Below are positions 1-64,000 of a stretch of 64,000 nt of DNA, piece by piece. The DNA is from Thermococcus sp. 4557. GTDB lineage: Archaea; Methanobacteriota_B; Thermococci; Thermococcales; Thermococcaceae. Where the stretch lies: NCBI RefSeq assembly GCF_000221185.1, contig NC_015865.1:1488001-1552000 (forward strand). Direction: 5' to 3'. The number at the start of each line of letters is the position of its first letter. Position 1 is the stretch's first letter. The notes beneath the pieces are model-generated. The model saw only the letters and a list, made by a program, of their open reading frames with translations. It did no database searches and was not told where the DNA came from. A program made the translations under genes and the position numbers.

Positions 1-98
1 TTGCTACTTGGACATATGCCCTTGAGATGGGCCTTGGCATCTACATCTGGACTCAGCTACTTGCTTTGTTCTCTCGTCAATTTATGAGGGGTACCTAA
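1..98 (+). CDS. 3' end of an unidentified gene (partial)
   Basis: An open frame enters from the left edge (codons begin at base 3) and stops at TAA 96-98. The 31 visible residues are mostly hydrophobic and aromatic (…YALEMGLGIYIWTQLLALFSRQF…), so this could be the end of a membrane protein. Base composition is more AT-rich than the genes to the right. With only the tail visible no family can be named, and chance openness over 98 bases cannot be excluded. Confidence 0.35.
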   Translation, partial: ATWTYALEMGLGIYIWTQLLALFSRQFMRGT

Positions 99-194
99 TT
101 TGGCTCCTTTGTTTTTGTTTATTTTTAGTGCATCCAATGTCGGTCCAACACCCTTTAAAACCCCTGGCAATTATATCCACCTCGGTGAACCCAC

Positions 195-722
195 ATGCCC
201 TGGAAAGACAAGCTCGGTCTTGTTCACATCTACACCGGCAACGGGAAGGGAAAGACAACTGCCGCCTTCGGCCTGGCCGTTAGGATGCTCGGCTCCGGCG
301 GGAGGGTGATAATCCTCCAGTTCATGAAGGCGCCGGACGTTTACGGCGAGCAGAAGAAGATAGCGGAGTGCGGCGCGGTCATAGAGTCCTTCGGCCTGCC
401 CAAGTTCGTCCACGGGGAGCCCGAGCCCGACGACATAGAAGCTGCAAAGAGAGCGCTGGAGCGCGCGAAGGAGGTCGTCTCGAGCGGTGAATGGGACCTT
501 GTAATCCTCGACGAAATCTGCGTTGCCCTCGGCTTCAAAATGCTCGACGTTGAGGAGGTCAAGGCGCTCATCAGGAGCAAAGCCCCGCACACCGAACTCG
601 TCCTGACCGGCCGTTACTGCCCGGAGGAGCTTTTCGAGCTGGCCGACTACGTAACGGAGATGAGGGAGGTTAAGCATCCCTACCAGAGGGGGATTCTCGC
701 GAGGAGGGGCGTTGAGTTCTGA
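195..722 (+). CDS. CobO/BtuR-type corrinoid adenosyltransferase
   Basis: Predicted ATP:cob(I)alamin adenosyltransferase, which transfers the 5'-deoxyadenosyl group of ATP to the reduced cobalt of corrinoids in the cytoplasm. The 175-residue length fits the CobO family. A P-loop GNGKGKTT lies at residues 15-22, and a Walker-B-like strand WDLVILDE near residue 100. The ATG has a GGTGA element about 8 nt upstream (within 183-188) and a TATA-like CTTTAAAA at 153-160. The gene stands alone: the next gene has its own promoter. A short archaeal CobO could also salvage incomplete corrinoids; no corrinoid synthesis genes are seen nearby. Confidence 0.88.
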   Translation: MPWKDKLGLVHIYTGNGKGKTTAAFGLAVRMLGSGGRVIILQFMKAPDVYGEQKKIAECGAVIESFGLPKFVHGEPEPDDIEAAKRALERAKEVVSSGEWDLVILDEICVALGFKMLDVEEVKALIRSKAPHTELVLTGRYCPEELFELADYVTEMREVKHPYQRGILARRGVEF

Positions 723-838
723 GTCGGCCCTTTCTCCTCCCCCGATTTCGACGTTGACCGAAAAGCTTTTTAGTTAGGAAAGCTTAAGATAATCCGGGAA
801 GGTTTTAGTAACAATTCTTTAGAAAAGGGGGTGATAGA

Positions 839-1090
839 ATGAGCGAGCTCATCGGCCAGATCGTGCAGGTTCTCAAGGAGCAGGTCGTTCAGGATACCGT
901 TGTTCCCCGGAACATAAGGCGCGCCGCCGAGCAGGCCATCGAGGCCCTCCTGGACGAGAGCAAGGAGCCGGCCGTTAGGGCCGCCGATGCCATAGCGATC
1001 CTCGAGGAGATAAGCGAGGACCCGAACATGCCGATGCACACGAGGACGATCATCTGGGAAGTCCTCGGTGCCCTTGAGCAGGTCAAGTGA
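839..1090 (+). CDS. UPF0147 family protein
   Basis: A short, all-helical, acidic protein of 83 residues that I recognise as the archaeal UPF0147 family (for example the stretch [15 protein letters not shown] and the end [13 protein letters not shown]). The function is unknown. The ATG follows a strong GGGGGTGATAGA ribosome binding site, and a TATA-like TTTTTAG element lies near 768-774, so it is probably monocistronic. Nothing in the neighbourhood suggests a role. Confidence 0.85.
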
Positions 1091-1150
1091 GCGTTTTTCT
1101 TTTCCCGCTCATTTCCCTGCGTTTTCTGGAGGAATAAAGGACCTGGGGGC

Positions 1151-1711
1151 TCACACTTTTCTGCCCATGTACCAGAGCTTCGCGCTCTCCTCAACGAGTT
1201 CGGCCTTGTAGAACGCCTCCCTTAGGGTCTTCCCCACGGTCACTATGCCGTGCCTGGCCATTATCGCCGCGTCCGAGTCCTGGAGGGCCTCCGAGGTGAC
1301 CTCCGCCAGCTCTTCCGTCCCGGCGGGCCTGAAAGGTGCTATCGGGATTCTCTTCAGGTAAATCTCGGCCTCGGGGGTTATTATCGGCAGCTCACCCTCC
1401 ACCAGCGTCGAGGCGGCGATGGAGTACGGCGGGTGCAGATGGGCTATTGCTCTGACGTCGGGCCTCGTTCTGTAAACAGCGAGGTGGAGCCTGTACTCCG
1501 ACGACGGCCTCACCCCGGAGACCTGCCTTCCGCTCATGTCGATTACGGCGACCTGCTCTGCTGTCATGTCGTCCATGACGGCTCCGGTGGCCTTGATGAA
1601 CACGAGGTTTCCCCTCCTGATGCTCAGGTTTCCGCCGAAGGCGGCCGTGAGTCCCCTCTCGTGGGCCAGCCTGGAGTACTTCACCAGCTGGGTTTTGATT
1701 GTCCGGCTCAT
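1151..1711 (-). CDS. class II aldolase, L-fuculose-phosphate aldolase type
   Basis: Zinc-dependent class II aldolase of the FucA/AraD family, 186 residues. The family motifs are complete: GGN at 26-28 (phosphate loop), SSE at 70-72 with the catalytic Glu72, and zinc-binding His91, His93 (HLHPPYS) and His154 (ARHG). Known members cleave L-fuculose-1-phosphate or related phosphoketoses to DHAP and an aldehyde; the substrate here is not shown by sequence. The start follows GAGGTGAAACC, which overlaps the end of the upstream hicA gene (9 nt gap), so it is probably co-transcribed with hicBA. No fucose pathway genes are adjacent. Confidence 0.88.
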   Translation of the reverse strand: MSRTIKTQLVKYSRLAHERGLTAAFGGNLSIRRGNLVFIKATGAVMDDMTAEQVAVIDMSGRQVSGVRPSSEYRLHLAVYRTRPDVRAIAHLHPPYSIAASTLVEGELPIITPEAEIYLKRIPIAPFRPAGTEELAEVTSEALQDSDAAIMARHGIVTVGKTLREAFYKAELVEESAKLWYMGRKV

Positions 1712-1720
1712 GGTTTCACC

Positions 1721-1969
1721 TCAAAGCTTTTTGAGAATTTCAATCAATTCCTCACGGGGAATTCCGTTCCAGAGAGAAACTTTGTTGAGGATGTCGTTGA
1801 GGGTTCCCTTGGCTATTTCCTCATGATACGGAACCGTTATCTTATGTGTTCCCAGCGGAGTTCTTTTCTCAAGTCTGACGTGGCTTCCACGCTGTCTTAC
1901 AACGGTATATCCAAGCCTTTTGAGAAGTTTTATCAACTTCTCTCCGCTAACCACTGGCAGTTTGCTCAA
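1721..1969 (-). CDS. hicA: HicA-family mRNA interferase toxin
   Basis: Predicted type II toxin of the HicA family, a small double-stranded-RNA-binding-fold ribonuclease that cleaves mRNA. Starting at the TTG at 1969, preceded by GAGGTG with a 7 nt gap, gives an 82-residue protein beginning SKLPVVSGEKLIKLLKRLGY, the usual HicA opening. The catalytic His30 lies in the GSHVRL motif. A longer TTG start at 1984 is possible but has no ribosome site. The gene overlaps its antitoxin gene by 23 nt, indicating coupled translation. Antitoxin-first order is the less usual arrangement of hic loci. Confidence 0.88.
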   Translation of the reverse strand: MSKLPVVSGEKLIKLLKRLGYTVVRQRGSHVRLEKRTPLGTHKITVPYHEEIAKGTLNDILNKVSLWNGIPREELIEILKKL

Positions 1970-2171
1970 CTCTGGACACCTCAAACTCCGAGAGTGTCAT
2001 GACAATTATCTTCTCCCCTCTCTCGATATCCTCCTCGAAATGAAGCTCTACAGCCTCCTGGAGGTTCTCCATCAGCTCATCTAGGGTTTTCCCCTGAGTG
2101 AAAATGTCCTCGTTAATCCCCTTGGCACACCAGTACTCCCCATCGAAATACACGTCAAACTTTACTATCAT
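1947..2171 (-). CDS. hicB: HicB-family antitoxin
   Basis: Predicted antitoxin partner of HicA, 74 residues, consisting of the HicB partial RNase-H-like fold (KFDVYFDGEYWCAKGINEDIFTQGKTLDELMENLQEAVE…). It has no recognisable C-terminal DNA-binding domain, so autoregulation would need another factor. ATG 2171 is chosen because AGGGGAAG lies just upstream and the protein then begins with the first HicB strand; a frame extension to 2288 has no support. A TATA-like GGTTAAGTAC lies about 40 nt upstream, inside the end of the preceding gene. Confidence 0.85.
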   Translation of the reverse strand: MIVKFDVYFDGEYWCAKGINEDIFTQGKTLDELMENLQEAVELHFEEDIERGEKIIVMTLSEFEVSRVEQTASG

Positions 2172-2209
2172 CGCACTTCCCCTGGGAATGGTTCTTCTTC
2201 TCTTGGTAC

Positions 2210-2788
2210 TTAACCTTTTACCCTCACTCCGTAGCCGCAGTCCCGGCAGTAGGCTTTCTCCCCCTTCCAGGCGAGCTCTCCGCCGCATATCGGGCAGGTG
2301 TGGGGGTCGCCCTCGCTCTTCCAGCGCTCGTAGGTCTCGCGGTCTATGACGAGGAAGAGCCCCTCCTTATCCTCCTCGAAGTGACCGAGAACGGGGTTGC
2401 TCTCCGGCTCGAGGGTCTTCTCGTCTATGATTATCGGTTCTATCCCGATGTTGCCCTCGTACTCGAGGTCGTTGGCGGGCAGTATCTCCACGACGAAGGC
2501 ACCCAGCTCCCTGTCCCTGTACGCTATGACCTCGAGGGCGTCGCTCAGCTCCCCACTGGATGATATGACATCGATGACGACGTTCTCTCCGCGCGGGAAC
2601 GCGAGGGTGACCAGGAACTTTGTCCTGTATACAGCCATCCCCCTGTCGAGGCAGCTCTCCTCGAGGCCGAACTCCCTCATGACCTCCCTGATTTCGTCTC
2701 CCTCTGGAAGACGGCCCTTCTCCAGTATAAGCTCGCCGATCCTCTTCGCGAGGGGCATCGCGAGCGTGACCGGTTCGTACAGCTTCAT
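2210..2788 (-). CDS. hypothetical protein with C-terminal zinc ribbon
   Basis: A 192-residue cytoplasmic protein without a family I can name. The N-terminal 160 residues are mixed alpha/beta and acidic. The end carries a rubredoxin-like zinc ribbon with Cys165, Cys168, Cys181 and Cys184 (CPIC…CRDC). Such ribbons are common in archaeal nucleic-acid-binding or assembly proteins, but no function follows. The ATG has GGGGTGGGAG immediately upstream. A TATA box lies between this gene and the divergent tRNA-Tyr gene, so the two may share a promoter region. Confidence 0.75.
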   Translation of the reverse strand: MKLYEPVTLAMPLAKRIGELILEKGRLPEGDEIREVMREFGLEESCLDRGMAVYRTKFLVTLAFPRGENVVIDVISSSGELSDALEVIAYRDRELGAFVVEILPANDLEYEGNIGIEPIIIDEKTLEPESNPVLGHFEEDKEGLFLVIDRETYERWKSEGDPHTCPICGGELAWKGEKAYCRDCGYGVRVKG

Positions 2789-2858
2789 GCTCCCACCCCC
2801 ACTAAATCAGGAGAAAAATTTATAAACCTACCCGGGGCACTATGGAACGGGCAGAGGT

Positions 2859-2936
2859 CCCGCGGTAGCCTAGCCTGGGAGCGGCGGCGGACTGTAGATC
2901 CGCAGGTCCCCGGTTCAAATCCGGGCCGCGGGACCA
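2859..2936 (+). tRNA. tRNA-Tyr (GTA)
   Basis: A full cloverleaf can be folded: acceptor CCCGCGG/CCGCGGG, anticodon stem GCGGA/TCCGC around the 7-nt loop CTGTAGA (anticodon GTA at 2894-2896), and T arm CCGG-TTCAAAT-CCGG. The 3' CCA is encoded. There is no intron, unlike many archaeal tRNA-Tyr genes. The C1-G72 first pair is the archaeal tRNA-Tyr identity element. A TATA box, TTTATAAAC at 2819-2827, lies about 35 nt upstream. Confidence 0.97.
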
Positions 2937-3094
2937 CCAGAAACCTTCCTCTGTTCTGAAAGTTCTGAACTGCGACGTTCTCCCGGTTGCATGATTCTGA
3001 GGGGTAGTCTTTGGCGTATTCAACGTATCCTGTGCGAGGGGGCATCGAGAAAAACTTTTAACCTTTGGCGTGTTGTTAAACTCTGGTGTTTAAA

Positions 3095-3538
3095 ATGGGG
3101 AAGGGGAGCTTTCTAACCGAGCAGCAGATTAAAATTCTCAGGCTCCGCGCCAGGGGCCTCAAACAGAGCGAGATAGCCGAGATGCTCGGAACGAGCCGGG
3201 CCAACATAAGCATCCTTGAGAGGCGCGCCCTTGACAAGATCGAGAAGGCCAGAAACACCCTCCTGATCTGGGAGCAGATAAACTCCAAGATAAGCGTCGA
3301 CGTGAGGAAGGGGGAGGACATCTTCAACGTCCCGGAGAGGCTCTTCCTGAAGGCCGACGAGCTGAAGGTAAAGGTGCCGTACAGCACGGCGGAGATAATC
3401 GCCTTCCTCGTGGAGCACGCCCCGATAAGCGACAGGATAGCGAAGCGCGACTTCCCGCTCTTCCTTGACGCCAAGGACAGGCTCAGGATAAGCGAGTGCC
3501 TACTTGAGGACTTCGATAAGGTAGGGAAGCAGGAGTGA
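3095..3538 (+). CDS. Tfx family DNA-binding transcriptional regulator
   Basis: 147-residue protein of the archaeal Tfx family, first described as a regulator of the fmd (molybdenum formylmethanofuran dehydrogenase) operon in Methanothermobacter. An N-terminal helix-turn-helix at about residues 5-55 (LTEQQIKILRLRARGLKQSEIAEMLGTSRANISILERRA) resembles sigma-70 region 4 / LuxR-type HTHs; the C-terminal part is Tfx-specific. ATG 3095 is preferred over GTG 3086 because GGTG at 3085-3088 then serves as the ribosome site. The 3' end overlaps the convergent lrgB-type gene by 39 nt. The target genes are unknown. Confidence 0.88.
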   Translation: MGKGSFLTEQQIKILRLRARGLKQSEIAEMLGTSRANISILERRALDKIEKARNTLLIWEQINSKISVDVRKGEDIFNVPERLFLKADELKVKVPYSTAEIIAFLVEHAPISDRIAKRDFPLFLDAKDRLRISECLLEDFDKVGKQE

Positions 3539-4174
3539 CGTGAAGACGCCGTTCAGGGCCATTGCCAAACCGCTCACCGCCCCCGCGAGCTCATCGTCCA
3601 GTATTATCCTCGCGGTTCCGAGGCCGTGGGAGCTCACACCCGTCGCCAAACCTCTGGCTATTCTGTCCCTAACCTTGATAAGGCCGAGCAGCTCCGGGGC
3701 GAAGGCGTTGCCGAGGAGCCCCGTGAGTATCACGAGAACCGCGGTTAAGGCTGGAATGCCGCCTATCTTCTCGCTTATGCCGATCGCTATGGCGGTGGTA
3801 ACGCTCTTCGGGGCTATGCTCAGGAGAACTTCCTCGCTACCGCCCAGGAGTTTGGCGATGTAGAACGCGCTCAGGATTGCAACCGTCCCACCGACGGCTA
3901 CTCCGAGCGCTATCTCCCTCGCGTAGGCCTTTATGGTCTCCCTGCCCTTGTAAACCGGAACGGCCAGGCTCACCACCGCCGGCCCGAGAATGAACTTGAG
4001 TATAACCGCGCTATCCATGTAGCTCCCGTAGGGGATTCCGAACCACTTGAGAACCGCCGCTATCGTGATTATGGATAGGAGAACCGGGTTCGTGTAGAAA
4101 GCTCTCTTTCTGGAGTGGAGCTCCGAGAACAGGTAGAAGATAACGAGGGTGAGAGTTATCCCGAGCGGGTTCAT
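3500..4174 (-). CDS. LrgB/CidB family membrane protein
   Basis: 224-residue polytopic membrane protein of the LrgB family (about 6-7 hydrophobic segments). The conserved core reads SIAPKSVTTAIAIGISEKIGGIPALTA, followed by VSSHGLGTARI. In bacteria LrgAB/CidAB-type pairs act as holin-like modulators of autolysis or as carriers of pyruvate and related small acids; archaea lack murein, so a transport role is the better guess here. The ATG overlaps the stop of the upstream lrgA-type gene (ATGA), so the pair is translationally coupled. Confidence 0.88.
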   Translation of the reverse strand: MNPLGITLTLVIFYLFSELHSRKRAFYTNPVLLSIITIAAVLKWFGIPYGSYMDSAVILKFILGPAVVSLAVPVYKGRETIKAYAREIALGVAVGGTVAILSAFYIAKLLGGSEEVLLSIAPKSVTTAIAIGISEKIGGIPALTAVLVILTGLLGNAFAPELLGLIKVRDRIARGLATGVSSHGLGTARIILDDELAGAVSGLAMALNGVFTSLLLPYLIEVLK

Positions 4175-4518
4175 TCCTCACCCCTCCTGAGGAACTCGAC
4201 GGTCTTCGCCGTTACGACAAGCGTAATCAGGAAGCTCAGAACCAGGGCGACGAATATCGGTATCACCTGGCTCTTTATCAGGCCGAGGTAGGTCACTATC
4301 CCGACGCCGGGAGGGATGAACATGACGCTCATGTTCCTGACGAACAGCTCGGCCTCGCCCTCCACCCACTCCAGTTTGATGAGGCCCGCGAGCAGGGAAC
4401 CCAGGAGAAAGAGCATTCCCAGAACGCTCCCCGGAATCGTCAGGTTGAGGGCAAAGCTCGTGAATTCACCCAGCGCGTAGAAGCCGAATATTATCGCCAG
4501 TCCGCGGTAGGGCCTCAT
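4171..4518 (-). CDS. LrgA/CidA family membrane protein
   Basis: 115-residue protein with four hydrophobic segments, typical of the holin-like LrgA/CidA family (IPGSVLGMLFLLGSLLAGLIKLEWVEGEAELFVRNMSVMFIPPGVGIVTY). It is the first gene of a two-gene unit with the LrgB-type protein. On the minus strand a TATA box (CTTTTATATGG) centred near 4540 puts the expected transcription start about at the ATG, so the mRNA is probably leaderless, which fits the lack of a clear Shine-Dalgarno. Confidence 0.88.
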   Translation of the reverse strand: MRPYRGLAIIFGFYALGEFTSFALNLTIPGSVLGMLFLLGSLLAGLIKLEWVEGEAELFVRNMSVMFIPPGVGIVTYLGLIKSQVIPIFVALVLSFLITLVVTAKTVEFLRRGEE

Positions 4519-4607
4519 GCTTCATTCTAGGATGTATCCATATAAAAGCGTCCCGGGTGATGCGAAAGGCCAATAAGCCCCTATCGCGTAACACCATCGG
4601 TGATATC

Positions 4608-6074
4608 ATGCTCATGAGGAACTACCGTTTTCCGGGTCGCTACGGTCCAGAGTGGGGCAGCGGGGGAATATTCGGGCTGAAATACCACAACGGGACGCTC
4701 TACTTCACCCTCGCCTTTGAGGCTGAGGCGCACTTCATCGACGTGAAGGGCGGCGAGGAAAAGGTTTATGACTTCACCCTCCTCGGAGACGCCCCGACGA
4801 GCGGCGGCGACACCTACAACGCGGTCGAGACCGTTGACGAGTTCATCTACTTCGGCGGCTGGGTTCATGCCCCGGCCGTTTACAGGGAGGAGGGGAGGAT
4901 ACTCTTCCACAACAAGTACTCCCACGTCCACGTCTACGACACCGAGGAGGGAACGGTAAAGCTCCTCTGGAAGGATTCGATTCACCATGAAACGGACTGG
5001 GCCGGAGAGGTGAGCGATATACTCTACGACCCGTACGGCGACAGGCTTCTCCTCGCCAGGGAGGACGGGCACGCAAACCTTGGCGTCTACGCCCTCGACA
5101 GGAGAACCGGGAAGGCCGAGGCGCTGATTCACGAGCCGGCCCCCAAGGGAACCACGGTTCACGATGCCGCCTTTTTTGGCGTTGGGAACAACTTCACCGG
5201 CGGTCTGAGGGAGTTCAGGGCCCTCGACCTTGTGGAGGGGAGATGGGAGACCTTCAAGCCCGGCGGAAGCACCGACGGGCGGCCGTACATAAGGCCCGAG
5301 CTCGGGGCCATGGCCTCGGCGTACAACAGGGCCTTCGCCTTCGTCAGGGGCGGTGTTCTGGCAGGAAATCCCTTCATGGGGGAGGAGTTCAGGTTCTTCA
5401 GGCTCTTCGACTTCTACACCTTCTACGCTCCATTCAGGGTGAACGCGATAAACGTCGGTGGTGGCATTCTGACGGCATTCAACGCGCACCACGACGCGGT
5501 TTACAGGCCGGGCTCCCAGGATGCCGGAATCGAGTGGGCCGCCACCAACACCGTCGTCGGGCCGAGCGTTCTTCTCTACATCGCCCCGCCGATGGTCAGG
5601 ATAGTCGGGGCATTCGGCGCCAGGGTTACGAGCATCGAGAAGATGAACGGGAAGCTCCTCGTTGCCACCAACACCGCCCCCAACACGGGCGCGACCGAGG
5701 CGACGCCCTTCGACACGGGGACCCGGGACATTGTGGTTCTCGACGAGAGGATAATTCAGGAGAGGCCGCCGGCGGTGAGCTTTTCCCTCCCGCTCGCGCT
5801 TCCGAGTGCCGCAAAGGGCCTTGGCGCGGGAACCTTCGGCGGAATCCCCCTGGATGGCTACCGCGAGCCGAGGGTGGTTCTCTACCTGAGCAACGACAAC
5901 AGGCTGACGGTCTACGAGTACGACCTCTCGCTCCCCGGGGGAGAGGCCGTTGCCGAAACCTTCGACGTCAGGGCCGGCAAGAACATCCTTGACCTGAGTT
6001 CGTTCAGCGGCATCGTGGGCTTCGAGCTGGAGAAAGGGGATATGAAAGGAAGGGCCAGGATAGAACTGATCTGA
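4608..6074 (+). CDS. DUF2139 domain protein (predicted beta-propeller)
   Basis: 488-residue protein I recognise as the DUF2139 family, found mainly in hyperthermophilic archaea. It has no signal peptide or membrane segment and is dominated by short beta strands and aromatic residues, with repeated patterns such as FIYFGGW…, LLLAREDGHANLGVY… and VVLYLSNDNRLTVYEYD… that suggest a propeller fold. The function is unknown. ATG 4608 with GGTGAT at 4599-4604 is chosen over GTG 4557. A TATA box ATATAAAAG lies near 4540, in the gap shared with the divergent lrgAB-type unit. Confidence 0.82.
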   Translation: MLMRNYRFPGRYGPEWGSGGIFGLKYHNGTLYFTLAFEAEAHFIDVKGGEEKVYDFTLLGDAPTSGGDTYNAVETVDEFIYFGGWVHAPAVYREEGRILFHNKYSHVHVYDTEEGTVKLLWKDSIHHETDWAGEVSDILYDPYGDRLLLAREDGHANLGVYALDRRTGKAEALIHEPAPKGTTVHDAAFFGVGNNFTGGLREFRALDLVEGRWETFKPGGSTDGRPYIRPELGAMASAYNRAFAFVRGGVLAGNPFMGEEFRFFRLFDFYTFYAPFRVNAINVGGGILTAFNAHHDAVYRPGSQDAGIEWAATNTVVGPSVLLYIAPPMVRIVGAFGARVTSIEKMNGKLLVATNTAPNTGATEATPFDTGTRDIVVLDERIIQERPPAVSFSLPLALPSAAKGLGAGTFGGIPLDGYREPRVVLYLSNDNRLTVYEYDLSLPGGEAVAETFDVRAGKNILDLSSFSGIVGFELEKGDMKGRARIELI

Positions 6075-6110
6075 GTTCCACCTCTTTTTTTAAAATTAGA
6101 ATAGAGGGCT

Positions 6111-6413
6111 TCATGCCCTCCCCATCACGTTGTTCCATGAGTAGCTGGACTCGACGAGCTCCTCCACGGTGAGCCTCTTGATGGCGGTTATCTCTGGCTC
6201 GAAGTCCCTCAGCTTTTCAAGCACTTCGTCCTTTGAGATGGTCTCCTCGTCGAAGACCACGAAGCCGCTCCGGGCGTAGCCGTTGATGAAGGCCCTCCAT
6301 ACCCGTCCGTCCTTGAGGAGCTCGTACTGCCTGGCGCGGGCCTCGTCGGGGGTTATCCTGCCGAACCTGAGGTCGATCCGGGTGAGGTTCTTGTTGTAAA
6401 TCCTCCCGCTCAT
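6111..6413 (-). CDS. small conserved protein coupled to tetraether synthase (possibly DUF3213)
   Basis: 100-residue alpha/beta protein with a ferredoxin-like pattern of strands and helices (IDLRFGRI…, WRAFINGYARSGFVVFDE…, ISKDEVLEKLRDFEPEITAIKRLTVEEL). I think it belongs to the small Thermococcales family DUF3213, but this is from memory and uncertain. GAGGTGGTGGAG upstream of ATG 6413 overlaps the stop of the tetraether synthase gene (10 nt gap), so the two are almost certainly co-expressed. No cysteines or cofactor motif are present. A regulatory or chaperone role for Tes is only an inference from position. Confidence 0.78.
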   Translation of the reverse strand: MSGRIYNKNLTRIDLRFGRITPDEARARQYELLKDGRVWRAFINGYARSGFVVFDEETISKDEVLEKLRDFEPEITAIKRLTVEELVESSYSWNNVMGRA

Positions 6414-6423
6414 CTCCACCACC

Positions 6424-8199
6424 TCACTTCCTGCTTTCCGTGACTCCGAAGTAGTCCTCTATGTCGATGTAGGTCTTCCTGTAAAGCTCGCTGTTCTTCA
6501 TCTGCTCAACGAACTCCTTCGTCCTGATGTATTTGTCCTTCATGTAGTCCCAGTCGGGGTGCATTGCCTTCCACTCCTCCCAGGTGTAGCTGAACTGGGC
6601 CTGCACCTTGTCCCTGTAGAGCTCCGGAATCACGTTGAATGTACAGAAGGGCACTATCCTTCCGTCCGGCATGGCGTAGTGGATGACGCAGCGCTCAACC
6701 CTCTCGACGTCGTAGTTGTACTCGTCCATGAAGTGCATCATTCCGAGGAAGAGCGCGTTCTGGTGGAACTTTCCGAGGGCATCGTAGTTGCCGTACATGA
6801 ATGCGTTCTTTATGAGTTCAAGAACCTTAAGATCCTTCGGGGCATACTTCTCGTCGTAGAACGAGCGGAACTTCATGAATATTTCAGCACCAAGCTTGAG
6901 CTTCTTGAGCCTTCCAAGCGTCTTCCACTGCTCTATCTCCTCGGCCTTCTCCTCGAGGTACTCGACGAAGCCCTCAACGTCGATGAAGCGCGGAATCGGA
7001 ACGACACGCTTGTTGGTCCTGTCAAGGAAGACGTAAGTTGCCGCACCGCAGGCGAAGTGGCTGGTCATGTAATAGCGTGAACCCGTGAATGCTTCGAAGA
7101 AGCGTGCTATGTGCCCCGCTATGGGTATCGGGTACCAGTCGTCTTTGGCAATGACTCCGTTGGTCTGCTCCTCTATGCGCTTTATCGCTCCCGGAATCGT
7201 TATCCTAAAGCGCTGGCGCTCCTTCTTGGGAACCCTGCCGACCTGTGAGATGGGCTGGAAGTTCACACCGCGAACGATGTCGAGGTGGTTGAGACCAAAG
7301 TTTATAATCGCGCCGAGCTCGTGGTCGTTGACGTTCCTTATCGTGGTCGGCACGAGGACTATGCCCGGACCGCCGGCCTTCCTGACGTTCTCGAAGATGA
7401 GCGGAATCTCCCAGTGGTTCTTCCAGTTGCTCTGGGGAGTCATGCCGTCGTAGCTCAGGTAGAGGGTGTTGGTTCCGGCCTCGCGGATTTTCTCCACGAG
7501 TTCAGGTTCAAAGGCGAGCTTTATTCCGTCGGTGTTGAGCTGGACGTGGTCGTAGCCCTCTTCCTTCGCGATTTTGATAATCTCAATCAGGTCGTCGCGG
7601 AGGGTCGGCTCACCGCCCGTGAACTGGACGGCGTTGGTTCCAATCGGGTACTCCTTCTTGGCGTTGCGGAGCATCATGCGTATCTGCTCTAAGGTTGGCT
7701 CGTAAATCGGCTGGCCCTCCTTGGCGTAGAAGAAGCAGTACCAGCAGCTCAGGTTGCAGCGGTTGGTCAGGACGATGTTGAGTAGATTCGTATGCGAGCG
7801 GTGTCTGGAACACATTCCACAGTCAAGGGGGCAGTTGACACCGGTGTTCTCGACGTTCGTGCTCATAAGCTTGAAATCGTACTTCCACCTCTGGAAGCGG
7901 TAGTACTGATCAACGCTCTCGTAATAAACGTCGGTTATCATACCTTCGGGACAGCGCTTGGTTATCCAAACCTTCCCATCGTTCTCCCAAACGAGGGCTG
8001 GAACGACACGCCTCGTCTCTGGGCAGAGGGAATACGTCCTGTGGGGCAACGGGCCACCATAAACCCTGCTTGCCTTCTTGAGCATGCGCTCAAACTCTTC
8101 CTCATTTATCTCGGGGAATTCGATGATATCCCTTATTCTGCGGGTTGATTCGGCGAACTCTTTTTCGCCGCTTGGGACTTCACCAACACTTTCAGCCAT
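6424..8199 (-). CDS. tes: tetraether lipid synthase (radical SAM, Tes family)
   Basis: 591-residue radical SAM enzyme matching the Tes/GDGT-MAS synthase family, which joins the biphytane chains of two archaeol lipids by sp3-sp3 C-C coupling to make membrane-spanning tetraethers. The SAM cluster motif CNLSCWYC has Cys148, Cys152 and Cys155; the SAM-binding GGEP lies in FTGGEPTLRDD. An additional N-terminal cysteine group (CPLDCGMC, Cys123/127/130, with Cys59 and Cys83) fits the extra metal sites of this family. ATG 8199 follows GGGGTGAAACCC. A TATA-like TTTTATACC lies about 50 nt upstream. Radical SAM membership is certain; the Tes assignment rests on the size and cysteine pattern. Confidence 0.85.
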   Translation of the reverse strand: MAESVGEVPSGEKEFAESTRRIRDIIEFPEINEEEFERMLKKASRVYGGPLPHRTYSLCPETRRVVPALVWENDGKVWITKRCPEGMITDVYYESVDQYYRFQRWKYDFKLMSTNVENTGVNCPLDCGMCSRHRSHTNLLNIVLTNRCNLSCWYCFFYAKEGQPIYEPTLEQIRMMLRNAKKEYPIGTNAVQFTGGEPTLRDDLIEIIKIAKEEGYDHVQLNTDGIKLAFEPELVEKIREAGTNTLYLSYDGMTPQSNWKNHWEIPLIFENVRKAGGPGIVLVPTTIRNVNDHELGAIINFGLNHLDIVRGVNFQPISQVGRVPKKERQRFRITIPGAIKRIEEQTNGVIAKDDWYPIPIAGHIARFFEAFTGSRYYMTSHFACGAATYVFLDRTNKRVVPIPRFIDVEGFVEYLEEKAEEIEQWKTLGRLKKLKLGAEIFMKFRSFYDEKYAPKDLKVLELIKNAFMYGNYDALGKFHQNALFLGMMHFMDEYNYDVERVERCVIHYAMPDGRIVPFCTFNVIPELYRDKVQAQFSYTWEEWKAMHPDWDYMKDKYIRTKEFVEQMKNSELYRKTYIDIEDYFGVTESRK

Positions 8200-8276
8200 G
8201 GGTTTCACCCCTGTGTTTGACTTTGCTATGTCTGCTTATTCATCCAATCGGAGGGTATAAAAGCTTTTGCGTAAAT

Positions 8277-8294
8277 ATGCAAATTTTCCTGCAT
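8277..8294. promoter_or_regulatory. inverted repeat upstream of tes
   Basis: Arms ATGCA and TGCAT separated by 8 nt, in the gap between the divergent tes and the following gene. It sits on the upstream side of the tes TATA box. Five-base arms occur by chance fairly often, so this is only a candidate operator. Confidence 0.25.
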
Positions 8295-8386
8295 AGGTAT
8301 GGGACATATATGGGTAGCCCGCGGAACCGCCCGATCCTTGGAAAACCGTTAAAAGCCGGCAGTGCTATCCTTGGAGAGGTGGTAGA

Positions 8387-8737
8387 ATGCCTGCGAGAGA
8401 GATGAGGATGGAGATGTTCCTGAGGGCCCTGCTGAAGAGGGACTTTTCCCGGGCCAAGGCGCACCTGGAGAAGCTCCAGAAGATGGCCGGCTCCGACGAG
8501 TGGGGCAGGGGCTACGGCAAGGCCATAAACGGCTTCATGAGCGCCATAAAGGACAACGACCCCAACGCCCTCATAGTCCAGCTCATCAGCGAGCACGACA
8601 GGGAGAAGGCGGAGAAGCTCCTCGAGCACTTCCAGGGGATACTCGAGCACGAGTTCAGGGACGAGTACGAGAAGGGCTACTACACCGCCTGGGTCGAGTT
8701 CCTCAAGGCCTACCTCTCCCAGAAGACGCTCTCATGA
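8387..8737 (+). CDS. hypothetical helical protein
   Basis: 116-residue, highly charged, probably all-helical cytoplasmic protein (MRMEMFLRALLKRDFSRAKAHLEKLQKMA…, DREKAEKLLEHFQGILEHEF). I do not recognise a named family. The pattern of paired amphipathic helices resembles TPR/HEPN-like bundles but lacks a diagnostic motif. GAGAGGTGGTAGA precedes the ATG. The stop is 9 nt from the start of the uracil-DNA glycosylase gene, so the two form an operon and a link to DNA repair is possible but unproven. Confidence 0.75.
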   Translation: MPAREMRMEMFLRALLKRDFSRAKAHLEKLQKMAGSDEWGRGYGKAINGFMSAIKDNDPNALIVQLISEHDREKAEKLLEHFQGILEHEFRDEYEKGYYTAWVEFLKAYLSQKTLS

Positions 8738-8746
8738 GGTGCTCCC

Positions 8747-9334
8747 ATGGGGAAGGAAGAACTCATGAGGAAGCTTGAGGAGCGCATAAGGAACTGCCAG
8801 AAATGCCCGCTTGGAGGCCTTAGAACCAACGCCGTTCCCGGTTCCGGGAGCTACGACGCCAAAGTGATGTTCGTCGGGGAAGCGCCGGGCTACTGGGAGG
8901 ACCAGAAGGGGCTGCCATTCGTCGGGAGGGCCGGAAAGGTACTCGACGAGCTCCTGGCCGAGATAGGCCTCACCAGGGAAGAGGTCTACATAACCAACAT
9001 AGTCAAGTGCCGCCCGCCCGAGAACCGCGACCCGCTGGAGGACGAGATAAAGGCCTGCTCCCCCTACCTCGACAGGCAGATAGACATAATCAGGCCGAAG
9101 GTCATAGTTCCCCTGGGAAGGCACTCCATGAGGTACATCCTGGAGAAGTTTGGCTTTGACCCCGAGCCCATAAGCAAGATACACGGAAAAACCTTCGAGG
9201 CGCACACGCTCTTCGGGAAGATAATCATAATGCCGATGTATCACCCGGCCGCCGCACTCTACCGGCCGCCCATAAAAGAGGAGCTTAGACAGGACTTCCT
9301 CAGGCTCAGGGAGCTCATCGGCTCCTCATTATGA
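8747..9334 (+). CDS. type-4 (family 4) uracil-DNA glycosylase
   Basis: Removes uracil from DNA, the product of cytosine deamination, which is frequent at high temperature. The 195-residue protein has the family-4 catalytic/uracil-binding motif GEAPG at 44-48, the loop GLPFVGRAG, and the C-terminal MYHPAAALYRP motif. Four cysteines (17, 20, 88, 104) fit the 4Fe-4S cluster of thermophilic UDGs. The start has GAGGTGCTCCC upstream. It shares an operon with the small helical protein before it. Confidence 0.94.
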   Translation: MGKEELMRKLEERIRNCQKCPLGGLRTNAVPGSGSYDAKVMFVGEAPGYWEDQKGLPFVGRAGKVLDELLAEIGLTREEVYITNIVKCRPPENRDPLEDEIKACSPYLDRQIDIIRPKVIVPLGRHSMRYILEKFGFDPEPISKIHGKTFEAHTLFGKIIIMPMYHPAAALYRPPIKEELRQDFLRLRELIGSSL

Positions 9335-9642
9335 ACCTTTCTTCACCTTTCAATTACTATTCCGAGTGAACCGGAAACATCTGGCTTTTGTTAAGGTCCC
9401 TGCGGATTTCCATGAAGCATTTTCTGGGAAAGGTTTTTATGGTGGTGGTGCGCATTAATGTACTTGAAAGTATCTCCTAATGCAGGGCAACAGGAATGTT
9501 AACTGAAGTGATCATACAATATCACGGATATGCATGGCAGTTCAGCAGTATTTTCGGAGAGCTGACGATATGCCAAAAATATTCCAGGAAAATTTATATA
9601 TCTCCGATATTTATGGGTTTGAAACCCGTTGGAGGTGAAACT
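9335..9642 (+). other. 308-nt non-coding gap before nhaC-type gene
   Basis: No credible gene is seen. The stretch is AT-richer than its surroundings and holds two TATA-like elements on the plus strand: TTTTTATGG near 9436-9445 and AAATTTATATAT at 9590-9601. The second lies about 45 nt before the chosen GTG start of the antiporter gene and is probably its promoter. The first would give a leader of about 170 nt or a short separate RNA. The open frame that runs through from 9496 has no ribosome site at its start. Confidence 0.5.
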
Positions 9643-11301
9643 GTGTCGGACTTTGGGATACTGTCTCTGCTGCCGCCCCTGGTGGCTATTATCCTGGCGA
9701 TATGGACGAAGAGGGTCGTCTTGGCGCTGTTCGCAGGTGTTTGGATTGGTGGCTTGATGATTGCAGGCTGGAATCCTGTGACCGGAACGACCCAGACCCT
9801 GGAGTGGATAGTGGGCAGCGTCACCGATGACTGGAACGCGAGGATACTCATCTTCGACTTCCTCATCGGTGCGGGCGTCGGTTTGATATACAAGTCGGGC
9901 GGAGTCCATGCCCTGGCGAGGGCGCTTTCAAAGAGGGTGAAGACAAGCAGGGGTGCATCGGTTCTGGGATGGTTAATGGGCGTCCTTGTGTTCTTCGATG
10001 ACTACACCAACACCATCATAGTCGGAAACACCATGAGGCCAATCACCGACAGGACCCGCGTTTCCCGTGAGATGCTGGCCTACATAGACGACTCAACCGC
10101 TGCCCCTGTGGCAGGTCTGGCCTTAATCTCAACGTGGATAGGCTATGAGTTGGCCATGATCGGCTCGGGATTCGAAAACTTTGGGATCACTTACAACTCC
10201 TACGACGCTTGGCTCTCCAGCGTTCCCTTCAGGTTCTACTCGATACTCGCGATAATTCTGGTCCTGATAGTTGCATACACCCACAGGCACTACGGAACCA
10301 TGCTCAAGGCTGAGATGCGCGCTAGGACTGAGGGCAAAGTTCTCCGCGACGGCGCCAAGCCGCTCATGACCACGGAGGTCGACCTCGGCACGCCCAAAGA
10401 GGGAGGCAACCTCTGGGACTTCGTGATACCGATCCTCGTCTTGGTCTTCGTTTCAATGATAGGCCTGTGGTACACGGGTGCGGCGAACCTTGAAGCCTAC
10501 AGCCAGGACCTCGGATGGTGGACCGAGCTTGAGAACCCATTCAGCGTCAACTTCCTCAACTACAGCTTCATCGAGTCCTTCCGTGAGGCCGACGCTGCGA
10601 CCGCCCTGCTGTGGGGAAGCTTTACAATGGTCCTCGTCGCCAGCATAATGCTCCTCGGCAGGAAGAAGATGGGCATCGAGGAGTGGGAGGACACCGTCGT
10701 CAGGGGAATGAAGCAGATGCTCTTCGCCAACACCATCCTTGTCCTCGCCTGGAGCCTCGGTACCGCCGCAGATGCAGTTGGAACCGGTACCTACATAATC
10801 GACCTTGCCACCGGCTCTGGAGCCAACCTCGGTCCCTGGATGCCGCTCATAATGTTCCTTGCTGCGATGTTCGTGGCCTTCACCACCGGAACCAGCTGGG
10901 GAACCTTCGCCATCATGGTCCCGCTCGGTGTCCAGCTCAGCCTCGCCTTCACCAACGGCCAGGTCAATGAGATAGTCTTCGCCACAATCGGAGCCACCTT
11001 CACCGGCTCGATCTTCGGTGACCACTGCTCCCCGATCAGCGATACGACCATCATGAGTTCGATGTTCAGCGGTTCTGACCACATAGATCACGTTACCACG
11101 CAGATACCCTACGCATTCACCGTCGCGTCGATAGGTGCGGTGCTCTATGTCCTCTTTGGCCTCGGTATCAGGAGCTGGGCGATACTCCTTCCGCTTGGCC
11201 TAGTGCTCTTGGTTGTTGCTTGGTACGTCCTCAGCGAGTGGTACGGCAAGAAGTACGGCATACCCCACGGCAAGGTGCCGATCTACGTGGTTGAAGAATG
11301 A
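9643..11301 (+). CDS. NhaC-family Na+/H+ antiporter-like transporter
   Basis: 552-residue membrane protein with about 11-13 hydrophobic segments, belonging to the NhaC/ion transporter superfamily. Typical are the loop FDDYTNTIIVGNTMRPITDR, the helix SWGTFAIMVPLGVQL, and GSIFGDHCSPISDTTIMSS. Members exchange Na+ for H+ or carry amino acids (malate/lactate or arginine types), so the substrate is open. GTG 9643 is taken as start because GGAGGTGA at 9631-9638 is an excellent ribosome site; a 49-residue upstream extension is rejected. It is monocistronic. Confidence 0.9.
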   Translation: MSDFGILSLLPPLVAIILAIWTKRVVLALFAGVWIGGLMIAGWNPVTGTTQTLEWIVGSVTDDWNARILIFDFLIGAGVGLIYKSGGVHALARALSKRVKTSRGASVLGWLMGVLVFFDDYTNTIIVGNTMRPITDRTRVSREMLAYIDDSTAAPVAGLALISTWIGYELAMIGSGFENFGITYNSYDAWLSSVPFRFYSILAIILVLIVAYTHRHYGTMLKAEMRARTEGKVLRDGAKPLMTTEVDLGTPKEGGNLWDFVIPILVLVFVSMIGLWYTGAANLEAYSQDLGWWTELENPFSVNFLNYSFIESFREADAATALLWGSFTMVLVASIMLLGRKKMGIEEWEDTVVRGMKQMLFANTILVLAWSLGTAADAVGTGTYIIDLATGSGANLGPWMPLIMFLAAMFVAFTTGTSWGTFAIMVPLGVQLSLAFTNGQVNEIVFATIGATFTGSIFGDHCSPISDTTIMSSMFSGSDHIDHVTTQIPYAFTVASIGAVLYVLFGLGIRSWAILLPLGLVLLVVAWYVLSEWYGKKYGIPHGKVPIYVVEE

Positions 11302-11370
11302 GCTTTCCTTCTTTCCCTTTTCTCGCCAGTTTTAAAAGGCAAAAGACGCACTCTTCTAGGAGGTGAGAAC

Positions 11371-12273
11371 ATGCTGGTGAGGGCTTTCGTTCCCGCTCAC
11401 ATAACGGCTTTCTTCGTCCCGCGCTTTCACGATGATTCTCTCAGGGCAGGCTCCCTTGGTGCGGGGGTCAACCTCAGCAAGGGTGTCAACGTCTTCGCGA
11501 GCATAGAAACCAGCACCCTGGAGAGGCACATACACGTCGCCTTCAACGGCGAACCAGTTGGGAGGGAAAAGGCAATCATAAGCTACTCCGTTGCGGATGA
11601 GATAATTCCGGACGACTTCTTGGGTGAGGTTGAAATCTGGCAGTACTTCGACTTCCCGAACGGCCACGGCTTCGGCAACAGTGCCGGCGGTGCCCTGGGG
11701 ACGGCGTTGGCCCTGAGCTACGCCTTCGGTGGAACGTGGCTTAAAGCTGCCCAGATAGCGCACAAACACGAGGTCCTCAACAGGGGCGGCCTTGGGGACG
11801 TTGTGGGCCAGCTGGCCGGCGGGATAGAGGTTCGCGTTAAGGCAGGCGGCCCGGGAATCGGGGTTGTCGACAACCTGTTCTTCGAGGACTACCGCGTTCT
11901 CGTCGTCCCCCTGGGCAGGCTCTCAACCCGGGAAGTTCTGGACGGAGACGTCGTGAAGGCCATAGAGCGCGAGGGGAGGGAGGCACTTGAGAAGCTCCTC
12001 CAGGAACCGAGTCCGGAAAGGATGATGGTTCTAGCGAGGGAATTCGCGGAGAAGACCGGCCTCCTTAGCGGTGAACTCCTTGAGCTGGCGAGGGAACTGG
12101 ACAAGGTTATTTCCACCCCCAGCTCCATGATAATGCTTGGAAGGGGTCTCTTCGCCCTTCTCAGGGAGGACGAGGTGGAGAACACCATAAACCTCCTCTC
12201 CGACCTCAACCTGCCCTACGACGTGACCGGAATCCACGAGGGCAGGCCGAAGGTTGGCAGGTGGGTTGGTTAG
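11371..12273 (+). CDS. pantoate kinase (archaeal CoA pathway)
   Basis: GHMP-superfamily kinase of 300 residues that phosphorylates pantoate to 4-phosphopantoate, the archaeal route to CoA together with phosphopantothenate synthetase. The start MLVRAFVPAHITAFFVP and the glycine-rich ATP loop GFGNSAGGALG (100-110) match the Thermococcus enzyme family. GGAGGTGAG precedes the ATG and GTTTTAAAAGG supplies a TATA box near 11330-11340. The stop overlaps the convergent nucleotidyltransferase gene by 4 nt. A ketopantoate reductase gene, earlier in the same pathway, starts near the right edge of the window. Confidence 0.93.
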   Translation: MLVRAFVPAHITAFFVPRFHDDSLRAGSLGAGVNLSKGVNVFASIETSTLERHIHVAFNGEPVGREKAIISYSVADEIIPDDFLGEVEIWQYFDFPNGHGFGNSAGGALGTALALSYAFGGTWLKAAQIAHKHEVLNRGGLGDVVGQLAGGIEVRVKAGGPGIGVVDNLFFEDYRVLVVPLGRLSTREVLDGDVVKAIEREGREALEKLLQEPSPERMMVLAREFAEKTGLLSGELLELARELDKVISTPSSMIMLGRGLFALLREDEVENTINLLSDLNLPYDVTGIHEGRPKVGRWVG

Positions 12274-12575
12274 TAAACCCTTATTCCCTCGTTTAGAACG
12301 GTGCGGTGGAACGAGGTTTCTCTCCACCGCTCAAACTCCTCCCGTTTTTCCACGATAACGTTGAGAACTACTCCGTGTTTCATCAATACTTCAAAGATCC
12401 CATCTATCAGCTCATCCAGGGACACGTCTCCGACTACGAGCAGGTCAACGTCGCTCTCTTCGGTGTAGTCCCCCCTCGCATAGGAGCCGAAAAGGTAGAC
12501 TCCCTCAATGCGTCCTTCAAAGTTTTCCCTTAGGAAACCCAGAAATTCCTCTAACGCTCTTCTCCTCGAATCCAT
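12270..12575 (-). CDS. MNT-type nucleotidyltransferase (HEPN partner)
   Basis: 101-residue minimal nucleotidyltransferase with the signature GSYARG (30-35) and the metal-binding pair Asp42 and Asp44 in SDVDLL. In known MNT/HEPN modules the MNT protein is the antitoxin and neutralises the HEPN toxin, in several cases by adding AMP to it. The gene overlaps the HEPN gene by 25 nt, and the start (GGTGTCAGG upstream) lies inside that gene, so expression is coupled. Confidence 0.9.
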   Translation of the reverse strand: MDSRRRALEEFLGFLRENFEGRIEGVYLFGSYARGDYTEESDVDLLVVGDVSLDELIDGIFEVLMKHGVVLNVIVEKREEFERWRETSFHRTVLNEGIRVY

Positions 12576-12952
12576 CCTGACACCAGCTCCTGGGCTTTTT
12601 CAAGGAACTCTAGAGCTAAATCGAGGATTTCTTCGGCTTCCTCTCTGGACGGGGTGTACATAACGTTGTAGTCGGCTTGACTTCTCATCTGAAACGCCTT
12701 TGTGAGAGCCTTTCCATAGTATTCGTCCAGTAGTCCTTCCTTGATGTAGCTCATCCCAAGCATCGAGAGGGTTCCTGAGTGCTTCTTTGGGGTTATACCC
12801 TTAATTAACAGGAGGGCTCTCGCGGAGTGGAACATTGAGTAGTATGCCCTGCTTATGGCGTCCCGGTACTTTCCGTGCTCATAGAGAATTTGGGCTGATG
12901 AAAGCTCCTCCTCAGCGACTGCTAGCTCTCTTGTTATCTCCTCTCCCTTCAT
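12551..12952 (-). CDS. HEPN domain protein, probable toxin
   Basis: 133-residue four-helix HEPN protein. Arg35 and His42 form an R-X6-H motif (RAYYSMFH), close to the RX4-6H active site of HEPN ribonucleases. With the overlapping MNT gene it makes a standard HEPN/MNT pair, toxin gene first. An intact motif suggests an active RNase, but many archaeal pairs have not been tested. GGGAGAGGAGAT is the ribosome site region at the ATG; the gene is divergent from the DNA ligase gene. Confidence 0.88.
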   Translation of the reverse strand: MKGEEITRELAVAEEELSSAQILYEHGKYRDAISRAYYSMFHSARALLLIKGITPKKHSGTLSMLGMSYIKEGLLDEYYGKALTKAFQMRSQADYNVMYTPSREEAEEILDLALEFLEKAQELVSGWIRGEER

Positions 12953-13036
12953 GGTTCGTCATACGCTTTTTAGATATTTAACACTAACCCAATACCCTTT
13001 TATCTCCCTTCTTCCTAACCTGTCCAGGTGGTGAAG

Positions 13037-14716
13037 ATGAAATACGCCGAACTGGCCGACCTTTACAGACGCCTGGAAAAAACGACCCTCAAAACCCTGA
13101 AGACCAAATTCGTCTCCGATTTTCTCAAGAAGGCACCCGATGAACTCCTCGACATAATCCCCTATCTCATTCTGGGAAAGGTCTTTCCTGACTGGGACGA
13201 GAGAGAGCTTGGAGTCGGTGAGAAGCTCCTCATAAAGGCCGTTTCCATGGCCACCGGCGTTCCCGAGCGGGAGATAGAGAACTCCGTGAGGGACACCGGC
13301 GACCTCGGTGAGAGCGTTGCCCTGGCCCTGAAGAAGAAAAAACAGAAGAGCTTCTTCTCCCAGCCGCTGACCATAAAGCGCGTTTACGACACCTTCATGA
13401 AGATAGCCGAGGCCAGCGGGCAGGGAAGCCAGGACAGGAAGCTGAAGTACCTCGCCAACCTCTTCATGGACGCCCAGCCGGAGGAGGGCAAGTATCTCGC
13501 CAGGACGGTTCTCGGAACCATGCGCACCGGTGTTGCGGAGGGACTCATGAGGGACGCCATAGCGAGCGCATTCGGCGTCAAGGCCGAGCTCGTCGAGAGG
13601 GCCTACATGCTCACGAGCGACTTCGGCTACGTCGCGAGGGTGGCCAAGCTCGAGGGCAACGAGGGCCTCTCAAAGGTCAGAATCCAGGTGGGCAAGCCCA
13701 TAAGGCCGATGCTCGCCCAGAACGCGGCCAACGTGAAGGAAGCTTTGGTAGAGATGGGCGGAAAGGCCGCGTTTGAGGTAAAGTACGATGGAGCGCGCGT
13801 TCAGGTTCACAAAGACGGCGATAGGGTTGTTATATACTCCCGCAGGCTGGAGAACGTGACGAGGTCCATCCCGGAGGTCGTTGATGCCGTCCTGGAGAGC
13901 GTAAAGCCCGAGAAGGCCATCGTGGAGGGTGAACTCGTTGCCGTCGGCGAGGGTGGGAAGCCCAGGCCCTTCCAGTACGTGCTGAGGCGCTTCAGGAGGA
14001 AGTACAACATCGAGGAGATGGTGGAGAAGATCCCCCTTGAGCTGAACCTCTTCGACGTCCTCTACGTTGACGGCGATGGGATGATAGACACGCCCTTCTC
14101 CGAGCGCAGGAAGAAGCTGGAAGAGATAATCTCCCAGAATGAGCGGATAAGGCTGGCTGAACAGCTGGTAACCACCAGCGCCGACGAGGCTGAGGAGTTC
14201 TACCAGCGCGCCCTTGAGCTCGGCCACGAGGGGCTGATGGCGAAGCGCCTGGATTCGGTTTACGAGCCCGGAAACAGGGGCAAGAAGTGGCTCAAGATAA
14301 AGCCCACGATGGAGGACCTCGACCTCGTCATAATCGGCGCCGAATGGGGCGAGGGAAGGCGTGCACACCTCCTCGGCTCCTTCCTGGTCGCGGCCTTCGA
14401 CCCGCACAGCGGCGAGTTCGTCCCGGTCGGAAAGGTCGGGAGCGGCTTCACCGATGAAGACCTTGCCGAGTTCACCAGGATGCTCAAGCCCCTCATAGTC
14501 CGCGAGGAGGGCAAGTACGTCGAGATAGAGCCGAAGGTCGTTATTCAGGTCACCTACCAGGAGATACAGAAGAGCCCGAAGTACGAGAGCGGCTTTGCGC
14601 TGAGGTTCCCACGCTACGTGGCCCTGAGGGAGGACAAGAGTCCCGAGGAGGCGGACACGATCGAGCGCATAGCCCAGCTCTACGAGTTCCAGGAGAGGTT
14701 CAAGGCGAAGAGGTGA
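13037..14716 (+). CDS. lig: ATP-dependent DNA ligase
   Basis: Seals nicks in DNA at replication and repair through an enzyme-AMP intermediate. The sequence has an N-terminal DNA-binding domain (about 1-215), the adenylation domain with motif I KYDGAR (Lys249 is the AMP acceptor), and a C-terminal OB domain ending with the PCNA/ATP-regulating tail (…[11 protein letters not shown]). At 559 residues it has the normal length for Thermococcales. ATG 13037 follows AGGTGGTGAAG; in-frame GTG codons at 13028 and 13031 are part of that ribosome site. Confidence 0.97.
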
Positions 14717-14736
14717 CCTCGTTTTCCTCCGTTTCT

Positions 14737-15444
14737 TCAAACGTTTTCCCGCACTTCGTCCGACTCTTCACCCTCCTTCGGAACCAGTCTTCCGGCCAGC
14801 TCGGCGGCCTTCTTTGCCATTAGCGGTGTCACGAGAAGGAAGCCCGTTGAGAGTCCTGCTAGATACGCCACAACGGTTCCGGAGTAGCCGTCCACCACCG
14901 CCAGGGAGGGGAGGTCGTAGAGGGCATGCGCTATCATCGAGAACGCCAGTCCAGCAAAGCGCTTCCATCCCCTCTCGCCGAGCAGGAAGCCGGCTGAAAT
15001 GGCCGCCCAGATGGTGTGCAGTCCCATAAGAACCACTCTAACGGCCACCAGATAGGGCTCTTGGTTCAGGGCGAAGATTCCCGCGGTGTACATTATTCCC
15101 TCTACAATCCCGAGGAAGAGGCCAGCGCCTATGACGAGCTTCCACTTCTCCCATTCCGGCGAACGCTCGAAGAACTTCATGGGCAGGAGCTTCACCGACT
15201 CCTCGATTATCCCCGCCGCGAAGGCTAGGGCAATCCACGTCTTGAGGAACAGGAGGGGCGCCTCAAGGACGGAGGCTATGATGAGGCCAAGGATGCCGAG
15301 GGCGAATCCCGGAACCTTCCAGCCGCTCTCCGGGAAGGAGCGCCACCTCTGGAGGGTGTACTTGATCGCCAGCAGAACGGACAGGCCCCCGACTACGGTT
15401 ATGATTCCGAAGTAGTACTCGATGACCTTCTCCGGTGTGAACAT
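14737..15444 (-). CDS. PrsW-family intramembrane metalloprotease-like protein
   Basis: 235-residue protein with about seven hydrophobic segments. The PrsW motif EESVK (in AAGIIEESVKLLP), the later glutamate in GIVEGIMY, and the histidines in GLHTIWAA and AHALYDLP are all present, so the metal-binding residues of the family are intact. Bacterial PrsW cleaves anti-sigma factors; no such partner is known in archaea. ATG 15444 is the first good methionine; an in-frame TTG at 15486 would add 14 residues. The C-terminus carries a short acidic cytoplasmic tail. Confidence 0.85.
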   Translation of the reverse strand: MFTPEKVIEYYFGIITVVGGLSVLLAIKYTLQRWRSFPESGWKVPGFALGILGLIIASVLEAPLLFLKTWIALAFAAGIIEESVKLLPMKFFERSPEWEKWKLVIGAGLFLGIVEGIMYTAGIFALNQEPYLVAVRVVLMGLHTIWAAISAGFLLGERGWKRFAGLAFSMIAHALYDLPSLAVVDGYSGTVVAYLAGLSTGFLLVTPLMAKKAAELAGRLVPKEGEESDEVRENV

Positions 15445-15551
15445 GGTACTTTCTTCACTATTCCACCTTATTAATGTTGGCCCCAACTTTTTTAAATTCG
15501 ATGTGGATTCACCTCTGAAACTGCCAAGAAATTTACACGAAGGTGTTCAAA

Positions 15552-16112
15552 ATGGAGGACGCGAAAGCCCGGCTCATAGACATGTTCTTCACCGAGGAGG
15601 CCATCCTCTTCGGTCGCTTCGTTCTCACCTCCGGCAGGGAGAGCGACTACTACATCAACGTCAAGAAGCTCTCTACTAATCCAGGGGCGTTGAGGATAAT
15701 CGCGAGGCTGATGGCGGAGAGGGCCAAGGCCCTTGGCATCGAGTTCGACCGCGTCGCCGGCCCGGAGCTTGGAGCTGTGCCGATAGCGACGGCCCTGTCT
15801 CTGGAAACCGAAAAGCCCCTCGTAATCGTCAGGAAAAAGCCCAAGGGACACGGCACCGGAAGCCAGATCGAGGGGGAGGTGAAGCCCGGCGAGAGGATTT
15901 TCCTGGTCGAGGACGTGACGACCACCGGCGGGAGCGTCCTGCGCGCGGCCGAGGTTCTGGAGAAGGCCGGGGCAGAGATAGTCGCCATAAGCGTGGTGGT
16001 CGACAGGGAGGAAGGAGCCGGCGAGAGAATCGGGGAGAGGTACAGGTTCATACCCCTGGTCACGGTTTCAGAGCTTTTTGCCCGCAGGAACTCGACCGGA
16101 GCGGAGGAATGA
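15552..16112 (+). CDS. pyrE: orotate phosphoribosyltransferase
   Basis: Converts orotate and PRPP to OMP in pyrimidine synthesis. The 186-residue protein has the PRPP-binding motif [12 protein letters not shown] and the flexible catalytic loop [13 protein letters not shown] 15552 is preferred with AAGGTG as ribosome site; GTG at 15543 would add three residues. A TATA-like TTTTTTAAATT lies at about 15489-15499. The other pyr genes are not in the window. The 3' end overlaps the convergent MinD-like gene by 45 nt. Confidence 0.95.
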
Positions 16113-16901
16113 AATTATCGCCTCGTAGAGCCTGTGGAGCATACCTTCATTTTTCTCCCTTCCGAATATCCAGTCGTTCAGAATGCTGCCGCTCTCGGCT
16201 ATCGCCCGCGATGCCTTGGTGTGGGGCGCGTAGTCGATGACCGGCCTCCCGTAGTTCGTCGCCTTCGGAACCCTGTGATCGAAGGGTATGACGCCGACCA
16301 CGGGCACGTCCACGCTGTACTCGAGGAAGTCGATTATATCGTCCACGCTCTGGGACGATTCCCGCACCTTGTTGAGTATCACGCCGACCTTGAGGCCGTA
16401 CGCGTCCCCCAGCGATTTAAGCTTCACGACCTCGTTCTCGATCATCCTGTGGACTGAGTGTATCGGGCAGCGCTCTATCTCCACTATTATAAGCTGGTAC
16501 TGGGCGAGCCGGAAGGTCGAGATGGTGTCGAAGGGTATGCCGACGGGGGAGTCTATTACGGTAACCCGGTATCTGGTTCCAATCTCCCGGACTATCTCTC
16601 TCAGTCTTTTCTGATCCAGGTCGATGACATCGTAAAGCTTCGAGCTGCCGGGGAGTATGTCAACACCCGTTCTGGGGTCGTGGTACACCGCCTGAACAAC
16701 CCTCATGTCGGGATTCTTCAGAAGGGTGTGGATGTTGTACTGGGGGTTGTATATCCCGAAGTGAAAGGCGAGCTTTGGGAGGTACAGGTCGCCGTCCACG
16801 ACGAGCGAGCGGTAGCCCCTCCGCGAGAAGTACGTGCTCAGGTTTGCGCTCATCGTTGTTTTCCCCGCCCCTCCCCTCCCGGTGATGACTATTGATACCA
16901 T
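16068..16901 (-). CDS. MinD/ParA-family ATPase
   Basis: 277-residue P-loop ATPase of the SIMIBI class. The deviant Walker A reads GRGGAGKTT, with Arg in the position that is the signature Lys (KGGxGKT) in most MinD/ParA proteins, and the Walker B region is VTVIDSPVG. The C-terminal segment is amphipathic and basic ([24 protein letters not shown]), which fits the membrane-targeting helix of MinD-type proteins. Role in positioning of cell structures is inferred from the family; no partner is adjacent. The Lys-to-Arg change could alter dimer-dependent ATP hydrolysis. Confidence 0.85.
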
Positions 16902-16950
16902 TAACTAGGCCTCCCTCTGCATTAATTCCAAGAAAATTATTGAAAGGGGC

Positions 16951-17166
16951 TCAGATGTAGTCCCCTATTGTTTTGGCACGAACCATTATGGCGGCCTTGT
17001 CTTGGCCGTAGAAGACCTCAACGAGACCGTCGGATTCCAGCTCCTTCACGGTCCTGAAGACCGCGGGTGCGGGTGTTTCAAGTTCGGCGCTCAAGCTCTG
17101 GAGGGCGACGGCCCTCTTTTTTGTGGCGAGTACCTTATACACAGCATCCTTACGCCTGCCGAACAT
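16951..17166 (-). CDS. small winged-helix DNA-binding protein
   Basis: 71-residue protein consisting of one winged helix-turn-helix (MFGRRKDAVYKVLATKKRAVALQSLSAELETPAPAVFRTVKELESDGLVEVFYG). It has no sensor domain, so it would act by dimerisation or with a partner. An inverted repeat lies just upstream, over its predicted transcription start, suggesting self-regulation. The gene is divergent from the RNA methyltransferase gene and follows no operon partner. The target genes are unknown. Confidence 0.78.
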   Translation of the reverse strand: MFGRRKDAVYKVLATKKRAVALQSLSAELETPAPAVFRTVKELESDGLVEVFYGQDKAAIMVRAKTIGDYI

Positions 17167-17182
17167 CCGGTGGCACCATTAC

Positions 17183-17201
17183 TAGTTACGTCAACGAACT
17201 A
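17183..17201. promoter_or_regulatory. candidate operator of the winged-helix gene
   Basis: A perfect inverted repeat TAGTT-9 nt-AACTA lies 17-35 nt upstream of the winged-helix start codon. On the minus strand the TATA-like TTTATTTA directly overlaps its upstream arm, so a bound protein would block TBP or RNA polymerase. Autoregulation by the adjacent small regulator is the simplest reading, but the arms are short. Confidence 0.4.
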
Positions 17202-17274
17202 AATAAACCTTCCGTGAGCATGGTTGGCAGGTATCCAAGGGCAGGTTTATAAAGCGTATCGGGGAGGGGGGAGT

Positions 17275-18528
17275 ATGCGGGGAATCGTTGAGAGGCTCGA
17301 TCATGAGGGACTGGGCGTTGTACGCGTCGGGAAGAGGGAAATCCACGTTCCTTTCACGGCACCCGGCGACGTTGTTGAAGTGAGGAAATGGCGGAAGAGA
17401 AAGCGAAAGCTAATTGCCACCGATTTTGAGGTCGTGGAGCCCTCCACCGGCAGAGTGGACCCTGTGTGTCCCAGCTTTGGGGTCTGCGGTGGGTGCCTTC
17501 TCCAGCACATCCCCTACGAGAGACAGGTTGAGTTCAAGGCTGAGAAGCTCTCGGCCCTTCTTGGTATGGACGTCGAAGTTATTCCCTCGCCCGTGATTTA
17601 CGGTCATAGAAACCGCATCGATGTTGTCGTTTCGACAAACGGAATTGGGTTCAGGAGGCGCGGCACGTGGTGGGACGCGGTTGACATCGGGTGGTGCCCC
17701 GTCTTCGGCGAATCCAGCCGGAGGGTTCTCCGCTCCCTGAGGGAGTTTATAGAGGACCATGCGCCCAGTCTGTACGAGATACGGAAGAACGAAGGTTTTC
17801 TGCGCTACATCGTCATCCGCGAGGGCAAGTTCACGGGCGAGCTGATGGTGAACCTCGTCACTTCGGAGGGCAGTCTCCCCGACTCCTTCCCCGACTATTT
17901 TGACTACGCGGACTCGGTGTACTGGAGTGTGAACAGGACCCCGAGCGACGTCTCCTACGGGGAGATAGAGCGCTTCTGGGGCAGCGAGTTCATACGGGAG
18001 CGGCTCGACGACGTTACCTACCTGATACATCCAAACAGCTTCTTCCAGACGAACAGCCATCAGGCGGTCACCCTGGTGCGCAGGGTGGCGGAGCTCGTTG
18101 ACGGGGAGAGGGTTCTTGACCTCTACTCCGGCGTGGGAACCTTCGGCATCTACCTGGCCAAGAGGGGATTCTCCGTTGAGGGAATCGAGGTAAATCCCTT
18201 CGCGGTGGGGATGGCCAACAGAAACGCCGAGCTCAACGGCGTTGACGCCGCGTTCAAGGTGGGGCAGGACAAGGATGTCGAAAATCTTTCGGAATACGAT
18301 ACGGTAATAGTTGATCCGCCAAGGGCGGGATTGCATCCCAAACTGATAAGGAAAATCTTAAAAGACAAACCGCAAAGCATCGTTTACGTCTCCTGCAATC
18401 CGAAGACCCTCCGGGCCAACCTCGACGAACTGGCAGGGGTTTACTCTCTAGAGACCGCGGTGGGAATCGATATGTTCCCACACACACCCCACGTGGAGAC
18501 GGTTGTCAAACTTAAACTTGGGGTTTAG
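17275..18528 (+). CDS. RlmD/TrmA-type 5-methyluridine RNA methyltransferase
   Basis: SAM-dependent enzyme forming m5U in rRNA or tRNA. The order is an N-terminal TRAM-like OB domain (1-55), a 4Fe-4S ligand set Cys65, Cys71, Cys74 and Cys141, and a Rossmann methyltransferase domain (VLDLYSGVGTFG; VIVDPPRAG) with the catalytic cysteine in YVSCNPKTL. The 417-residue length is normal. Thermococcales carry RumA-type paralogues acquired from bacteria, one for tRNA U54 and one for 23S rRNA; sequence alone does not tell me which this is. ATG 17275 follows GGGGAGGGGGGAG; the TATA box TTTATAAAG is near 17246-17254. Confidence 0.9.
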   Translation: MRGIVERLDHEGLGVVRVGKREIHVPFTAPGDVVEVRKWRKRKRKLIATDFEVVEPSTGRVDPVCPSFGVCGGCLLQHIPYERQVEFKAEKLSALLGMDVEVIPSPVIYGHRNRIDVVVSTNGIGFRRRGTWWDAVDIGWCPVFGESSRRVLRSLREFIEDHAPSLYEIRKNEGFLRYIVIREGKFTGELMVNLVTSEGSLPDSFPDYFDYADSVYWSVNRTPSDVSYGEIERFWGSEFIRERLDDVTYLIHPNSFFQTNSHQAVTLVRRVAELVDGERVLDLYSGVGTFGIYLAKRGFSVEGIEVNPFAVGMANRNAELNGVDAAFKVGQDKDVENLSEYDTVIVDPPRAGLHPKLIRKILKDKPQSIVYVSCNPKTLRANLDELAGVYSLETAVGIDMFPHTPHVETVVKLKLGV

Positions 18529-18596
18529 TTTTAGAACCCCTGGGTTCAAAAACTTAATATACTTGGTCAGCATAGAGGTAAACAGAGGTGGTAAAA

Positions 18597-19022
18597 ATGC
18601 TTGACGAGAGAGATAACATCATAATCGAGATGCTCACCAAGGATGCCCGCACTCCGTTCACGGAGATAGCGAAGGTTCTGGGCATTAGTGAGACCGCAGT
18701 AAGGAAGCGCGTAAAGGCCCTGGAGGAGGCGGGGGTTATAAAGCAGTACACCGTCGTCGTTGACCCATCGAAGCTGGGCTACAACCTGGTCAGCCTCACG
18801 GGCGTTGACACGCTGCCCGAGAAGATATTTGACGTTGCCGAGAAGCTCAAGGAGTTCGATTTCGTGAGGGAGGTTTACCTGACCAGCGGCGACCACATGA
18901 TAATGGCCGAGGTCTGGGCCAGGGACGGGGAGGACCTGTCCGACATAATCTCCAACAAGATAGGCAGGCTTGATGGCGTCACCAAGGTCTGCCCCGCGAT
19001 AATCTTGGAGAAGCTTAAGTGA
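18597..19022 (+). CDS. Lrp/AsnC family transcriptional regulator
   Basis: 141-residue feast/famine regulatory protein. Residues 1-55 form the helix-turn-helix ([41 protein letters not shown]), and residues 65-140 form the RAM ligand-binding domain ([20 protein letters not shown]…). Members bind amino acids and assemble into octamers or discs on DNA. GAGGTG at 18585-18590 supports ATG 18597 over the in-frame GTG at 18588. The promoter TTAATATAC lies near 18554-18562. It stands alone, so targets cannot be read from context. Confidence 0.93.
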
Positions 19023-19039
19023 GCACGCCCCCGGCGTGC
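19023..19039 (+). terminator. hairpin with T-tracts after the Lrp gene
   Basis: A perfect 7-bp stem GCACGCC/GGCGTGC with a 3-nt loop begins right after the TGA of the Lrp gene. It is followed by T-rich tracts (GATTTTT near 19048 and GGTTTTTTA near 19059). This is a plausible transcription terminator. The remaining bases to 19283 show no gene: a 76-codon open frame there has no ribosome site and odd composition. Confidence 0.5.
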
Positions 19040-19283
19040 ATTCCTCTGATTTTTGCTGGTTTTTTATGGGATTCGGTCGAAAAAGCTAGTTCTTGGTGGG
19101 AACGTCTTTGACTGCAGAGTTTTCTCCAAATCGGCGTCCGAAGGTGCTCAAAAACAAAAAACACTCCCAAAAACAGGCAAGTTAAAAGTGCAAACCTCAC
19201 CCGAAACGCCCTCTCAAAAAGCATGCACTCTACGACAAAAGCCCGGGAGAACAGTCAGAAACATTCCGCCAGAAAAGTTTTAA

Positions 19284-19424
19284 TGGTGGGGGCACGGGGA
19301 TTTGAACCCCGGTCCGCGGGTTTCTCCGGGTCAGAGCTCCAAAGGCTCATCCCCAAATCAGCAAACCCGCAAGTCCTCATACCTCTGGAGCCCGCGATGA
19401 TGGACCAGGCTACACCATGCCCCC
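19284..19424 (-). tRNA. tRNA-Trp (CCA) with intron
   Basis: The mature tRNA folds from two exons, 19424-19385 and 19321-19284. The acceptor is GGGGGCA/TGCCCCC, the anticodon stem GCGGG/CCCGC, the loop CTCCAGA with anticodon CCA (19388-19386), and the T arm CGGGG-TTCAAAT-CCCCG. CCA is encoded. The intron is inserted between positions 37 and 38. A canonical bulge-helix-bulge forms: central helix CTCC/GGAG, with 3-nt bulges AGA and AAA that carry the splice sites. A TATA box (ACTTATAAACC) lies about 35 nt upstream. Confidence 0.95.
19322..19384 (-). ncRNA. box C/D guide RNA within the tRNA-Trp intron
   Basis: The 63-nt intron contains, in order, box C (ATGAGGA), box D' (CTGA), box C' (GGATGAG) and box D (CTGA). 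The guide before box D (TTTGGAGCT) pairs with GGCTCCA of the 5' exon and, by the fifth-nucleotide rule, places 2'-O-methylation on C34. The guide before D' (GCGGGTTT) pairs across the 3' splice site with AAACCCGC and selects nucleotide 39, a C here. This agrees with the known Haloferax/Pyrococcus pre-tRNA-Trp system, where C34 and U39 are modified. Confidence 0.9.
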
Positions 19425-19518
19425 GTCCAGCTTAACCTTAGCGGGAGTAGGTTTATAAGTTTTATGATTGGCGGAAGTTTTATTAACTTTGGCTTACAAA
19501 AATATTACGGTGATTGCC

Positions 19519-19755
19519 ATGGAGGAGCCAGTGGTTATTGGAAAGGATAAGTTCAAGATAAGCGACGACGAGACAGCCAGGAGGGAGCTCCGCATAATCA
19601 AGGTCAGCGACGACGTGATTCAGGTTCAGGAAGAGGTTCACGGCATCATAGCCCTCGTCGGGGCGAGCTCCAGCGTCAACATCAAGAAGGAGGAGCTCAA
19701 GAACCTCATCAAGGTGGCCAGGGAGGAGTTCGGCTGGACCGATATCTGCGAGTGA
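19519..19755 (+). CDS. hypothetical small conserved protein
   Basis: 78-residue alpha/beta protein, likely cytoplasmic (VVIGKDKFKISDDETARRELRIIKVSDDVIQVQEEVHGIIALVGASSSVNIKKEELKNLIKVAREEFGW). No motif or family is recognised. ATG 19519 is chosen because CGGTGATTGCC precedes it; a longer frame from 19468 would begin inside the promoter. It is divergent from tRNA-Trp, each with its own TATA element (GTTTTATTAAC on this side). Confidence 0.7.
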   Translation: MEEPVVIGKDKFKISDDETARRELRIIKVSDDVIQVQEEVHGIIALVGASSSVNIKKEELKNLIKVAREEFGWTDICE

Positions 19756-19813
19756 GTCCCTTTCGTTTTGCTCCCGCGCCCTTAGACTCCCCGAATTTTG
19801 ACTCCTTTTTGTG

Positions 19814-19830
19814 TATCATCGACGGTGATA
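19814..19830. promoter_or_regulatory. TGM operator upstream of the FBP aldolase/phosphatase promoter
   Basis: TATCAT-CGACG-GTGATA differs by one base from the Thermococcales-glycolytic motif TATCAC-N5-GTGATA bound by Tgr/TrmBL1. It lies just upstream of the TATA element GTTTTATAAG (19836-19845). In Thermococcus, this placement makes the regulator an activator of gluconeogenic genes when sugars are absent. Confidence 0.85.
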
Positions 19831-19878
19831 TTAACGTTTTATAAGCATAAAAGTGGTTAAAGCTATCGGTGGTTGCCA

Positions 19879-21006
19879 ATGGCAGTTGGAGAAAAGATAA
19901 CCCTCAGCGTGATCAAGGCAGACATCGGCGGCTGGCCGGGGCACTCGAGGGTGCACCCGCAGCTCGTCGAGACGGCCGAGGAAGTCCTCTCAAAGGCCGT
20001 CGAGGACGGAACCATCATCGACTTCTACGTCGCCACCTGCGGCGATGACCTTCAGCTCATCATGACCCACAGGAAGGGCGTTGACAGCTCCGAGATACAC
20101 GGCCTGGCCTGGAAGGCCTTCGAGGAGGCCACCAAGGTTGCCAAGGAGCTCGGCCTCTACGGTGCCGGTCAGGACCTCCTCAAGGACGCCTTCAGCGGCA
20201 ACATCCGTGGAATGGGTCCCGGAATAGCCGAGATGGAGATAACCCTCAGGAAGAGCGAGCCCGTTGTCACGTTCCACATGGACAAGACCGAGCCTGGGGC
20301 ATTCAACCTGCCGATATTCAGGATGTTTGCCGACCCGTTCAACACCGCTGGCCTCGTCATCGACCCGAACATGCACATGGGCTTCCGCTTCGAGGTCTGG
20401 GACATAAAGGAGCACAAGCGCGTGATCCTCAACACCCCGGAGGAAGTCTACGACCTCCTCGCCCTCATCGGTGCCAAGAGCCGCTATGTCATCAAGCGCG
20501 TCTTCCCGAAGGAGGGCCACAAGATATCCAAGGACGAGCCGGTCGCGGTTGTGAGCACCGAGAAGCTCTTCGAGATAGCCGGTGAGTACATCGGAAAGGA
20601 CGACCCAGTCGCGATAGTCCGCGCCCAGAGCGGACTGCCTGCCCTCGGTGAGGTCCTCGAGCCCTTCGCCTTCCCGCACCTGGTCAGCGGCTGGATGAGG
20701 GGTTCCCACAACGGCCCGATAATGCCGGTTCCGATGCACCAGGCCAACCCGACCAGGTTCGACGGTCCTCCAAGGGTCGTTGCCCTCGGCTGGCAGATAA
20801 GCCCAGAAGGAAAGCTCGTTGGCCCGGTTGACCTCTTCGACGACCCGGCCTTCGACGGCGCCAGGCAGAAGGCCGTTGAGGTCGCCGAGTACATGCGCAG
20901 GCACGGTCCGTTCGAGCCCCACAGGCTCCCGATGGAGGATATGGAGTACACCACCCTTCCGGGCGTCCTCAAGAGGCTCGAGGAGAGGTTCGAGAAGATC
21001 GAGTGA
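19879..21006 (+). CDS. fbp: fructose-1,6-bisphosphate aldolase/phosphatase (archaeal type V)
   Basis: Bifunctional gluconeogenic enzyme that condenses DHAP and glyceraldehyde-3-phosphate and then dephosphorylates FBP to fructose-6-phosphate. The 375-residue length and sequence (start MAVGEKITLSVIKADIGGWPGHSRVHP; ATCGDDLQL; HMDKTEPGAFN; GSHNGPIMPVP) are the class V FBPase pattern with its Mg-binding Asp and Gln residues. The ATG has GGTGGTTGCC upstream. The next gene downstream on the same strand is GAPOR, which works in the opposite (glycolytic) direction and has its own promoter. Confidence 0.97.
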   Translation: MAVGEKITLSVIKADIGGWPGHSRVHPQLVETAEEVLSKAVEDGTIIDFYVATCGDDLQLIMTHRKGVDSSEIHGLAWKAFEEATKVAKELGLYGAGQDLLKDAFSGNIRGMGPGIAEMEITLRKSEPVVTFHMDKTEPGAFNLPIFRMFADPFNTAGLVIDPNMHMGFRFEVWDIKEHKRVILNTPEEVYDLLALIGAKSRYVIKRVFPKEGHKISKDEPVAVVSTEKLFEIAGEYIGKDDPVAIVRAQSGLPALGEVLEPFAFPHLVSGWMRGSHNGPIMPVPMHQANPTRFDGPPRVVALGWQISPEGKLVGPVDLFDDPAFDGARQKAVEVAEYMRRHGPFEPHRLPMEDMEYTTLPGVLKRLEERFEKIE

Positions 21007-21138
21007 TCCCCCGTCTTCTTTTTCTCCTTTGGTTTCCGCAGCGTTCCTTGCAATGGGATTGCTAAAGGTTTTTATAACCTCCCGCCCAACTTTCTTGATA
21101 TGCCCATCGGAAGCCTTAAATATTCTTCAGCCCAAAAC

Positions 21139-21155
21139 TAACACTCGGAGTGATA
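21139..21155. promoter_or_regulatory. TGM operator downstream of the GAPOR promoter
   Basis: TAACAC-TCGGA-GTGATA matches the TGM consensus with one mismatch. It lies 17-33 nt before the GAPOR ATG and downstream of the TATA-like TTAAATATTC (about 21116-21125), over the expected transcription start. This is the repressing arrangement known for glycolytic genes. A second TATA-like TTTTTATAACC at about 21071-21081 may be a distal promoter. Confidence 0.8.
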
Positions 21156-21171
21156 CAAAGGGGTGGGAGTC

Positions 21172-23130
21172 ATGAAGTTCACAGTTCTCAGGCTCAATCT
21201 GGACGAGAAGAAGGTGGAGAGTGAGGAGCTGGAGAGGAACGGGATATACGGGGTCATAGACTACGGCATAGAGATTCACGAGAACCTCGAAACCTACAAG
21301 GTTGAGCCATACGACCCCAAGAACGTCGTTATCATGGGTATGGGGCCCTTCTCAGGCTCGACCCTGCCCGGGGCCCACAGGCTCATGTTCTTCTTCCGCT
21401 CACCGCTCTACGGAACGCTCTTCCCCTCCGCAATGGGCGGTGCCGCTTATGCCTTCAAGAACGTCGGCGTTGATTTCGTGACCTTCGAGGGCAAGGCCGA
21501 GAAGCCCGTCGTGGTTCTCCTCTACAACGACGGCGAGAGCGTAAGGGTTGAACTCCACGAGATCGAGCTTGAGAAGGTCGTTGAAATCTGGAGGGGCTAC
21601 AAGGATGAGGAAGGAGTCTATGCCCTCACGCAGTACCTCATCGATACATTTGGCGATAAGTTCGACTTCGAGTACCGCATAGCAGTCGTCGGCCCCTCCG
21701 CCCTAAACACCAACTACGGCGCAATATTCTCCCAGGCCCTCAGGAAGGGAGAGAGGCTCGTAGGCAGCGAGGACTGGGCCGCCCGCGGAGGCTCAGGAAG
21801 CGTTCTCCTCCGTGCCCACAACGTCGTTGGAATTATCTTCGGCGGAAAGCCGAGGAGGAGAACCTTCCCGGGCGAGGACATCTCATCGTTTAGAACCGCC
21901 AAGGGCATCGTCGAGGGCGTCCACAAGAAGCCCTACAACGAGATAATAGCCGAGAAGACGACCAAATACCGCTTCAACCCCAAGCTCAACACCGGCGGAA
22001 CCTTCGGCGGCAACTACCCGGCCGAGGGGGACTTCGTTCCGATACTCAACTGGCAGATGCCCTACATTCCGAAGGAGGAGCGCATAAGGATTCACGAGAA
22101 CATAATGAAGCACTACTGGGAGCCCTTCAACGAAGAGGCTATAAAGCCGAAGAACTGGACGACCTGCGGCGAGCCGTGCCCGGTGGTCTGCAAGAAGTAC
22201 CGTCGCGGCCACCACGTCGAGTACGAGCCCTACGAGGCCAACGGTCCGCTCAGCGGGAGCATAAGTCTGAGGGCCAGCGACGTAAGCGTTCACGCCGCCG
22301 ATGCGATGGGCTTCGACGCCATAGAGTTCGGTGGAACCGCAGCGTGGGTCCTTGAGCTCGTCCACCGCGGTCTGCTCAAGCCGGAGGAAGTGGGCATAAG
22401 TGGAAAGCCCGAGTTCACGAAGGAGGCACTCCTCGAGAGGCCGGTGGAGGCGAGCGAGGTCAACGCGAAGCTCGTGGCGGAGCTGGCCCACCGCGTCGCC
22501 TTCGGCGAGAACGAGATAGCAAGGATAATCGGCCTCGGCAAGAGGAAGGCGAGCGTAATCTTCGACGAGCGCTTTAAGGACAGGCTCAAGTACGGCGAGA
22601 GCTTCAAGGATTACGGCGTCTTCGTTCCGCTCGGCGAGAACGGCGAGATGACGCCGACGATGTACTGGGCGATAGGCAACTACATACCGCTCCCGATTCA
22701 GGGAAGATACTGGACGTTCTACCAGTTCGGCGTCTTCCTTGAGCCGGAGGAGCTCGCGCAGAAGATAATCGCCTCGGCCCTCTGGGAGTTCTGGTACGAC
22801 AACGTCGGCTGGTGCCGCTTCCACAGGGGATGGATGAAGCCCGTCCTCAGGGCGCTCTTCATGGACACCTACGGGGAGAACGTTGACATGGAGGAGCACG
22901 CCAGGAAGCAGCTCAAGAGGCTCATCGAGTACGCGAGAAAGGCCGGCTACGCCCCGGCATTCTGGGACTCGATGCGCGTTATAGACCTCGTCGCCGCCGG
23001 AAGCGAGGAGTTCGGCAACGAGCGCTGGGCCGAGAGGTTCAGGGTCGACAAGGTCGGAACGGCAAAGGAGTACCTTAGCAGGGTCTTGGAGGCCTACAGC
23101 GAGATTCTGGGAGTGGAGTGGAGGCTGTGA
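21172..23130 (+). CDS. gor: glyceraldehyde-3-phosphate:ferredoxin oxidoreductase (GAPOR)
   Basis: Tungsten/molybdenum-pterin enzyme of the AOR family that oxidises glyceraldehyde-3-phosphate to 3-phosphoglycerate with ferredoxin, the key step of the archaeal modified Embden-Meyerhof pathway. The 652-residue length is that of GAPOR, longer than AOR/FOR. The cluster region CGEPCPVVCKKY supplies three of the four 4Fe-4S cysteines. ATG 21172 follows GGGGTGGGAG. Assignment as GAPOR, rather than another AOR paralogue, rests on the sequence, the TGM element and the FBPase neighbour. Confidence 0.94.
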   Translation: MKFTVLRLNLDEKKVESEELERNGIYGVIDYGIEIHENLETYKVEPYDPKNVVIMGMGPFSGSTLPGAHRLMFFFRSPLYGTLFPSAMGGAAYAFKNVGVDFVTFEGKAEKPVVVLLYNDGESVRVELHEIELEKVVEIWRGYKDEEGVYALTQYLIDTFGDKFDFEYRIAVVGPSALNTNYGAIFSQALRKGERLVGSEDWAARGGSGSVLLRAHNVVGIIFGGKPRRRTFPGEDISSFRTAKGIVEGVHKKPYNEIIAEKTTKYRFNPKLNTGGTFGGNYPAEGDFVPILNWQMPYIPKEERIRIHENIMKHYWEPFNEEAIKPKNWTTCGEPCPVVCKKYRRGHHVEYEPYEANGPLSGSISLRASDVSVHAADAMGFDAIEFGGTAAWVLELVHRGLLKPEEVGISGKPEFTKEALLERPVEASEVNAKLVAELAHRVAFGENEIARIIGLGKRKASVIFDERFKDRLKYGESFKDYGVFVPLGENGEMTPTMYWAIGNYIPLPIQGRYWTFYQFGVFLEPEELAQKIIASALWEFWYDNVGWCRFHRGWMKPVLRALFMDTYGENVDMEEHARKQLKRLIEYARKAGYAPAFWDSMRVIDLVAAGSEEFGNERWAERFRVDKVGTAKEYLSRVLEAYSEILGVEWRL

Positions 23131-23196
23131 GTTTTTTCTTCCTTCTGGGAACAACCCTTATATTCTCCTCTTTCCTCAGGTTCTCAGGTGAGAAAA

Positions 23197-24459
23197 ATGA
23201 GGGCGGTTGTAATAGGCTCCGGAATCGGCGGCCTTCTGACGGCCTCGTTCCTGGCCAAAAACGGTTACGATGTCACCGTCATCGAAAGGTCGCCATACAT
23301 CGGCGGCCGCTTCACGAATCTGGAGTACGGGGGCTTTGGCCTCTCGACGGGCGCCTTTCATATGCTCCCCCACGGTGAGGACGGGCCTCTGGCTTACCTC
23401 CTCAAGCTTCTCGGCGCAAACGTCCAGATAGTGAACTCAGACCCCAAGGGAATGATATTCTACGGAGGAAAGACCTTCCACTACCGCGATGGCTGGAAGT
23501 ACCTGAGCTTCACGGAGAAGGCAAAGGCCACAAAGTTGCTACTCGATGTAAAGCGCGGAAAACTCCCGAAAGGTGAAGAGGCCGAGATGAGCGGCCGCGA
23601 GTGGATAAAGGAAAGGATAGGCGACAACGAGTTTGCTGACCTCTTCATCAAGAGCTTCCTCGGCTGGGCCGACAGCGTCTTGGACGTCCCTGCCGGAGAG
23701 CTGGCGAGGGAGATAAAGGCGGCCCTGAGGTGGGGCGGGCCCGGGCTTGTTAAGGGTGGCTGCAGGGCGATTCCCGAGGCGCTGAGCTCGATAATCCTCG
23801 GCAACGGCGGAAGGATAATCAAGAGGAAGAGGGCCGTTGAAATCGACGTCGAGGAAAAGAAAGTCATCACCGCTGACGGCGATGATCTGAATTACGACGT
23901 TCTCATCTCCAACGTTGGAATAAAGGAAACCGTCGAGCTCATAGGCAGGGACAACTTCGACCGCGATTACCTGAAGAGGGTGGATTCCCTAAAGCCGAGC
24001 GAGGGCATAAAGTACAACGTGGCGCTGAAGGGTGGGCCGAGGATAGGCAACACCGTCGTCTTCACCCTCGACACCGAGAGGATAAACGGCTACAACGAGC
24101 CTTCATCGCTGAGCCCGGAGCTCGCCAGGGAAGGCCACACCCTGATAATGCTCCACCACGCCCTCCAGAGCAGGAACGTCAAGGCAGAGCAGAGGAAGGG
24201 GATAGAGGACATATACCGCATCTTCCCGAACCTCGACGAGGAAGGGGAAATCCTGCTGATACAGACCTACCTCGATGGGAATCCCGTTAACAGGGTTGCC
24301 AGCGGCCAGACCGTTGAGGACTTCCCGATGGGCGATGTTTACATCGTCGGCGATGCGTACAAGCCGCCCGGAGGGATAGAGGTTGAGGGCATCGCCCTCG
24401 GCGTCATGAGAACCCTTGAGAGGCTCGGACTGGGAAGCTTCTCCGAGTGGTATCTCTGA
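23197..24459 (+). CDS. FAD-dependent oxidoreductase, phytoene-desaturase-like
   Basis: 420-residue flavoprotein. The N-terminal Rossmann fold GSGIGGLLTASFLAKNGYDVTVIER binds FAD, followed by the second motif YIGGRFTN. The C-terminal GDAYKPPGGIEVEGIALGVMRTLE is the usual FAD-closing motif of the CrtI/amine oxidase group. Thermococcales make no carotenoids, so the substrate is probably another isoprenoid or a lipid; this is inference. ATG 23197 follows CAGGTGAGAAAA, with a TATA-like CTTATATTC near 23157-23165. Confidence 0.85.
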   Translation: MRAVVIGSGIGGLLTASFLAKNGYDVTVIERSPYIGGRFTNLEYGGFGLSTGAFHMLPHGEDGPLAYLLKLLGANVQIVNSDPKGMIFYGGKTFHYRDGWKYLSFTEKAKATKLLLDVKRGKLPKGEEAEMSGREWIKERIGDNEFADLFIKSFLGWADSVLDVPAGELAREIKAALRWGGPGLVKGGCRAIPEALSSIILGNGGRIIKRKRAVEIDVEEKKVITADGDDLNYDVLISNVGIKETVELIGRDNFDRDYLKRVDSLKPSEGIKYNVALKGGPRIGNTVVFTLDTERINGYNEPSSLSPELAREGHTLIMLHHALQSRNVKAEQRKGIEDIYRIFPNLDEEGEILLIQTYLDGNPVNRVASGQTVEDFPMGDVYIVGDAYKPPGGIEVEGIALGVMRTLERLGLGSFSEWYL

Positions 24460-24603
24460 GGGGAGCCCCTTCTTGGGCTGCTACTCTTTACCTTTGCCAA
24501 CTTATTTTCCCGCCCCCCGAACCTTTTTCCAGTGAACAGCCCTGGCTCCTAACGAACGTTTTTATCCTCCCCCGCGTATCTATCCATCCCGGAGGTGATG
24601 CTC

Positions 24604-25551
24604 ATGAAGAGGGTTGTAATAGCCTTGGGCGGTAACGCTATTCTTCAGCGAGGCCAGAAGGGAACCTACGAGGAGCAGATGGCCAACGTCATGAAGACGG
24701 CCAAACAGATAGTGGATATAATCCTAGACGGCGATTACGAGGTTGTAATCACCCACGGTAACGGTCCCCAGGTCGGTGCTTTGCTTCTCCACATGGACGC
24801 CGGTCAGGCCACCCACGGCATTCCGGCCCAGCCGATGGACGTTGCCGGCGCGATGACCCAGGGGCAGATAGGGTACATGATACAGCAGGCGATAAGGAAC
24901 GAGCTGAAGAGGCGCGGAATAGACAGGCCTGTGGCGACGATAGTCACCCAAACCATCGTTGACAAGAACGATCCCGCCTTCCAGCACCCGAGCAAGCCGG
25001 TTGGGCCGTTCTACGACGAGGAGACCGCCAAAAAGCTCGCGGAGGAGAAGGGCTGGGTCGTCGTGGAGGACTCCGGCAGGGGCTGGAGGAGGGTTGTGCC
25101 GAGCCCGGACCCGATAGGGCACGTCGAGGCGGAGATCATCCAGGACCTCGTTGAGAAGGGCTTCATAGTGATCACCAGCGGTGGCGGTGGAGTCCCCGTC
25201 ATCGAGGAGGACGGAAAGCTTAGGGGCGTTGAGGCGGTAATAGACAAGGATCTGGCCGGGGAGAGGCTGGCGGAGGAAGTCAAGGCGGATATATTCATGA
25301 TCCTGACCGACGTAAACGGCGCGGCGGTGAACTTCGGCAAACCCGACGAGCGCTGGCTCGGAAAGGTCGCCGTCGAGGAGCTCAGGAAGTACTACGAGGA
25401 GGGCCACTTCAAGAAGGGCAGTATGGGACCGAAGGTTCTCGCCGCGATAAGGTTCGTCGAGTGGGGCGGCGAGAGGGCGGTCATAGCGGCGCTCGACAGG
25501 GCAGTTGAGGCCCTCGAAGGAAAGACCGGAACGCAGGTTATAAAGGGCTGA
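24604..25551 (+). CDS. arcC: carbamate kinase-like carbamoyl phosphate synthetase
   Basis: 315-residue amino-acid kinase family enzyme nearly identical in motif to the Pyrococcus furiosus protein that makes carbamoyl phosphate from ATP and carbamate: [40 protein letters not shown] and the end [22 protein letters not shown]. In vivo it may run in either direction, feeding pyrimidine/arginine synthesis or generating ATP. GGAGGTGATGCTC precedes ATG 24604; in-frame GTG 24595 and ATG 24598 fall within that ribosome site. Confidence 0.95.
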
Positions 25552-25598
25552 ACCAAATTCTATAAATATCCTCCCTCCCTTCTTTCTCCGGTGATAAC

Positions 25599-26444
25599 AT
25601 GGGAGAGGCCGCTACCGGATTCTTCGGTTCACTGCTGTGGTGGCTGTTCTTCATGTACATCCTGTTGTGGCCCCAGATGCAGTACAGGAGCCTGCAGCTG
25701 GCCAGGGCCAAACTGCTCAAGAGGCTCTCGGAAAAGCGAAAATCAACGGTAATAACCATGATCCACAGGCAGGAGAGTATAGGACTCTTCGGAATACCGT
25801 TCTACAAGTTCATAAGCGTCGAGGACAGCGAGGAGGTCCTCAGGGCCATCCGCTCGGCCCCAAAGGACAAGCCGATTGATTTGATAATCCACACCCCAGG
25901 AGGCCTAGTACTTGCCGCGACGCAGATAGCGAAGGCGCTCCACGACCATCCTGCTGAAACGCGCGTCATAGTCCCCCACTACGCCATGAGCGGCGGAACT
26001 CTGATAGCACTCGCGGCCGACAAGATAATCATGGACCCGCACGCGGTTTTGGGGCCGGTTGACCCCCAGCTTGGCCAGTACCCTGGACCGAGCATCGTCA
26101 GGGCCGTCGAGAGGAAGGGCGTTGACAAGGTGGACGACCAGACCCTTATCCTGGCGGACGTTGCGGAGAAGGCCATCAACCAGGTCCGCGACTTCGTTTA
26201 CAACCTGCTGAAGGACCGCTACGGCGATGAGAAGGCCAGGGAGCTTGCCCAGGTGCTCACCGAGGGCAGGTGGACGCACGACTACCCGATCACATACGAG
26301 CAGGCCAGGGAGCTGGGCCTTCACGTCAGCACGGACGTTCCGGAGGAGGTTTACGCCCTGATGGAGCTCTACAAGCAGCCGACGAAGCAGAGGGGCACGG
26401 TAGAGTTCATGCCGTACACGCAGGGGGGTGAGGTCGGCAAGTGA
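25599..26444 (+). CDS. SDH-family Clp-fold serine protease, membrane anchored
   Basis: 281-residue protein with one N-terminal membrane segment (about 8-27) and a ClpP/crotonase-fold protease domain. IHTPGGLVLAATQIAKAL is the oxyanion-type loop, Ser131 in AMSGGTLIALAADKI is the predicted nucleophile, and later Asp/His residues (DPHAVLGPVD) are typical of the SDH family. Related archaeal SppA-like proteases degrade membrane proteins or signal peptides. CCGGTGATAAC precedes the ATG; a TATA box CTATAAATAT is at about 25559-25568. Confidence 0.88.
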   Translation: MGEAATGFFGSLLWWLFFMYILLWPQMQYRSLQLARAKLLKRLSEKRKSTVITMIHRQESIGLFGIPFYKFISVEDSEEVLRAIRSAPKDKPIDLIIHTPGGLVLAATQIAKALHDHPAETRVIVPHYAMSGGTLIALAADKIIMDPHAVLGPVDPQLGQYPGPSIVRAVERKGVDKVDDQTLILADVAEKAINQVRDFVYNLLKDRYGDEKARELAQVLTEGRWTHDYPITYEQARELGLHVSTDVPEEVYALMELYKQPTKQRGTVEFMPYTQGGEVGK

Positions 26445-26582
26445 GGTCTTTTCCCTTTTGTGTTTCCATTTTTCTCCGGTTGAGGGAATTTTGGCCAAAA
26501 AGTTTTTATTTGCTCATTCCTTTTTGAGTCCAGAAATGTTTGAGCAGGTCAGCTGTTCTAAAAAGGGAGAGGGGTAAGAGCG

Positions 26583-27485
26583 ATGCAGACGAAAGTGGAC
26601 CCAGAGGAGATTAAGAGGATCAAGAGGGAGATAGAGGCCCTTGAAAAGGAGAGAAACGAGATAAGGGCCAAACTGGATGAGCTTGAAAAGGAGCTTCAAA
26701 TCTGGATCCAGAAGAGGGACGAGAAGAACAACGAGGTCAAGGGACTCCGCCAGAAGGGCAGGGAGTACAAGGCCAAGCGCGATGAAATCAACGCGCAGAT
26801 ACAGGAGCTGAAGAAGAACCGTGAGGAGATAAACGCGAAGCTCGACCTCCTCTATCAGGAGATACTCGAGTACCGCACCAAGAGGGACGAGTACAACCAG
26901 CTCCGCAGGCTCAAGATGCCGCCGGCGAAGATCCAGGAGAGGATAGAGAAGCTCGAGTGGGAGCTCCAGACCAACCCGAACATAACCCCCGACAGGGAGA
27001 AGCAGATCGTAGACCAGATACAGGTTCTCGCCACCGAGCTTGAGATACTCCAGCAGGCCGAGCGCTTCCACAAGAAGCTCGTCGAGTCCAGGAAGAAGGT
27101 CGATCAGCTCAAGAAGGCCAGGAGGAACATCAGCCTCGAGATACAGAAGCTCGCCAACCAGAGCCAGCAGTTCCACGAGCAGATGATAGCGGCGTTCAAC
27201 CAGGCCGACGAGGTCAAGAAGGAGGCCGACGAGTACCACGCCAAGGTCGTCGAGCTCCGCGACAAGATCAGGGAGGTCAGGAAGGAGCTCCGCAGCATCG
27301 AGAAGAAGATACGCGAGTACGACGAGAAGCACAAGGAGCTCATCGCCTACAGGCTCGTTGCCAGGATGCACGCCAAGAAGGACGCCAGCTTCGAGAAGGC
27401 CGTCGAGGCCCTTGAGAAGTTCAAGAAGGGCGAGAAGCTCACCCTCGACGAGCTGCTCCTCCTCCAGAGGTACAACCTTGTCTGA
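26583..27485 (+). CDS. long coiled-coil protein
   Basis: 300-residue, very charged protein; residues 5-250 are almost continuous coiled coil (for example EEIKRIKREIEALEKERNEIRAKLDELEKELQ). It ends in a small helical tail, FKKGEKLTLDELLLLQRYNLV. This archaeal family is often mislabelled phosphoserine phosphatase; no phosphatase motif is present. The stop is 9 nt from the start of arcS, so the two are one operon, which suggests a link to tRNA or translation. AGAGGGGTAAGAGCG precedes the ATG. Confidence 0.85.
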   Translation: MQTKVDPEEIKRIKREIEALEKERNEIRAKLDELEKELQIWIQKRDEKNNEVKGLRQKGREYKAKRDEINAQIQELKKNREEINAKLDLLYQEILEYRTKRDEYNQLRRLKMPPAKIQERIEKLEWELQTNPNITPDREKQIVDQIQVLATELEILQQAERFHKKLVESRKKVDQLKKARRNISLEIQKLANQSQQFHEQMIAAFNQADEVKKEADEYHAKVVELRDKIREVRKELRSIEKKIREYDEKHKELIAYRLVARMHAKKDASFEKAVEALEKFKKGEKLTLDELLLLQRYNLV

Positions 27486-27494
27486 GGCCTGGCT

Positions 27495-29201
27495 ATGGAA
27501 GTCATCAGGCACGAGGGGCCCGGGAGACTGGGTCTCGTCAGGACAGGGGAGCGCTCTTTCACGACCCCGGCACTGGCAGGGGTAGACTTTACGCTCTCCC
27601 CGTTCAACTCCTTCTTCCATCCCGTGGGGCAGGGGGGGTACGACTTCAACCTCGCCCCCGCGATACCCCTCGGCTTCTACACGCCGGACGAGGTTATAGA
27701 GAAGGCCCTCGGAAGGCTCTGGAGCGTGAACTACGAGGGCTTCAACGCCTTCTACCTGCCGGCTTTGAGGAGGACCTCCTACCTGGGTGAGTTCTTCAAG
27801 ATAATCGAGCGCTACAACTTCGATGCCGTCTACCTCGGCAACTCCAAAATCCTCGTGAGGGAGTACCGCTACTTCGTGAGAATCCTGCGCGAGCTGCGCG
27901 AGAGGTTCCCCAACGTCATGATAATCGCCGATCTGGAACCGTTCTTCTATCCGCTCGCCGTTTACCTCGGCGTCGATGCCTTCGACACCCGCTCCCTCAA
28001 GCTCTACGACTTCGAGGGGAAGGGCTTCACCGGGTACAGTCCGTTCCTCTGGAAGGAAGAGGCCAACTCCCTCGACTTCGCCCGTGAGACGATCGCACTG
28101 GTCAGGAAGGCCCTCAAGGAGGGTAAACTCCGCTACCTCGTCGAGAACTTCTTCAACACTCAGTACCACGCGGGAATACTCCGCATAGCGGATTTGGAGC
28201 ATCCCGACTACCTCGAGAAATACACGCCGATCCAGAAGGAGACGGTTTACTTCATCAGCGACGCCTCGATTAGAAGGCCTGAGGTCAGGAGATGGCATTC
28301 GAGGGTTGCCGAGCGCTTCGTTCCTCCGAAGAACACCGAGCTGGTTCTCCTCTTCCCGTGCTCCGCCAAGAAGCCCTACTCCTTCTCGAGGAGCCACACA
28401 CTTTACAGGAGGGCGGTCAAGGAAGCCCTCGGCTCCGGAATAACCAAAGTCCACGAGCTCATCCTCACGTCCCCCTTCGGCGTTGTCCCAAGGGAGTGGG
28501 AGTGGCTTGCCAAGTACGATATAGTGGTCACCGGCCACTGGGGCGAGGAGGAGATTAAACCTGCGGCCGAACTCCTCGCCAAGACTCTCGAGAAGTACCC
28601 GAAGGACGTTCCGGTTATAGCTCACCTCGACGAGGCCTACGTTGAGATAGCTAAACTCGCTTCCGAGCTCTCGGGAAGGGAAATAACCTTCACCCGCGTG
28701 GAGAACGGCACCACGAGCAGGGAGAGCCTGAAGTCCCTCACCGAGACCCTGAGGGAGTTCGAGCTTGAAGCGACCAAGGAGGACAGGACCTACCGCTACT
28801 TCGAGAACATCAGGAAGGTCTTTGACTTCTACTTTGGCGCCGGCGCCGGGGAGGCCGTCCTTCCGGAGAACGGAAAGGTCAAGGGTTCAAAGATGCTCCG
28901 CCTCTTCGTTGATAATCAGCAGACCGGAACCTTCAAGGACGGCGTGATAAGCGTCACGCCCTATGGAATGCAGAGGATATACGATGCCCTCAATGCCTAC
29001 TGTGTGAAGGTGGACTTCGAGCTCCGCGGCGACGTCTTCGCTGTCGGTGTTGACGAGGCCGATCCTGCAATAAGGCCGGACGACATAGTGGGCATAGTGA
29101 GGGACGGAAAGGTAATAGGCGTCGGTAAGGCGGTTTTGGCTGGAGAGGAGATGGTTAGAGTCAGGAAGGGCGTTGCGGTTAAGGTCAGGAAGAGGGCATG
29201 A
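27495..29201 (+). CDS. arcS: archaeosine synthase subunit alpha
   Basis: 568-residue enzyme that modifies preQ0 at position 15 of tRNA on the way to archaeosine; in Thermococcus it attaches lysine to preQ0 and a radical SAM partner (RaSEA) completes G+. The TGT-like catalytic-fold domain occupies about the first 280 residues. The ArcS-specific motif FPCSAKKPYSFSRSH follows, and a PUA RNA-binding domain forms the last 80 residues (GDVFAVGVDEADPAIRPDDIVGIV). The ATG is 9 nt downstream of the coiled-coil gene. The RaSEA gene is not in the window. Confidence 0.95.
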   Translation: MEVIRHEGPGRLGLVRTGERSFTTPALAGVDFTLSPFNSFFHPVGQGGYDFNLAPAIPLGFYTPDEVIEKALGRLWSVNYEGFNAFYLPALRRTSYLGEFFKIIERYNFDAVYLGNSKILVREYRYFVRILRELRERFPNVMIIADLEPFFYPLAVYLGVDAFDTRSLKLYDFEGKGFTGYSPFLWKEEANSLDFARETIALVRKALKEGKLRYLVENFFNTQYHAGILRIADLEHPDYLEKYTPIQKETVYFISDASIRRPEVRRWHSRVAERFVPPKNTELVLLFPCSAKKPYSFSRSHTLYRRAVKEALGSGITKVHELILTSPFGVVPREWEWLAKYDIVVTGHWGEEEIKPAAELLAKTLEKYPKDVPVIAHLDEAYVEIAKLASELSGREITFTRVENGTTSRESLKSLTETLREFELEATKEDRTYRYFENIRKVFDFYFGAGAGEAVLPENGKVKGSKMLRLFVDNQQTGTFKDGVISVTPYGMQRIYDALNAYCVKVDFELRGDVFAVGVDEADPAIRPDDIVGIVRDGKVIGVGKAVLAGEEMVRVRKGVAVKVRKRA

Positions 29202-30247
29202 GTATGAGAAGGGTTCTTGGCCTTCTCCTGGTTCTCCACGTTCTCCTCCTTTCTCTGCCATCGGGTTCCGCGGACTACCTCGGGGCAGAAAGCCTGGACT
29301 TTTACGTCGTTGCCACCTACGGGGACGCGGCGGTGCTGTCGCTTGAATACACCACCTACTCGCCCTCCATGAGCGGCGCACTCGTGCCATCTGCCTGCTG
29401 CGTTCACTACAACTTCTACATAAACTCCAGCGGGGCGTATTTCATGGGTAGGTCCTGGGAGGCCCCGGTGGTTTACCAGTACCGGGGGTTCTACTACCTG
29501 TTCGTGGCCTCGATGGACGGCTCGATTCGGGTTTACCGCATGGGGCGGGACTGCTTTGAGCCGGTCACTGCGGTGAAGTCAAACACCGATGGGGAGCCCA
29601 ACTTCGCCGTTGCGGTCCCGTACCTCGTGGTCCAGACCGGGGAGAACGAACTGGTCGCGGTTAACGTCGCCAGGAACATTACCGCTGGGGTTCTCGACCT
29701 GAGGGAGGCCGAGAGCGGCACCTACTTCAAGGGGGTAACCGTTGTTAAAGGGGAGCACGGCGTTAGACTGACGGGGGATGCCCCCGAAGAGATGCCCAGG
29801 GGAGTGAGCGTTAGCGTGTCCGGGGGGCGGCTTATGGTTCCCGGGGCTGGCCTCGAACTGCCCCTGGATGCTGTGACTGCGCACCTTTGGGCCGCGGAGG
29901 AGGCGGGGCATCTCCAGGCGTACGAACTCGAGAACGCGGTTCTCCTGGTGCCCCCCAGCATCATGCACTACTTTGCCCCGGACTCCAACTCAAGCGGGGA
30001 GCTTCTGGAGTTTGGAAACGAGAGCGTTGGGATCCGGGGGATTTCCAGCCTCTCCGTTCTCTACTGCGACGGTGGGCTGAAAGCCTTTCCCCTGGGACAG
30101 CCCGTAGGAAGCGAGTTCAGGGTAACCTCGGAGAACGTGACCTACACAGAATGCACAGTACCGCGGGTCTACGCTCTTGAATTCTGGGCGGCGGTCGTTC
30201 TCCTGGCTCTAATAGGGTTCACCTGGTTCTTCATGGTCCGGCGGTGA
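29198..30247 (+). CDS. secreted, membrane-anchored hypothetical protein
   Basis: 349-residue protein with a signal peptide (MRRVLGLLLVLHVLLLSLPSGSA), a mainly beta extracellular domain with several possible N-glycosylation sites, and one C-terminal membrane helix (FWAAVVLLALIGFTWFFMV) ending in RR. The topology is a surface protein held by its C-terminus, as in the 31-36 kb cassette. No family is recognised. The ATG overlaps the stop of arcS (ATGA), though a functional link to tRNA modification is hard to see. Confidence 0.78.
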   Translation: MSMRRVLGLLLVLHVLLLSLPSGSADYLGAESLDFYVVATYGDAAVLSLEYTTYSPSMSGALVPSACCVHYNFYINSSGAYFMGRSWEAPVVYQYRGFYYLFVASMDGSIRVYRMGRDCFEPVTAVKSNTDGEPNFAVAVPYLVVQTGENELVAVNVARNITAGVLDLREAESGTYFKGVTVVKGEHGVRLTGDAPEEMPRGVSVSVSGGRLMVPGAGLELPLDAVTAHLWAAEEAGHLQAYELENAVLLVPPSIMHYFAPDSNSSGELLEFGNESVGIRGISSLSVLYCDGGLKAFPLGQPVGSEFRVTSENVTYTECTVPRVYALEFWAAVVLLALIGFTWFFMVRR

Positions 30248-30283
30248 GAAAACCCTAAAAAGCGCCGCTTCCCTTCTTAGACC

Positions 30284-30580
30284 ATGCCCAGGCACTTCAA
30301 GAGAGGCGTCAAGAGGGAACACCACTTCCTGAAGGGCCTTGAGAAGCCCCTGGAGATGATAGCGGCTATACCAGGGGTCAAAAAGGTAATCCCCGGAAGG
30401 ATATACGCGAGCGATTCAAGGGGCTTCGAGATAAAGGTCTCGAGGGAAACCAAGACGGGTCTCAAGCTCGTTGCCAAGAGCGATGGGAGCGTTCAGGACG
30501 TTTTTCTTGTGGTTGATAAAGCCGACAGGGAGAGGGTCTGGAGGGAAGTTGAGAGGCTAGTGGGGGAGTGGAGAGGTTAG
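30284..30580 (+). CDS. DUF2103 family protein
   Basis: 98-residue basic protein of the archaeal DUF2103 family (MPRHFKRGVKREHHFLKGLEKPLEMIAAIPGVKKVIPGRIYASDSRGFEIKVSRETKTGLKLVAKSDGSVQDVFLVV). It was annotated as a putative metal-binding protein; the HHF near the start may be a ligand. The strongly basic surface would also suit RNA binding. It ends with a 4-nt overlap on the convergent ABC ATPase gene. A TATA-like CCTAAAAAG sits about 30 nt before the ATG, so the mRNA may be nearly leaderless. Confidence 0.8.
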   Translation: MPRHFKRGVKREHHFLKGLEKPLEMIAAIPGVKKVIPGRIYASDSRGFEIKVSRETKTGLKLVAKSDGSVQDVFLVVDKADRERVWREVERLVGEWRG

Positions 30581-31239
30581 ATCTCCTCGATTTTTGGCAC
30601 CACCTCCTCCGGGGTTCCCGTCATCACAACCTTTCCTGCGGCTATCACGACGATTCTGTCAGCGAACTCAACCAGCGGGCGCCAGATGTGAGAAACCACC
30701 ACCATGTTGGTTCCCTTTTGGGCCTGCTCTCCGATTACCCTCGCCACTTCCTTTATTCCCTCCAGGTCAAGGTTTGCCAGGGGTTCGTCAAGGAGCACCA
30801 GCTCCGGCTTTCCGAGGAACGCCTGGGTGAGGCTGATTCTCTTGAGCATTCCGGCAGAGTACTCCCCCATCTTCCTGTCGAGGTAATTCACCGCAGAGAA
30901 CAGCTCCGCGGCGTTGGTTACTTCTTCCTCCCTCAGACCCTTGACCTCCGCTATGTAACCGAGCCATTCCCTGGCCGTCCTGTGCTTCGGAAGAGCCGGC
31001 GGGTCGAAGGAGACCCCAATCCTTTTCCTCAGCCCATCGTTGCTCCAGGGGTTCTCCCCGAGGACCTTGATTTCCCCTTTGCTTGGCCGGTAGAGGCCGG
31101 CGCAGAGGTTCAGGAAGGTGCTCTTTCCTCCGCCGTTGGGACCGAGTATAAGCGTTAGTCCTCCGTCTATTTCAAGATTCACCGAATCCAGAGCCACGAG
31201 CTTTCCAAACCTCTTCGTGAGGTTTCTCGCGGTTATCAT
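30577..31239 (-). CDS. ABC transporter ATP-binding protein of the surface-protein cassette
   Basis: 220-residue ABC ATPase with Walker A GPNGGGKST, signature YSAGMLKRISL, Walker B LVLLDEP and the H-loop VVSHIW. It is the ABC-2/exporter type (CcmA-like). It is the last gene of a seven-gene minus-strand cassette; its ATG overlaps the stop of the small membrane protein before it. The membrane partner is the permease two genes upstream. The substrate is unknown: export of a secreted peptide or protection from one are both possible. Confidence 0.93.
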   Translation of the reverse strand: MITARNLTKRFGKLVALDSVNLEIDGGLTLILGPNGGGKSTFLNLCAGLYRPSKGEIKVLGENPWSNDGLRKRIGVSFDPPALPKHRTAREWLGYIAEVKGLREEEVTNAAELFSAVNYLDRKMGEYSAGMLKRISLTQAFLGKPELVLLDEPLANLDLEGIKEVARVIGEQAQKGTNMVVVSHIWRPLVEFADRIVVIAAGKVVMTGTPEEVVPKIEEI

Positions 31240-31673
31240 TTCTTCCTCCCCTCCACCAGCAGGATTGCCGCCAGAAGCAGGGCGCTCACTCCGCCCAGGC
31301 CGTACCTGATGTTGAGGACCGTTACGGAGGGGTACCTGTTTATGACCCTGACCGCCATCGTCACTGGTGCCATGGTCTGAACCGAGAAGTAGTAGGGGCC
31401 GGAGTGCTCCAGCATAACCCTTCCCCTGAAGCTCCCGGTCACGTTCCTCTCGAGGACCGCCCTCCCGGTTTCTGGATCGAAGACCCTAACGGCGTATTCG
31501 GTTCCCTCGTCGGCGCTGGAGCTAAGCATGACCATCCCCGAGGAAGGCACGATGATTCCCTGTCCCATAAGAACGACCTCGGAAATCGGCTGGGTCAGCG
31601 CGTTCTTCTCTATCGGAAACACCAGAACGGTCATGATTACCATAGACAGCAATATCGCCTTCAGGAGCCTCAT
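31236..31673 (-). CDS. small two-helix membrane protein of the ABC cassette
   Basis: 145-residue protein with an N-terminal hydrophobic helix (LLKAILLSMVIMTVLVFPI), a beta-rich extracellular domain of about 90 residues, and a C-terminal helix (LGGVSALLLAAILLVEG) ending in RKK. It is coupled by ATGA overlaps both to the permease before it and to the ATPase after it, so it is probably a stable subunit of that transporter, such as an extracellular accessory domain. No named family is recognised. Confidence 0.78.
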   Translation of the reverse strand: MRLLKAILLSMVIMTVLVFPIEKNALTQPISEVVLMGQGIIVPSSGMVMLSSSADEGTEYAVRVFDPETGRAVLERNVTGSFRGRVMLEHSGPYYFSVQTMAPVTMAVRVINRYPSVTVLNIRYGLGGVSALLLAAILLVEGRKK

Positions 31674-32440
31674 GAGACGTCCCTCCACTCGCTGAGTATA
31701 AGGGCCATCCCCAGCATCGCCACCGGAAGGAGAAGCCCCACGTTGAAGGAACCGTCAAGAAACGCCGCTATCCTGTCGGAGGAGTAAAACTGGGTTGTGT
31801 AGGCCTTGAAGAACGCGTCGTCAATCACCGCGGGGGGAAGGCTCCTCAGTTTGAGCACGAGTGGCACGTAGAGGAGGGTGATGCTCCCCAGGAGGGAAGC
31901 GAAGGTGTTGGGTGAAAGCATCGCCACCAGGGCTGAGAGGGACACCACGTAGAGCACCATCATAGCCCAGTACAGGAGGTAGCCTACCAAAAAGCCCTCG
32001 TCGAAGAGTGCCCTTCCGATGAGGCCCGGTATGTCACCGTGAATGTATATGAAAGCCAGGAACGCAGGCAGGATTGAGGCGAGGAAGAGCAGTACCATCG
32101 CGGAGAGCGCCTTAGAGAGTACCACCGAGTGGTTCCTGACGGGCAGGCTGTAGACGCTCTTGGCAACCCTCGTATCCCTGTCGTACCTGAGCATCAGAGA
32201 AACCAGCAACGCTCCAGTGAGGGCAAATATCGTGTACTCCTCGACTCCCAGTCTCGGAAGGGTGAGGCCAATGTTCTTGGCCGATTCGGAGACTATTACA
32301 CTGTCCGGTCCTGCTATCATGAACACCGTATCGTTGCTCGTCAGGCCGGAAAAGAAGGTGATGCCGAGCATGATGAAGCCAAAGATGAATACGATGAGGT
32401 TGTAGGGGTCCTCAAGCTCCCACTTTATCTGTGCCCTCAT
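31670..32440 (-). CDS. ABC-2 type permease of the surface-protein cassette
   Basis: 256-residue protein with six predicted membrane helices and a large loop after the first, the topology of ABC-2 permeases. RYDRDTRVAKSVYSLPVRNHSVVLSKAL is the typical cytoplasmic coupling segment (cf. 'sLPvsr..ilaaK'). Its start is 4 nt downstream of the PEGA gene stop, and its end overlaps the small membrane gene. It should form the transport channel with the ATPase at 30577-31239. Confidence 0.87.
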   Translation of the reverse strand: MRAQIKWELEDPYNLIVFIFGFIMLGITFFSGLTSNDTVFMIAGPDSVIVSESAKNIGLTLPRLGVEEYTIFALTGALLVSLMLRYDRDTRVAKSVYSLPVRNHSVVLSKALSAMVLLFLASILPAFLAFIYIHGDIPGLIGRALFDEGFLVGYLLYWAMMVLYVVSLSALVAMLSPNTFASLLGSITLLYVPLVLKLRSLPPAVIDDAFFKAYTTQFYSSDRIAAFLDGSFNVGLLLPVAMLGMALILSEWRDVS

Positions 32441-32444
32441 TCCC

Positions 32445-34034
32445 TCACCTCCCCAGTCTCAGGGCCAGGTAAACGGCCGCGACAACCCCGGCCAGGATAG
32501 CCAGCTTGACCCACAGGGAGCCGTTGTCCCTTCCTGGTGAGCCGGGAACATCACCTACAGAAGGTGCAGGGAGCGTCTGGGTGTCGTCGGGGGTGTCTTT
32601 CTCGTTGGTCTCGCTCATCTCCCCAGATTTTACGTCGTCCGCTCCGCTCGAGGGAGGTGAGATGACGATTTTCGAGTCCTCAGTTGCGAGCTTCTTCTCC
32701 AGGCTTATCTCGACGGTCTTTGACTCGTTAGGGGCCAGGATTACCTCCAGGCTCTTCGTTAGGTAGCCGGGAGCCTTTGCCGTGATGTTGTAGCGTCCGG
32801 GACTGAGGGTGAGGTTTTTGGCATTGACCTTCTCGCCGTTGATGAGCACCGTCGCGTTGGCCGGATACGTCACGACGTGGAGGGTCGCGCTGGCCGGGGA
32901 GAGCTTCAGGAAGACACTCGCGCTCTCCGCCAGAACCACGGATTCTCTGGCCGAAAGGTTGCCCCTTGAGGCTATGACCGTGTAGTTCCCGGGCGGAAGG
33001 AACAGCGTCGCCGGCGTGGTGGCGAAGGCTCTCAGAACCCCGTCGGTAACCACTATGGAAGCGTTGCCCGGCTCTGAATCTACTTCAAGGGGAACCGCTC
33101 TCACATCCTCCCTCTCCACAGTCAGCGCGGACTTCACCTTTTCCATGTCCACGTTGATGTGATGCATCTCGTGGGGGGCAACCTTCACGACGCTTTCTAC
33201 GAGATAGTGATTCTCCGCTATCCCAACGACATGGGTATCGAGCCTGTGAATTACCGGAATCCGTATCTTTCCGTAGTAACCGGCGGCGGTGGCGTTGTAG
33301 ACGTCGTGGGGGATTGCGGGGACGTAGAGGCCCATAGGAGTATAGAAGACGTACCTATTGTGGCCCCCGTTGATGTAGAACGTTAGACCCTCGGGAACAG
33401 AGGTTATCTCCAGCCGCGCCCAGGGGACGAGGTAAGTGGCGTTCCTGACGCTCTCCTGTCGTTCGCTTCCCCCTGGGTACACTTCGACGTAGAAAATACA
33501 GGGTTTCCCGTCATCGTCTCCAATGTGCATGAAGGTTCCATTGAGGGTTATGTACACCTCGTCCCTTCCCCGCACTGCGAGACCCATTGGGTAGGGATTC
33601 GATACGTTGAGATACCCGGAGTTGCTTCCACATCCCCCTGGAAATGCAAACGGATTAAAGGGCGGGTTGAGCTTTTCCCGGCTGTAATTGGCGCTCTCGT
33701 TGAAGATTGCCCTTACCGACGCGATTCCCTCCCCTGAAACTGCCTCTTTAATCTCCTCGAGGTTCACGCGAATTATTGTAGCCGTCTCGGCCACCACCGA
33801 AACCCGGGCAACCACCGTGACGTTTCCGGTTATCCTGACTGTGTAGTTCCCCGGCTTGAGCACCAGGCCAATGGGAGTGGCGTAAGAGCCTACCTCTCCT
33901 ATCTCGGCCACGTTTCCAGGTGCCTCAACGAACAGATAGCCGGGCCTCTCCATCGTGTTTTCCCCGGTCGAATACGCGGGGGGAACGAGCAGACCGGCCA
34001 TCAAAAACGCCAGAAAAATGAGCTTCCACCTCAC
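32445..34034 (-). CDS. PEGA-domain surface protein of the ABC cassette
   Basis: 529-residue exported protein. A signal peptide (WKLIFLAFLMAGLLVPPAYS) is followed by repeated PEGA/Ig-like beta modules: GLVLKPGNYTVRITG near 60, LFLPPGNYTVIAS near 350 and NLTLSPGRYNITAKAPGY near 420. A Pro/Ser/Asp-rich linker and a C-terminal membrane helix then follow (LWVKLAILAGVVAAVYLALRLGR). The GTG at 34034 overlaps the previous stop (GTGA) and has AGGAGGTGG in front; a longer ATG start at 34058 is less likely. PEGA domains bind surface polymers. This is a C-terminally anchored envelope protein of unknown function. Confidence 0.85.
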   Translation of the reverse strand: MRWKLIFLAFLMAGLLVPPAYSTGENTMERPGYLFVEAPGNVAEIGEVGSYATPIGLVLKPGNYTVRITGNVTVVARVSVVAETATIIRVNLEEIKEAVSGEGIASVRAIFNESANYSREKLNPPFNPFAFPGGCGSNSGYLNVSNPYPMGLAVRGRDEVYITLNGTFMHIGDDDGKPCIFYVEVYPGGSERQESVRNATYLVPWARLEITSVPEGLTFYINGGHNRYVFYTPMGLYVPAIPHDVYNATAAGYYGKIRIPVIHRLDTHVVGIAENHYLVESVVKVAPHEMHHINVDMEKVKSALTVEREDVRAVPLEVDSEPGNASIVVTDGVLRAFATTPATLFLPPGNYTVIASRGNLSARESVVLAESASVFLKLSPASATLHVVTYPANATVLINGEKVNAKNLTLSPGRYNITAKAPGYLTKSLEVILAPNESKTVEISLEKKLATEDSKIVISPPSSGADDVKSGEMSETNEKDTPDDTQTLPAPSVGDVPGSPGRDNGSLWVKLAILAGVVAAVYLALRLGR

Positions 34035-35065
34035 CGCTTCCACCTCCTTTCCGTCCACAAAGCTGTCATAGCGAGAACAACGAGCGAGAGGACGAAGAAG
34101 TACTTAACCGGCGTCGAAGGTGAATGTCCGCTTCCATAGTCTGGGAGCTTGATGTTGGTGTCGTAGAGGTTGAACCCCTGTGCCCACCACTCCCTGTCGT
34201 CCTTTCCTTCCTTGAGGAGTCTCTCAAGTTTCCGGGAGTTTACCCGATCCAGGGGAGATGAGTCAATGACTCCGAGGCTGATGAGTTCCGGGGTTACATC
34301 GCAGAACAGCGTCGTTATTAAAATTCCAGTATCGATATCGTAGACCAGTTGGGTTATGGTTTCCACTCTGCCCCCTGTGCTCAGGTCGTAGACTAGGTAC
34401 TTGCTTCTGCCCTCAACGTAGAGGTAAGGCGGCAGAAAGTCCCTATAGTGAGTGTGGAGGATTTTGTCCTCCATCCACGTGAACGAGACGTTAGTTAGGA
34501 CGATATCATCTCCCAGCAGGCGATATTTTTTCATGAATGCTCTGGAAAGAATTTGTTCCCCTTTTCTTGGAGGGTTGGTGGGGTCTATGAAGAAGGTTGG
34601 GGGACCTATGGGGGTTCCATCTTCTTCATAGTAGGTCATATCGCTCAGATTGAGGTGGAGAACTTTCGAAAGAACCAGACGGGGAAGGGTTTCCTCGGGG
34701 CTCACGCTCACGTTGTTCATTTCAAGCGTAACCCTCACGAGAGCCGTTTCGTTGGTAACGTTGAGGATTTCAAAAGTCAGGTACGAATCTCCCCGCACTA
34801 ACAGGGGCACTATGGAGTTGTTATCCATTTTAACCAGGCCCGAAGTTCCCTCGTAGGCCTCTTTTATCTTAGCGTATGCATCCTTCGGGAGAAGTAGTGG
34901 CCATACTGGGAATACGTTAACTTCGTGCTTACCTGGGTGTTCCGGCATTTTTGTGACGTATTTGATGTGGGTTCCTTCTTTGAGCCAGTACGGGAGCGAG
35001 TGAACGGGGTGTGTGGTTGCTGAGACTGTCAGGAGTGCCAGGATAAGGGCGACGGTTTTTCTCAT
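34031..35065 (-). CDS. anchored secreted protein, LPYW paralogue 2
   Basis: 344-residue protein with a signal peptide ending before LPYWLKEGTHIKYV, a long beta-rich ectodomain, and a C-terminal membrane helix (YFFVLSLVVLAMTALW) with a basic tail. It is a tandem paralogue of the gene just upstream: shared blocks include LPKDAYAKI, LHLNLSDMTYYEEDG, VNNVSFTWM-like LTNVSFTWMEDKILHT, and DREWWAQGFNLYDTNIKLP. ATG 35065 overlaps the stop of that gene (ATGA). No known family. Divergence between the two copies suggests an old duplication or different binding partners. Confidence 0.82.
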   Translation of the reverse strand: MRKTVALILALLTVSATTHPVHSLPYWLKEGTHIKYVTKMPEHPGKHEVNVFPVWPLLLPKDAYAKIKEAYEGTSGLVKMDNNSIVPLLVRGDSYLTFEILNVTNETALVRVTLEMNNVSVSPEETLPRLVLSKVLHLNLSDMTYYEEDGTPIGPPTFFIDPTNPPRKGEQILSRAFMKKYRLLGDDIVLTNVSFTWMEDKILHTHYRDFLPPYLYVEGRSKYLVYDLSTGGRVETITQLVYDIDTGILITTLFCDVTPELISLGVIDSSPLDRVNSRKLERLLKEGKDDREWWAQGFNLYDTNIKLPDYGSGHSPSTPVKYFFVLSLVVLAMTALWTERRWKR

Positions 35066-36072
35066 TCCCTCTTCCACCTCCAGTTGAGAACTGCAGTGAT
35101 GACCAGGAGTGCAAGTGAAGCTGCAAAGAAGTACTTCATTCCTGTGATCGGAGTTTTTGATGACGACGTTTCAGGGAATTTGATGTTAGTATCGTAGAGA
35201 TTGAAGCCAGGTTCCCACCACTCCCTATCAGCTTTGCCCTCATCGAAAAGTTCCTTCATTCTTCTGCCGGCAAGGTAGTCGTAGCTGTCTCCGTTTATAA
35301 TTCCAATTGTAAGCAACTCGGGAGAAAGCCCCATCAGTGGAGCCGTAAGCATGACTCCCGTATCTGAATCATAAACCCTACTTGAAGCAACTGAGACCCA
35401 TATCCCACCTCCCTCTCGCGACCATATCAGAGGTACCTCGTTGCTCTCAACAAGGATATATGGCGGATTAAAATCTCCATAGTAAGTGTGAAGAATCTTT
35501 TTGTCCATCCAGGTGAACGAGACGTTATTTACCCTTAAGTCGGAAGTCCTGAAATTGGACTCTCTGAGGATACTCAAACGAACGAGCAGGGCTCCTTTGT
35601 CTGGTAATTTGGCGGGATCCATGAAGAAAGCGGGCATTCCCAGAGCCCTGCCGTTTTGATAGTACATCATGTCCGTCAGGTTGAGGTGTATTGTTCTCGA
35701 GAGGATTAACCTGTTGAGGGGTTTGTGAAAGTTGACCAGCACTTTGCTCATATCTAAAGTGACCCTGATTGAGGCAGTATCGTCGGAAATATCAACGATT
35801 TCAAAGGTTAAGAAGACGTTCCCCTTCACCACCAGGGTTATGAAGGAGCCATTATCGATTTTCTCCACGGTGGATATGTTCTTATAAGCATCTTTCGGGA
35901 GAAGTCCTGGCCATACTTGAAACGCGTTCCATTCATGTTCGTCGTTATTCTTCGGCATCAGAAGAGCGTATCTAACGTAGGTTCCCTCCTTGAACCAGTA
36001 CGGGAGAGAGTATATGGGAGGGGTTAAAAGAAGTAAAAAAAGGAAGGATATGAAAATGTGTCTGTAGTTCAC
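35062..36072 (-). CDS. anchored secreted protein, LPYW paralogue 1
   Basis: 336-residue protein with a signal peptide (MNYRHIFISFLFLLLLTPPIYS), mature start LPYWFKEGTYVRYALL, a beta-rich ectodomain, and a C-terminal helix (YFFAASLALLVITAVLNWRWKRE). The most conserved segments with paralogue 2 are SFTWMDKKILHTYYGDF and DREWWEPGFNLYDTNIKFP. A GTG start at 36072, preceded by GGGGGG ACA, is used. Codon use is more AT-rich than in the neighbouring core genes, hinting at separate history. It may act as receptor, immunity or adhesion protein; none is shown. Confidence 0.82.
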   Translation of the reverse strand: MNYRHIFISFLFLLLLTPPIYSLPYWFKEGTYVRYALLMPKNNDEHEWNAFQVWPGLLPKDAYKNISTVEKIDNGSFITLVVKGNVFLTFEIVDISDDTASIRVTLDMSKVLVNFHKPLNRLILSRTIHLNLTDMMYYQNGRALGMPAFFMDPAKLPDKGALLVRLSILRESNFRTSDLRVNNVSFTWMDKKILHTYYGDFNPPYILVESNEVPLIWSREGGGIWVSVASSRVYDSDTGVMLTAPLMGLSPELLTIGIINGDSYDYLAGRRMKELFDEGKADREWWEPGFNLYDTNIKFPETSSSKTPITGMKYFFAASLALLVITAVLNWRWKRE

Positions 36073-36083
36073 TGTTTGTCCCC

Positions 36084-36099
36084 CCCAGTTTATGCTGGG
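36084..36099. other. intergenic hairpin in the secreted-protein operon
   Basis: Stem CCCAG/CTGGG with a 6-nt loop between the first gene (36100-36471) and the second gene of the cassette, directly after the first stop codon. On the minus strand it also carries the G-run that serves as ribosome site for the second gene. It could be a processing or partial termination site giving more of the small secreted protein than of the rest. Confidence 0.4.
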
Positions 36100-36471
36100 T
36101 CACCTAAAGTAGTTGGGTATCAGGGCCTTAGCACGTCCTTTCTCCCCATTGTATCTCCTGTAATAAACGTAGGAATAGGCATACATACCATGTGGATCCG
36201 TTATAATGCCCTTGTCTAGTATCTTAACTCCTTTACCCTCAGTAGTGCCCCAGACTGTGTCAGTGAGAACCTTCTGGAATTTTCCGTTGCAGACTAAGAC
36301 CTGTCCGTGTATGCCGGCCCAGACCCACTCGTCCTGACTCCACTCTCTAACGTCGCTGTTGTGGTCCCAGGGCGTCCAGCAGCTTTGGGTGGAAACGCTA
36401 CCTGCCGCGTTCACAAGACCTACAAACAACCCCCCAACTAGGAGGACTCCAAGTAATATCCTATGCTTCAT
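36100..36471 (-). CDS. small secreted protein heading the ABC cassette
   Basis: 123-residue protein with a clean Sec signal peptide (MKHRILLGVLLVGGLFVGLVNA) and a mature part of about 100 residues. It has two cysteines (SCW; LVCNG) that could form a disulfide, five Trp, and a Tyr-rich end YAYSYVYYRRYNGEKGRAKA. It has no membrane anchor, so it is released or held by partners. No family is recognised with confidence; Sec-type secretion, size and an adjacent ABC system recall lactococcin-972-like bacteriocins. First gene of the operon, with its own AT-rich promoter (ACTTATAAGA near 36514-36523) and GAGGGGTGCTACC ribosome site. Confidence 0.78.
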   Translation of the reverse strand: MKHRILLGVLLVGGLFVGLVNAAGSVSTQSCWTPWDHNSDVREWSQDEWVWAGIHGQVLVCNGKFQKVLTDTVWGTTEGKGVKILDKGIITDPHGMYAYSYVYYRRYNGEKGRAKALIPNYFR

Positions 36472-36498
36472 GGTAGCACCCCTCAGGAGGCATTAATA

Positions 36499-36588
36499 AT
36501 AACATGTCAGGTCTTATAAGTCTTACGTTTTGAAATTGTGCTTAATACACTTGGTTCAGCGAATTTAAAAACAGCCAATACATGTTAT
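36499..36588. promoter_or_regulatory. AT-rich promoter region with inverted ATAACATGT elements
   Basis: ATAACATGT at 36499-36507 and its reverse complement ACATGTTAT at 36580-36588, each flanked by TAATAATA-type bases, bracket the TATA box of the secreted-protein cassette. One copy overlaps the predicted transcription start. Two copies of the same 9-mer in inverted orientation suggest a regulator bridging the promoter. The gap from 36472 to 36686 is the most AT-rich in the window; nothing else is seen in it. Confidence 0.4.
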
Positions 36589-36686
36589 ATAATAATAAAT
36601 CCAGAATTAAGTAACAACGCGTCTGATTTCCAAAAAGTCCTGGATTAAACCGTCAATTAACTCAAAATGTTAAAGTGGGAGTGACT

Positions 36687-37322
36687 CTAAATCTCCCCCT
36701 TCCCCTCGAAAAACGCCTCAAGCTCCTCGTCGCTTATCTCGTCGTCGGCTTCCGTGTAGCCGAGTTCCCTCTTCTGGAGTTCTATCAGTCCTGGTGTGAG
36801 GAGAAGCCTCCCATCCAGCTTCGGCACGGCGTAGTGGAGGGTTATCTCGCTGAACTCGTCCAGCTTTATCGTGGGGTTCAGCTCGTACTCAATCTCGTCA
36901 AGCCTCTTCCCCTCCGCGATGAGCTTCGCCACTATCGCCGAGCCGTCTATGGAGAACTGCACGCTCCCTATGTGCCTGGCCTTCGCCCCTTCGATCTTCT
37001 CGGTTATGAACTTCTTGGTCTTCCCTGTGAACTCGAAGTCGCCGAGGATTCCGCCGACGACTATTATGCTGTCCTCCTCGATGTCCTCGGGCTTCAGCTC
37101 CTCTTCCGCGAAGGGGTCGAGGATTATCAGCTTTGAGCGGTCGAAGGGGAACTCCGTAACGCTCTGGGCCAAAACGCTCCCCAGCTTCGCCAGCTCTTCC
37201 CTCTCGTGCGGCTCCACGTTGGTGAATATCAGCTTTTCTCCCCACCACTCGCTCGCGTGCCTGTACTCGAGCAGAACCCAGTCGCGCAGTTCCTCCAGGT
37301 GTTCTATGAGCAGGTACGGCAT
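36687..37322 (-). CDS. SFM1-like SPOUT methyltransferase
   Basis: 211-residue protein matching the archaeal COG2428/PF04252 family, related to yeast SFM1, which methylates an arginine of ribosomal protein S3; it was earlier predicted to be an RNA methyltransferase. The SPOUT core is visible: SIIVVGGILGDFEFTGKTKKFITE and the trefoil-knot-like segment SIDGSAIVAKLIAEGKRL. ATG 37322, preceded by GGTGATGCTC, is the start; the frame is open far upstream, but that part is antisense to the next gene. A TATA-like CTTTTAAGG is about 40 nt upstream. Confidence 0.82.
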   Translation of the reverse strand: MPYLLIEHLEELRDWVLLEYRHASEWWGEKLIFTNVEPHEREELAKLGSVLAQSVTEFPFDRSKLIILDPFAEEELKPEDIEEDSIIVVGGILGDFEFTGKTKKFITEKIEGAKARHIGSVQFSIDGSAIVAKLIAEGKRLDEIEYELNPTIKLDEFSEITLHYAVPKLDGRLLLTPGLIELQKRELGYTEADDEISDEELEAFFEGKGEI

Positions 37323-37421
37323 GAGCATCACCGGGTCGGCTTTGGACTGAGACCTTAAAAGCCTGCCGACTTCCCGGAACTGCCCAGTTAGAGTTTTAAC
37401 GGAAAAGGCCAACCTTGGAGT

Positions 37422-38021
37422 ATGGGCTTCAGGGAGAAGTACGCGAGGCTTGGAGAGCGCTACAACGACCTGGAAAAGCCGCTGGACAGGTTTTTCTGTC
37501 CGCTCAGGGAAAAGGCCGCAGAGTTCGTCCGGGGAAAAGTCCTCGAGGTCGGTGTGGGCGTCGGGAAGATGCTCCCCTACTACCCGCCCAGCGTTGAGCT
37601 GCACGCCGTTGATGCGGTCCCAGAGATGGTCGAGATAGCCAGAAGGAGGGCCGATGAACTGGGTCTAAACGTCCGCTTTTACGTCATGGACGCAGAGGAC
37701 CTGGAGTTTCCGGACGGGAGCTTCGACACCGTGGTCTCGGCCTTCGTCTTCTGCACCGTTCCCAACCCGGAGAGGGCGATGGAGGAAATTCACCGCGTCC
37801 TCAAGCCCGGTGGAATGCTGGTCCTTCTGGAGCACACGAGGAGCGACTGCCGGCTTTTGAACTGGCTTTTCCTGAAGCCCCTCGACGTTCTCCTCGGCCT
37901 TTTGCTGGATGACAACACGCTGAGGGAGACGCACCTTTTGGCCAGAAAGTACTTCGAAATCGAGCACGAGGAGAGCCACTACCGTGGAATAGTGCGGTTG
38001 ATTGTGGGCAGGAAGGTGTAA
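37422..38021 (+). CDS. class I SAM-dependent methyltransferase (UbiE/phospholipid-methyltransferase type)
   Basis: 199-residue methyltransferase: motif I VLEVGVGVGKM, the acidic ribose-binding residue in HAVDAVPEM, motif DAEDLEFPDGSFDTVVSAFVFCTV, and HRVLKPGGMLVLLEH. These features and the C-terminal hydrophobic region (LFLKPLDVLLGLLL) resemble methyltransferases acting on lipids or quinone-like molecules. The true substrate is unknown. CTTGGAG precedes the ATG. Divergent from the SFM1-like gene, each with its own TATA element. Confidence 0.85.
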   Translation: MGFREKYARLGERYNDLEKPLDRFFCPLREKAAEFVRGKVLEVGVGVGKMLPYYPPSVELHAVDAVPEMVEIARRRADELGLNVRFYVMDAEDLEFPDGSFDTVVSAFVFCTVPNPERAMEEIHRVLKPGGMLVLLEHTRSDCRLLNWLFLKPLDVLLGLLLDDNTLRETHLLARKYFEIEHEESHYRGIVRLIVGRKV

Positions 38022-38042
38022 TAACGTCCGTGAGAAGAAGGT

Positions 38043-38120
38043 GGTGCGGTGGCCGGGATTCGAACCCGGGTTACCGGCTTGGGAGGCCGGTGTCCTGGAC
38101 CAGGCTAGACTACCACCGCG
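38043..38120 (-). tRNA. tRNA-Gly (CCC)
   Basis: Acceptor GCGGTGG/CCACCGC, anticodon stem CCGGC/GCCGG with loop CTCCCAA (anticodon CCC), T arm CCGGG-TTCGAAT-CCCGG, and an encoded CCA. There is no intron. A TATA-like CTTTTAAATGG lies about 40 nt upstream on the minus strand, between the tRNA and the end of the DMT transporter gene. Confidence 0.97.
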
Positions 38121-38159
38121 CTGGCCCGCTATAATTAAGCCGTTCCCCATTTAAAAGCT

Positions 38160-38990
38160 TTATTGTTCCCTTCCGAGGATTATGCCCCCTACTATCATCG
38201 CCAGCCCCAGGACGGTCGCCGTTGCGATGCCCTCCCCTACAATGGCCGAGATAAAGAACAGGCTCAGGAAAGGCACCAGGTAGGCCAGGTTTGATGCAAA
38301 CGCCATGTCCCCCTCAACCGCCCTGTACCAGAGGAGGAAAGTAACCCCCATCTCGAAGAGGCCGACGTAGATTGCCCCTGCCAGGCCTTCCACGGGAGGA
38401 ACTGCGAAGTTACCGGTGGCGACGACGGCGATTGAAACGTAGGCGAAGCCGAAGAGGAAGTTCCAGAACATCTTTTCGACGAGGGGCCTCCCATCCCGGA
38501 GGTTCAGCAGCCAGTAGCTCGCCCAGATGACCGCGCTTCCAAGGCCGAGGGCCACTCCTAGGGGATCTGTGAAGTTCAAACCCGCAACGTCGCCTTTCGT
38601 GGCAACGACAATGGCCCCGAGGAATCCGAGGAACAGGCCGAGCACAGTTCTCGCACTGGGTCTCTTTCCGAGGAGGGGAATCGAGAGGAGAACGAGCATC
38701 AGAGGCCAGGTGTAGTTGAGCGCCTGAGCCTCCTGGGCGGGTAAGCGGTCGTAGGCCGAGAAGAGCACTGTGTAGTAGAGGAGCGGATTTATTAGGCCGA
38801 GGTATGCCGAGCGGAGGTTTTCCCTTCTGGGGCTGAACTCCTGGGCGTAGAGGATTCCGAAGAGGACGAGCGAGGTTAGGGAGGCGTAGAACAGAAGCTG
38901 AAGAGGGCTCATGTAGCGGAGCGAGAGCTTGAAGGCACTCGCGACGGTTGACCACAGGAGAACTGCACCGATAGCGTGCTTGCGGGGCAT
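38160..38990 (-). CDS. EamA/DMT-superfamily transporter
   Basis: 276 residues with ten predicted membrane helices in two EamA repeats (first ending near LNYTWPLMLVLLSIPLLGKRPS, second near AFASNLAYLVPFLSLFFISAIVGE). These carriers export or import amino acids, nucleotide precursors or other metabolites; no substrate can be assigned. On the minus strand TTTATATTCC at about 39011-39020 is near enough to the ATG for a leaderless or very short-leader mRNA. A palindrome upstream of this TATA box is listed separately. Confidence 0.9.
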   Translation of the reverse strand: MPRKHAIGAVLLWSTVASAFKLSLRYMSPLQLLFYASLTSLVLFGILYAQEFSPRRENLRSAYLGLINPLLYYTVLFSAYDRLPAQEAQALNYTWPLMLVLLSIPLLGKRPSARTVLGLFLGFLGAIVVATKGDVAGLNFTDPLGVALGLGSAVIWASYWLLNLRDGRPLVEKMFWNFLFGFAYVSIAVVATGNFAVPPVEGLAGAIYVGLFEMGVTFLLWYRAVEGDMAFASNLAYLVPFLSLFFISAIVGEGIATATVLGLAMIVGGIILGREQ

Positions 38991-39061
38991 GACTCCAACT
39001 CATTTTTTGGGAATATAAATTCAGCGATTTTGGCTCTCCGAATAAAATTTGGTTCTGCCCC

Positions 39062-39087
39062 CGTTACCGGGTAACGCCCCCATTACC
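39062..39087. promoter_or_regulatory. palindrome and extra half site upstream of the DMT transporter promoter
   Basis: CGTTACC-G-GGTAACG is a perfect 7-1-7 palindrome at 39062-39076. A further copy of one arm, CATTACC, follows at 39081-39087 within the direct repeat GCCCCC(G/A)TTACC. It lies about 45-65 nt upstream of the DMT TATA box, and downstream of gcvT. An activator site for the transporter gene is the likely reading; the regulator is unknown. Confidence 0.45.
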
Positions 39088-39119
39088 TAAAAGGTTTTTG
39101 GAGAAAAGAAGAGGAAGGA

Positions 39120-40316
39120 TCACTCCTCCCTGAAGGCTCCGTACTTCTTGGGGTCGTAGAAGGGCGGAGCAACGGTCACGGCCTTCTTGGGCTTGCCCCT
39201 TATCTCTATCTCCAGCTCGACGCCTGGCTTGGCATACTCCTCCTTAACGAAGGCTATTCCGATGCCGATTCCGAGGAGCGGGGAGCTGGTTCCGCTGGTG
39301 ACCTCTCCTATGAGCTCACCGTCCGCGTAGACCTTGTAGCCCTCCCTCGGGATGCCCTTGTCGACCATCTTGAAGTGCACCATCTTCCTGCCGAGACCGC
39401 GCTCCCTCTGCTTGAGGAGTGCCTCCTTGCCGATGAACTCCTTGTCCCAGAAGATGGCGAAGTCGAGGTTGGCCTGGAGCGGGGTAACCTCGTCGATGTC
39501 GGTGCTGAGGAGCTGGAGCTCCTTGGTCTCGTTGCCGTAGAGCGTGTAGCCCGCCTCAAGCCTGAGGGTGTCCCTCGCTCCGAGTCCGGCCGGCTTTATG
39601 CCGTACTTCTCGCCGGCCTCGAGGATTCTCTCCCAGACGTGGAGGGCCTTCTCCGGCTCTCCGCGCTTGCTCTCGTCCGGGTGGTACGGGTTGGCGTCCT
39701 CAAAGTAGACCTCCCAGCCGTTCTCGCCGGTGTAGCCGCTCCTCGAGAGGAGCATCTTGATTCCGTCGAGTTCAACCTCCTTGGCCTGGAACCACCAGAG
39801 CTCGTTGATGTCGATGCCGAAGAGGTCCTTGGCAAGGTCCCTGGCCTTTGGACCCTGGATTGAGAACATGACCATATCGTAGGTCTTGTTTTCAATTTCG
39901 AGGTCGAGCTCACCGAACTTCTCGATTCCGCGCTTTATCGCGTTGAACCAGGCCTCGAGCTTCTCGAAGGCATCTGAATCGCAGACCATCATGTAGGTGT
40001 CGTTCCCCATGTTGAAGACCAGCGTCTCGTCCTTAACAGCTCCCCTCTCGTTGAGGACGAGGGTGTAGGTTCCGCTTATGGCGGGGGGCTTGCTTATGTC
40101 GTTGGTGGTCACGTACTGGAGGAACTCGAGGGCGTCCTTACCGCGGAAGATGAACTCGCCCATGTGGGAGACGTCGAAGATTGCGACGCCGTTTCTAACA
40201 GCCAGGTGCTCCTCCTTTATGCTGGAGTACCAGATTGGCATCTCCCAGCCCGCGAACTCCTCAACCTTCTTGGCGTGCTCCTTATGCCAGTCGAAAATGT
40301 GGACCCTCTTGACCAT
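39120..40316 (-). CDS. gcvT: glycine cleavage system aminomethyltransferase (T protein)
   Basis: 398-residue T protein that moves the methylene group from the aminomethyl-lipoyl H protein to tetrahydrofolate (or the archaeal folate analogue), releasing ammonia. It is very close to the Pyrococcus protein in length and motifs: [64 protein letters not shown] 40316 follows GGTGATAGCT. The gcvH and gcvP genes are not adjacent, so the gene is a single unit here. Confidence 0.96.
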
Positions 40317-40418
40317 AGCTATCACCGTTCAAACTTCAATCGGGGCGTTATAACCCTTTCCAATACATGGGCAACGATAATAAACATCGACGTACAAATT
40401 AATACTGAGGTGTTCGAG

Positions 40419-41255
40419 ATGTTTGAGAAGGTGTTGTACCCGACCGACTTTTCGGACGTGTCCATACACGCCCTGCGCACCTGCATCCCCAAGCTCATCC
40501 CCATGGGTGTTAGGGAGCTCTACCTCATCCACGTCGTCGATATCACCATAGCCGAGTTCGAGGCCTTTGAACTCGAGGACGTGTATCGCGAGAGGCTGGA
40601 GGGGCTGGCTGAGGGGCTCAGAGCGGACGGTGTGAAGGTTGAGGCGATCGTGAGGATAGGAATCCCCTCGATGGAGATAGCCGAGGCCGCCGAGGAGAAA
40701 GGAGTGGATCTGGTGGTCATCCCCAGCATGGGGGAGAACATATGGAGGACGATGTTCGTAGGAAGCACCGCCTCGAACCTTGCGAGGGCCACGAAGCGCC
40801 CGGTCCTGCTCCTCAAGTACATCAACAGGGACGGTAAATTTGAGCTGTCAGGAGACTGTTCCGAGGTCTTCAGACGCCCGCTGGTGACTTTGGACTTCTC
40901 AAACTGCTCTATAAAGGTCCTCAAGACCGTCCGGAAGTTTGAGGAGCTGGTGGAGAGCGGGCTCCTTCTGCACTCGGTTGACTACGGGGGCATGGATGAG
41001 CTGGAGCACAACATAGAGCTGGCGAAGAAGAACCTCGAGAAGTCCGTGAGGGGACTGAGGGCGAGGTTCGAGGCCGAGGTGATGGTGGGCTCGGCGAGCC
41101 AGGCGATAATAGGGACGTCGCTCGCCAAGAACTCCACCCTCATAGTCATCGGCAAGAAGGGAAGGAGCTTCATCAAGGACCTGCTCATCGGCAGCACTGC
41201 GGAGCGGGTCATAAGGGACTCAAAAGTTCCTGTGCTGCTGGTTCCGTGCGATTGA
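40419..41255 (+). CDS. universal stress protein with two UspA domains
   Basis: 278-residue tandem UspA protein: domain 1 about 1-135 (MFEKVLYPTDFSDVSIHALRTC; end PSMGENIWRTMFVGSTASNLARATKRPVLLLK) and domain 2 about 150-278 (PLVTLDFSNCSIK; end VIGKKGRSFIKDLLIGSTAERVIRDSKVPVLLV). Both retain the G-(9)-G-S/T nucleotide-binding pattern, so ATP binding is likely. ATG 40419 has GAGGTGTTCGAG in front; the long open frame upstream is antisense to gcvT. The stop codon sits at the end of the convergent C/D sRNA. Confidence 0.9.
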   Translation: MFEKVLYPTDFSDVSIHALRTCIPKLIPMGVRELYLIHVVDITIAEFEAFELEDVYRERLEGLAEGLRADGVKVEAIVRIGIPSMEIAEAAEEKGVDLVVIPSMGENIWRTMFVGSTASNLARATKRPVLLLKYINRDGKFELSGDCSEVFRRPLVTLDFSNCSIKVLKTVRKFEELVESGLLLHSVDYGGMDELEHNIELAKKNLEKSVRGLRARFEAEVMVGSASQAIIGTSLAKNSTLIVIGKKGRSFIKDLLIGSTAERVIRDSKVPVLLVPCD

Positions 41256-41316
41256 CCTCAGTCTGGAACGGCTTCCACATCAGGATTCGGTAGCTACCCT
41301 GTTGCCATCATCGGTC
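41254..41316 (-). ncRNA. probable box C/D sRNA
   Basis: On the minus strand a GACC/GGTC terminal stem (41316-41313 with 41257-41254) encloses box C ATGATGG, a D' box CCGA, a C' box TGATGTG four nt further on, and box D CTGA (41261-41258). The two guide spacers are equal, 14 nt each. A TATA box TTTATAAG (41345-41338) is centred about 25 nt before the stem, placing transcription start at its first base. No open frame fits the region. The rRNA or tRNA targets are not known to me. Alternative: D' is the CTGA at 41283-41280. Confidence 0.75.
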
Positions 41317-41346
41317 GTTCTTTTCTCCAATTTTCGCCTTATAAAC

Positions 41347-41934
41347 CTACTCCCTCTTGCTCTCGCCCGTCATCACCGCGGAGGCTATCATGTGCGCCAG
41401 CCGGAGGGGTTCGGGGGTTAGGCCGGTTCTCGTGGTGGCCCGGATTATCTCGACCGCGGTCTTCTCGTTCACACCCGTGGCCTGGAAGTAGAGCTTTTCT
41501 GGTATCATCTCAACCAGCGGGGGCGCCTTTTTAAGAAGCCTGAGCCTCTCCTCCGCATCGAGGAAGTGCTTCCTGAGCGCGACCTCCATTGCCCTCAGGT
41601 CAGGCATTTTCCTCACGACTACGATGACTGGGAGGCCGGTCTCATGGTGGAGCCTCTCCAGGTCAACGACGTTGAAGCCGGCGTAGGTTATTCCTTTCAG
41701 CATTATCACGCGCAGATCTTTGAATCTGGAGGTGTTGACAGCGTCTATCATGGCCTCCGTGGCGTCGTTTCCGTCGATGGTTATCCAGCGCGAGAGAACG
41801 CCGACGACCTCCTGGGAGCCCTTCATGACGACGCCTATCAGAATCGTTTTCTCCCGCTGGAGTTTTGAAGAGAAGGAGAACGTCCCGTCGTCAAATCCAA
41901 CAGCACGTATCTGGGGCTTGACCTTCCGTATCAT
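41347..41934 (-). CDS. DUF99 (UPF0215) family protein
   Basis: 195-residue protein of the DUF99 family, related to the endonuclease V fold ([15 protein letters not shown] with paired Asp; [31 protein letters not shown]). Some authors call these endonuclease dU, active on deaminated DNA; the role in this organism is untested. The ATG overlaps the stop of cutA (ATGA), so they are co-translated. An in-frame start eight codons earlier lies inside cutA and is rejected. Confidence 0.87.
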
Positions 41935-42245
41935 CCGAACAGCACCCGGGCCATCCATTCAGAATACTCGCGATTGAGCTTGTCGAGGTCTATCCTGGCT
42001 ATCATCGGTATCTCATGGGGGTGAAGCTCCTTTATGGTCTCCCTGAGCTCCTTCCACTTGCCCACCTCGGTTTTCAAGAGTGCCCCGACCTCGGTGCCTT
42101 CCTCTATCTTCTCATCCCACCAGTACATGGCCTGATGTTCCCTGAGGTTGGCACAGACTATGAGCTTTCTTTCCAGGAGCTCCCTGACTATTCTCTTGGC
42201 GCTCTCCCAGTCCGGGAACGTTGTGTAAACGAAGATTGCCTCCAT
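41931..42245 (-). CDS. cutA: CutA1 divalent-cation tolerance protein
   Basis: 104-residue trimeric CutA1 protein ([70 protein letters not shown]). Pyrococcus CutA1 binds copper and is extremely heat-stable; its exact cellular job is unclear. ATG 42245 follows AATGGTGAGAGT. The open frame continues upstream, but that part is antisense to the acylphosphatase gene. First gene of a pair with DUF99. Confidence 0.94.
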
Positions 42246-42314
42246 ACTCTCACCATTCGGACTTCGATGGATAAGCTTAAATCGGTTGCGGGAGTAGTAG
42301 GGACGGGATGTGGT

Positions 42315-42590
42315 ATGGAACGGGTGAGGGCGCACCTTAGAATCCACGGGCGCGTTCAGGGGGTTGGTTTCCGCTGGAGCATGCAGCGGGAGGCGAGGAA
42401 GCTCGGCGTCAGCGGGTGGGTGAGGAACCTGCCCGACGGCACCGTTGAGGCCGTTGTGGAGGGAGAGGAGGAGAGGGTCGAGGCCCTGATAGGATGGGCG
42501 CACCAGGGGCCGGCCCTCGCGAGGGTAACCCGTGTGGAGGTAAAATGGGAAGAACCGGAGGGGCTTGAGGGGTTCAGGGTCACTGGGTAG
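42315..42590 (+). CDS. acylphosphatase
   Basis: 91-residue acylphosphatase that hydrolyses carboxyl-phosphate bonds such as in acyl phosphates. The catalytic signature [30 protein letters not shown] includes the phosphate-binding Arg21 (GVGFR) and Asn39. The length is typical. GGGATGTGGT precedes ATG 42315. The last 11 nt overlap the end of the convergent ACT-domain gene. Confidence 0.95.
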
Positions 42591-43173
42591 AGGCGAGGCG
42601 CTCCATCAGGACCCTCTTGGGGCAGTACTTGACCTCGCAGTAGTTGCAGACGTACTTCTCCTTATCCTTCTCGGGCGTGTGGAGTATGAGTTTCTTGAAG
42701 CCCTCCATCTCCTTGATCCTCACGAAGACCTCGACTGGGAGCGTTCCGTCGATGACTATGTAGAGCTTCGTCGGCTCCTCGCGCAGGTTCCTGCTGAAGA
42801 CCTCCATGACCGGAACCCCGTTCTGGTGGAGGAGCCCGAGCACCTGGGAGAACCCCTGGAGGTACTTCTCCTTGTCCAGCTCTATCTCGAGGACTTCCCA
42901 TCCCATCAGCGGGGCAACGTCGATGAGGCTCGGCAGCGGGTTGAGCTTCTCGAATATCAGCTTGAGGGGGTAGGTCTTCTCTATGTATTCGATGGTGTGG
43001 TAGACTATCTTCCTGTTGACCCCGATTATCCTGGCGAGCTCGCTTATTGGAACCTCGACGTTCCGGAGGTATATCTTACCGTTCTTTACGCTGAGGCCGT
43101 TCTCGAACAGGAACTCGGCCACCTTTCTCCTGGCGGGGTAGTTCTTGAAGTAGGCCTCGAGTATGAGCATCAT
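42580..43173 (-). CDS. HTH/ACT-domain amino-acid metabolism regulator
   Basis: 197-residue archaeal protein of the COG2150 type (predicted regulator of amino acid metabolism). The N-terminal part holds a helix-turn-helix ([25 protein letters not shown]), the middle an ACT-like ligand domain ([35 protein letters not shown]), and the end a cysteine cluster [12 protein letters not shown] that could bind zinc or an iron-sulfur cluster. Target genes and effector are unknown. GAGGTGAACAAA precedes the ATG. Confidence 0.82.
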
Positions 43174-43283
43174 TTTTGTTCACCTCTTACCCATATATGA
43201 GTAGGAATGGATATTTAAATCTTTCCCCCTCGGCGCAAGGTTATTAACGGATGCCCCGTAGCTTCCACCGCAGGGGTGAGAGG

Positions 43284-44174
43284 ATGGCGGAGTTCGATGT
43301 GGTGGGAATCGGCAACCTTAACTACGACATCATAATGCTCATCGAGCGTTTTCCGGAATTCCACGAGAAGATCAACGCGGAGGAAGCTTTCTTCGGCCTC
43401 GGCGGCGCCGCCGCGAATACCATAAGCTGGCTCGCGCACTTCGGCCTGAGAACCGGTTACGTAGGCGCCGTCGGGAGAGACGAGATAGGTGAGGCGCACC
43501 TCTCGTACTTCAGGAGGATAGGCGTTGATACGGGCGGGATAAGGGTCGTCGATGTCCCATCGGGTGTGGCCATAGCTATGATACGCGGGGAGGACAAGAG
43601 GATAGTGAAGTACCCCGGTGCGAACCTCCTCAAGGAGGTCGATTTTGACTACCTCTCCAGGGCGCGGCACGTTCACCTCTCGTCGAACCCGATGGAGACG
43701 ATAGAGAGGGTGGTGGAGTTCGCGAACGAGGGGGGGATAACCGTTTCCCTGGACATAGGGGAGGCCCCGCTGTCGAGGGAAATCGAGGAGAAGGTCGATT
43801 ACCTGATGATGAACGAGGACGAGTACCGGAGGAAGTTCGGTTCCCTCGACCTTTCCCTTTCCGGGGCCAAAAACCTCGTGGTCACCCTGAACGGGGGAGG
43901 GGCGCTGGTCAGGGACGCCTCCGGAAACGTTCACGAAATCCGAGGGCTCAGCGCGGAGGTCGTTGATTCCACCGGCGCGGGTGACTCGTTTGACGCGGGC
44001 GTTATCTACGGAGTCCTCAACGGATGGGGGCTGGACGACGCCGCGAGGCTCGGGATGCTCCTGGCGTACCTCACCGTCCAGAAGGTTGGGGCCAGAAGCG
44101 CGGTGATGTCCCTTGCAGAGGTCATAGCCGTTGCCCGCGAGGTGGGTCTCAGCCTGCCCTTCGGCAGGGACTGA
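43284..44174 (+). CDS. PfkB-family carbohydrate/nucleoside kinase
   Basis: 296-residue ribokinase-fold kinase. It has the first PfkB signature ([29 protein letters not shown]) and the C-terminal signature [19 protein letters not shown] with the catalytic Asp of GAGDS. Thermococcales paralogues act on ribose-1-phosphate, nucleosides or myo-inositol; which one this is cannot be told. ATG 43284 follows AGGGGTGAG; an in-frame ATG at 43251 lies in the leader. Confidence 0.9.
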
Positions 44175-44328
44175 GCGGGCTCTTTTTCCTCCCATGGGCG
44201 GGGCCGTTTCATAACGTTTAAATACCTGTCGATGTACTCCTTTTAAGCTTCCTGTTAAGAAACCCTTAAAAATCCGTGCCCTAAAAGTCTTAGAGGGGCC
44301 AAAAGTCCTTAGAGTGGAGGTGGCGCGC

Positions 44329-44616
44329 TTGGAAATCATAATCGACAACTTCAAGCCCAAGATCACCCGCCCGTTCAAGAGGAAGAACGAGTACTGGGTC
44401 AAGCTCATTCTCTCTGAGGGAGAGGAGTACATAATGAAGTTCAAGACTCCCCTGGAGGCGGAGGATGCCATATACGGCATGCTTGATGACCTTCAGGTTT
44501 ACGGCGGGAAGGTCAGGCTTCAGCTCCGCGAGGGAAACGTCATAGAACACATAGAGGTTATAGAGCTCTACAAGCCCTCGGCGAAGGAGCTCCTCAACGA
44601 GTACTTCACCGAGTGA
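44329..44616 (+). CDS. hypothetical small conserved protein
   Basis: 95-residue alpha/beta protein (EIIIDNFKPKITRPFKRKNEYWVKLILSEGEEYIMKFKTPLEAEDAIYGMLDDLQVYGG). No family is recognised. The TTG at 44329 is chosen because GGAGGTGG at 44316-44323 sits 5 nt upstream; GTG starts at 44314 and 44320 lie within that site. A near-perfect direct repeat AAAAGTC(C)TTAGAG (44283-44295 and 44301-44314) lies just before the start. The next gene, tfe, has a separate promoter. Confidence 0.7.
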   Translation: MEIIIDNFKPKITRPFKRKNEYWVKLILSEGEEYIMKFKTPLEAEDAIYGMLDDLQVYGGKVRLQLREGNVIEHIEVIELYKPSAKELLNEYFTE

Positions 44617-44683
44617 CCCCTCATCTGATGTTCTTTTCTGTTCATTGTGGTTGGAAATATGACAAAAACCTATATATAGTCCA

Positions 44684-44718
44684 GCCCACATAGTTTAATA
44701 TTGGACAGCTCTGTGGGC
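44684..44718. promoter_or_regulatory. inverted repeat across the tfe transcription start
   Basis: GCCCACA at 44684-44690 and TGTGGGC at 44712-44718 form perfect 7-bp arms 21 nt apart. The TATA box CTATATATAG (about 44670-44679) is just upstream, so the repeat spans the expected start site. In RNA it could form a leader hairpin if transcription begins early; as DNA it is a possible operator for tfe. Confidence 0.4.
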
Positions 44719-44758
44719 GTGAAGTCAGGGGATCGAATATTCTCTGGAGGTCGTTACT

Positions 44759-45295
44759 GTGGCAAGGCGGAAGAACAAGGAGCTCCTCGAACTTGCAATG
44801 GACATGGGCGGCGAGGAGGCCGTTGAGGTAATCAAAGCCCTAGAGAAGAAGAAGGAAGCCACGGACGAGGAACTCGCGGAGATGACGGAGATACGCGTTA
44901 ATACCGTGAGAAAAGTTCTCTACATGCTCTACGACCAGGGGCTGGCTGAGTTCAAGCGCATCCGCGACAAGGAGACCGGCTGGTATTACTACTACTGGCG
45001 CCTCGAGACCAAGCGCCTCCCCGAGATAATCCGCTCCAAGAAGATGGCGGAGCTCAAGAAGCTCAGGGAGATGCTGGAGGAGGAGACCAGCGAGATATAC
45101 TACCACTGCGGCACGCCGGGTCATCCAAAGCTTACCTTCGACGAGGCCATGGAGTACGAGTTCCAGTGCCCGATATGCGGGGCCATGCTCATGCAGTACG
45201 ACAACACCGAGGTCGTGGAGGAGCTCAAGAGACGCATCGAGGAGCTCGAGATAGAACTCGGCCTCAGGAAGAAGCCTAGAAAGAAGTCCAACTGA
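44759..45295 (+). CDS. tfe: transcription factor E (TFE alpha)
   Basis: 178-residue archaeal homologue of TFIIE-alpha that binds RNA polymerase and helps promoter opening. The N-terminal extended winged helix is at 1-90 ([49 protein letters not shown]). A coiled linker and the zinc ribbon region follow ([28 protein letters not shown]), then an acidic helical tail. GTG 44759 with CTGGAGGTCGTTACT in front is the start. The DUF2110 gene follows, a conserved archaeal neighbour. Confidence 0.96.
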
Positions 45296-45331
45296 ATGGC
45301 TTTCCTTTAATGAACTTCGGGGATGGTGAGG

Positions 45332-46066
45332 ATGGAAGAAGTGGTTATTCTGGAGAAAGTTTACGGTGACAGGAGCGGTTTTCTTAAACTCGACAGGAGG
45401 CTGAAGGCCCTTCTGGGCGATCTGGAAGTTGAGTGGAAGCTCTCCGCCGTCAAGAAGAACTGGGTGAAGGTCTCCATTACCGGAGAGGACGAGGAGATAA
45501 GCGCGAACCTGGTGCGCGATGAGTTCGGCGAGGTTCCGTACAGGCTGAGCGCGGTTACGGAGGGAGAGACCTACCGCGGCCGCTTCATAGACCTGGGGAA
45601 GGTTGGTTACGGGGCCTACGTTGACATTGGAATCTTCAGCCCGAGGCCGAAGGACGCCCTCCTGCCCCTCTACTACCTGAAGGAGACCTTCGGTGAGATT
45701 CCGGTTCGGGAGATGATAAGGGACTTCGGCTGGGTGGACAACCTCCCCGTCGAGGTGACCGTCAGGGATGTGGAGTTCGGTGCCCGGGAGGTTGAGCTGG
45801 CCTTCAGCGACTCCCAGCTGAAGCGCATCAAGCGCTGGCTCGAGGACGGCCACGACAAGCTCTTCATAACCGGGACGGTTAGCGAGAACGTTGAGAAGGC
45901 CCTCATCCAGACCGGCCACGGCAGGGACGTGAAGCGCATAGAGGAGCTGGGCCTCATGGAGACGCTCCTCATACTCAAGAAGGGCACCCAGGCGCCGGGC
46001 ATAATCAAGGAGATAGGGCCACACCTGAAGGGAACCCTCATTGGCGCCATCAAGTTCGAGGAGTGA
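45332..46066 (+). CDS. DUF2110 family protein
   Basis: 244-residue protein of the archaeal DUF2110 family, commonly encoded next to tfe, as here (gap 36 nt). It has mixed alpha/beta with a possible central OB/S1-like part (ETYRGRFIDLGKVGYGAYVDIGIFSPRPKDALLPLYYL) that would suit RNA binding. The gene association suggests a role with transcription, not yet demonstrated. ATG 45332 after GGTGAGG is used; ATG 45323 would add three residues. The 3' end overlaps the convergent membrane protein gene by 17 nt. Confidence 0.83.
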   Translation: MEEVVILEKVYGDRSGFLKLDRRLKALLGDLEVEWKLSAVKKNWVKVSITGEDEEISANLVRDEFGEVPYRLSAVTEGETYRGRFIDLGKVGYGAYVDIGIFSPRPKDALLPLYYLKETFGEIPVREMIRDFGWVDNLPVEVTVRDVEFGAREVELAFSDSQLKRIKRWLEDGHDKLFITGTVSENVEKALIQTGHGRDVKRIEELGLMETLLILKKGTQAPGIIKEIGPHLKGTLIGAIKFEE

Positions 46067-47417
46067 GTCCGTGGATCAGGCGGACCGCGAGGGCCGCCAG
46101 CAGGACGAAGCAGTAGGGGAACATGGCCGGCACGAAGAGCGCCACGGGGATGTAGACCAGGGTCATCAGGAGCAGAAATGCGGTCTGTCCCTTCATTCTT
46201 ATGCTCTTTTCTCTTTCGGCTATTGCATAAACGGCAGTTGCGAGGGTGAGGGAGCCGTTCAGCAGGAAGTCCCTGAGGTGTGCGGGCGCGTTGGGGTCCA
46301 TGTTCGATGGTATTCCCGACGGCAGTCCAAAGGCCTCATAGAGCAGGAAGACGCCGATTCCCGTTATGAGGAGGTACGCGTAGTTTCTGAGGTGCCTCTT
46401 GGGGAAGGCTATCACGAATATCAGCGGCATCAGGGCGAGGTAGGGGTTTATCGCCACTGCCAGGAGGGTGAACAGGGACAGCACGCCCGTCTGGAGGAGC
46501 GCCTTCCACCTCTCGGGCGAGAACGTCACGTTGCTCACTATCGCGAGGGCTATCATGAAACCCGCGAGGCCCAGGGCACCGCCGCTTACCTCACTGAAGC
46601 TCTCCCTGAACATCGGGGCGACGAAGGTCAGCCCGAAGACCAGAAAGCCCAGCTCGCGGGACCTCCTCGGCGCCAGGTAGAACGCGAAGGACATTATCAG
46701 GAGTACGAGGAGCCAGTGGACGAAGATTATGTTCTCCTCGATGGGGGGCACCGTTCTGAAGACCGCCCCCATAATGGCGCTCAGGGGGGAGTCGGGGGAG
46801 CCGCCGACCGCGAATTTTAAGGCGGACGAGAGGTATGCCAGAAACCCGTCGGTGAGTCCCGGCCTTTCCGCCGTGAGGTACCAGAGGATGAAGAGGGAAG
46901 CCGCCAGGGCGTAGAACCTTCCTGCGTGGCTGTCGTCGCTGCTGAGGAGGACGAGGAACACGGTGATTATGGTGAGCACCAGTGTCAGAAATGTGGCCAC
47001 GGAGCCGCGGGGAGGGTTCCACAGCCCCTCAAATGCCCTCTCGGTGAGGTATATACTGTTCTCCGAACCCGTTATGAGAACGGTGCCGTTGAGGACGACG
47101 ATGGAGGGGAGAAGGGAGGCGTTCTCGGGGAGTCCCGTCCGGTTCCAGACGGAGGCCATGAGCCCGTTGTTGTAAACGTTGCCGACGAGAACCAGGGTGT
47201 CGTTTCCGTGACGCTTGACTGTGTAGAGCTTTTCGTCCACGTAGTACGCCCATCCCCTCGCCCATGTCTCGTTGCCCGGGACGACGGTGTATGTGGAATT
47301 TGAGCTCAGAAACGCCTGGAACGCCTCGGGGTTTGGATAATATGCCAGCTCGCCGGCAGAAACGAATGGAACCGCCAGCAGGAGGATGAGCGCGATTAGA
47401 ACGGGAACCCTCTTCAT
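46050..47417 (-). CDS. polytopic membrane protein with extracellular N-terminal domain
   Basis: 455-residue protein: signal-like helix (VPVLIALILLLAVPFVSAG), an extracellular domain of about 120 residues with many NxS/T sites, then about ten membrane helices to the C-terminus. It resembles in layout transporters or oligosaccharyl/GPI-type glycosyltransferase membrane proteins, but no motif supports an enzyme. GGGAGAGC precedes the ATG. Alone between convergent DUF2110 and the mrp gene. Confidence 0.78.
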   Translation of the reverse strand: MKRVPVLIALILLLAVPFVSAGELAYYPNPEAFQAFLSSNSTYTVVPGNETWARGWAYYVDEKLYTVKRHGNDTLVLVGNVYNNGLMASVWNRTGLPENASLLPSIVVLNGTVLITGSENSIYLTERAFEGLWNPPRGSVATFLTLVLTIITVFLVLLSSDDSHAGRFYALAASLFILWYLTAERPGLTDGFLAYLSSALKFAVGGSPDSPLSAIMGAVFRTVPPIEENIIFVHWLLVLLIMSFAFYLAPRRSRELGFLVFGLTFVAPMFRESFSEVSGGALGLAGFMIALAIVSNVTFSPERWKALLQTGVLSLFTLLAVAINPYLALMPLIFVIAFPKRHLRNYAYLLITGIGVFLLYEAFGLPSGIPSNMDPNAPAHLRDFLLNGSLTLATAVYAIAEREKSIRMKGQTAFLLLMTLVYIPVALFVPAMFPYCFVLLAALAVRLIHGLTPRT

Positions 47418-47502
47418 GCTCTCCCTCCCGATGAGATACCCGGAGGTGGTTAAAAAGTTAATGCAGGGAAACCCAATAAAGAAGGAGGGGATAACAGGGG
47501 GA

Positions 47503-48408
47503 TTACTCCTCCTTGGATTCGTTCGGGGCTTCCTTCCCGCCCCTCATCTCTTCGAGCTTCTCGACGAGCTTGTCCACTATCTCCATGAAGGCCTTGGCGG
47601 CAACAGTGTCCTCGTAGAGGACTATGGGTATGCCGGCGTCGCTTGCCTCCCTGGCCTTGAGGTCTATGGGTATGCCGCCGAGGAAGTCAACGCCCTCCTT
47701 CTCGGCGAGCTTCTTTCCGCCGCCCTTGCCGAAGATGTCTATCTCGCCGCCGCAGTGCGGGCAGATGAGGTAGCTCATGTTCTCAACGACCGCAACGTAG
47801 GGCACTTCCATCTTCTTCATCATGTTGACCGCCTTGCCCGTGTCGAGCAAAGCGACCTCCTGCGGGGTGGTGACGATAACCGCGGCGTCGAGCTTGAGGG
47901 TCTGGGTGACGGTCAGTATCTCGTCGCCGGTTCCGGGCGGGAAGTCGATTATCATGAAGTCGAGGGAACCCCAGTTGACGTCGCCGAGGAGCTGCTTGAT
48001 GGCCTTGGTCACGAGGGCCCCGCGCCAGATTATCGGCTGGTCGTCCGGAACGAGGAAGCCCATGCTCATAACCTTTATCGGGGTCGTCTGGCCGAGGAAG
48101 TCGTTCATCGGTGGTATCATCTCGAACCTGCCGTCCTCCATCTTCTCGGCCAGAACCTCTGCCCTGTCAACGCCGAGCATCTTGGCGACGTTCGGTCCGT
48201 GTATGTCCGCGTCGAGTATTCCAACGAAGTAGCCCTTCTTTGCCAGGGCGGCGGCGATGTTGACCGCGACGGTACTCTTTCCAACGCCGCCCTTGCCGCT
48301 CAGGACGGCTATCTTGTACGTCCACTTCTCCTGCTTCTCGTTTATCCTCTGGGTGAGCGGGTCAGCGCCCAGTCCACCTATGTTGAGTGTGGGAGCCTTG
48401 ATCGTCAT
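47503..48408 (-). CDS. Mrp/NBP35-family iron-sulfur carrier ATPase
   Basis: 301-residue SIMIBI ATPase (ApbC/Nbp35 type) that holds and transfers Fe-S clusters. The deviant Walker A SGKGGVGKST is at 38-47; switch regions ADIHGPNVAKMLG and IDFPPGTGDE and the cluster-binding CPHCGGEI (CXXC) are intact. The long acidic end (EEMRGGKEAPNESKEE) is unstructured. ATG 48408 has GGAGGTGG at a good distance. A strong palindrome overlaps its promoter (separate entry). Its clients here may include the many Fe-S enzymes in the window. Confidence 0.93.
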   Translation of the reverse strand: MTIKAPTLNIGGLGADPLTQRINEKQEKWTYKIAVLSGKGGVGKSTVAVNIAAALAKKGYFVGILDADIHGPNVAKMLGVDRAEVLAEKMEDGRFEMIPPMNDFLGQTTPIKVMSMGFLVPDDQPIIWRGALVTKAIKQLLGDVNWGSLDFMIIDFPPGTGDEILTVTQTLKLDAAVIVTTPQEVALLDTGKAVNMMKKMEVPYVAVVENMSYLICPHCGGEIDIFGKGGGKKLAEKEGVDFLGGIPIDLKAREASDAGIPIVLYEDTVAAKAFMEIVDKLVEKLEEMRGGKEAPNESKEE

Positions 48409-48423
48409 CTCATCCACCTCCGG

Positions 48424-48466
48424 CTTAGGTTGCCCTAAGGAGCTTAAAAGTTTTGTCCAAAACTTT
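48424..48466. promoter_or_regulatory. double operator at the mrp promoter
   Basis: Two inverted repeats lie side by side: a perfect 9-2-9 palindrome AAAGTTTTG-TC-CAAAACTTT at 48447-48466, which contains part of the mrp TATA element (CTTTTAAGC on the minus strand), and CTTAGG-TTGC-CCTAAG at 48424-48439, over the expected transcription start. This strongly suggests repression of mrp by one or two regulators, for example in response to iron or redox state. Confidence 0.6.
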
Positions 48467-48492
48467 GACAGTATTACCCAGGTTTGGGTACT

Positions 48493-49257
48493 CTAGAGGG
48501 GGACGACGGCGGGTATGCCCCGTATCTCTCCAATCTCAACGTCCACGCCGTAAACCTCTCTGAAGAGCCCACCGTCGAGAACCTCAAGACCCCCGTCCGC
48601 CACAACCATACCCCCCTTCATGAAGATGAACCTCTTCGCGAAGCGCAGCGCCAGATTGACGTCGTGCATCACAACTATCGCGGTTCCACCCTCCCTGGAG
48701 AACTTCCTGGCGAGTCTCATAACCTCAAGCTGGCTTCTTATGTCCAGGTTGTTCGTTGGCTCGTCCATGATGAGTATTCTGGGCTCCTGGGCGAGGGCCC
48801 GGGCTATCCCCACCTTCTGAAGCTCGCCGCCGCTCAGTCTGTTCGTGGTTTTGGCGGCCAGGCTCTCTATCCCGAGCGTCCTCAGGGCCGTTCTAACGGC
48901 TTCTATGTCCCTCTTTGATGGTCTCAGCCCCATGTGGGGCCTTCTCCCAAGGAGCACCGTGTCGAAGACCGTCATGAACCCGGGCTCTGTTCTCTGCGGG
49001 ACGTAGGCGATGATGCGCGCGAGCTCGTCCCTCGAGTACTCGCGGAGGGGCCGTCCAAAGGCTTCCACTCCCCCGCAGTTAAGTATCCCCGCCAGGCACT
49101 TCACGAGGGTGCTCTTGCCGGCACCGTTGGGCCCGAGCACCGCCACGAACTCGCCCTCCTTAATGTCCAGGTTGATTCCCCTGAGCACCTCGGAACCGTT
49201 GTACGAGAACCGCAGGTTTCTGGCGCTCAGGACGATCTTTTCGGATGACGGCTTCAT
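48493..49257 (-). CDS. FecE-type ABC transporter ATP-binding protein
   Basis: 254-residue ATPase of the iron/siderophore/B12 (FecCDE/BtuD) class: Walker A GPNGAGKST, signature LSGGELQKVGIARAL, Walker B RILIMDEPTNNLD, and HDVNLALRFA. It is the last gene of the fmdE-SBP-permease-ATPase operon, its ATG overlapping the permease stop. It ends just before a TACCC/GGGTA hairpin at 48475-48490. The metal or chelate carried is discussed with the operon. Confidence 0.93.
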   Translation of the reverse strand: MKPSSEKIVLSARNLRFSYNGSEVLRGINLDIKEGEFVAVLGPNGAGKSTLVKCLAGILNCGGVEAFGRPLREYSRDELARIIAYVPQRTEPGFMTVFDTVLLGRRPHMGLRPSKRDIEAVRTALRTLGIESLAAKTTNRLSGGELQKVGIARALAQEPRILIMDEPTNNLDIRSQLEVMRLARKFSREGGTAIVVMHDVNLALRFAKRFIFMKGGMVVADGGLEVLDGGLFREVYGVDVEIGEIRGIPAVVPL

Positions 49258-50288
49258 CTCCTTCCCTCCATCCTCACCAGCAGGTAGATGAACGTCGGCG
49301 CGCCGAGGAAGGACGTCACTATGCCAACCGGGAGTATCATCGGCGACAGGATGAGCCTCGCGATGGTGTCAGCAGTTACAAGGAGGAGCGCCCCCGCCAG
49401 CGCCGATAGGGGAATCAGGAAGCGGTGGTCCCCGCCCGCCACCAGCCTCACCGCATGGGGGGCTATCAGGCCGACGAAGCCGATGACTCCGACGAAGGCA
49501 ACACTGACTGCGGTTATCAGGGCCGCGAGGAACGTGGAGATCAGCCTCACCCGCTCAACATCAACGCCAACGCTCTTCGCCACCTCGTCGCCCATGGCTG
49601 CGGCGTTCAGGTCCCAGCGCTTGACGATGAAGTACCCGAGGACCGGGATGAAGAGGGCCGCCATTATGGCGTCTTCCCTCCATGTGGCCCTGCCGAGGTC
49701 CCCAAAGCTCCAGTAAACCATGGCGGCGAGCTGTAGCTCGTCGGCGAAGTACTGGGCGAGGGTTGTCAGGGCCACGAACAGGGAGCTCATGGCGACGCCC
49801 GCTAGGATTATTGCCTCAGGGCTCAGTCCCCTAAGCTTCGCGAGGAGCAGTATCACCGCCGTGGCGCTTATGGCCCCCACGAAGGCGAAGAGTACGACCA
49901 CGTAGGGGTTGTCGAGGGATATCCTGCCGGAGCTCTCGGCGTAGCCGGCTCCGAGGAGTATCGCGAGGGAGGCCCCGAACATCGCACCGTGGGAAACCCC
50001 CATCGTGAAGGGCGTGGCCAGCGGGTTCCTGAGGAAGCCCTGCATGACGGCGCCGGCCACCGCCAGGGTGGCCCCCACGAGGAGGCCCGCGGCTATGCGG
50101 GGGAGCCTGACTTTCCAGACGACGAGACCAGCGCCCTCGCTCCCTCCCCCGAGGAGCGCCTCCAGAACCTCGCGGGGCGTGAGTTCATACGAGCCGTGGG
50201 AGAGGGAGTACAGGCTAACCAAGACGGTGAGGAGAAAGAGGAAAAGACCAATGGAGAGCTTTTTGGCGGTGTACCTCTCGTAGTCCAT
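49254..50288 (-). CDS. FecCD-type ABC transporter permease
   Basis: 344-residue permease with about ten membrane helices and the FecCD family core (LPRIAAGLLVGATLAVAGAVMQGFLRNPLATPFTMGVSHGAMFGA; FVGLIAPHAVRLVAGGDHRFLIPLSALAGALLLV). It works as a homodimer with the following ATPase. ATG 50288, 5 nt after the binding-protein stop, is used; a GTG at 50297 overlapping that stop is possible. Confidence 0.93.
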   Translation of the reverse strand: MDYERYTAKKLSIGLFLFLLTVLVSLYSLSHGSYELTPREVLEALLGGGSEGAGLVVWKVRLPRIAAGLLVGATLAVAGAVMQGFLRNPLATPFTMGVSHGAMFGASLAILLGAGYAESSGRISLDNPYVVVLFAFVGAISATAVILLLAKLRGLSPEAIILAGVAMSSLFVALTTLAQYFADELQLAAMVYWSFGDLGRATWREDAIMAALFIPVLGYFIVKRWDLNAAAMGDEVAKSVGVDVERVRLISTFLAALITAVSVAFVGVIGFVGLIAPHAVRLVAGGDHRFLIPLSALAGALLLVTADTIARLILSPMILPVGIVTSFLGAPTFIYLLVRMEGRR

Positions 50289-50293
50289 GGTGA

Positions 50294-51433
50294 TCACGGC
50301 GACGTCGGTAGTGAGTGCTTCACGGTTCCGTTGGAGAGGTCTACCCTCCCGAAACCTCCGAACTGGTCCGCCATGACGGCGTAAACTGGCTTTCCGAGGA
50401 GGAACCGGTATATCTCGTCCGCCTTCTCGGCCGGGTCTACGTCTTTAAAGCGCTCGGGATAGAGGACTTTTCCTATGAAGTAGGCATCCGCCAGGGCCGT
50501 GCCTATGTTGGTGGTGTAGAAGTTGTACGGCAGTATGCCGTAAACGTTGCCCTCCTTCACGGCGCTGAGGGAGTTGTAGAAGTCGGGGTTCTTTTTATAG
50601 TCGTCGAGGACGAGTTTTAGGCCGCCTTCGTCTATGAAGATGTACTCTGGCTGCCATTCGAGGAGCTTCTCCACGTCGATGGATTTGTGGCCGCTCCCCA
50701 GCTCATTGGCGACGTTCTTTGCATGAACCGCCGCAAACGGCGGATACCCTGCCTCCGTACTCTCTATCCCGTGGGCGCCCTTGTAGCCGATGCCACCCAC
50801 GTATGCGCTCTTCGGCTCGACGCCTTCCGTGCGCTTCAGGAGGTCCTCCTGCGCGGATTTGAGGAAGGCTATGACCTCCCCGGCGCGCTCCTCCCTGTTG
50901 AGAATCTTGCCCGCCAGCTCGAGCGATTTGAACAGCTCCTCGTTATCGAAAGTTGCCAGCTCCCCGTAGCTGAGCACGACGACAGGTATTCCCGTCTTCT
51001 CCTCTACCTCGTCCGCGGTCTTGACATCGACATAGGTGATGAACATCACGTCCGGTTCGAGCTTTATCAGGGCCTCGAAATCCGGCAGCTTTCCGGGGCC
51101 GCCAGGACCTATACTGGGAAGCTCTTTAAGCTCCGGATGGGCGATGATGTACGGCCTCCCGAAACTGTAGCGCTTTTCGAAGTCCTCCACCCCAACGACC
51201 ATGTCGCTTGCGTTGAGGTAGACGACCAGCCTGAGCGCACCCGGCCCCGCCGCAACGACCCTTTCAACGTGGGCCGGAACCTCTACTGTCCTTCCCAGCG
51301 CATCGGTGACGGTTATGGTTCCAGTCGCGGTTTCTGATCCGCTTTTCTCGGCGGTATTTCCAATGCACCCGCTCAGAGAGACGGTCAGCAGTATGAGGAA
51401 AACCGCGAGCAGCCGTTTCATAGCTTTCCCCAT
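50294..51433 (-). CDS. metal-chelate ABC transporter substrate-binding lipoprotein
   Basis: 379-residue exported binding protein. A lipoprotein signal [19 protein letters not shown] is followed by a Thr/Ser linker and a periplasmic-binding fold of the TroA/FecB class ([60 protein letters not shown]). Such proteins bind siderophores, haem, cobalamin or, in the MolA group, molybdate and tungstate. GGGGGTGCTGAC precedes the ATG, 1 nt after the fmdE stop. Confidence 0.9.
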
Positions 51434-51434
51434 G

Positions 51435-52139
51435 TCAGCACCCCCTTGGAGCGGTTTGGTTGATCTCCACTATGCCCTTACCGATGACCCCCAGGTACGC
51501 CTCGCCGGCGCAGCGGAGGCAGAAGGGTTCGCCGTTTATGTAAACCGCCTTCGACTCCATTAACAGCTCGCCGCACTTCGAGCAGCGGACGCTCTCAACT
51601 ATTGGCGCCTGTTCTATGGGAGGAATCTTTACGCCCTCGATTTTGAATTCTTCCTTGGGGAGGTGGAGCATGGTTCTCGCCGCCCTCTCCCACAGCTCCC
51701 ACAGGCGCTTTCTCTCATCCTCGGTTCCCCTCCGCTCCCTGACGACTTTGTTGAACAGCTCGAGGGCCCCGGGTGGGTAGTACCTCCTCAGCTTTTCTCC
51801 GTCTGCGTAAACCCTGACGCCCTCCCATGTGGAGCGCTTTACGAGTGTCAGGGCGGTTTTTCCAAGGTCGATGTACACCAGCGAATTGTTGCCGAGGGTG
51901 CAGCCCGTGGCTACTTGAACGCCGTCTGTGAAGCAGCTGTTGATCTCGACTATCGCGAGTATGGACTCATCGACGCTGCCCGAGTAGTCGAGCCTCCCAA
52001 CCCCGAGCTCCTCCATCGCTATCAGCGACGCTCTTATTCCCAGCGCGAGGTAGGGGCAAACGTGGCCGTGGAACTCTCTCGCGTGTTCCAGTATCGCATC
52101 AGCGTTTCCCTCCGCCACCAACCTGTTGAGCTCAAGCAT
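51435..52139 (-). CDS. FmdE family zinc protein
   Basis: 234-residue FmdE protein (family named after an open frame of the methanogen molybdenum formylmethanofuran dehydrogenase operon). The N-terminal domain has the conserved [14 protein letters not shown] and [19 protein letters not shown], with His and Cys ligands. A C-terminal treble-clef zinc finger follows (CSKCGELL…CLRCAG). No dehydrogenase is nearby. It is the first gene of the FecBCD-type operon, suggesting that it handles the transported metal or cofactor. GTGATACA precedes the ATG. Confidence 0.9.
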
Positions 52140-52175
52140 TGTATCACCAATTTTGGGTTGAGTGGCACGATTTTT

Positions 52176-52198
52176 AACACTTTTTTGATATTAGTGTT
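52176..52198. promoter_or_regulatory. candidate operator of the fmdE-ABC operon
   Basis: AACACT and AGTGTT, perfect 6-bp arms with an 11-nt spacer, lie 37-59 nt upstream of the fmdE start, in the AT-rich promoter region (TAATATCAAAAAAG on the minus strand). The spacing fits a dimeric regulator binding one helical turn and a half apart. A metal- or oxyanion-sensing repressor would make sense. Just upstream is a GCCGG/CCGGC hairpin (52218-52231), perhaps the mobA terminator. Confidence 0.45.
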
Positions 52199-52251
52199 AT
52201 GAACAAAAGGTTGAATAGCCGGGTTTCCGGCAAGAGGCAGGACACCGGGGT

Positions 52252-52842
52252 CTAAACGTTTCTCCCCTTCAGCTTTCCAACGTCCCCGCGGGTGTTCACG
52301 TTGAAGAAGCTCTCCCGCCATTCCTCCGGCAGTTCCTCGATGTCCACGTAACAGGCGTCGCTTTCCCGCACGGCCCTGTTTATAGCGTAGTTTCCCGCCT
52401 CAATCTTTTCCCAGAGAAGCGGGAGGAACTCCTGAGAATACGCCGCATGGAGCGGTTCGAGGTAGCCGTTGCTCCAGCGCGGCACGCAGGCGATTTTTCC
52501 ACTCTTCCTGAATTTAGAGACGATGAAATCAACGAACTCGGGGACGATGAGAGGCATGTCCCCGGCCACCACGAAGGCATCGCCGAGGCCCAGCGCGGTG
52601 TAGATGCCGCCTATCGGGCCGATCATGAGTGTATCGACGAGGACGTCGTAGCCGAGCGCTCGAATCCTGTCGGCGTTCTCCCTGGATGGAATTACGACTA
52701 TCCCATCTATTCCCCTCGCCAGCTCAAGCCTCTCAATCGTGTGGAGGATGAGGGGCTTCCCGTCGATTCTGACCAGGAGCTTGTCGCCCCCGAAGCGCCT
52801 GCTCCTGCCCCCAGCCAGAACCGCCGCGATCACGCCTCGCAC
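52252..52842 (-). CDS. mobA: molybdenum cofactor guanylyltransferase
   Basis: 196-residue nucleotidyltransferase transferring GMP to molybdopterin (or tungsten pterin). It has the GTP-binding LAGGRSRRFGGDKLL at the N-terminus, the GDMPLI metal motif (VVAGDMPLIVPEFVDF), and the C-terminal NVNTRGDVGKLK. AOR-type enzymes such as GAPOR use a non-nucleotide bis-pterin, so MobA should serve other enzymes, for example formate dehydrogenase. The gene precedes, in the direction of transcription, the fmdE-ABC operon, 112 nt away. Confidence 0.9.
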   Translation of the reverse strand: MRGVIAAVLAGGRSRRFGGDKLLVRIDGKPLILHTIERLELARGIDGIVVIPSRENADRIRALGYDVLVDTLMIGPIGGIYTALGLGDAFVVAGDMPLIVPEFVDFIVSKFRKSGKIACVPRWSNGYLEPLHAAYSQEFLPLLWEKIEAGNYAINRAVRESDACYVDIEELPEEWRESFFNVNTRGDVGKLKGRNV

Positions 52843-52943
52843 CTCGGAACGGGCTGCTTTGAGGATACCTCACTAAAAGAACCGCCGGCTGACGTTGCAT
52901 CTCTTTTAACTGCATCAAAATGGGGAAACAAAAGGGGAGGAGC

Positions 52944-53939
52944 TCACTCCTCCGGCTTCGGGAGGGTGACCTCGACGCCGATGGTCCTCCACATGGCCTT
53001 GATCTGCTCGCGCATGACGTCTATAGCCTCGGGCTGCTTGAAGAGGTGCTTGAACCTGCCCTGGAGCTTGAGGTACTCCTCGATGGGCTTCTTGAACTCG
53101 ATGGCAACAACCCTGCCGCCCTCGCGCTTGACCTTGGCGCCTCCTCCCGGAGCCTGTATCTTGATGTTCCAGATGTCGCCGTTCTCGATCTCGAAGAGCG
53201 GCCAGACACCGGTCTCGATGGCGAGCCTGGCTATCTCGACACCCTTCTCGAGCGGGCTCTTCCATCCGGTCGGGCAGGTACACTGGACCTGGACGAAGGC
53301 CGGGCCGTCCACCTTGGCGGCCTTCTTCATCTTCTTGACGAAGTCGAACGGGTTGCCTATGCTGGCGGTCGCGACATAGGGAACCTGGTGGGCGGCGGCG
53401 ATGAGGGCGACCCACTTCTTGGGCTTGTCCTCACCGATGGAGTACTTGCCCGGCGGGCTGGTGGTGGTCCAGGCACCGTAGGGGGTGGAGCTTGACCTCT
53501 GGATTCCGGTGTTCATGTAGGCCTCGTTGTCGTACATGAGGTAAACGACGTTGTGCCAGCGCTCGAGCATACCGCTGAGGGCCTGCATACCGATGTCAGC
53601 TGTACCGCCGTCACCGCCTATGGCGAGTATCTTGCCCTTCCTGCCGAGCTTCTTCCAGGCGGCCTCGACACCGCTGGCTGCAGCAGCGGCGTTCTCGAAG
53701 GCGACGTGGACCCACGGGGCCTTCCAAGCGGTGTACGGGAAGACGGCTGAAACGACCTCCATACATCCGGTGGCCTGGGCTATGGCAAAGGCGTTCGGGT
53801 CGCCGTACTTCTCCTCCATGGCCTCGCTGAAGGCCTTGGTTGCAAGCCTGAGAGCGGTGGCACAGCCACAGCCGGCACAGGCGGCGTGACCGGGTGCCCA
53901 GTACTCGCGAGTGGTAATCGGGGGTTTTCTAACGGCCAT
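52944..53939 (-). CDS. porB: pyruvate:ferredoxin oxidoreductase, beta subunit
   Basis: 331-residue TPP-binding subunit of POR, which converts pyruvate and CoA to acetyl-CoA and CO2 with ferredoxin. [19 protein letters not shown] is the TPP/Mg motif; CAGCGCA near the start and a later Cys bind a 4Fe-4S cluster. ATG 53939 after GAGGTGATGAAG gives the length known in Pyrococcus. Last gene of the seven-gene POR/VOR cluster. Assignment to POR, not VOR, follows the conserved gene order. Confidence 0.94.
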
Positions 53940-53949
53940 CTTCATCACC

Positions 53950-55134
53950 TCACAGAATCTCCTTCCTCAGGCCGATCCAGTTGACCTCATCAACGGCCTC
54001 TCCGTTGAGGGCCTTCTGGGCAATCGCGAGGGCCTCGTCGAGGTCCTTGAAGGTGACGTCCCTTCCTCCAAGGCCGAGGATGAAGTCAACGATCTTCGGC
54101 TTCTCGCTCTCGTTGATGAGCGCCCTGCTGAAGTCCTGGAAGAGGGCTCCACCGACGCTGAAGGTGACATTCTTCTCGAGGAGCGCGAGAACCTTCGCCT
54201 TCTTGGCGAGCGCGCGAACCTCCTCGATCGGGAACGGTCTGTAAACGGTCATCTTGGCCGCGCCGACCTTGATGCCCTGCTCGCGGAGGTGGTCGACGTA
54301 CTCCTTAACGGTTCCGGCGAGTGAACCCATGGTGACAAAGATTATCTCGGCGTCCTCGGTCCTGTACTCCTCTATCTTCTGGTACTTCCTGCCGAACTTC
54401 TTCTCGAACTCCGCGAACGCCTCGTCTATGACCTTCCTGGCGTTCTCGTTGGCCTCCCAGACGGTGTACCTGGCCTCCATGTAGTGGGCCGGGAAGGCGA
54501 GGGTGCCCTGGGTTATCGGCCTGGCCGGGTCGAGGTAGGCGTACTTCGGCTCGTACTCGCCGAGGAACTCGTCGACGAGCTCCTGGTCCGGTATCTCGAC
54601 CGGCTCAACGGTGTGGGTCAGGATGAAGGCGTCGAATCCAACCATCGCCGGAAGAAGGACCTTCTCGTTCTCGGCGACCTTGTATGCGATGAGTATGAGG
54701 TCAAGGGCCTCCTGGTTGTTCTCGGCGTAGAACTGAAGCCAGCCGGTGTCGCGCTCGCTGATGGTGTCCTGCCAGTCGTTCCAGATGTTGATCGGAGCGC
54801 TCAGGGAGCGGTTTCCGACGGCGATGACTATCGGAAGCCTCATGCCTGCGGCTATGAAGAGTATCTCGTGCATGAGTGCCAGACCCTGGGAAGCGGTCGC
54901 GGTGAAGGTTCTGACTCCAGCCGCTGATGCACCGACACAGGCTGAAATCGCCGAGTGCTCGCTCTCGACCTTGATGAACTCGGCGTCGAGCTCTCCGTCG
55001 GCGACGAACTCACTGATCTTCTCCGGAACGAGCGTTGACGGGGTAATCGGGAACGCCGCTATGACCTTCGGCTTGGCGAGCTTGGCCGCCCAGGCGGCAG
55101 CCTCGTTGGCCTTCATAACCTTTCTTATCGGCAT
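53950..55134 (-). CDS. porA: pyruvate:ferredoxin oxidoreductase, alpha subunit
   Basis: 394-residue alpha subunit with the pyrimidine-binding N-terminal domain ([56 protein letters not shown]) and the C-terminal transketolase-like domain ([39 protein letters not shown]). GAGGTGGTGAAAG precedes the ATG. It lies between porD and porB with 10-11 nt gaps, so the three are one transcript. Confidence 0.95.
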
Positions 55135-55145
55135 CTTTCACCACC

Positions 55146-55463
55146 TCACTTGCTCTCCCTAACCATTATGATAGCGTCGGTCGGGCACTCGTTCGCGCAA
55201 ACTCCACAGCCCTTACAGTAGTCGTAGTCGAAGACCGGGTAGTTCTCCTCGTCGAGGTAGATAGCCGGCTCCGGGCAGTAGATGTAGCAGAGGTAGCAGC
55301 GGACGCACTTGTCCCGGTTGAACTCGGGCATGAAAACACGCCAGGAACCGGTCTTGTTTATGACGCTGCTCCCAGGGATGGTGGCTATCGCTCCAGGGGT
55401 CATCTTTTCGCTATACTCCTTCTGAACCCTCTCTATGTCGGCCTTAAACGGACTCTCGGCCAT
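55146..55463 (-). CDS. porD: pyruvate:ferredoxin oxidoreductase, delta (ferredoxin-like) subunit
   Basis: 105-residue 2x[4Fe-4S] subunit with CVRCYLCYIYCPEP and CKGCGVCANECPTD. ATG 55463 follows GAGGTGATAAGC; an open extension upstream is antisense-type noise in the vorB end. The 61-nt gap to vorB contains the TATA-like GGTTTAAGTTTCC (about 55494-55506, minus strand), so porDAB may also have its own promoter. Confidence 0.95.
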   Translation of the reverse strand: MAESPFKADIERVQKEYSEKMTPGAIATIPGSSVINKTGSWRVFMPEFNRDKCVRCYLCYIYCPEPAIYLDEENYPVFDYDYCKGCGVCANECPTDAIIMVRESK

Positions 55464-55524
55464 GCTTATCACCTCGGGTGAATTATCAGATGGAAACTTA
55501 AACCTTGGGGTAAAGATGGAAAGC

Positions 55525-56460
55525 TCAGCCGAAGATCTCGGCGAGCTTCTTGAGCTTCTCCCACTCGTGGTTGACCCACTGCTGGAGGATCTCAATGTCC
55601 TCCTTGGTCATGTACTTGAACCTGCCCTGGTACTTGAGGAACTCCTCTATCGGCTTCGGCTCCTTCTTCGGTGAGGGCATGTTGATCTTGTACTTTCCGT
55701 TCTCGTACTCGAAGAGCGGGAAGTATGCGGTCTGAACGGCGAGCCTCGCGAGCTCGATGCTCTTGTCGGTCGGTGAGCGCCAGCCCGTTGGGCATGGACT
55801 GAAGAGCTGTATGAAGCTCGGTCCCGGGGTGTCCCTGGCCTTCTTGAGCTTCCTTATGAAGTCCTCCGGATAGGCGACGCTTGCGGTGGCAGCGTAGGGT
55901 ATCTCGTGGGCGATGACGATGTCGATGACCTTCTTCTTGTGCCTCTTCTCGAGGAAGTGCTTCTTTCCGCCAGGGGTGTTGGTGGTCCAGGCACCGTAGG
56001 GAGTCGAACCGGACCTCTGGATTCCGGTGTTCATGTAGGCCTCGTTGTCGTACATGATGTAGAGCGCGTCGTGGCCCCTCTCGAGGAATCCGCTGAGGGC
56101 CTGGAGACCTATGTCCGCGGTACCGCCGTCGCCGGCCCAGCCGACGACCATGACGCCGTCCTCACCTTTAACCTTGTAGCCCTTGACCTTGAGGGCCGCC
56201 TCGATACCGCTCATAACCGCACCGGTGGTCTCAAAGGCCGTGTGGAAGAGCGGGGCGTCGAGGGTTGAGTACGGCCACGCACCGGCTATGATGGTCGAAC
56301 AGCACGCGGGGATTGTGAAGATGGTCTTCTTGCCGTAGGTCTTGAGCACGTAGCGAAGACCCAGGGAAGCGCCACATCCCTGGCAGGCGGTGTGGCCTGC
56401 GTAAAAGTGCTCATCAGCTGGAATGCTCAACCTCTTCTTAACGTTCTCGGGAATCTCCAT
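55525..56460 (-). CDS. vorB: 2-ketoisovalerate:ferredoxin oxidoreductase, beta subunit
   Basis: 311-residue TPP subunit of VOR, which oxidises branched-chain 2-ketoacids to acyl-CoA during peptide growth. CQGCGAS near residue 25 and [22 protein letters not shown] are the cluster and TPP motifs. It is a clear paralogue of porB. ATG 56460 has AGAGGTGAGAAAG in front, 5 nt after the vorA stop. Confidence 0.93.
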   Translation of the reverse strand: MEIPENVKKRLSIPADEHFYAGHTACQGCGASLGLRYVLKTYGKKTIFTIPACCSTIIAGAWPYSTLDAPLFHTAFETTGAVMSGIEAALKVKGYKVKGEDGVMVVGWAGDGGTADIGLQALSGFLERGHDALYIMYDNEAYMNTGIQRSGSTPYGAWTTNTPGGKKHFLEKRHKKKVIDIVIAHEIPYAATASVAYPEDFIRKLKKARDTPGPSFIQLFSPCPTGWRSPTDKSIELARLAVQTAYFPLFEYENGKYKINMPSPKKEPKPIEEFLKYQGRFKYMTKEDIEILQQWVNHEWEKLKKLAEIFG

Positions 56461-56465
56461 CTTTC

Positions 56466-57653
56466 TCACCTCTTAAGGTGGTACCAGTCCACCTCTACAT
56501 CAAGCTCTCCCTTATCGATGATTGCCTTCATGTTCTCGGCGATCTTCCTGACGTCGTTTACGGTGAAGTCCCTTCCTCCAAGGCCGACGATGTAGTTCTT
56601 CATGAGCGGCTTTGCGTCGGTGTTGTAGAGCACTCCCTTGGCCTCGTTGAAGAGTATGCCCTCCTGGCCGAAGGAGAAGTTCCTGTCGAGGACCGCTATG
56701 GCCTGGACGTCCTTGGCGAGCTCGTAGAGCTCCTCGCTCGGGAACGGCCTGAACCAGCGCACCTTGGCCGCGCCGACCTTGTAGCCCTCCTCGCGGAGAA
56801 CATCGACGGCCTGCTTGACGGTTCCCATGAGCGAGCCCATACCCATGAAGACGAAGTCGGCATCCTCTGTCCTGTAGAGCTCGATCATCTGGCTGTAGTC
56901 CCTTCCAAAGCGCTCGCCGAACTCCTTGCCGACCTCGTGGATGACCTTCTTGGCGTCTTCCATGGCCTTGGCGAGCTTGTAGCGGAACTCGTAGTAGTCG
57001 TTCGGGGTTCCGAGGGCACCCACTGATATCGGGTTGTCGAAGTCGGTGAGGGTGTAGAGCGGCTTCCTTGGCGGGAGGAACTCATCAACGAGCTCCTGGG
57101 GAATCATCTCGACGACGTCGTAGGTGTGGCTCAGTATGAAGGCGCTCTCGATGACCATGGCCGGGAGGTTGACGGTCTCGGCTATCTTGAAGGCCATCAG
57201 AACGCCGTCGTAAACCTCCTGGTTGTTCTCGGCGTAGAACTGCATCCAGCCGGTGTCTCTCTGGGAGAGGCTGTCGGTCTGGTCATCCCAGACGCTCCAC
57301 GGCGGGGCCATGGCACGGTTGACGTCGACCATGACTATCGGGAGCCTCGCGCCGGCGGCCCAGTGGAGCATCTCGTGCATGAGTGCCAGACCCTGGGCGG
57401 AGGTTGCCGTGAACGCCCTTGCGCCGGTTGCGGAGGCGCCTATGCTGGCCGCCATGGCGGAGTGCTCGCTCTCGACGGGGACGTACTGGATGTTGTCAAT
57501 CTCTCCGTTGGCTATGAACTCGGCTATCTTCTCAATGATGCTGGTCTGAGGGGTGATCGGGTAAGCCGCGACGACCTCAACGCGCGCGTGCTTAACGGCG
57601 TAAGCGGCCGCGTAGTTACCGCTCACGACCTTCCTAACGGGTTTGTACTCCAT
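56466..57653 (-). CDS. vorA: 2-ketoisovalerate:ferredoxin oxidoreductase, alpha subunit
   Basis: 395-residue alpha subunit, paralogue of porA ([105 protein letters not shown]). ATG 57653 follows GAGGTGTTGGTT, which overlaps the vorD stop region. Specificity for VOR is taken from cluster order (porG-vorD-vorA-vorB-porD-porA-porB), known from Pyrococcus. Confidence 0.93.
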   Translation of the reverse strand: MEYKPVRKVVSGNYAAAYAVKHARVEVVAAYPITPQTSIIEKIAEFIANGEIDNIQYVPVESEHSAMAASIGASATGARAFTATSAQGLALMHEMLHWAAGARLPIVMVDVNRAMAPPWSVWDDQTDSLSQRDTGWMQFYAENNQEVYDGVLMAFKIAETVNLPAMVIESAFILSHTYDVVEMIPQELVDEFLPPRKPLYTLTDFDNPISVGALGTPNDYYEFRYKLAKAMEDAKKVIHEVGKEFGERFGRDYSQMIELYRTEDADFVFMGMGSLMGTVKQAVDVLREEGYKVGAAKVRWFRPFPSEELYELAKDVQAIAVLDRNFSFGQEGILFNEAKGVLYNTDAKPLMKNYIVGLGGRDFTVNDVRKIAENMKAIIDKGELDVEVDWYHLKR

Positions 57654-57663
57654 AACCAACACC

Positions 57664-57981
57664 TCACTTCTCCTCTTTCTCCATGGTTATTGCCTTGGTC
57701 GGGCACTCGTTCGCACAGATGCCGCAGCCCTTACAGTAGTCGTAATCAACTCCCACGTAGCCGTCCTCGCGGATGAATATGGCCGGCTCCGGGCAGAACT
57801 TCCAGCAGATGTAGCACTTGACGCACTTGTCGTCATCGATGACCGGGATGAATGTCCTCCAGTCTCCAGTGAAGTTGCTGAGGGTTGTTCCCAGACTCAC
57901 CGGGGCCTCTGGATACTCGTCCACGCTCTTGAGGACGATCTTGGTGGCCCCTTCTTTCTTTTCACCGAACAGCGTGTTCAA
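57664..57981 (-). CDS. vorD: 2-ketoisovalerate:ferredoxin oxidoreductase, delta (ferredoxin-like) subunit
   Basis: 105-residue ferredoxin-like subunit with CVKCYICWKFCPEP and CKGCGICANECPTK. A TTG start at 57981 (NTLFGEKKEGATKIVLKSVDEYPEAP…) is preferred, because AGGTGGTGATAAGG stands right before it and the length then equals porD. GTG codons at 57993 and 57990 lie inside that site. Expression probably depends on the porG promoter. Confidence 0.92.
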   Translation of the reverse strand: MNTLFGEKKEGATKIVLKSVDEYPEAPVSLGTTLSNFTGDWRTFIPVIDDDKCVKCYICWKFCPEPAIFIREDGYVGVDYDYCKGCGICANECPTKAITMEKEEK

Positions 57982-58023
57982 CCTTATCACCACCTTGTTT
58001 GGGTTAAGGGTAAGGAAAGAAGA

Positions 58024-58581
58024 TCAGAGCTCGTAGATGACGGTCTTGTTAAAGGCTTCCTCTGCGGCCTTGGCGTTCTTCTCTCCGAGGGCGCCGGAGA
58101 AGACGTCCTGGATGGCCTTCTGGACGTGCTCGAGGCTGACGACACCGGTGGCCTTGGAGACCGCACCGAGGATCGAGGTGTTGGTGATCGGCAGTCCAAG
58201 GACGTCGAGGGCTATGGTGGTGGCGTCAACGAGCGCGAGCTTGGCCGGCTTCTTCTTGAGCTTCTCAAGGACTTCCTCCTTGCTCTTCTCTGTGTTGATG
58301 ATGACTATTCCGCCGTCCTTGAGACCGGCGGTGACATCGACGGTGTCGAGAAGGCTCGGGTCGAGGACGACCACGATGTCCGGCTCGTAGATCTGGGTCT
58401 TGATCCTTATCGGCTTCTCGTCGATCCTGGTGAAAGCGGTAACTGGCGCTCCACGCCTCTCAACACCGAAGAACGGGAACGCCTGGACGTACTTGCCCTC
58501 AAGGAAAGCAGCCGAGGCTAGTATGTTGGCAGCGGTAACGGCACCCTGTCCACCTCTACCGTGAAAACGAATCTCGATCAT
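58024..58581 (-). CDS. porG: POR/VOR shared gamma subunit
   Basis: 185-residue gamma subunit used by both POR and VOR ([69 protein letters not shown]). First gene of the cluster; GGAGGCAGAGAAG precedes the ATG. The promoter is likely CTTAAATAAATGC at about 58627-58639 on the minus strand. Only one gamma gene is present, as in Pyrococcus, so the two enzymes must share it. Confidence 0.96.
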
Positions 58582-58804
58582 CTTCTCTGCCTCCTTAAAT
58601 TTGTCAAAGTTTATTCATCCAATGCATTTATTTAAGTTTCGGTATTGGCTTAAGCTCCCTTCGGCAGCTGTCTTTGGGTAGGCGTGAACGTTGTCAGTCG
58701 TCAATGGTAAAAAGCGGTCATCGTTTCCCGAAAAAAGTTCGCCCGCTAAATTTTTAAATCCATAAACTACAGGCTGGTATATAGACTATATAGCGGTGGT
58801 TAAA

Positions 58805-59767
58805 ATGGATGGCCTGGCGGTAGCGGCGATAGCAGTAGCGTTTTACATTGCATGGAACATAGGCTCCAACGATTCGGCCAACGCCATGGGCACCGCGGTT
58901 GGGGCCGGAATACTGAGCTTCCGCCAGGCCACGCTCACGATAGCGATTTTCGTCCTCATGGGGGCCTACCTCAGGGGATACAAGGTCATGAAGACCGTCG
59001 GGAAGGGCATAGTGCCCGAGGGCTACCTCACGATGGAGATGGCGGTTATAGCGCTCCTCGCTGCGGGGGTCTGGGTCACGATAGCGACGGTCAAGGGGCT
59101 TCCCGTTTCCACGACCCAGGCCATAGTTGGAGGCGTCATCGGAGTTGGCCTGGCCACCCACGCCCCCGTGAACTGGTACACCCTCACCAAAATCGCCGCC
59201 GCATGGGTTGTTTCTCCCGTGCTCTCGGGCCTGCTTGCGATAGTCCTGTACAGGTTCTACTCCCTCGTGGTGTCGAGAATCGGCAGAGTCTCTACCATCG
59301 AATCCCTCTACAAGGCCCTGGCGATACTCGGCGGTTCGTACATGGCCTTCAACTTCGGAACCAACGAGGTGGCCAACGCCTCCGGACCCCTCGTCGGCGC
59401 GGGCTTCATGGAGCCGAAGGTGGCCGGAATCTTCGGGGCGATAGCGCTCTCCCTCGGCGCCCTCACCTTCAGCTACGCGGTGATGCACACCGTCGGGAAG
59501 AAGATAACTGCCCTCGGCCCGATCTCGGCCTTCGCGGCCCAGTTCGGCTCGGCCATCGCCGTCAGCCTCGCCAACTTCTTCGGCCTCCCTGTAAGCTCGA
59601 GCCAGTCCATAGTCGGGGGCGTGGTTGGTGTGGGCCTCCTCGCTGGCCAGGGCGTTGAGAAATCTGTTATCAGGGATATAGTCTTCGGCTGGGTCGCGAC
59701 GCCGCTAACGGCGGTTATACTCTCACTGGCCATCTTCAAGGCCTTCTCCCTTGTGGGGCTGGTTTAA
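58805..59767 (+). CDS. inorganic phosphate transporter, PiT family
   Basis: 320-residue carrier with about ten membrane helices and the duplicated PiT signature GSNDSANAMG (N-terminal half) and GTNEVANASG (C-terminal half). Moves phosphate, often as metal-phosphate, with H+ or Na+. ATG 58805 follows GGTGGTTAAA. The leader has TATATAGAC-TATATAG (58778-58793) and an earlier TATA-like AAATTTTTAAATCC near 58747-58760. No PhoU-like gene precedes it. The end overlaps hflX by 45 nt, convergent. Confidence 0.93.
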   Translation: MDGLAVAAIAVAFYIAWNIGSNDSANAMGTAVGAGILSFRQATLTIAIFVLMGAYLRGYKVMKTVGKGIVPEGYLTMEMAVIALLAAGVWVTIATVKGLPVSTTQAIVGGVIGVGLATHAPVNWYTLTKIAAAWVVSPVLSGLLAIVLYRFYSLVVSRIGRVSTIESLYKALAILGGSYMAFNFGTNEVANASGPLVGAGFMEPKVAGIFGAIALSLGALTFSYAVMHTVGKKITALGPISAFAAQFGSAIAVSLANFFGLPVSSSQSIVGGVVGVGLLAGQGVEKSVIRDIVFGWVATPLTAVILSLAIFKAFSLVGLV

Positions 59768-61033
59768 CCGCCGTATCCCCACGCCGAGCCTCGTCAGCTC
59801 CTTTATCATCCCAGTCTGTATGTAGGCCTCTATCCTGGTTTCCTCTCCGTATTCCACGTCCAAAACCTCGCCGATGGCGTTTATCAGGGCCATGACCCCC
59901 GGCACCTTCTCGGGCTCGCTCACGGTTATCTCGAAGGCACCGTACTTCGGCAGGGTCAGCACGGCGTCCTCGAGCGCACCGTAAAGCTCCTCAAGCTCCC
60001 CCAGCTTCGCGGAGATCGACACCACTCGGCGGAGGTTTATGCCCCTCTCCTCCGCTATCTCCCTAACCCTCTCGGCCTTGTCGCGGACGTCTTCCCCGCT
60101 GGTCAGGTCCATCTTGTTGAGTGCAACCACCATAGGCCTGTCCAGGGTTTTTAACTCCCTCAGGACGCCAAGGGACGCCAGGAATTTTCTTCTTATCTCC
60201 CCCCAGGGTTCGCTGGCATCCAGGACGAGCAGGATTATGTCCGCCTTCACTATCTCCTCGAGGGTCGAGTGGAAGGCCTCGACTATGAACGGCGGCAGGC
60301 CGTCGATGAAGCCAACTGTATCTGTCACGAGAACCCTCTTCCCGCCGAGCTTGAAGCGCCTCGTCGTCGTGTCCAGGGTGGTGAACATCTGGTTCCTCGC
60401 CTCTATATCCTCCCCCGCGAGGGCGTTGAGAAGGGTAGATTTCCCGGCGTTGGTGTAGCCGGCGAGGGCGATGAGTATGAAGCCAACCTCCTCGCGGCGC
60501 TTCCGCTTCACCTCTCTGTCGGCTTTGACCCTCTCCAGCTCCCGCCTTATCCTGCCCATTCGGTAGCGGATGTGCTTGAGGTACTGCTGGGTCTGATACT
60601 CACCCATTCCCTTGAAACCCGCCCTGTCGCCAAGCTTGATTCTCCTAATCGCCTCCTTCACGAGCGGAACCTCGTACTGGAGGCTCGCCAGCTCCACCTG
60701 AAGCTTGGCCTCCTTTGAGTGGGCGCGTTTCTCGAAGATTTCGAGAACAAGCTGCCAGCGGTCGATTACTTCAACGCGGAGCTCCTTCCAGAGGTTGTAC
60801 GCCTGGCTCGGGCTGAGCTTGTTAGCGAACACAACCTTGTCCGGTTCCAGCTCCCGAACCAGCTCCTTGAGCTCCTCCAGCTTTCCCTTTCCGATGTTGT
60901 ACTTCGGGTGCTCCTCCCTGTTCTGCTCGAGTATCGCCACTACCTCATAGCCGGCGCTTCTCAGCAGCTCCTCGAACTCCTCGCGGCTAACCCTGTCCCG
61001 CCTGGATTTTCTTATTACGCCTATGGCCCTCAT
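59723..61033 (-). CDS. hflX: ribosome-associated GTPase HflX
   Basis: 436-residue GTPase of the HflX family: N-terminal glycine-rich/nucleotide-binding domain (about 1-110), a helical linker with many charged residues, then the G domain with G1 AGYTNAGKST, G3 DTVGF, and G4 NKMD. Bacterial HflX splits stalled 70S ribosomes under heat stress; archaeal members bind the large subunit. A C-terminal domain of about 70 residues follows. GAGAGGTATGACCG precedes the ATG. Confidence 0.95.
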   Translation of the reverse strand: MRAIGVIRKSRRDRVSREEFEELLRSAGYEVVAILEQNREEHPKYNIGKGKLEELKELVRELEPDKVVFANKLSPSQAYNLWKELRVEVIDRWQLVLEIFEKRAHSKEAKLQVELASLQYEVPLVKEAIRRIKLGDRAGFKGMGEYQTQQYLKHIRYRMGRIRRELERVKADREVKRKRREEVGFILIALAGYTNAGKSTLLNALAGEDIEARNQMFTTLDTTTRRFKLGGKRVLVTDTVGFIDGLPPFIVEAFHSTLEEIVKADIILLVLDASEPWGEIRRKFLASLGVLRELKTLDRPMVVALNKMDLTSGEDVRDKAERVREIAEERGINLRRVVSISAKLGELEELYGALEDAVLTLPKYGAFEITVSEPEKVPGVMALINAIGEVLDVEYGEETRIEAYIQTGMIKELTRLGVGIRRLNQPHKGEGLEDGQ

Positions 61034-61143
61034 CGGTCATACCTCTCCCCAGGGGTTTATAGTCTTTTGGAACGGCCGGTTTTTAACCTAAAGTTTGAGA
61101 TACGCCTTTAAACTTAAAACGCGAGTTACTGATGGTGGTTACC

Positions 61144-61503
61144 ATGGATTACGACGATGTTAACGTCAAGCTTGGGGAGATAGAGGAGCTCCTCGACAGG
61201 CTCGGGAAGGAGCACCCAAAGGAGATATCGGCCTTCTCCCGCTTCCTGCGTGAGACCCTCGACAACAAGGCCCTGACGACGCGCGAGAAGGAGCTCATAG
61301 CCCTCGCCCTCGGCATATCCGCGGGCTGCGAGTGGTGCATCTACCTCCACACCCAGAAGGCCCTCGCCGCCGGTGCAAAGCCAGAAGAACTCATCGAGGC
61401 CGGTCTCGTCGCGGTTCTCATGGCCGGCGGCCCCGCCCTGATGCACCTCATACCCCTTATGAAGGCTATAGAGACCTTCCAGAAGGAGAAGGGAGAGGAG
61501 TGA
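61144..61503 (+). CDS. AhpD-like / carboxymuconolactone decarboxylase family protein
   Basis: 119-residue helical protein of the CMD/AhpD superfamily. The redox CXXC motif is CEWC, followed by the conserved His four residues later (CEWCIYLHTQKAL), so peroxidase or disulfide reductase activity is likely. GGTGGTTACC supports ATG 61144 over the longer frame. The gene is divergent from hflX. The physiological reductant is unknown. Confidence 0.9.
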   Translation: MDYDDVNVKLGEIEELLDRLGKEHPKEISAFSRFLRETLDNKALTTREKELIALALGISAGCEWCIYLHTQKALAAGAKPEELIEAGLVAVLMAGGPALMHLIPLMKAIETFQKEKGEE

Positions 61504-61542
61504 ACCTCAACGTTTTCGTTTTATTTTCCTCTTTGTTCTGCA

Positions 61543-61878
61543 TCATTCCTCGGTCAGCTTCAGTATTGCCTCCGCGAGGTCGCCGTTTGCCTCTTCCAGG
61601 GCCTTCTTTGCAGTCTCGTAATCGACGCCTGTCTGCTCCATGACGAGCTGGACGTCCTCCTCCGATACCTTCACGATGGCCCTGACCTCCTCACTTCCCG
61701 GGACGATCTGATAGCTCTTCTCGCCCTGCGCGGTTATTATCGTGATGACCGGCTCCTTAAGGACTATCTCCTTGTTCTCCATCCTGATTATGACTTCCTC
61801 AACCCCATCGAGCTCCTCCATTTTGATGCCCATCTGGCGCATGAGCTTCTTCATCTGCCGCGGGTTCATCCCCATCAT
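61543..61878 (-). CDS. nac: nascent polypeptide-associated complex protein
   Basis: 111-residue archaeal NAC homodimer subunit, a ribosome-bound chaperone. NAC domain: [56 protein letters not shown]-terminal UBA domain: [41 protein letters not shown] 61878 has AGGTGGTAGCG upstream; ATG 61875 and 61869 are near alternatives. A TATA-like CTTTTTAAAATC lies about 35 nt upstream. Confidence 0.96.
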
Positions 61879-61966
61879 CGCTACCACCTGGGGAGAGTTC
61901 CACTCTGATTTTAAAAAGGTTGGCAAGGTTTTTCAGGTGCTCCGCAAAATCCCCTTCGGTGGGAGC

Positions 61967-62149
61967 ATGGCTTACATCCCCCGGACCGTTCCCACGGATT
62001 TCCAGGTTGTATTCGGCTTCCTGGCGGTAGCCCTGATTCTCCTGGCGGCCTGGCTCTTCTTCCGCTGGATGAAGCGGTACGCTGAGAGAAAGGAGAGGGA
62101 AATCGAGAAGGAACTCGAGGAATTGGAGGAAACGGGGGAAGTGTATTAG
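61967..62149 (+). CDS. small single-span membrane protein
   Basis: 60-residue protein with one membrane helix (VVFGFLAVALILLAAWLFFRW) followed by a highly charged helix (MKRYAERKEREIEKELEELEE). The layout suggests a coiled-coil anchor or a small subunit of a membrane complex. No family is named. GGTGGGAGC precedes ATG 61967. Its frame is open back to 61742, but that part is antisense to nac. Confidence 0.65.
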   Translation: MAYIPRTVPTDFQVVFGFLAVALILLAAWLFFRWMKRYAERKEREIEKELEELEETGEVY

Positions 62150-62156
62150 TCTGGAA

Positions 62157-63185
62157 CTACTCCACATTCTCCTCCGGGAAATTCGAGGTCTCCTCGTTGG
62201 CCCTCATTATCTTTGCCCTGTACTCCTCGTACCTCTTCCTGGCCTCTTCCGCCTTCTCCGTCTCGCCCAGGTAGTCGTAGGCCTCGGCGACGTGCTTCCA
62301 CCACATGGGGTCCTGCTCGGCCTCCTTCAGGCAGTACTCGAGGAACTTCTCGTAGGCTTCCCTTGCGAGCTCCTCCTTCCCGAGCTTGCGCGCTATGTTG
62401 CCGACGTCCTCGTAAAAGACACCCTCCTCTTCTGCCTCCTTCTGGTAGTACTTGAGGGCCCTTTCCCAGGCCTCCCTGGCCTTCTCCTCGTTGCCCAGCT
62501 CCTCGTAGAGCTTTGCAACGTCCTCCCAGAACCAGGGCTCCTCCTCGGCGTAGCGCTCGAGGGCTTTAGCGGCCCTCTCCATGTTCCCGGCTTTCTTCCA
62601 GTACTCGTGGGCCTCCTTCAGGTAGTAGGTGTCCTTTTCCTTGTCGTAGAGAGCCTCGTATATCTCGGCGGCCCTCTCGTACTTCTCGGCCTTCTCGTAG
62701 GCCCAGGCGGCGCTCTCCATCCAGCCGAGCTTCTCGTACATCTCCGCCGCCTTCAGGTAGTTCCCGGCCTTCTCGTACTTCCTTGCCGCGGCTTTGTACT
62801 TGCCCGCCCTCTCCAGATTCTCGGCCGAACGGAAGCGGTCCGCGAGACCGAGGTCGGGCTCGCTGATGTACCAGATTCCAAAGGCGACGATCGCTATGAA
62901 GAAGACGATTATCCCGGCGACGACGTTGAGGCTCCGCCAGGTGGCGCTCAGGTAGAGGCCGTAGCCGCTTATGGCCGTGAAGATTGCCAGTATCGTCCCG
63001 TACTTCCAGCTCTCGGCGTAGAACGTCAGTCCCGTGAAGAAGAGCAACATCAACGTGACGCCGAGGAAGCCGAGGGTGAGTATCACCTGGAGCAGCAGCT
63101 TCCAGCCGCCGTACCAGACTATTCCAGCGGCTATTGCTAGGATTGCTATCATGAAACCGATCAGGTACGCTTTGAGCTTGTCCAT
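62157..63185 (-). CDS. membrane-anchored TPR protein
   Basis: 342-residue protein with about four hydrophobic segments in the first 110 residues, then a tail of about 6-8 TPR-like repeats of 34-38 residues (YKAAARKYEKAGNYLKAAEMYEKLGWMESAAWAYEKAEKYERAAEIYEAL…). The repeats face the cytoplasm and should bind protein partners. The ATG lies inside the upstream alkyltransferase gene (25-nt overlap), so it is translated by coupling with a DNA repair enzyme for no obvious reason. Confidence 0.87.
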   Translation of the reverse strand: MDKLKAYLIGFMIAILAIAAGIVWYGGWKLLLQVILTLGFLGVTLMLLFFTGLTFYAESWKYGTILAIFTAISGYGLYLSATWRSLNVVAGIIVFFIAIVAFGIWYISEPDLGLADRFRSAENLERAGKYKAAARKYEKAGNYLKAAEMYEKLGWMESAAWAYEKAEKYERAAEIYEALYDKEKDTYYLKEAHEYWKKAGNMERAAKALERYAEEEPWFWEDVAKLYEELGNEEKAREAWERALKYYQKEAEEEGVFYEDVGNIARKLGKEELAREAYEKFLEYCLKEAEQDPMWWKHVAEAYDYLGETEKAEEARKRYEEYRAKIMRANEETSNFPEENVE

Positions 63186-63697
63186 CCTTCCACCCCCTCG
63201 ATTTCGAGCAGGAAGACCTTTTCGTCCAGTCGCGGAGTGTAGTAGCCGATGCCGTCGTGGGCAACGACGCGATGACAGGGAACAACGATGGGATAGGGGT
63301 TCCTCCTCATCGCCCCGCCTATGGCCCGCGGTGACGTGCCAATGGCCCTGGCAAGGCCACCATACGTTATAACACTCCCTCTTTTAACGTTTTTCGTGAG
63401 CCACTCGTAAACCCTCCTTTCAAAGGCCGTTACGCCCTCAAAGGAGAGCTCCGGCAGAATTTCGGAGTTGCTCACCCTGCCGATGATGACGTCCCTGACG
63501 AGGGCCGGGTAGTCCGACCTTTCGCGTTCGATACTGACGTCCACACCCCGTTTCCTTAGAAAGCCCGTGAGGCGGTCGAGGTTCCTCTCGAACTGCTCCC
63601 CGTCCAGCGCGAAGGTTATTCCCTGAACCCCGCCCTCAAAAAGCACGGCTATCCAGACGTCTCTGTTTGCTATCCGAAACTTCTCAACGCTCAGCAT
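63161..63697 (-). CDS. ogt: methylated-DNA-protein cysteine methyltransferase (AGT)
   Basis: 178-residue suicide repair protein that takes the alkyl group from O6-alkylguanine. The acceptor Cys141 is in PCHRV (IVVPCHRVV), the helix-turn-helix recognition part RGSVITYGGLARAIGTSPRAIGGAMRRNPYP carries the Arg finger, and the preceding N-terminal ribonuclease-H-like domain is complete. Cys141 is the same position as in the Thermococcus enzyme. The start faces the divergent ketopantoate reductase gene across 53 nt. Confidence 0.96.
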   Translation of the reverse strand: MLSVEKFRIANRDVWIAVLFEGGVQGITFALDGEQFERNLDRLTGFLRKRGVDVSIERERSDYPALVRDVIIGRVSNSEILPELSFEGVTAFERRVYEWLTKNVKRGSVITYGGLARAIGTSPRAIGGAMRRNPYPIVVPCHRVVAHDGIGYYTPRLDEKVFLLEIEGVEGWTSSKRT

Positions 63698-63750
63698 AAT
63701 ACCATCGGTAACGCTTTAAGGGTAGCGCTTTAAACGGTTGCGGTGGTGGG

Positions 63751-64000
63751 ATGAAGATTTACGTGCTCGGGGCCGGAAGCATAGGCTCGCTTTTTGGCGC
63801 GCTCCTCTCGAGGGCGGGGAACGAGGTCACCCTGATAGGAAGGGAAAACCAAGTGAGGGCGATAAACGAGAACGGTCTGCACGTCTCGGGGGTTGAGGAG
63901 TTCACGGTTCATCCCCGGGCCAGCCTCACCGCCCCGGATGAGCCGCCGGACCTGCTGATTCTGGCCACGAAGTCGTACTCTACGAAGACCGCCCTGGAGT
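63751..64000 (+). CDS. panE: 2-dehydropantoate 2-reductase (ketopantoate reductase), 5' part
   Basis: The first 83 codons of a gene that runs past the right edge. The protein begins MKIYVLGAGSIGSLFGALLSRAGNEVTLIGR, the NAD(P)-binding GxGxxG fold of ketopantoate reductases, followed by LILATKSYSTKTALE, the usual second conserved strand. It makes pantoate for the pantoate kinase encoded at 11371. In Thermococcus this enzyme prefers NADH and is feedback-inhibited by CoA. GGTGGTGGG precedes the ATG, and CTTTAAACG at about 63728-63736 is TATA-like. Confidence 0.93.
   Translation, partial: MKIYVLGAGSIGSLFGALLSRAGNEVTLIGRENQVRAINENGLHVSGVEEFTVHPRASLTAPDEPPDLLILATKSYSTKTALE

Follow-up and report, generated by a model that had tools for sequence, protein, structure and literature searches.

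Seven genes on the minus strand form a cassette within the window (the whole stretch of DNA analysed, 64,000 nucleotides), which spans bases 1,488,001-1,552,000 of a genome assembled as a single contig of 2.01 Mb. All seven, here called SM, SP1, SP2, PG, PM, TH and AT, lie where the original prediction had placed them (Table 1). Four junctions are 4-nt overlaps, ATGA at SP1/SP2, PM/TH and TH/AT and GTGA at SP2/PG. The overlaps had been predicted to join five of the genes; they in fact link six, as two triplets, SP1/SP2/PG and PM/TH/AT. A gap of 4 nt separates PG from PM, and 27 nt separate SM from SP1.

Table 1. Genes and features of the cassette and its borders (positions in the window)
Feature	Description	Positions	Strand	Basis or remark
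Upstream region	Promoter	36472-36690	-	TATA-like CTTATAAG and G-rich ribosome site before the SM start; promoter called by eye
SM	123-aa secreted protein, proposed toxin (archaeocin)	36100-36471	-	Alignment, AF2, mosaic analysis
SP1	Proposed cognate immunity protein of the present SM	35062-36072	-	Signal peptide, beta-rich ectodomain, C-terminal TM helix
SP2	SP1 paralogue, proposed orphan immunity protein left from a previous SM	34031-35065	-	ORF 34031-35077, ATG overlap start at 35065
PG	PEGA-domain surface protein, C-terminal TM	32445-34034	-	ORF 32445-34058, GTG overlap start at 34034
PM	ABC-2-type permease	31670-32440	-	Sub-threshold ABC-2 Pfam matches
TH	Small protein with two helices and an extracytoplasmic domain; gene lies between PM and AT	31236-31673	-	ORF 31236-31688, ATG overlap start at 31673
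AT	ABC ATPase	30577-31239	-	Pfam ABC_tran
98-aa gene	Flanking core gene, one edge of the insertion	30284-30580	+	Present in 84/94 family genomes
305-aa gene	Flanking core gene (ORF of at most 305 aa) at the opposite edge of the insertion	36687-37604	-	Adjoins the 98-aa gene at empty sites

The region upstream of SM is, as predicted, the most AT-rich stretch of the window (75%, 73% and 69% at the 60-, 100- and 200-bp scales). Clear Pfam matches within the cassette are confined to PEGA in PG and ABC_tran in AT, which bears out the calls of a PEGA protein and an ATPase; PM falls below threshold for ABC-2, and SM, SP1, SP2 and TH have no significant Pfam match. Between SM and SP1, just 5' of the SP1 ribosome site, lies a short inverted repeat, CCCAG-CATAAA-CTGGG (36073-36099, minus strand). 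This element could set the SM:SP ratio, and it may not be conserved, as SM-SP spacing varies at other loci.

The flanking genes, described at the outset as ordinary core genes, are immediate neighbours in the genomes G013 (L231), G037 (L215) and G040 (L227), with few bases between the matched stretches, indicating that the cassette is additional DNA where two core genes meet. Modules related to it occupy several other genomic sites. Beside the 98-aa gene is a gene for a 349-aa membrane-anchored protein (29198-30247, plus strand) whose identity between genomes ranges from 25% to 93%, whereas the 98-aa gene is mostly 84-94% identical; the 349-aa protein has no Pfam match and is possibly another variable surface protein.

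A total of 94 Thermococcaceae genomes were searched with PM, SM and SP1, and the surrounding DNA was labelled with iterated profiles. The unit SP-PM-TH-AT, in fixed order and with one to five copies of SP, recurs at about 100 loci; the association of PM with SP is partly by construction, as loci were collected on matches to PM, SM or SP, whereas that of TH, AT and the upstream small gene, and the gene order itself, was not built in by the selection. The seven-gene cassette is thus one instance of an arrangement that recurs far beyond chance. A profile search found SP in 61 genomes, all Thermococcaceae, and in 0 of 21 other genomes of the phylum, where the SP-PM-TH-AT unit was not found either; a search of plasmids for SP found none. 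SM or a remnant of it is present in 26 of the 94 family genomes, nearly always at a module, and was not found outside the family. The pattern that had been expected of a true system, conserved co-occurrence with patchy distribution, is therefore what we see, including for SM and the rest of the cassette. Homologues scattered singly, which would have spoken against a system, are rare: one SP (L239) and one SM remnant (L206) occur without a module. An SM remnant with two in-frame stops is carried by G007 (L206, G007:C1:978000-993000) and G011, both from a different genus of the family (g3); in G007 no module lies beside it.

The first gene of the module can be exchanged. Usually the gene 5' of the first SP encodes a secreted protein of about 105-150 aa, which falls into the families c1 (the window type, SM), c2 (that of class-2 modules), c3, c4, c5 and c6. 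Profile comparison, in which c4, c5 and c6 were represented by two sequences each, detected no similarity among c1, c2, c3, c4/5 and c6 and linked only c4 with c5; common ancestry of the small secreted families is otherwise undetectable by this means, and at least five mutually unrelated families precede the same SP/ABC core. By rule-based counting, in which a frameshift, stop or truncation defines a broken gene, the small gene is intact at about 58 of 100 loci, broken at about 15 and undetectable at about 27; the c6 loci L189 and L197 were taken as intact, and the broken call at L208 is uncertain. An SM-type gene is thus broken or not found at about 42 of 100 loci, and SP-PM-TH-AT is usually retained there, with SP, PM, TH and AT mostly intact and some breakage among these too. 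Loci without a small gene often lie beside housekeeping genes, and such SP-only modules could have another function.

Several loci illustrate the range of layouts. The window genome carries two further modules, L115 (G000:C1:137000-150000), of the form c3-SP-PM-TH-AT with a class-3 small secreted protein, and L116 (G000:C1:176000-192000), of the form SP-PM-TH-AT-PG, from which the small gene is gone. Four loci (L114, L190, L191 and L199) are double modules, SP-PM-TH-SP-PM-TH, with a single ATPase, and L123 (G042:C4:37000-56900) is an expanded array, SM-SP-PG-SP-PG-SP-PG-SP-SP-PG-PM-TH-AT. The duplication of SP-PG pairs as units in this array suggests that PG can travel with SP.

An alignment of 24 SM proteins shows a signal peptide, a conserved N-terminal half, a C-terminal half that is variable from about residue 80, and two invariant cysteines, C31 and C61. 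AF2 run on the 24 SMs predicts a beta protein whose six strands follow the signal peptide, with pLDDT above 90 over most of the mature part. Searches of Pfam, NCBIfam, PDB sequences and PDB folds matched SM to no toxin or bacteriocin that is known, and neither SM nor SP has a sequence relative in the PDB. Among the matches listed by the PDB fold search (the best 50 of 1190 weak matches) none falls below 1e-3. The best of them is to Listeria Zea/Lmo2686 (4K15), a secreted RNA-binding protein (PMC6907008); at E 7e-3 and TM of about 0.4 the match is weak and probably coincidental, and we draw no evidence from it. A fold search of a viral library found nothing. A phage link through PHROG 11104, a group of unknown function, was likewise set aside, as five of the 24 SMs match it weakly (E 4e-4) and no hit was obtained in phage records. 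Matches of the cassette to the anti-phage defence systems in PADLOC-DB are limited to AT, through generic ATPase similarity.

The N-terminal half of SM follows the operon, whereas the C-terminal half follows just the adjacent SP. Across 12 adjacent SM-SP pairs at window-type (type-A) loci, mean identities are 83% for the N-terminal half of SM (SM-N), 51% for its C-terminal half (SM-C), 47% for SP, 87% for PM and 86% for AT. The Mantel correlation between SM-C and SP is 0.91 (p=0.0005, n=12) and is still 0.91 when controlling for PM or AT, whereas SM-C with PM gives 0.05, SM-N with SP 0.04 and SM-N with PM 0.55. In 20-residue windows moved from residue 60 to 100 of SM, identity drops from about 0.8 to 0.4 while the correlation with SP climbs from around 0 to 0.87, placing the switch point of this mosaic at residues ~75-85. 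The SP ectodomain covaries with SM-C throughout (0.76-0.91) and the TM tail less so (0.63), and the covariation stops at the next genes (PG 0.12, TH 0.09). The unrelated c2 family repeats the pattern in 15 pairs, with a correlation of 0.88 between C-part and SP when controlling for PM and of -0.04 between C-part and PM; here the N-part correlates too (0.70), unlike in the window type. Class 3 is less diverged and so less informative. Tandem arrays keep their pairs matched, as in G014 (SM-SP-SM-SP-SP-SM-SP) and in the two units of G080. Because SM-C and SP are adjacent in the DNA, block recombination alone would suffice to make them covary without binding. Three points nevertheless favour a functional block: a secreted family with no relation to SM shows it again, its pairs remain matched in tandem arrays, and it has diverged much more than the other parts of the operon. 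We regard cognate SM-SP pairing as well supported.

The two surface proteins of the window appear to capture a replacement. SP1 and SP2 are about 46% identical, as their description as paralogues implied; the AF2 model of SP1 (pLDDT 93.7) has a beta-rich ectodomain and a C-terminal helix, and a fold search with it returned no convincing relative. The closest relative is G061, a fragmented metagenome-assembled genome in which the module is split over two contigs; its DNA is 96% identical to that of the window over PM-TH-AT and 100% over SM codons 51-80. Past codon 80, identity falls to about 0.5-0.8 over the remainder of SM, window SP1 has no counterpart beside SM in G061, and similarity resumes inside SP2. 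The G061 SP that lies directly beside SM, on the SM contig, is 68% identical to window SP2, compared with 45% to SP1. The simplest reading is that the window lineage gained a new SM-C together with SP1 and that the older partner was left behind as SP2. Displaced immunity genes are known in contact-dependent inhibition loci, and the displacement logic of SP2 here would be the same.

A lantibiotic-protection ATPase model is among the best NCBIfam scores of AT but lies far below its cut-off (TIGR03740, the LanFEG ATPase: 125.8 bits against 309.75). PM-AT is less likely to be the exporter of SM, given that SM carries a Sec-type signal peptide of its own and that loci with no detectable small gene still keep the transporter; by analogy, PM-TH-AT would instead be a LanFEG-like protective transporter. 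PG varies in position, lying before PM (as in the window type), after AT or nowhere, and it is missing from class-2 and class-3 modules. It has no clear place in a toxin/immunity model, which we count against that model.

Taking these observations together, we consider it reasonably probable that the module is a polymorphic secreted toxin/immunity system of 'archaeocin' type, in which immunity is cognate and borne on the surface and an ABC transporter resembling LanFEG adds protection. We infer that SM is toxic, that SP binds it, that SM contains a disulfide and that the transporter has a protective task. SM would be exported through Sec, fold into a small disulfide-linked beta protein and be released, its conserved N-half doing the shared work and its variable C-half conferring specificity. 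SP1, anchored outside the membrane by one helix, would bind the matching SM and protect the producer, while PM-TH-AT would clear membrane-bound SM or power SP-based protection, as LanFEG does beside LanI; PG would be an accessory surface protein. Specificity would change by exchange of the SM C-half and SP as a block, with the conserved SM N-half as one recombination arm, and the former SP would remain downstream as an orphan immunity gene, as SP2 may do in the window. Of the roles first suggested for the cassette (secretion, immunity or cell-surface assembly), immunity has gained backing from SM-C/SP covariation, orphan SPs and SM decay; secretion and assembly have gained none of this kind.

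A ligand and its receptor, or surface variation driven by viruses, would leave the same pattern as a toxin and its immunity protein. We weighed three other explanations. First, SM may act as a ligand that is released and SP as the matching receptor, or as a partner in kin discrimination, without any killing; the transporter would then recycle or sense the complex. Polymorphic matched pairs and the anchoring of SP at the surface would suit such self-recognition or communication, and another hypervariable surface module, VARTIG, is already described in Thermococcales (PMC8416519). We nonetheless think it unlikely: SP has few residues inside the cell, so that signalling would have to pass via the transporter, and the many SPs kept without SM, along with the stacking of several different SPs with one SM, fit protection better. 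Second, SM and SP may form one surface complex diversified by viruses or predators, with the transporter and PG assisting assembly. Every product except AT is extracytoplasmic or in the membrane, a PEGA protein is present, and SM and SP covary; however, SM carries a signal peptide but lacks an anchor, it is dispensable where SP and the transporter persist, and unrelated small proteins use the same SP/ABC core, leaving surface assembly with quite a low probability. Third, SM-C and SP could be a mere recombination block of highly divergent alleles, linked by chance or transfer without functional interaction, but despite their adjacency and the sharp block edges this is very improbable, given that the same block lies beside SP in two unrelated secreted families with the same contrast to PM, that SM-C and SP have diverged to identities of about 35-50% where the rest of the operon is 80-90% alike, and that pairs stay matched in duplicated arrays.

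The toxin/immunity reading invites comparison with several known systems. Lantibiotic immunity (LanI with LanFEG) and bacteriocin loci similarly combine, in one operon, genes for a small product that is secreted, for a surface-anchored protein specific to that product and for a small transporter of ABC-2 type. The module differs from lantibiotic systems in lacking modification enzymes, in an all-beta SM of about 100 aa that keeps a Sec-type signal peptide, in an SP that is not LanI-like by any profile match, in an AT far below the family cut-off and in its restriction to Thermococcaceae among the genomes searched. In the lactococcin 972 family, the gene of a small beta protein exported through Sec precedes genes for membrane and ABC-type immunity proteins, a layout from which we first guessed membership. 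SP and TH have no counterpart there, however, none of the 24 SMs matches PF09683 even at E<=10, and the best 50 of 1190 weak SM fold matches do not include the solved structure of Lcn972. With contact-dependent inhibition (CDI) and other polymorphic toxins (CdiA-CT/CdiI), the module shares a conserved N-part, a variable C-part, a covarying, apparently protective gene directly 3', block exchange and displaced orphan immunity. Unlike those systems, it has no delivery apparatus for SM: the analysis found no large delivery protein or known toxin domain, and the 123-aa SM matches no toxin model. Its C-parts are variants, homologous to each other, of a single small beta domain rather than unrelated toxin domains, and the protective protein would act outside the cell, together with an ABC transporter.

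VARTIG, the hypervariable Ig-domain module of Thermococcales, resembles the present module in being restricted to this order, variable, made of membrane or secreted products and assigned a proposed role in conflict or self/non-self recognition. Its first gene encodes a large Ig protein of >500 aa (Makarova et al. 2021, PMC8416519), and the text of that paper makes no mention of an ABC transporter, a permease or a PEGA protein. In the present module a protein of about 120 aa comes first, ahead of the core SP-PM-TH-AT; with 123 aa and no Ig-type Pfam match, as opposed to the large Ig-domain protein (arCOG07710), the 5' gene of the cassette does not identify it as VARTIG. Full-text searches of the open-access literature found no description of the module and no archaeocin from Thermococcales; within that scope, the suggestion that the system is not yet described stands and no existing characterised assignment was found, while a partial earlier mention may exist outside it. 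On sequence grounds, the module appears to work like a polymorphic toxin/immunity or bacteriocin system, yet probably belongs to none of those tested.

A broader possibility, to which we give even odds, is that several unrelated variable secreted families share one protective core, a matched SP plus a three-part ABC transporter, and that swaps of half a gene with its partner leave arrays of displaced immunity genes, the record of a family-wide archaeal arms race. If this is true, its toxin/immunity logic, in which a small released beta protein meets extracellular cognate immunity with an ABC back-up, is one not described in archaea. Hardly any molecular weapons are known between archaea; the module provides a concrete candidate, in which pairs are matched, immunity genes occur as orphans and some versions are naturally broken. 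The family that carries it includes genetically tractable Thermococcus species, making a direct test feasible. Should the pairs serve recognition rather than killing, they would still offer a ready collection of proteins in which to map what determines specificity; if SM inhibits strains without the matching SP, antagonism and kin discrimination in hyperthermophilic archaea would be opened to experiment.
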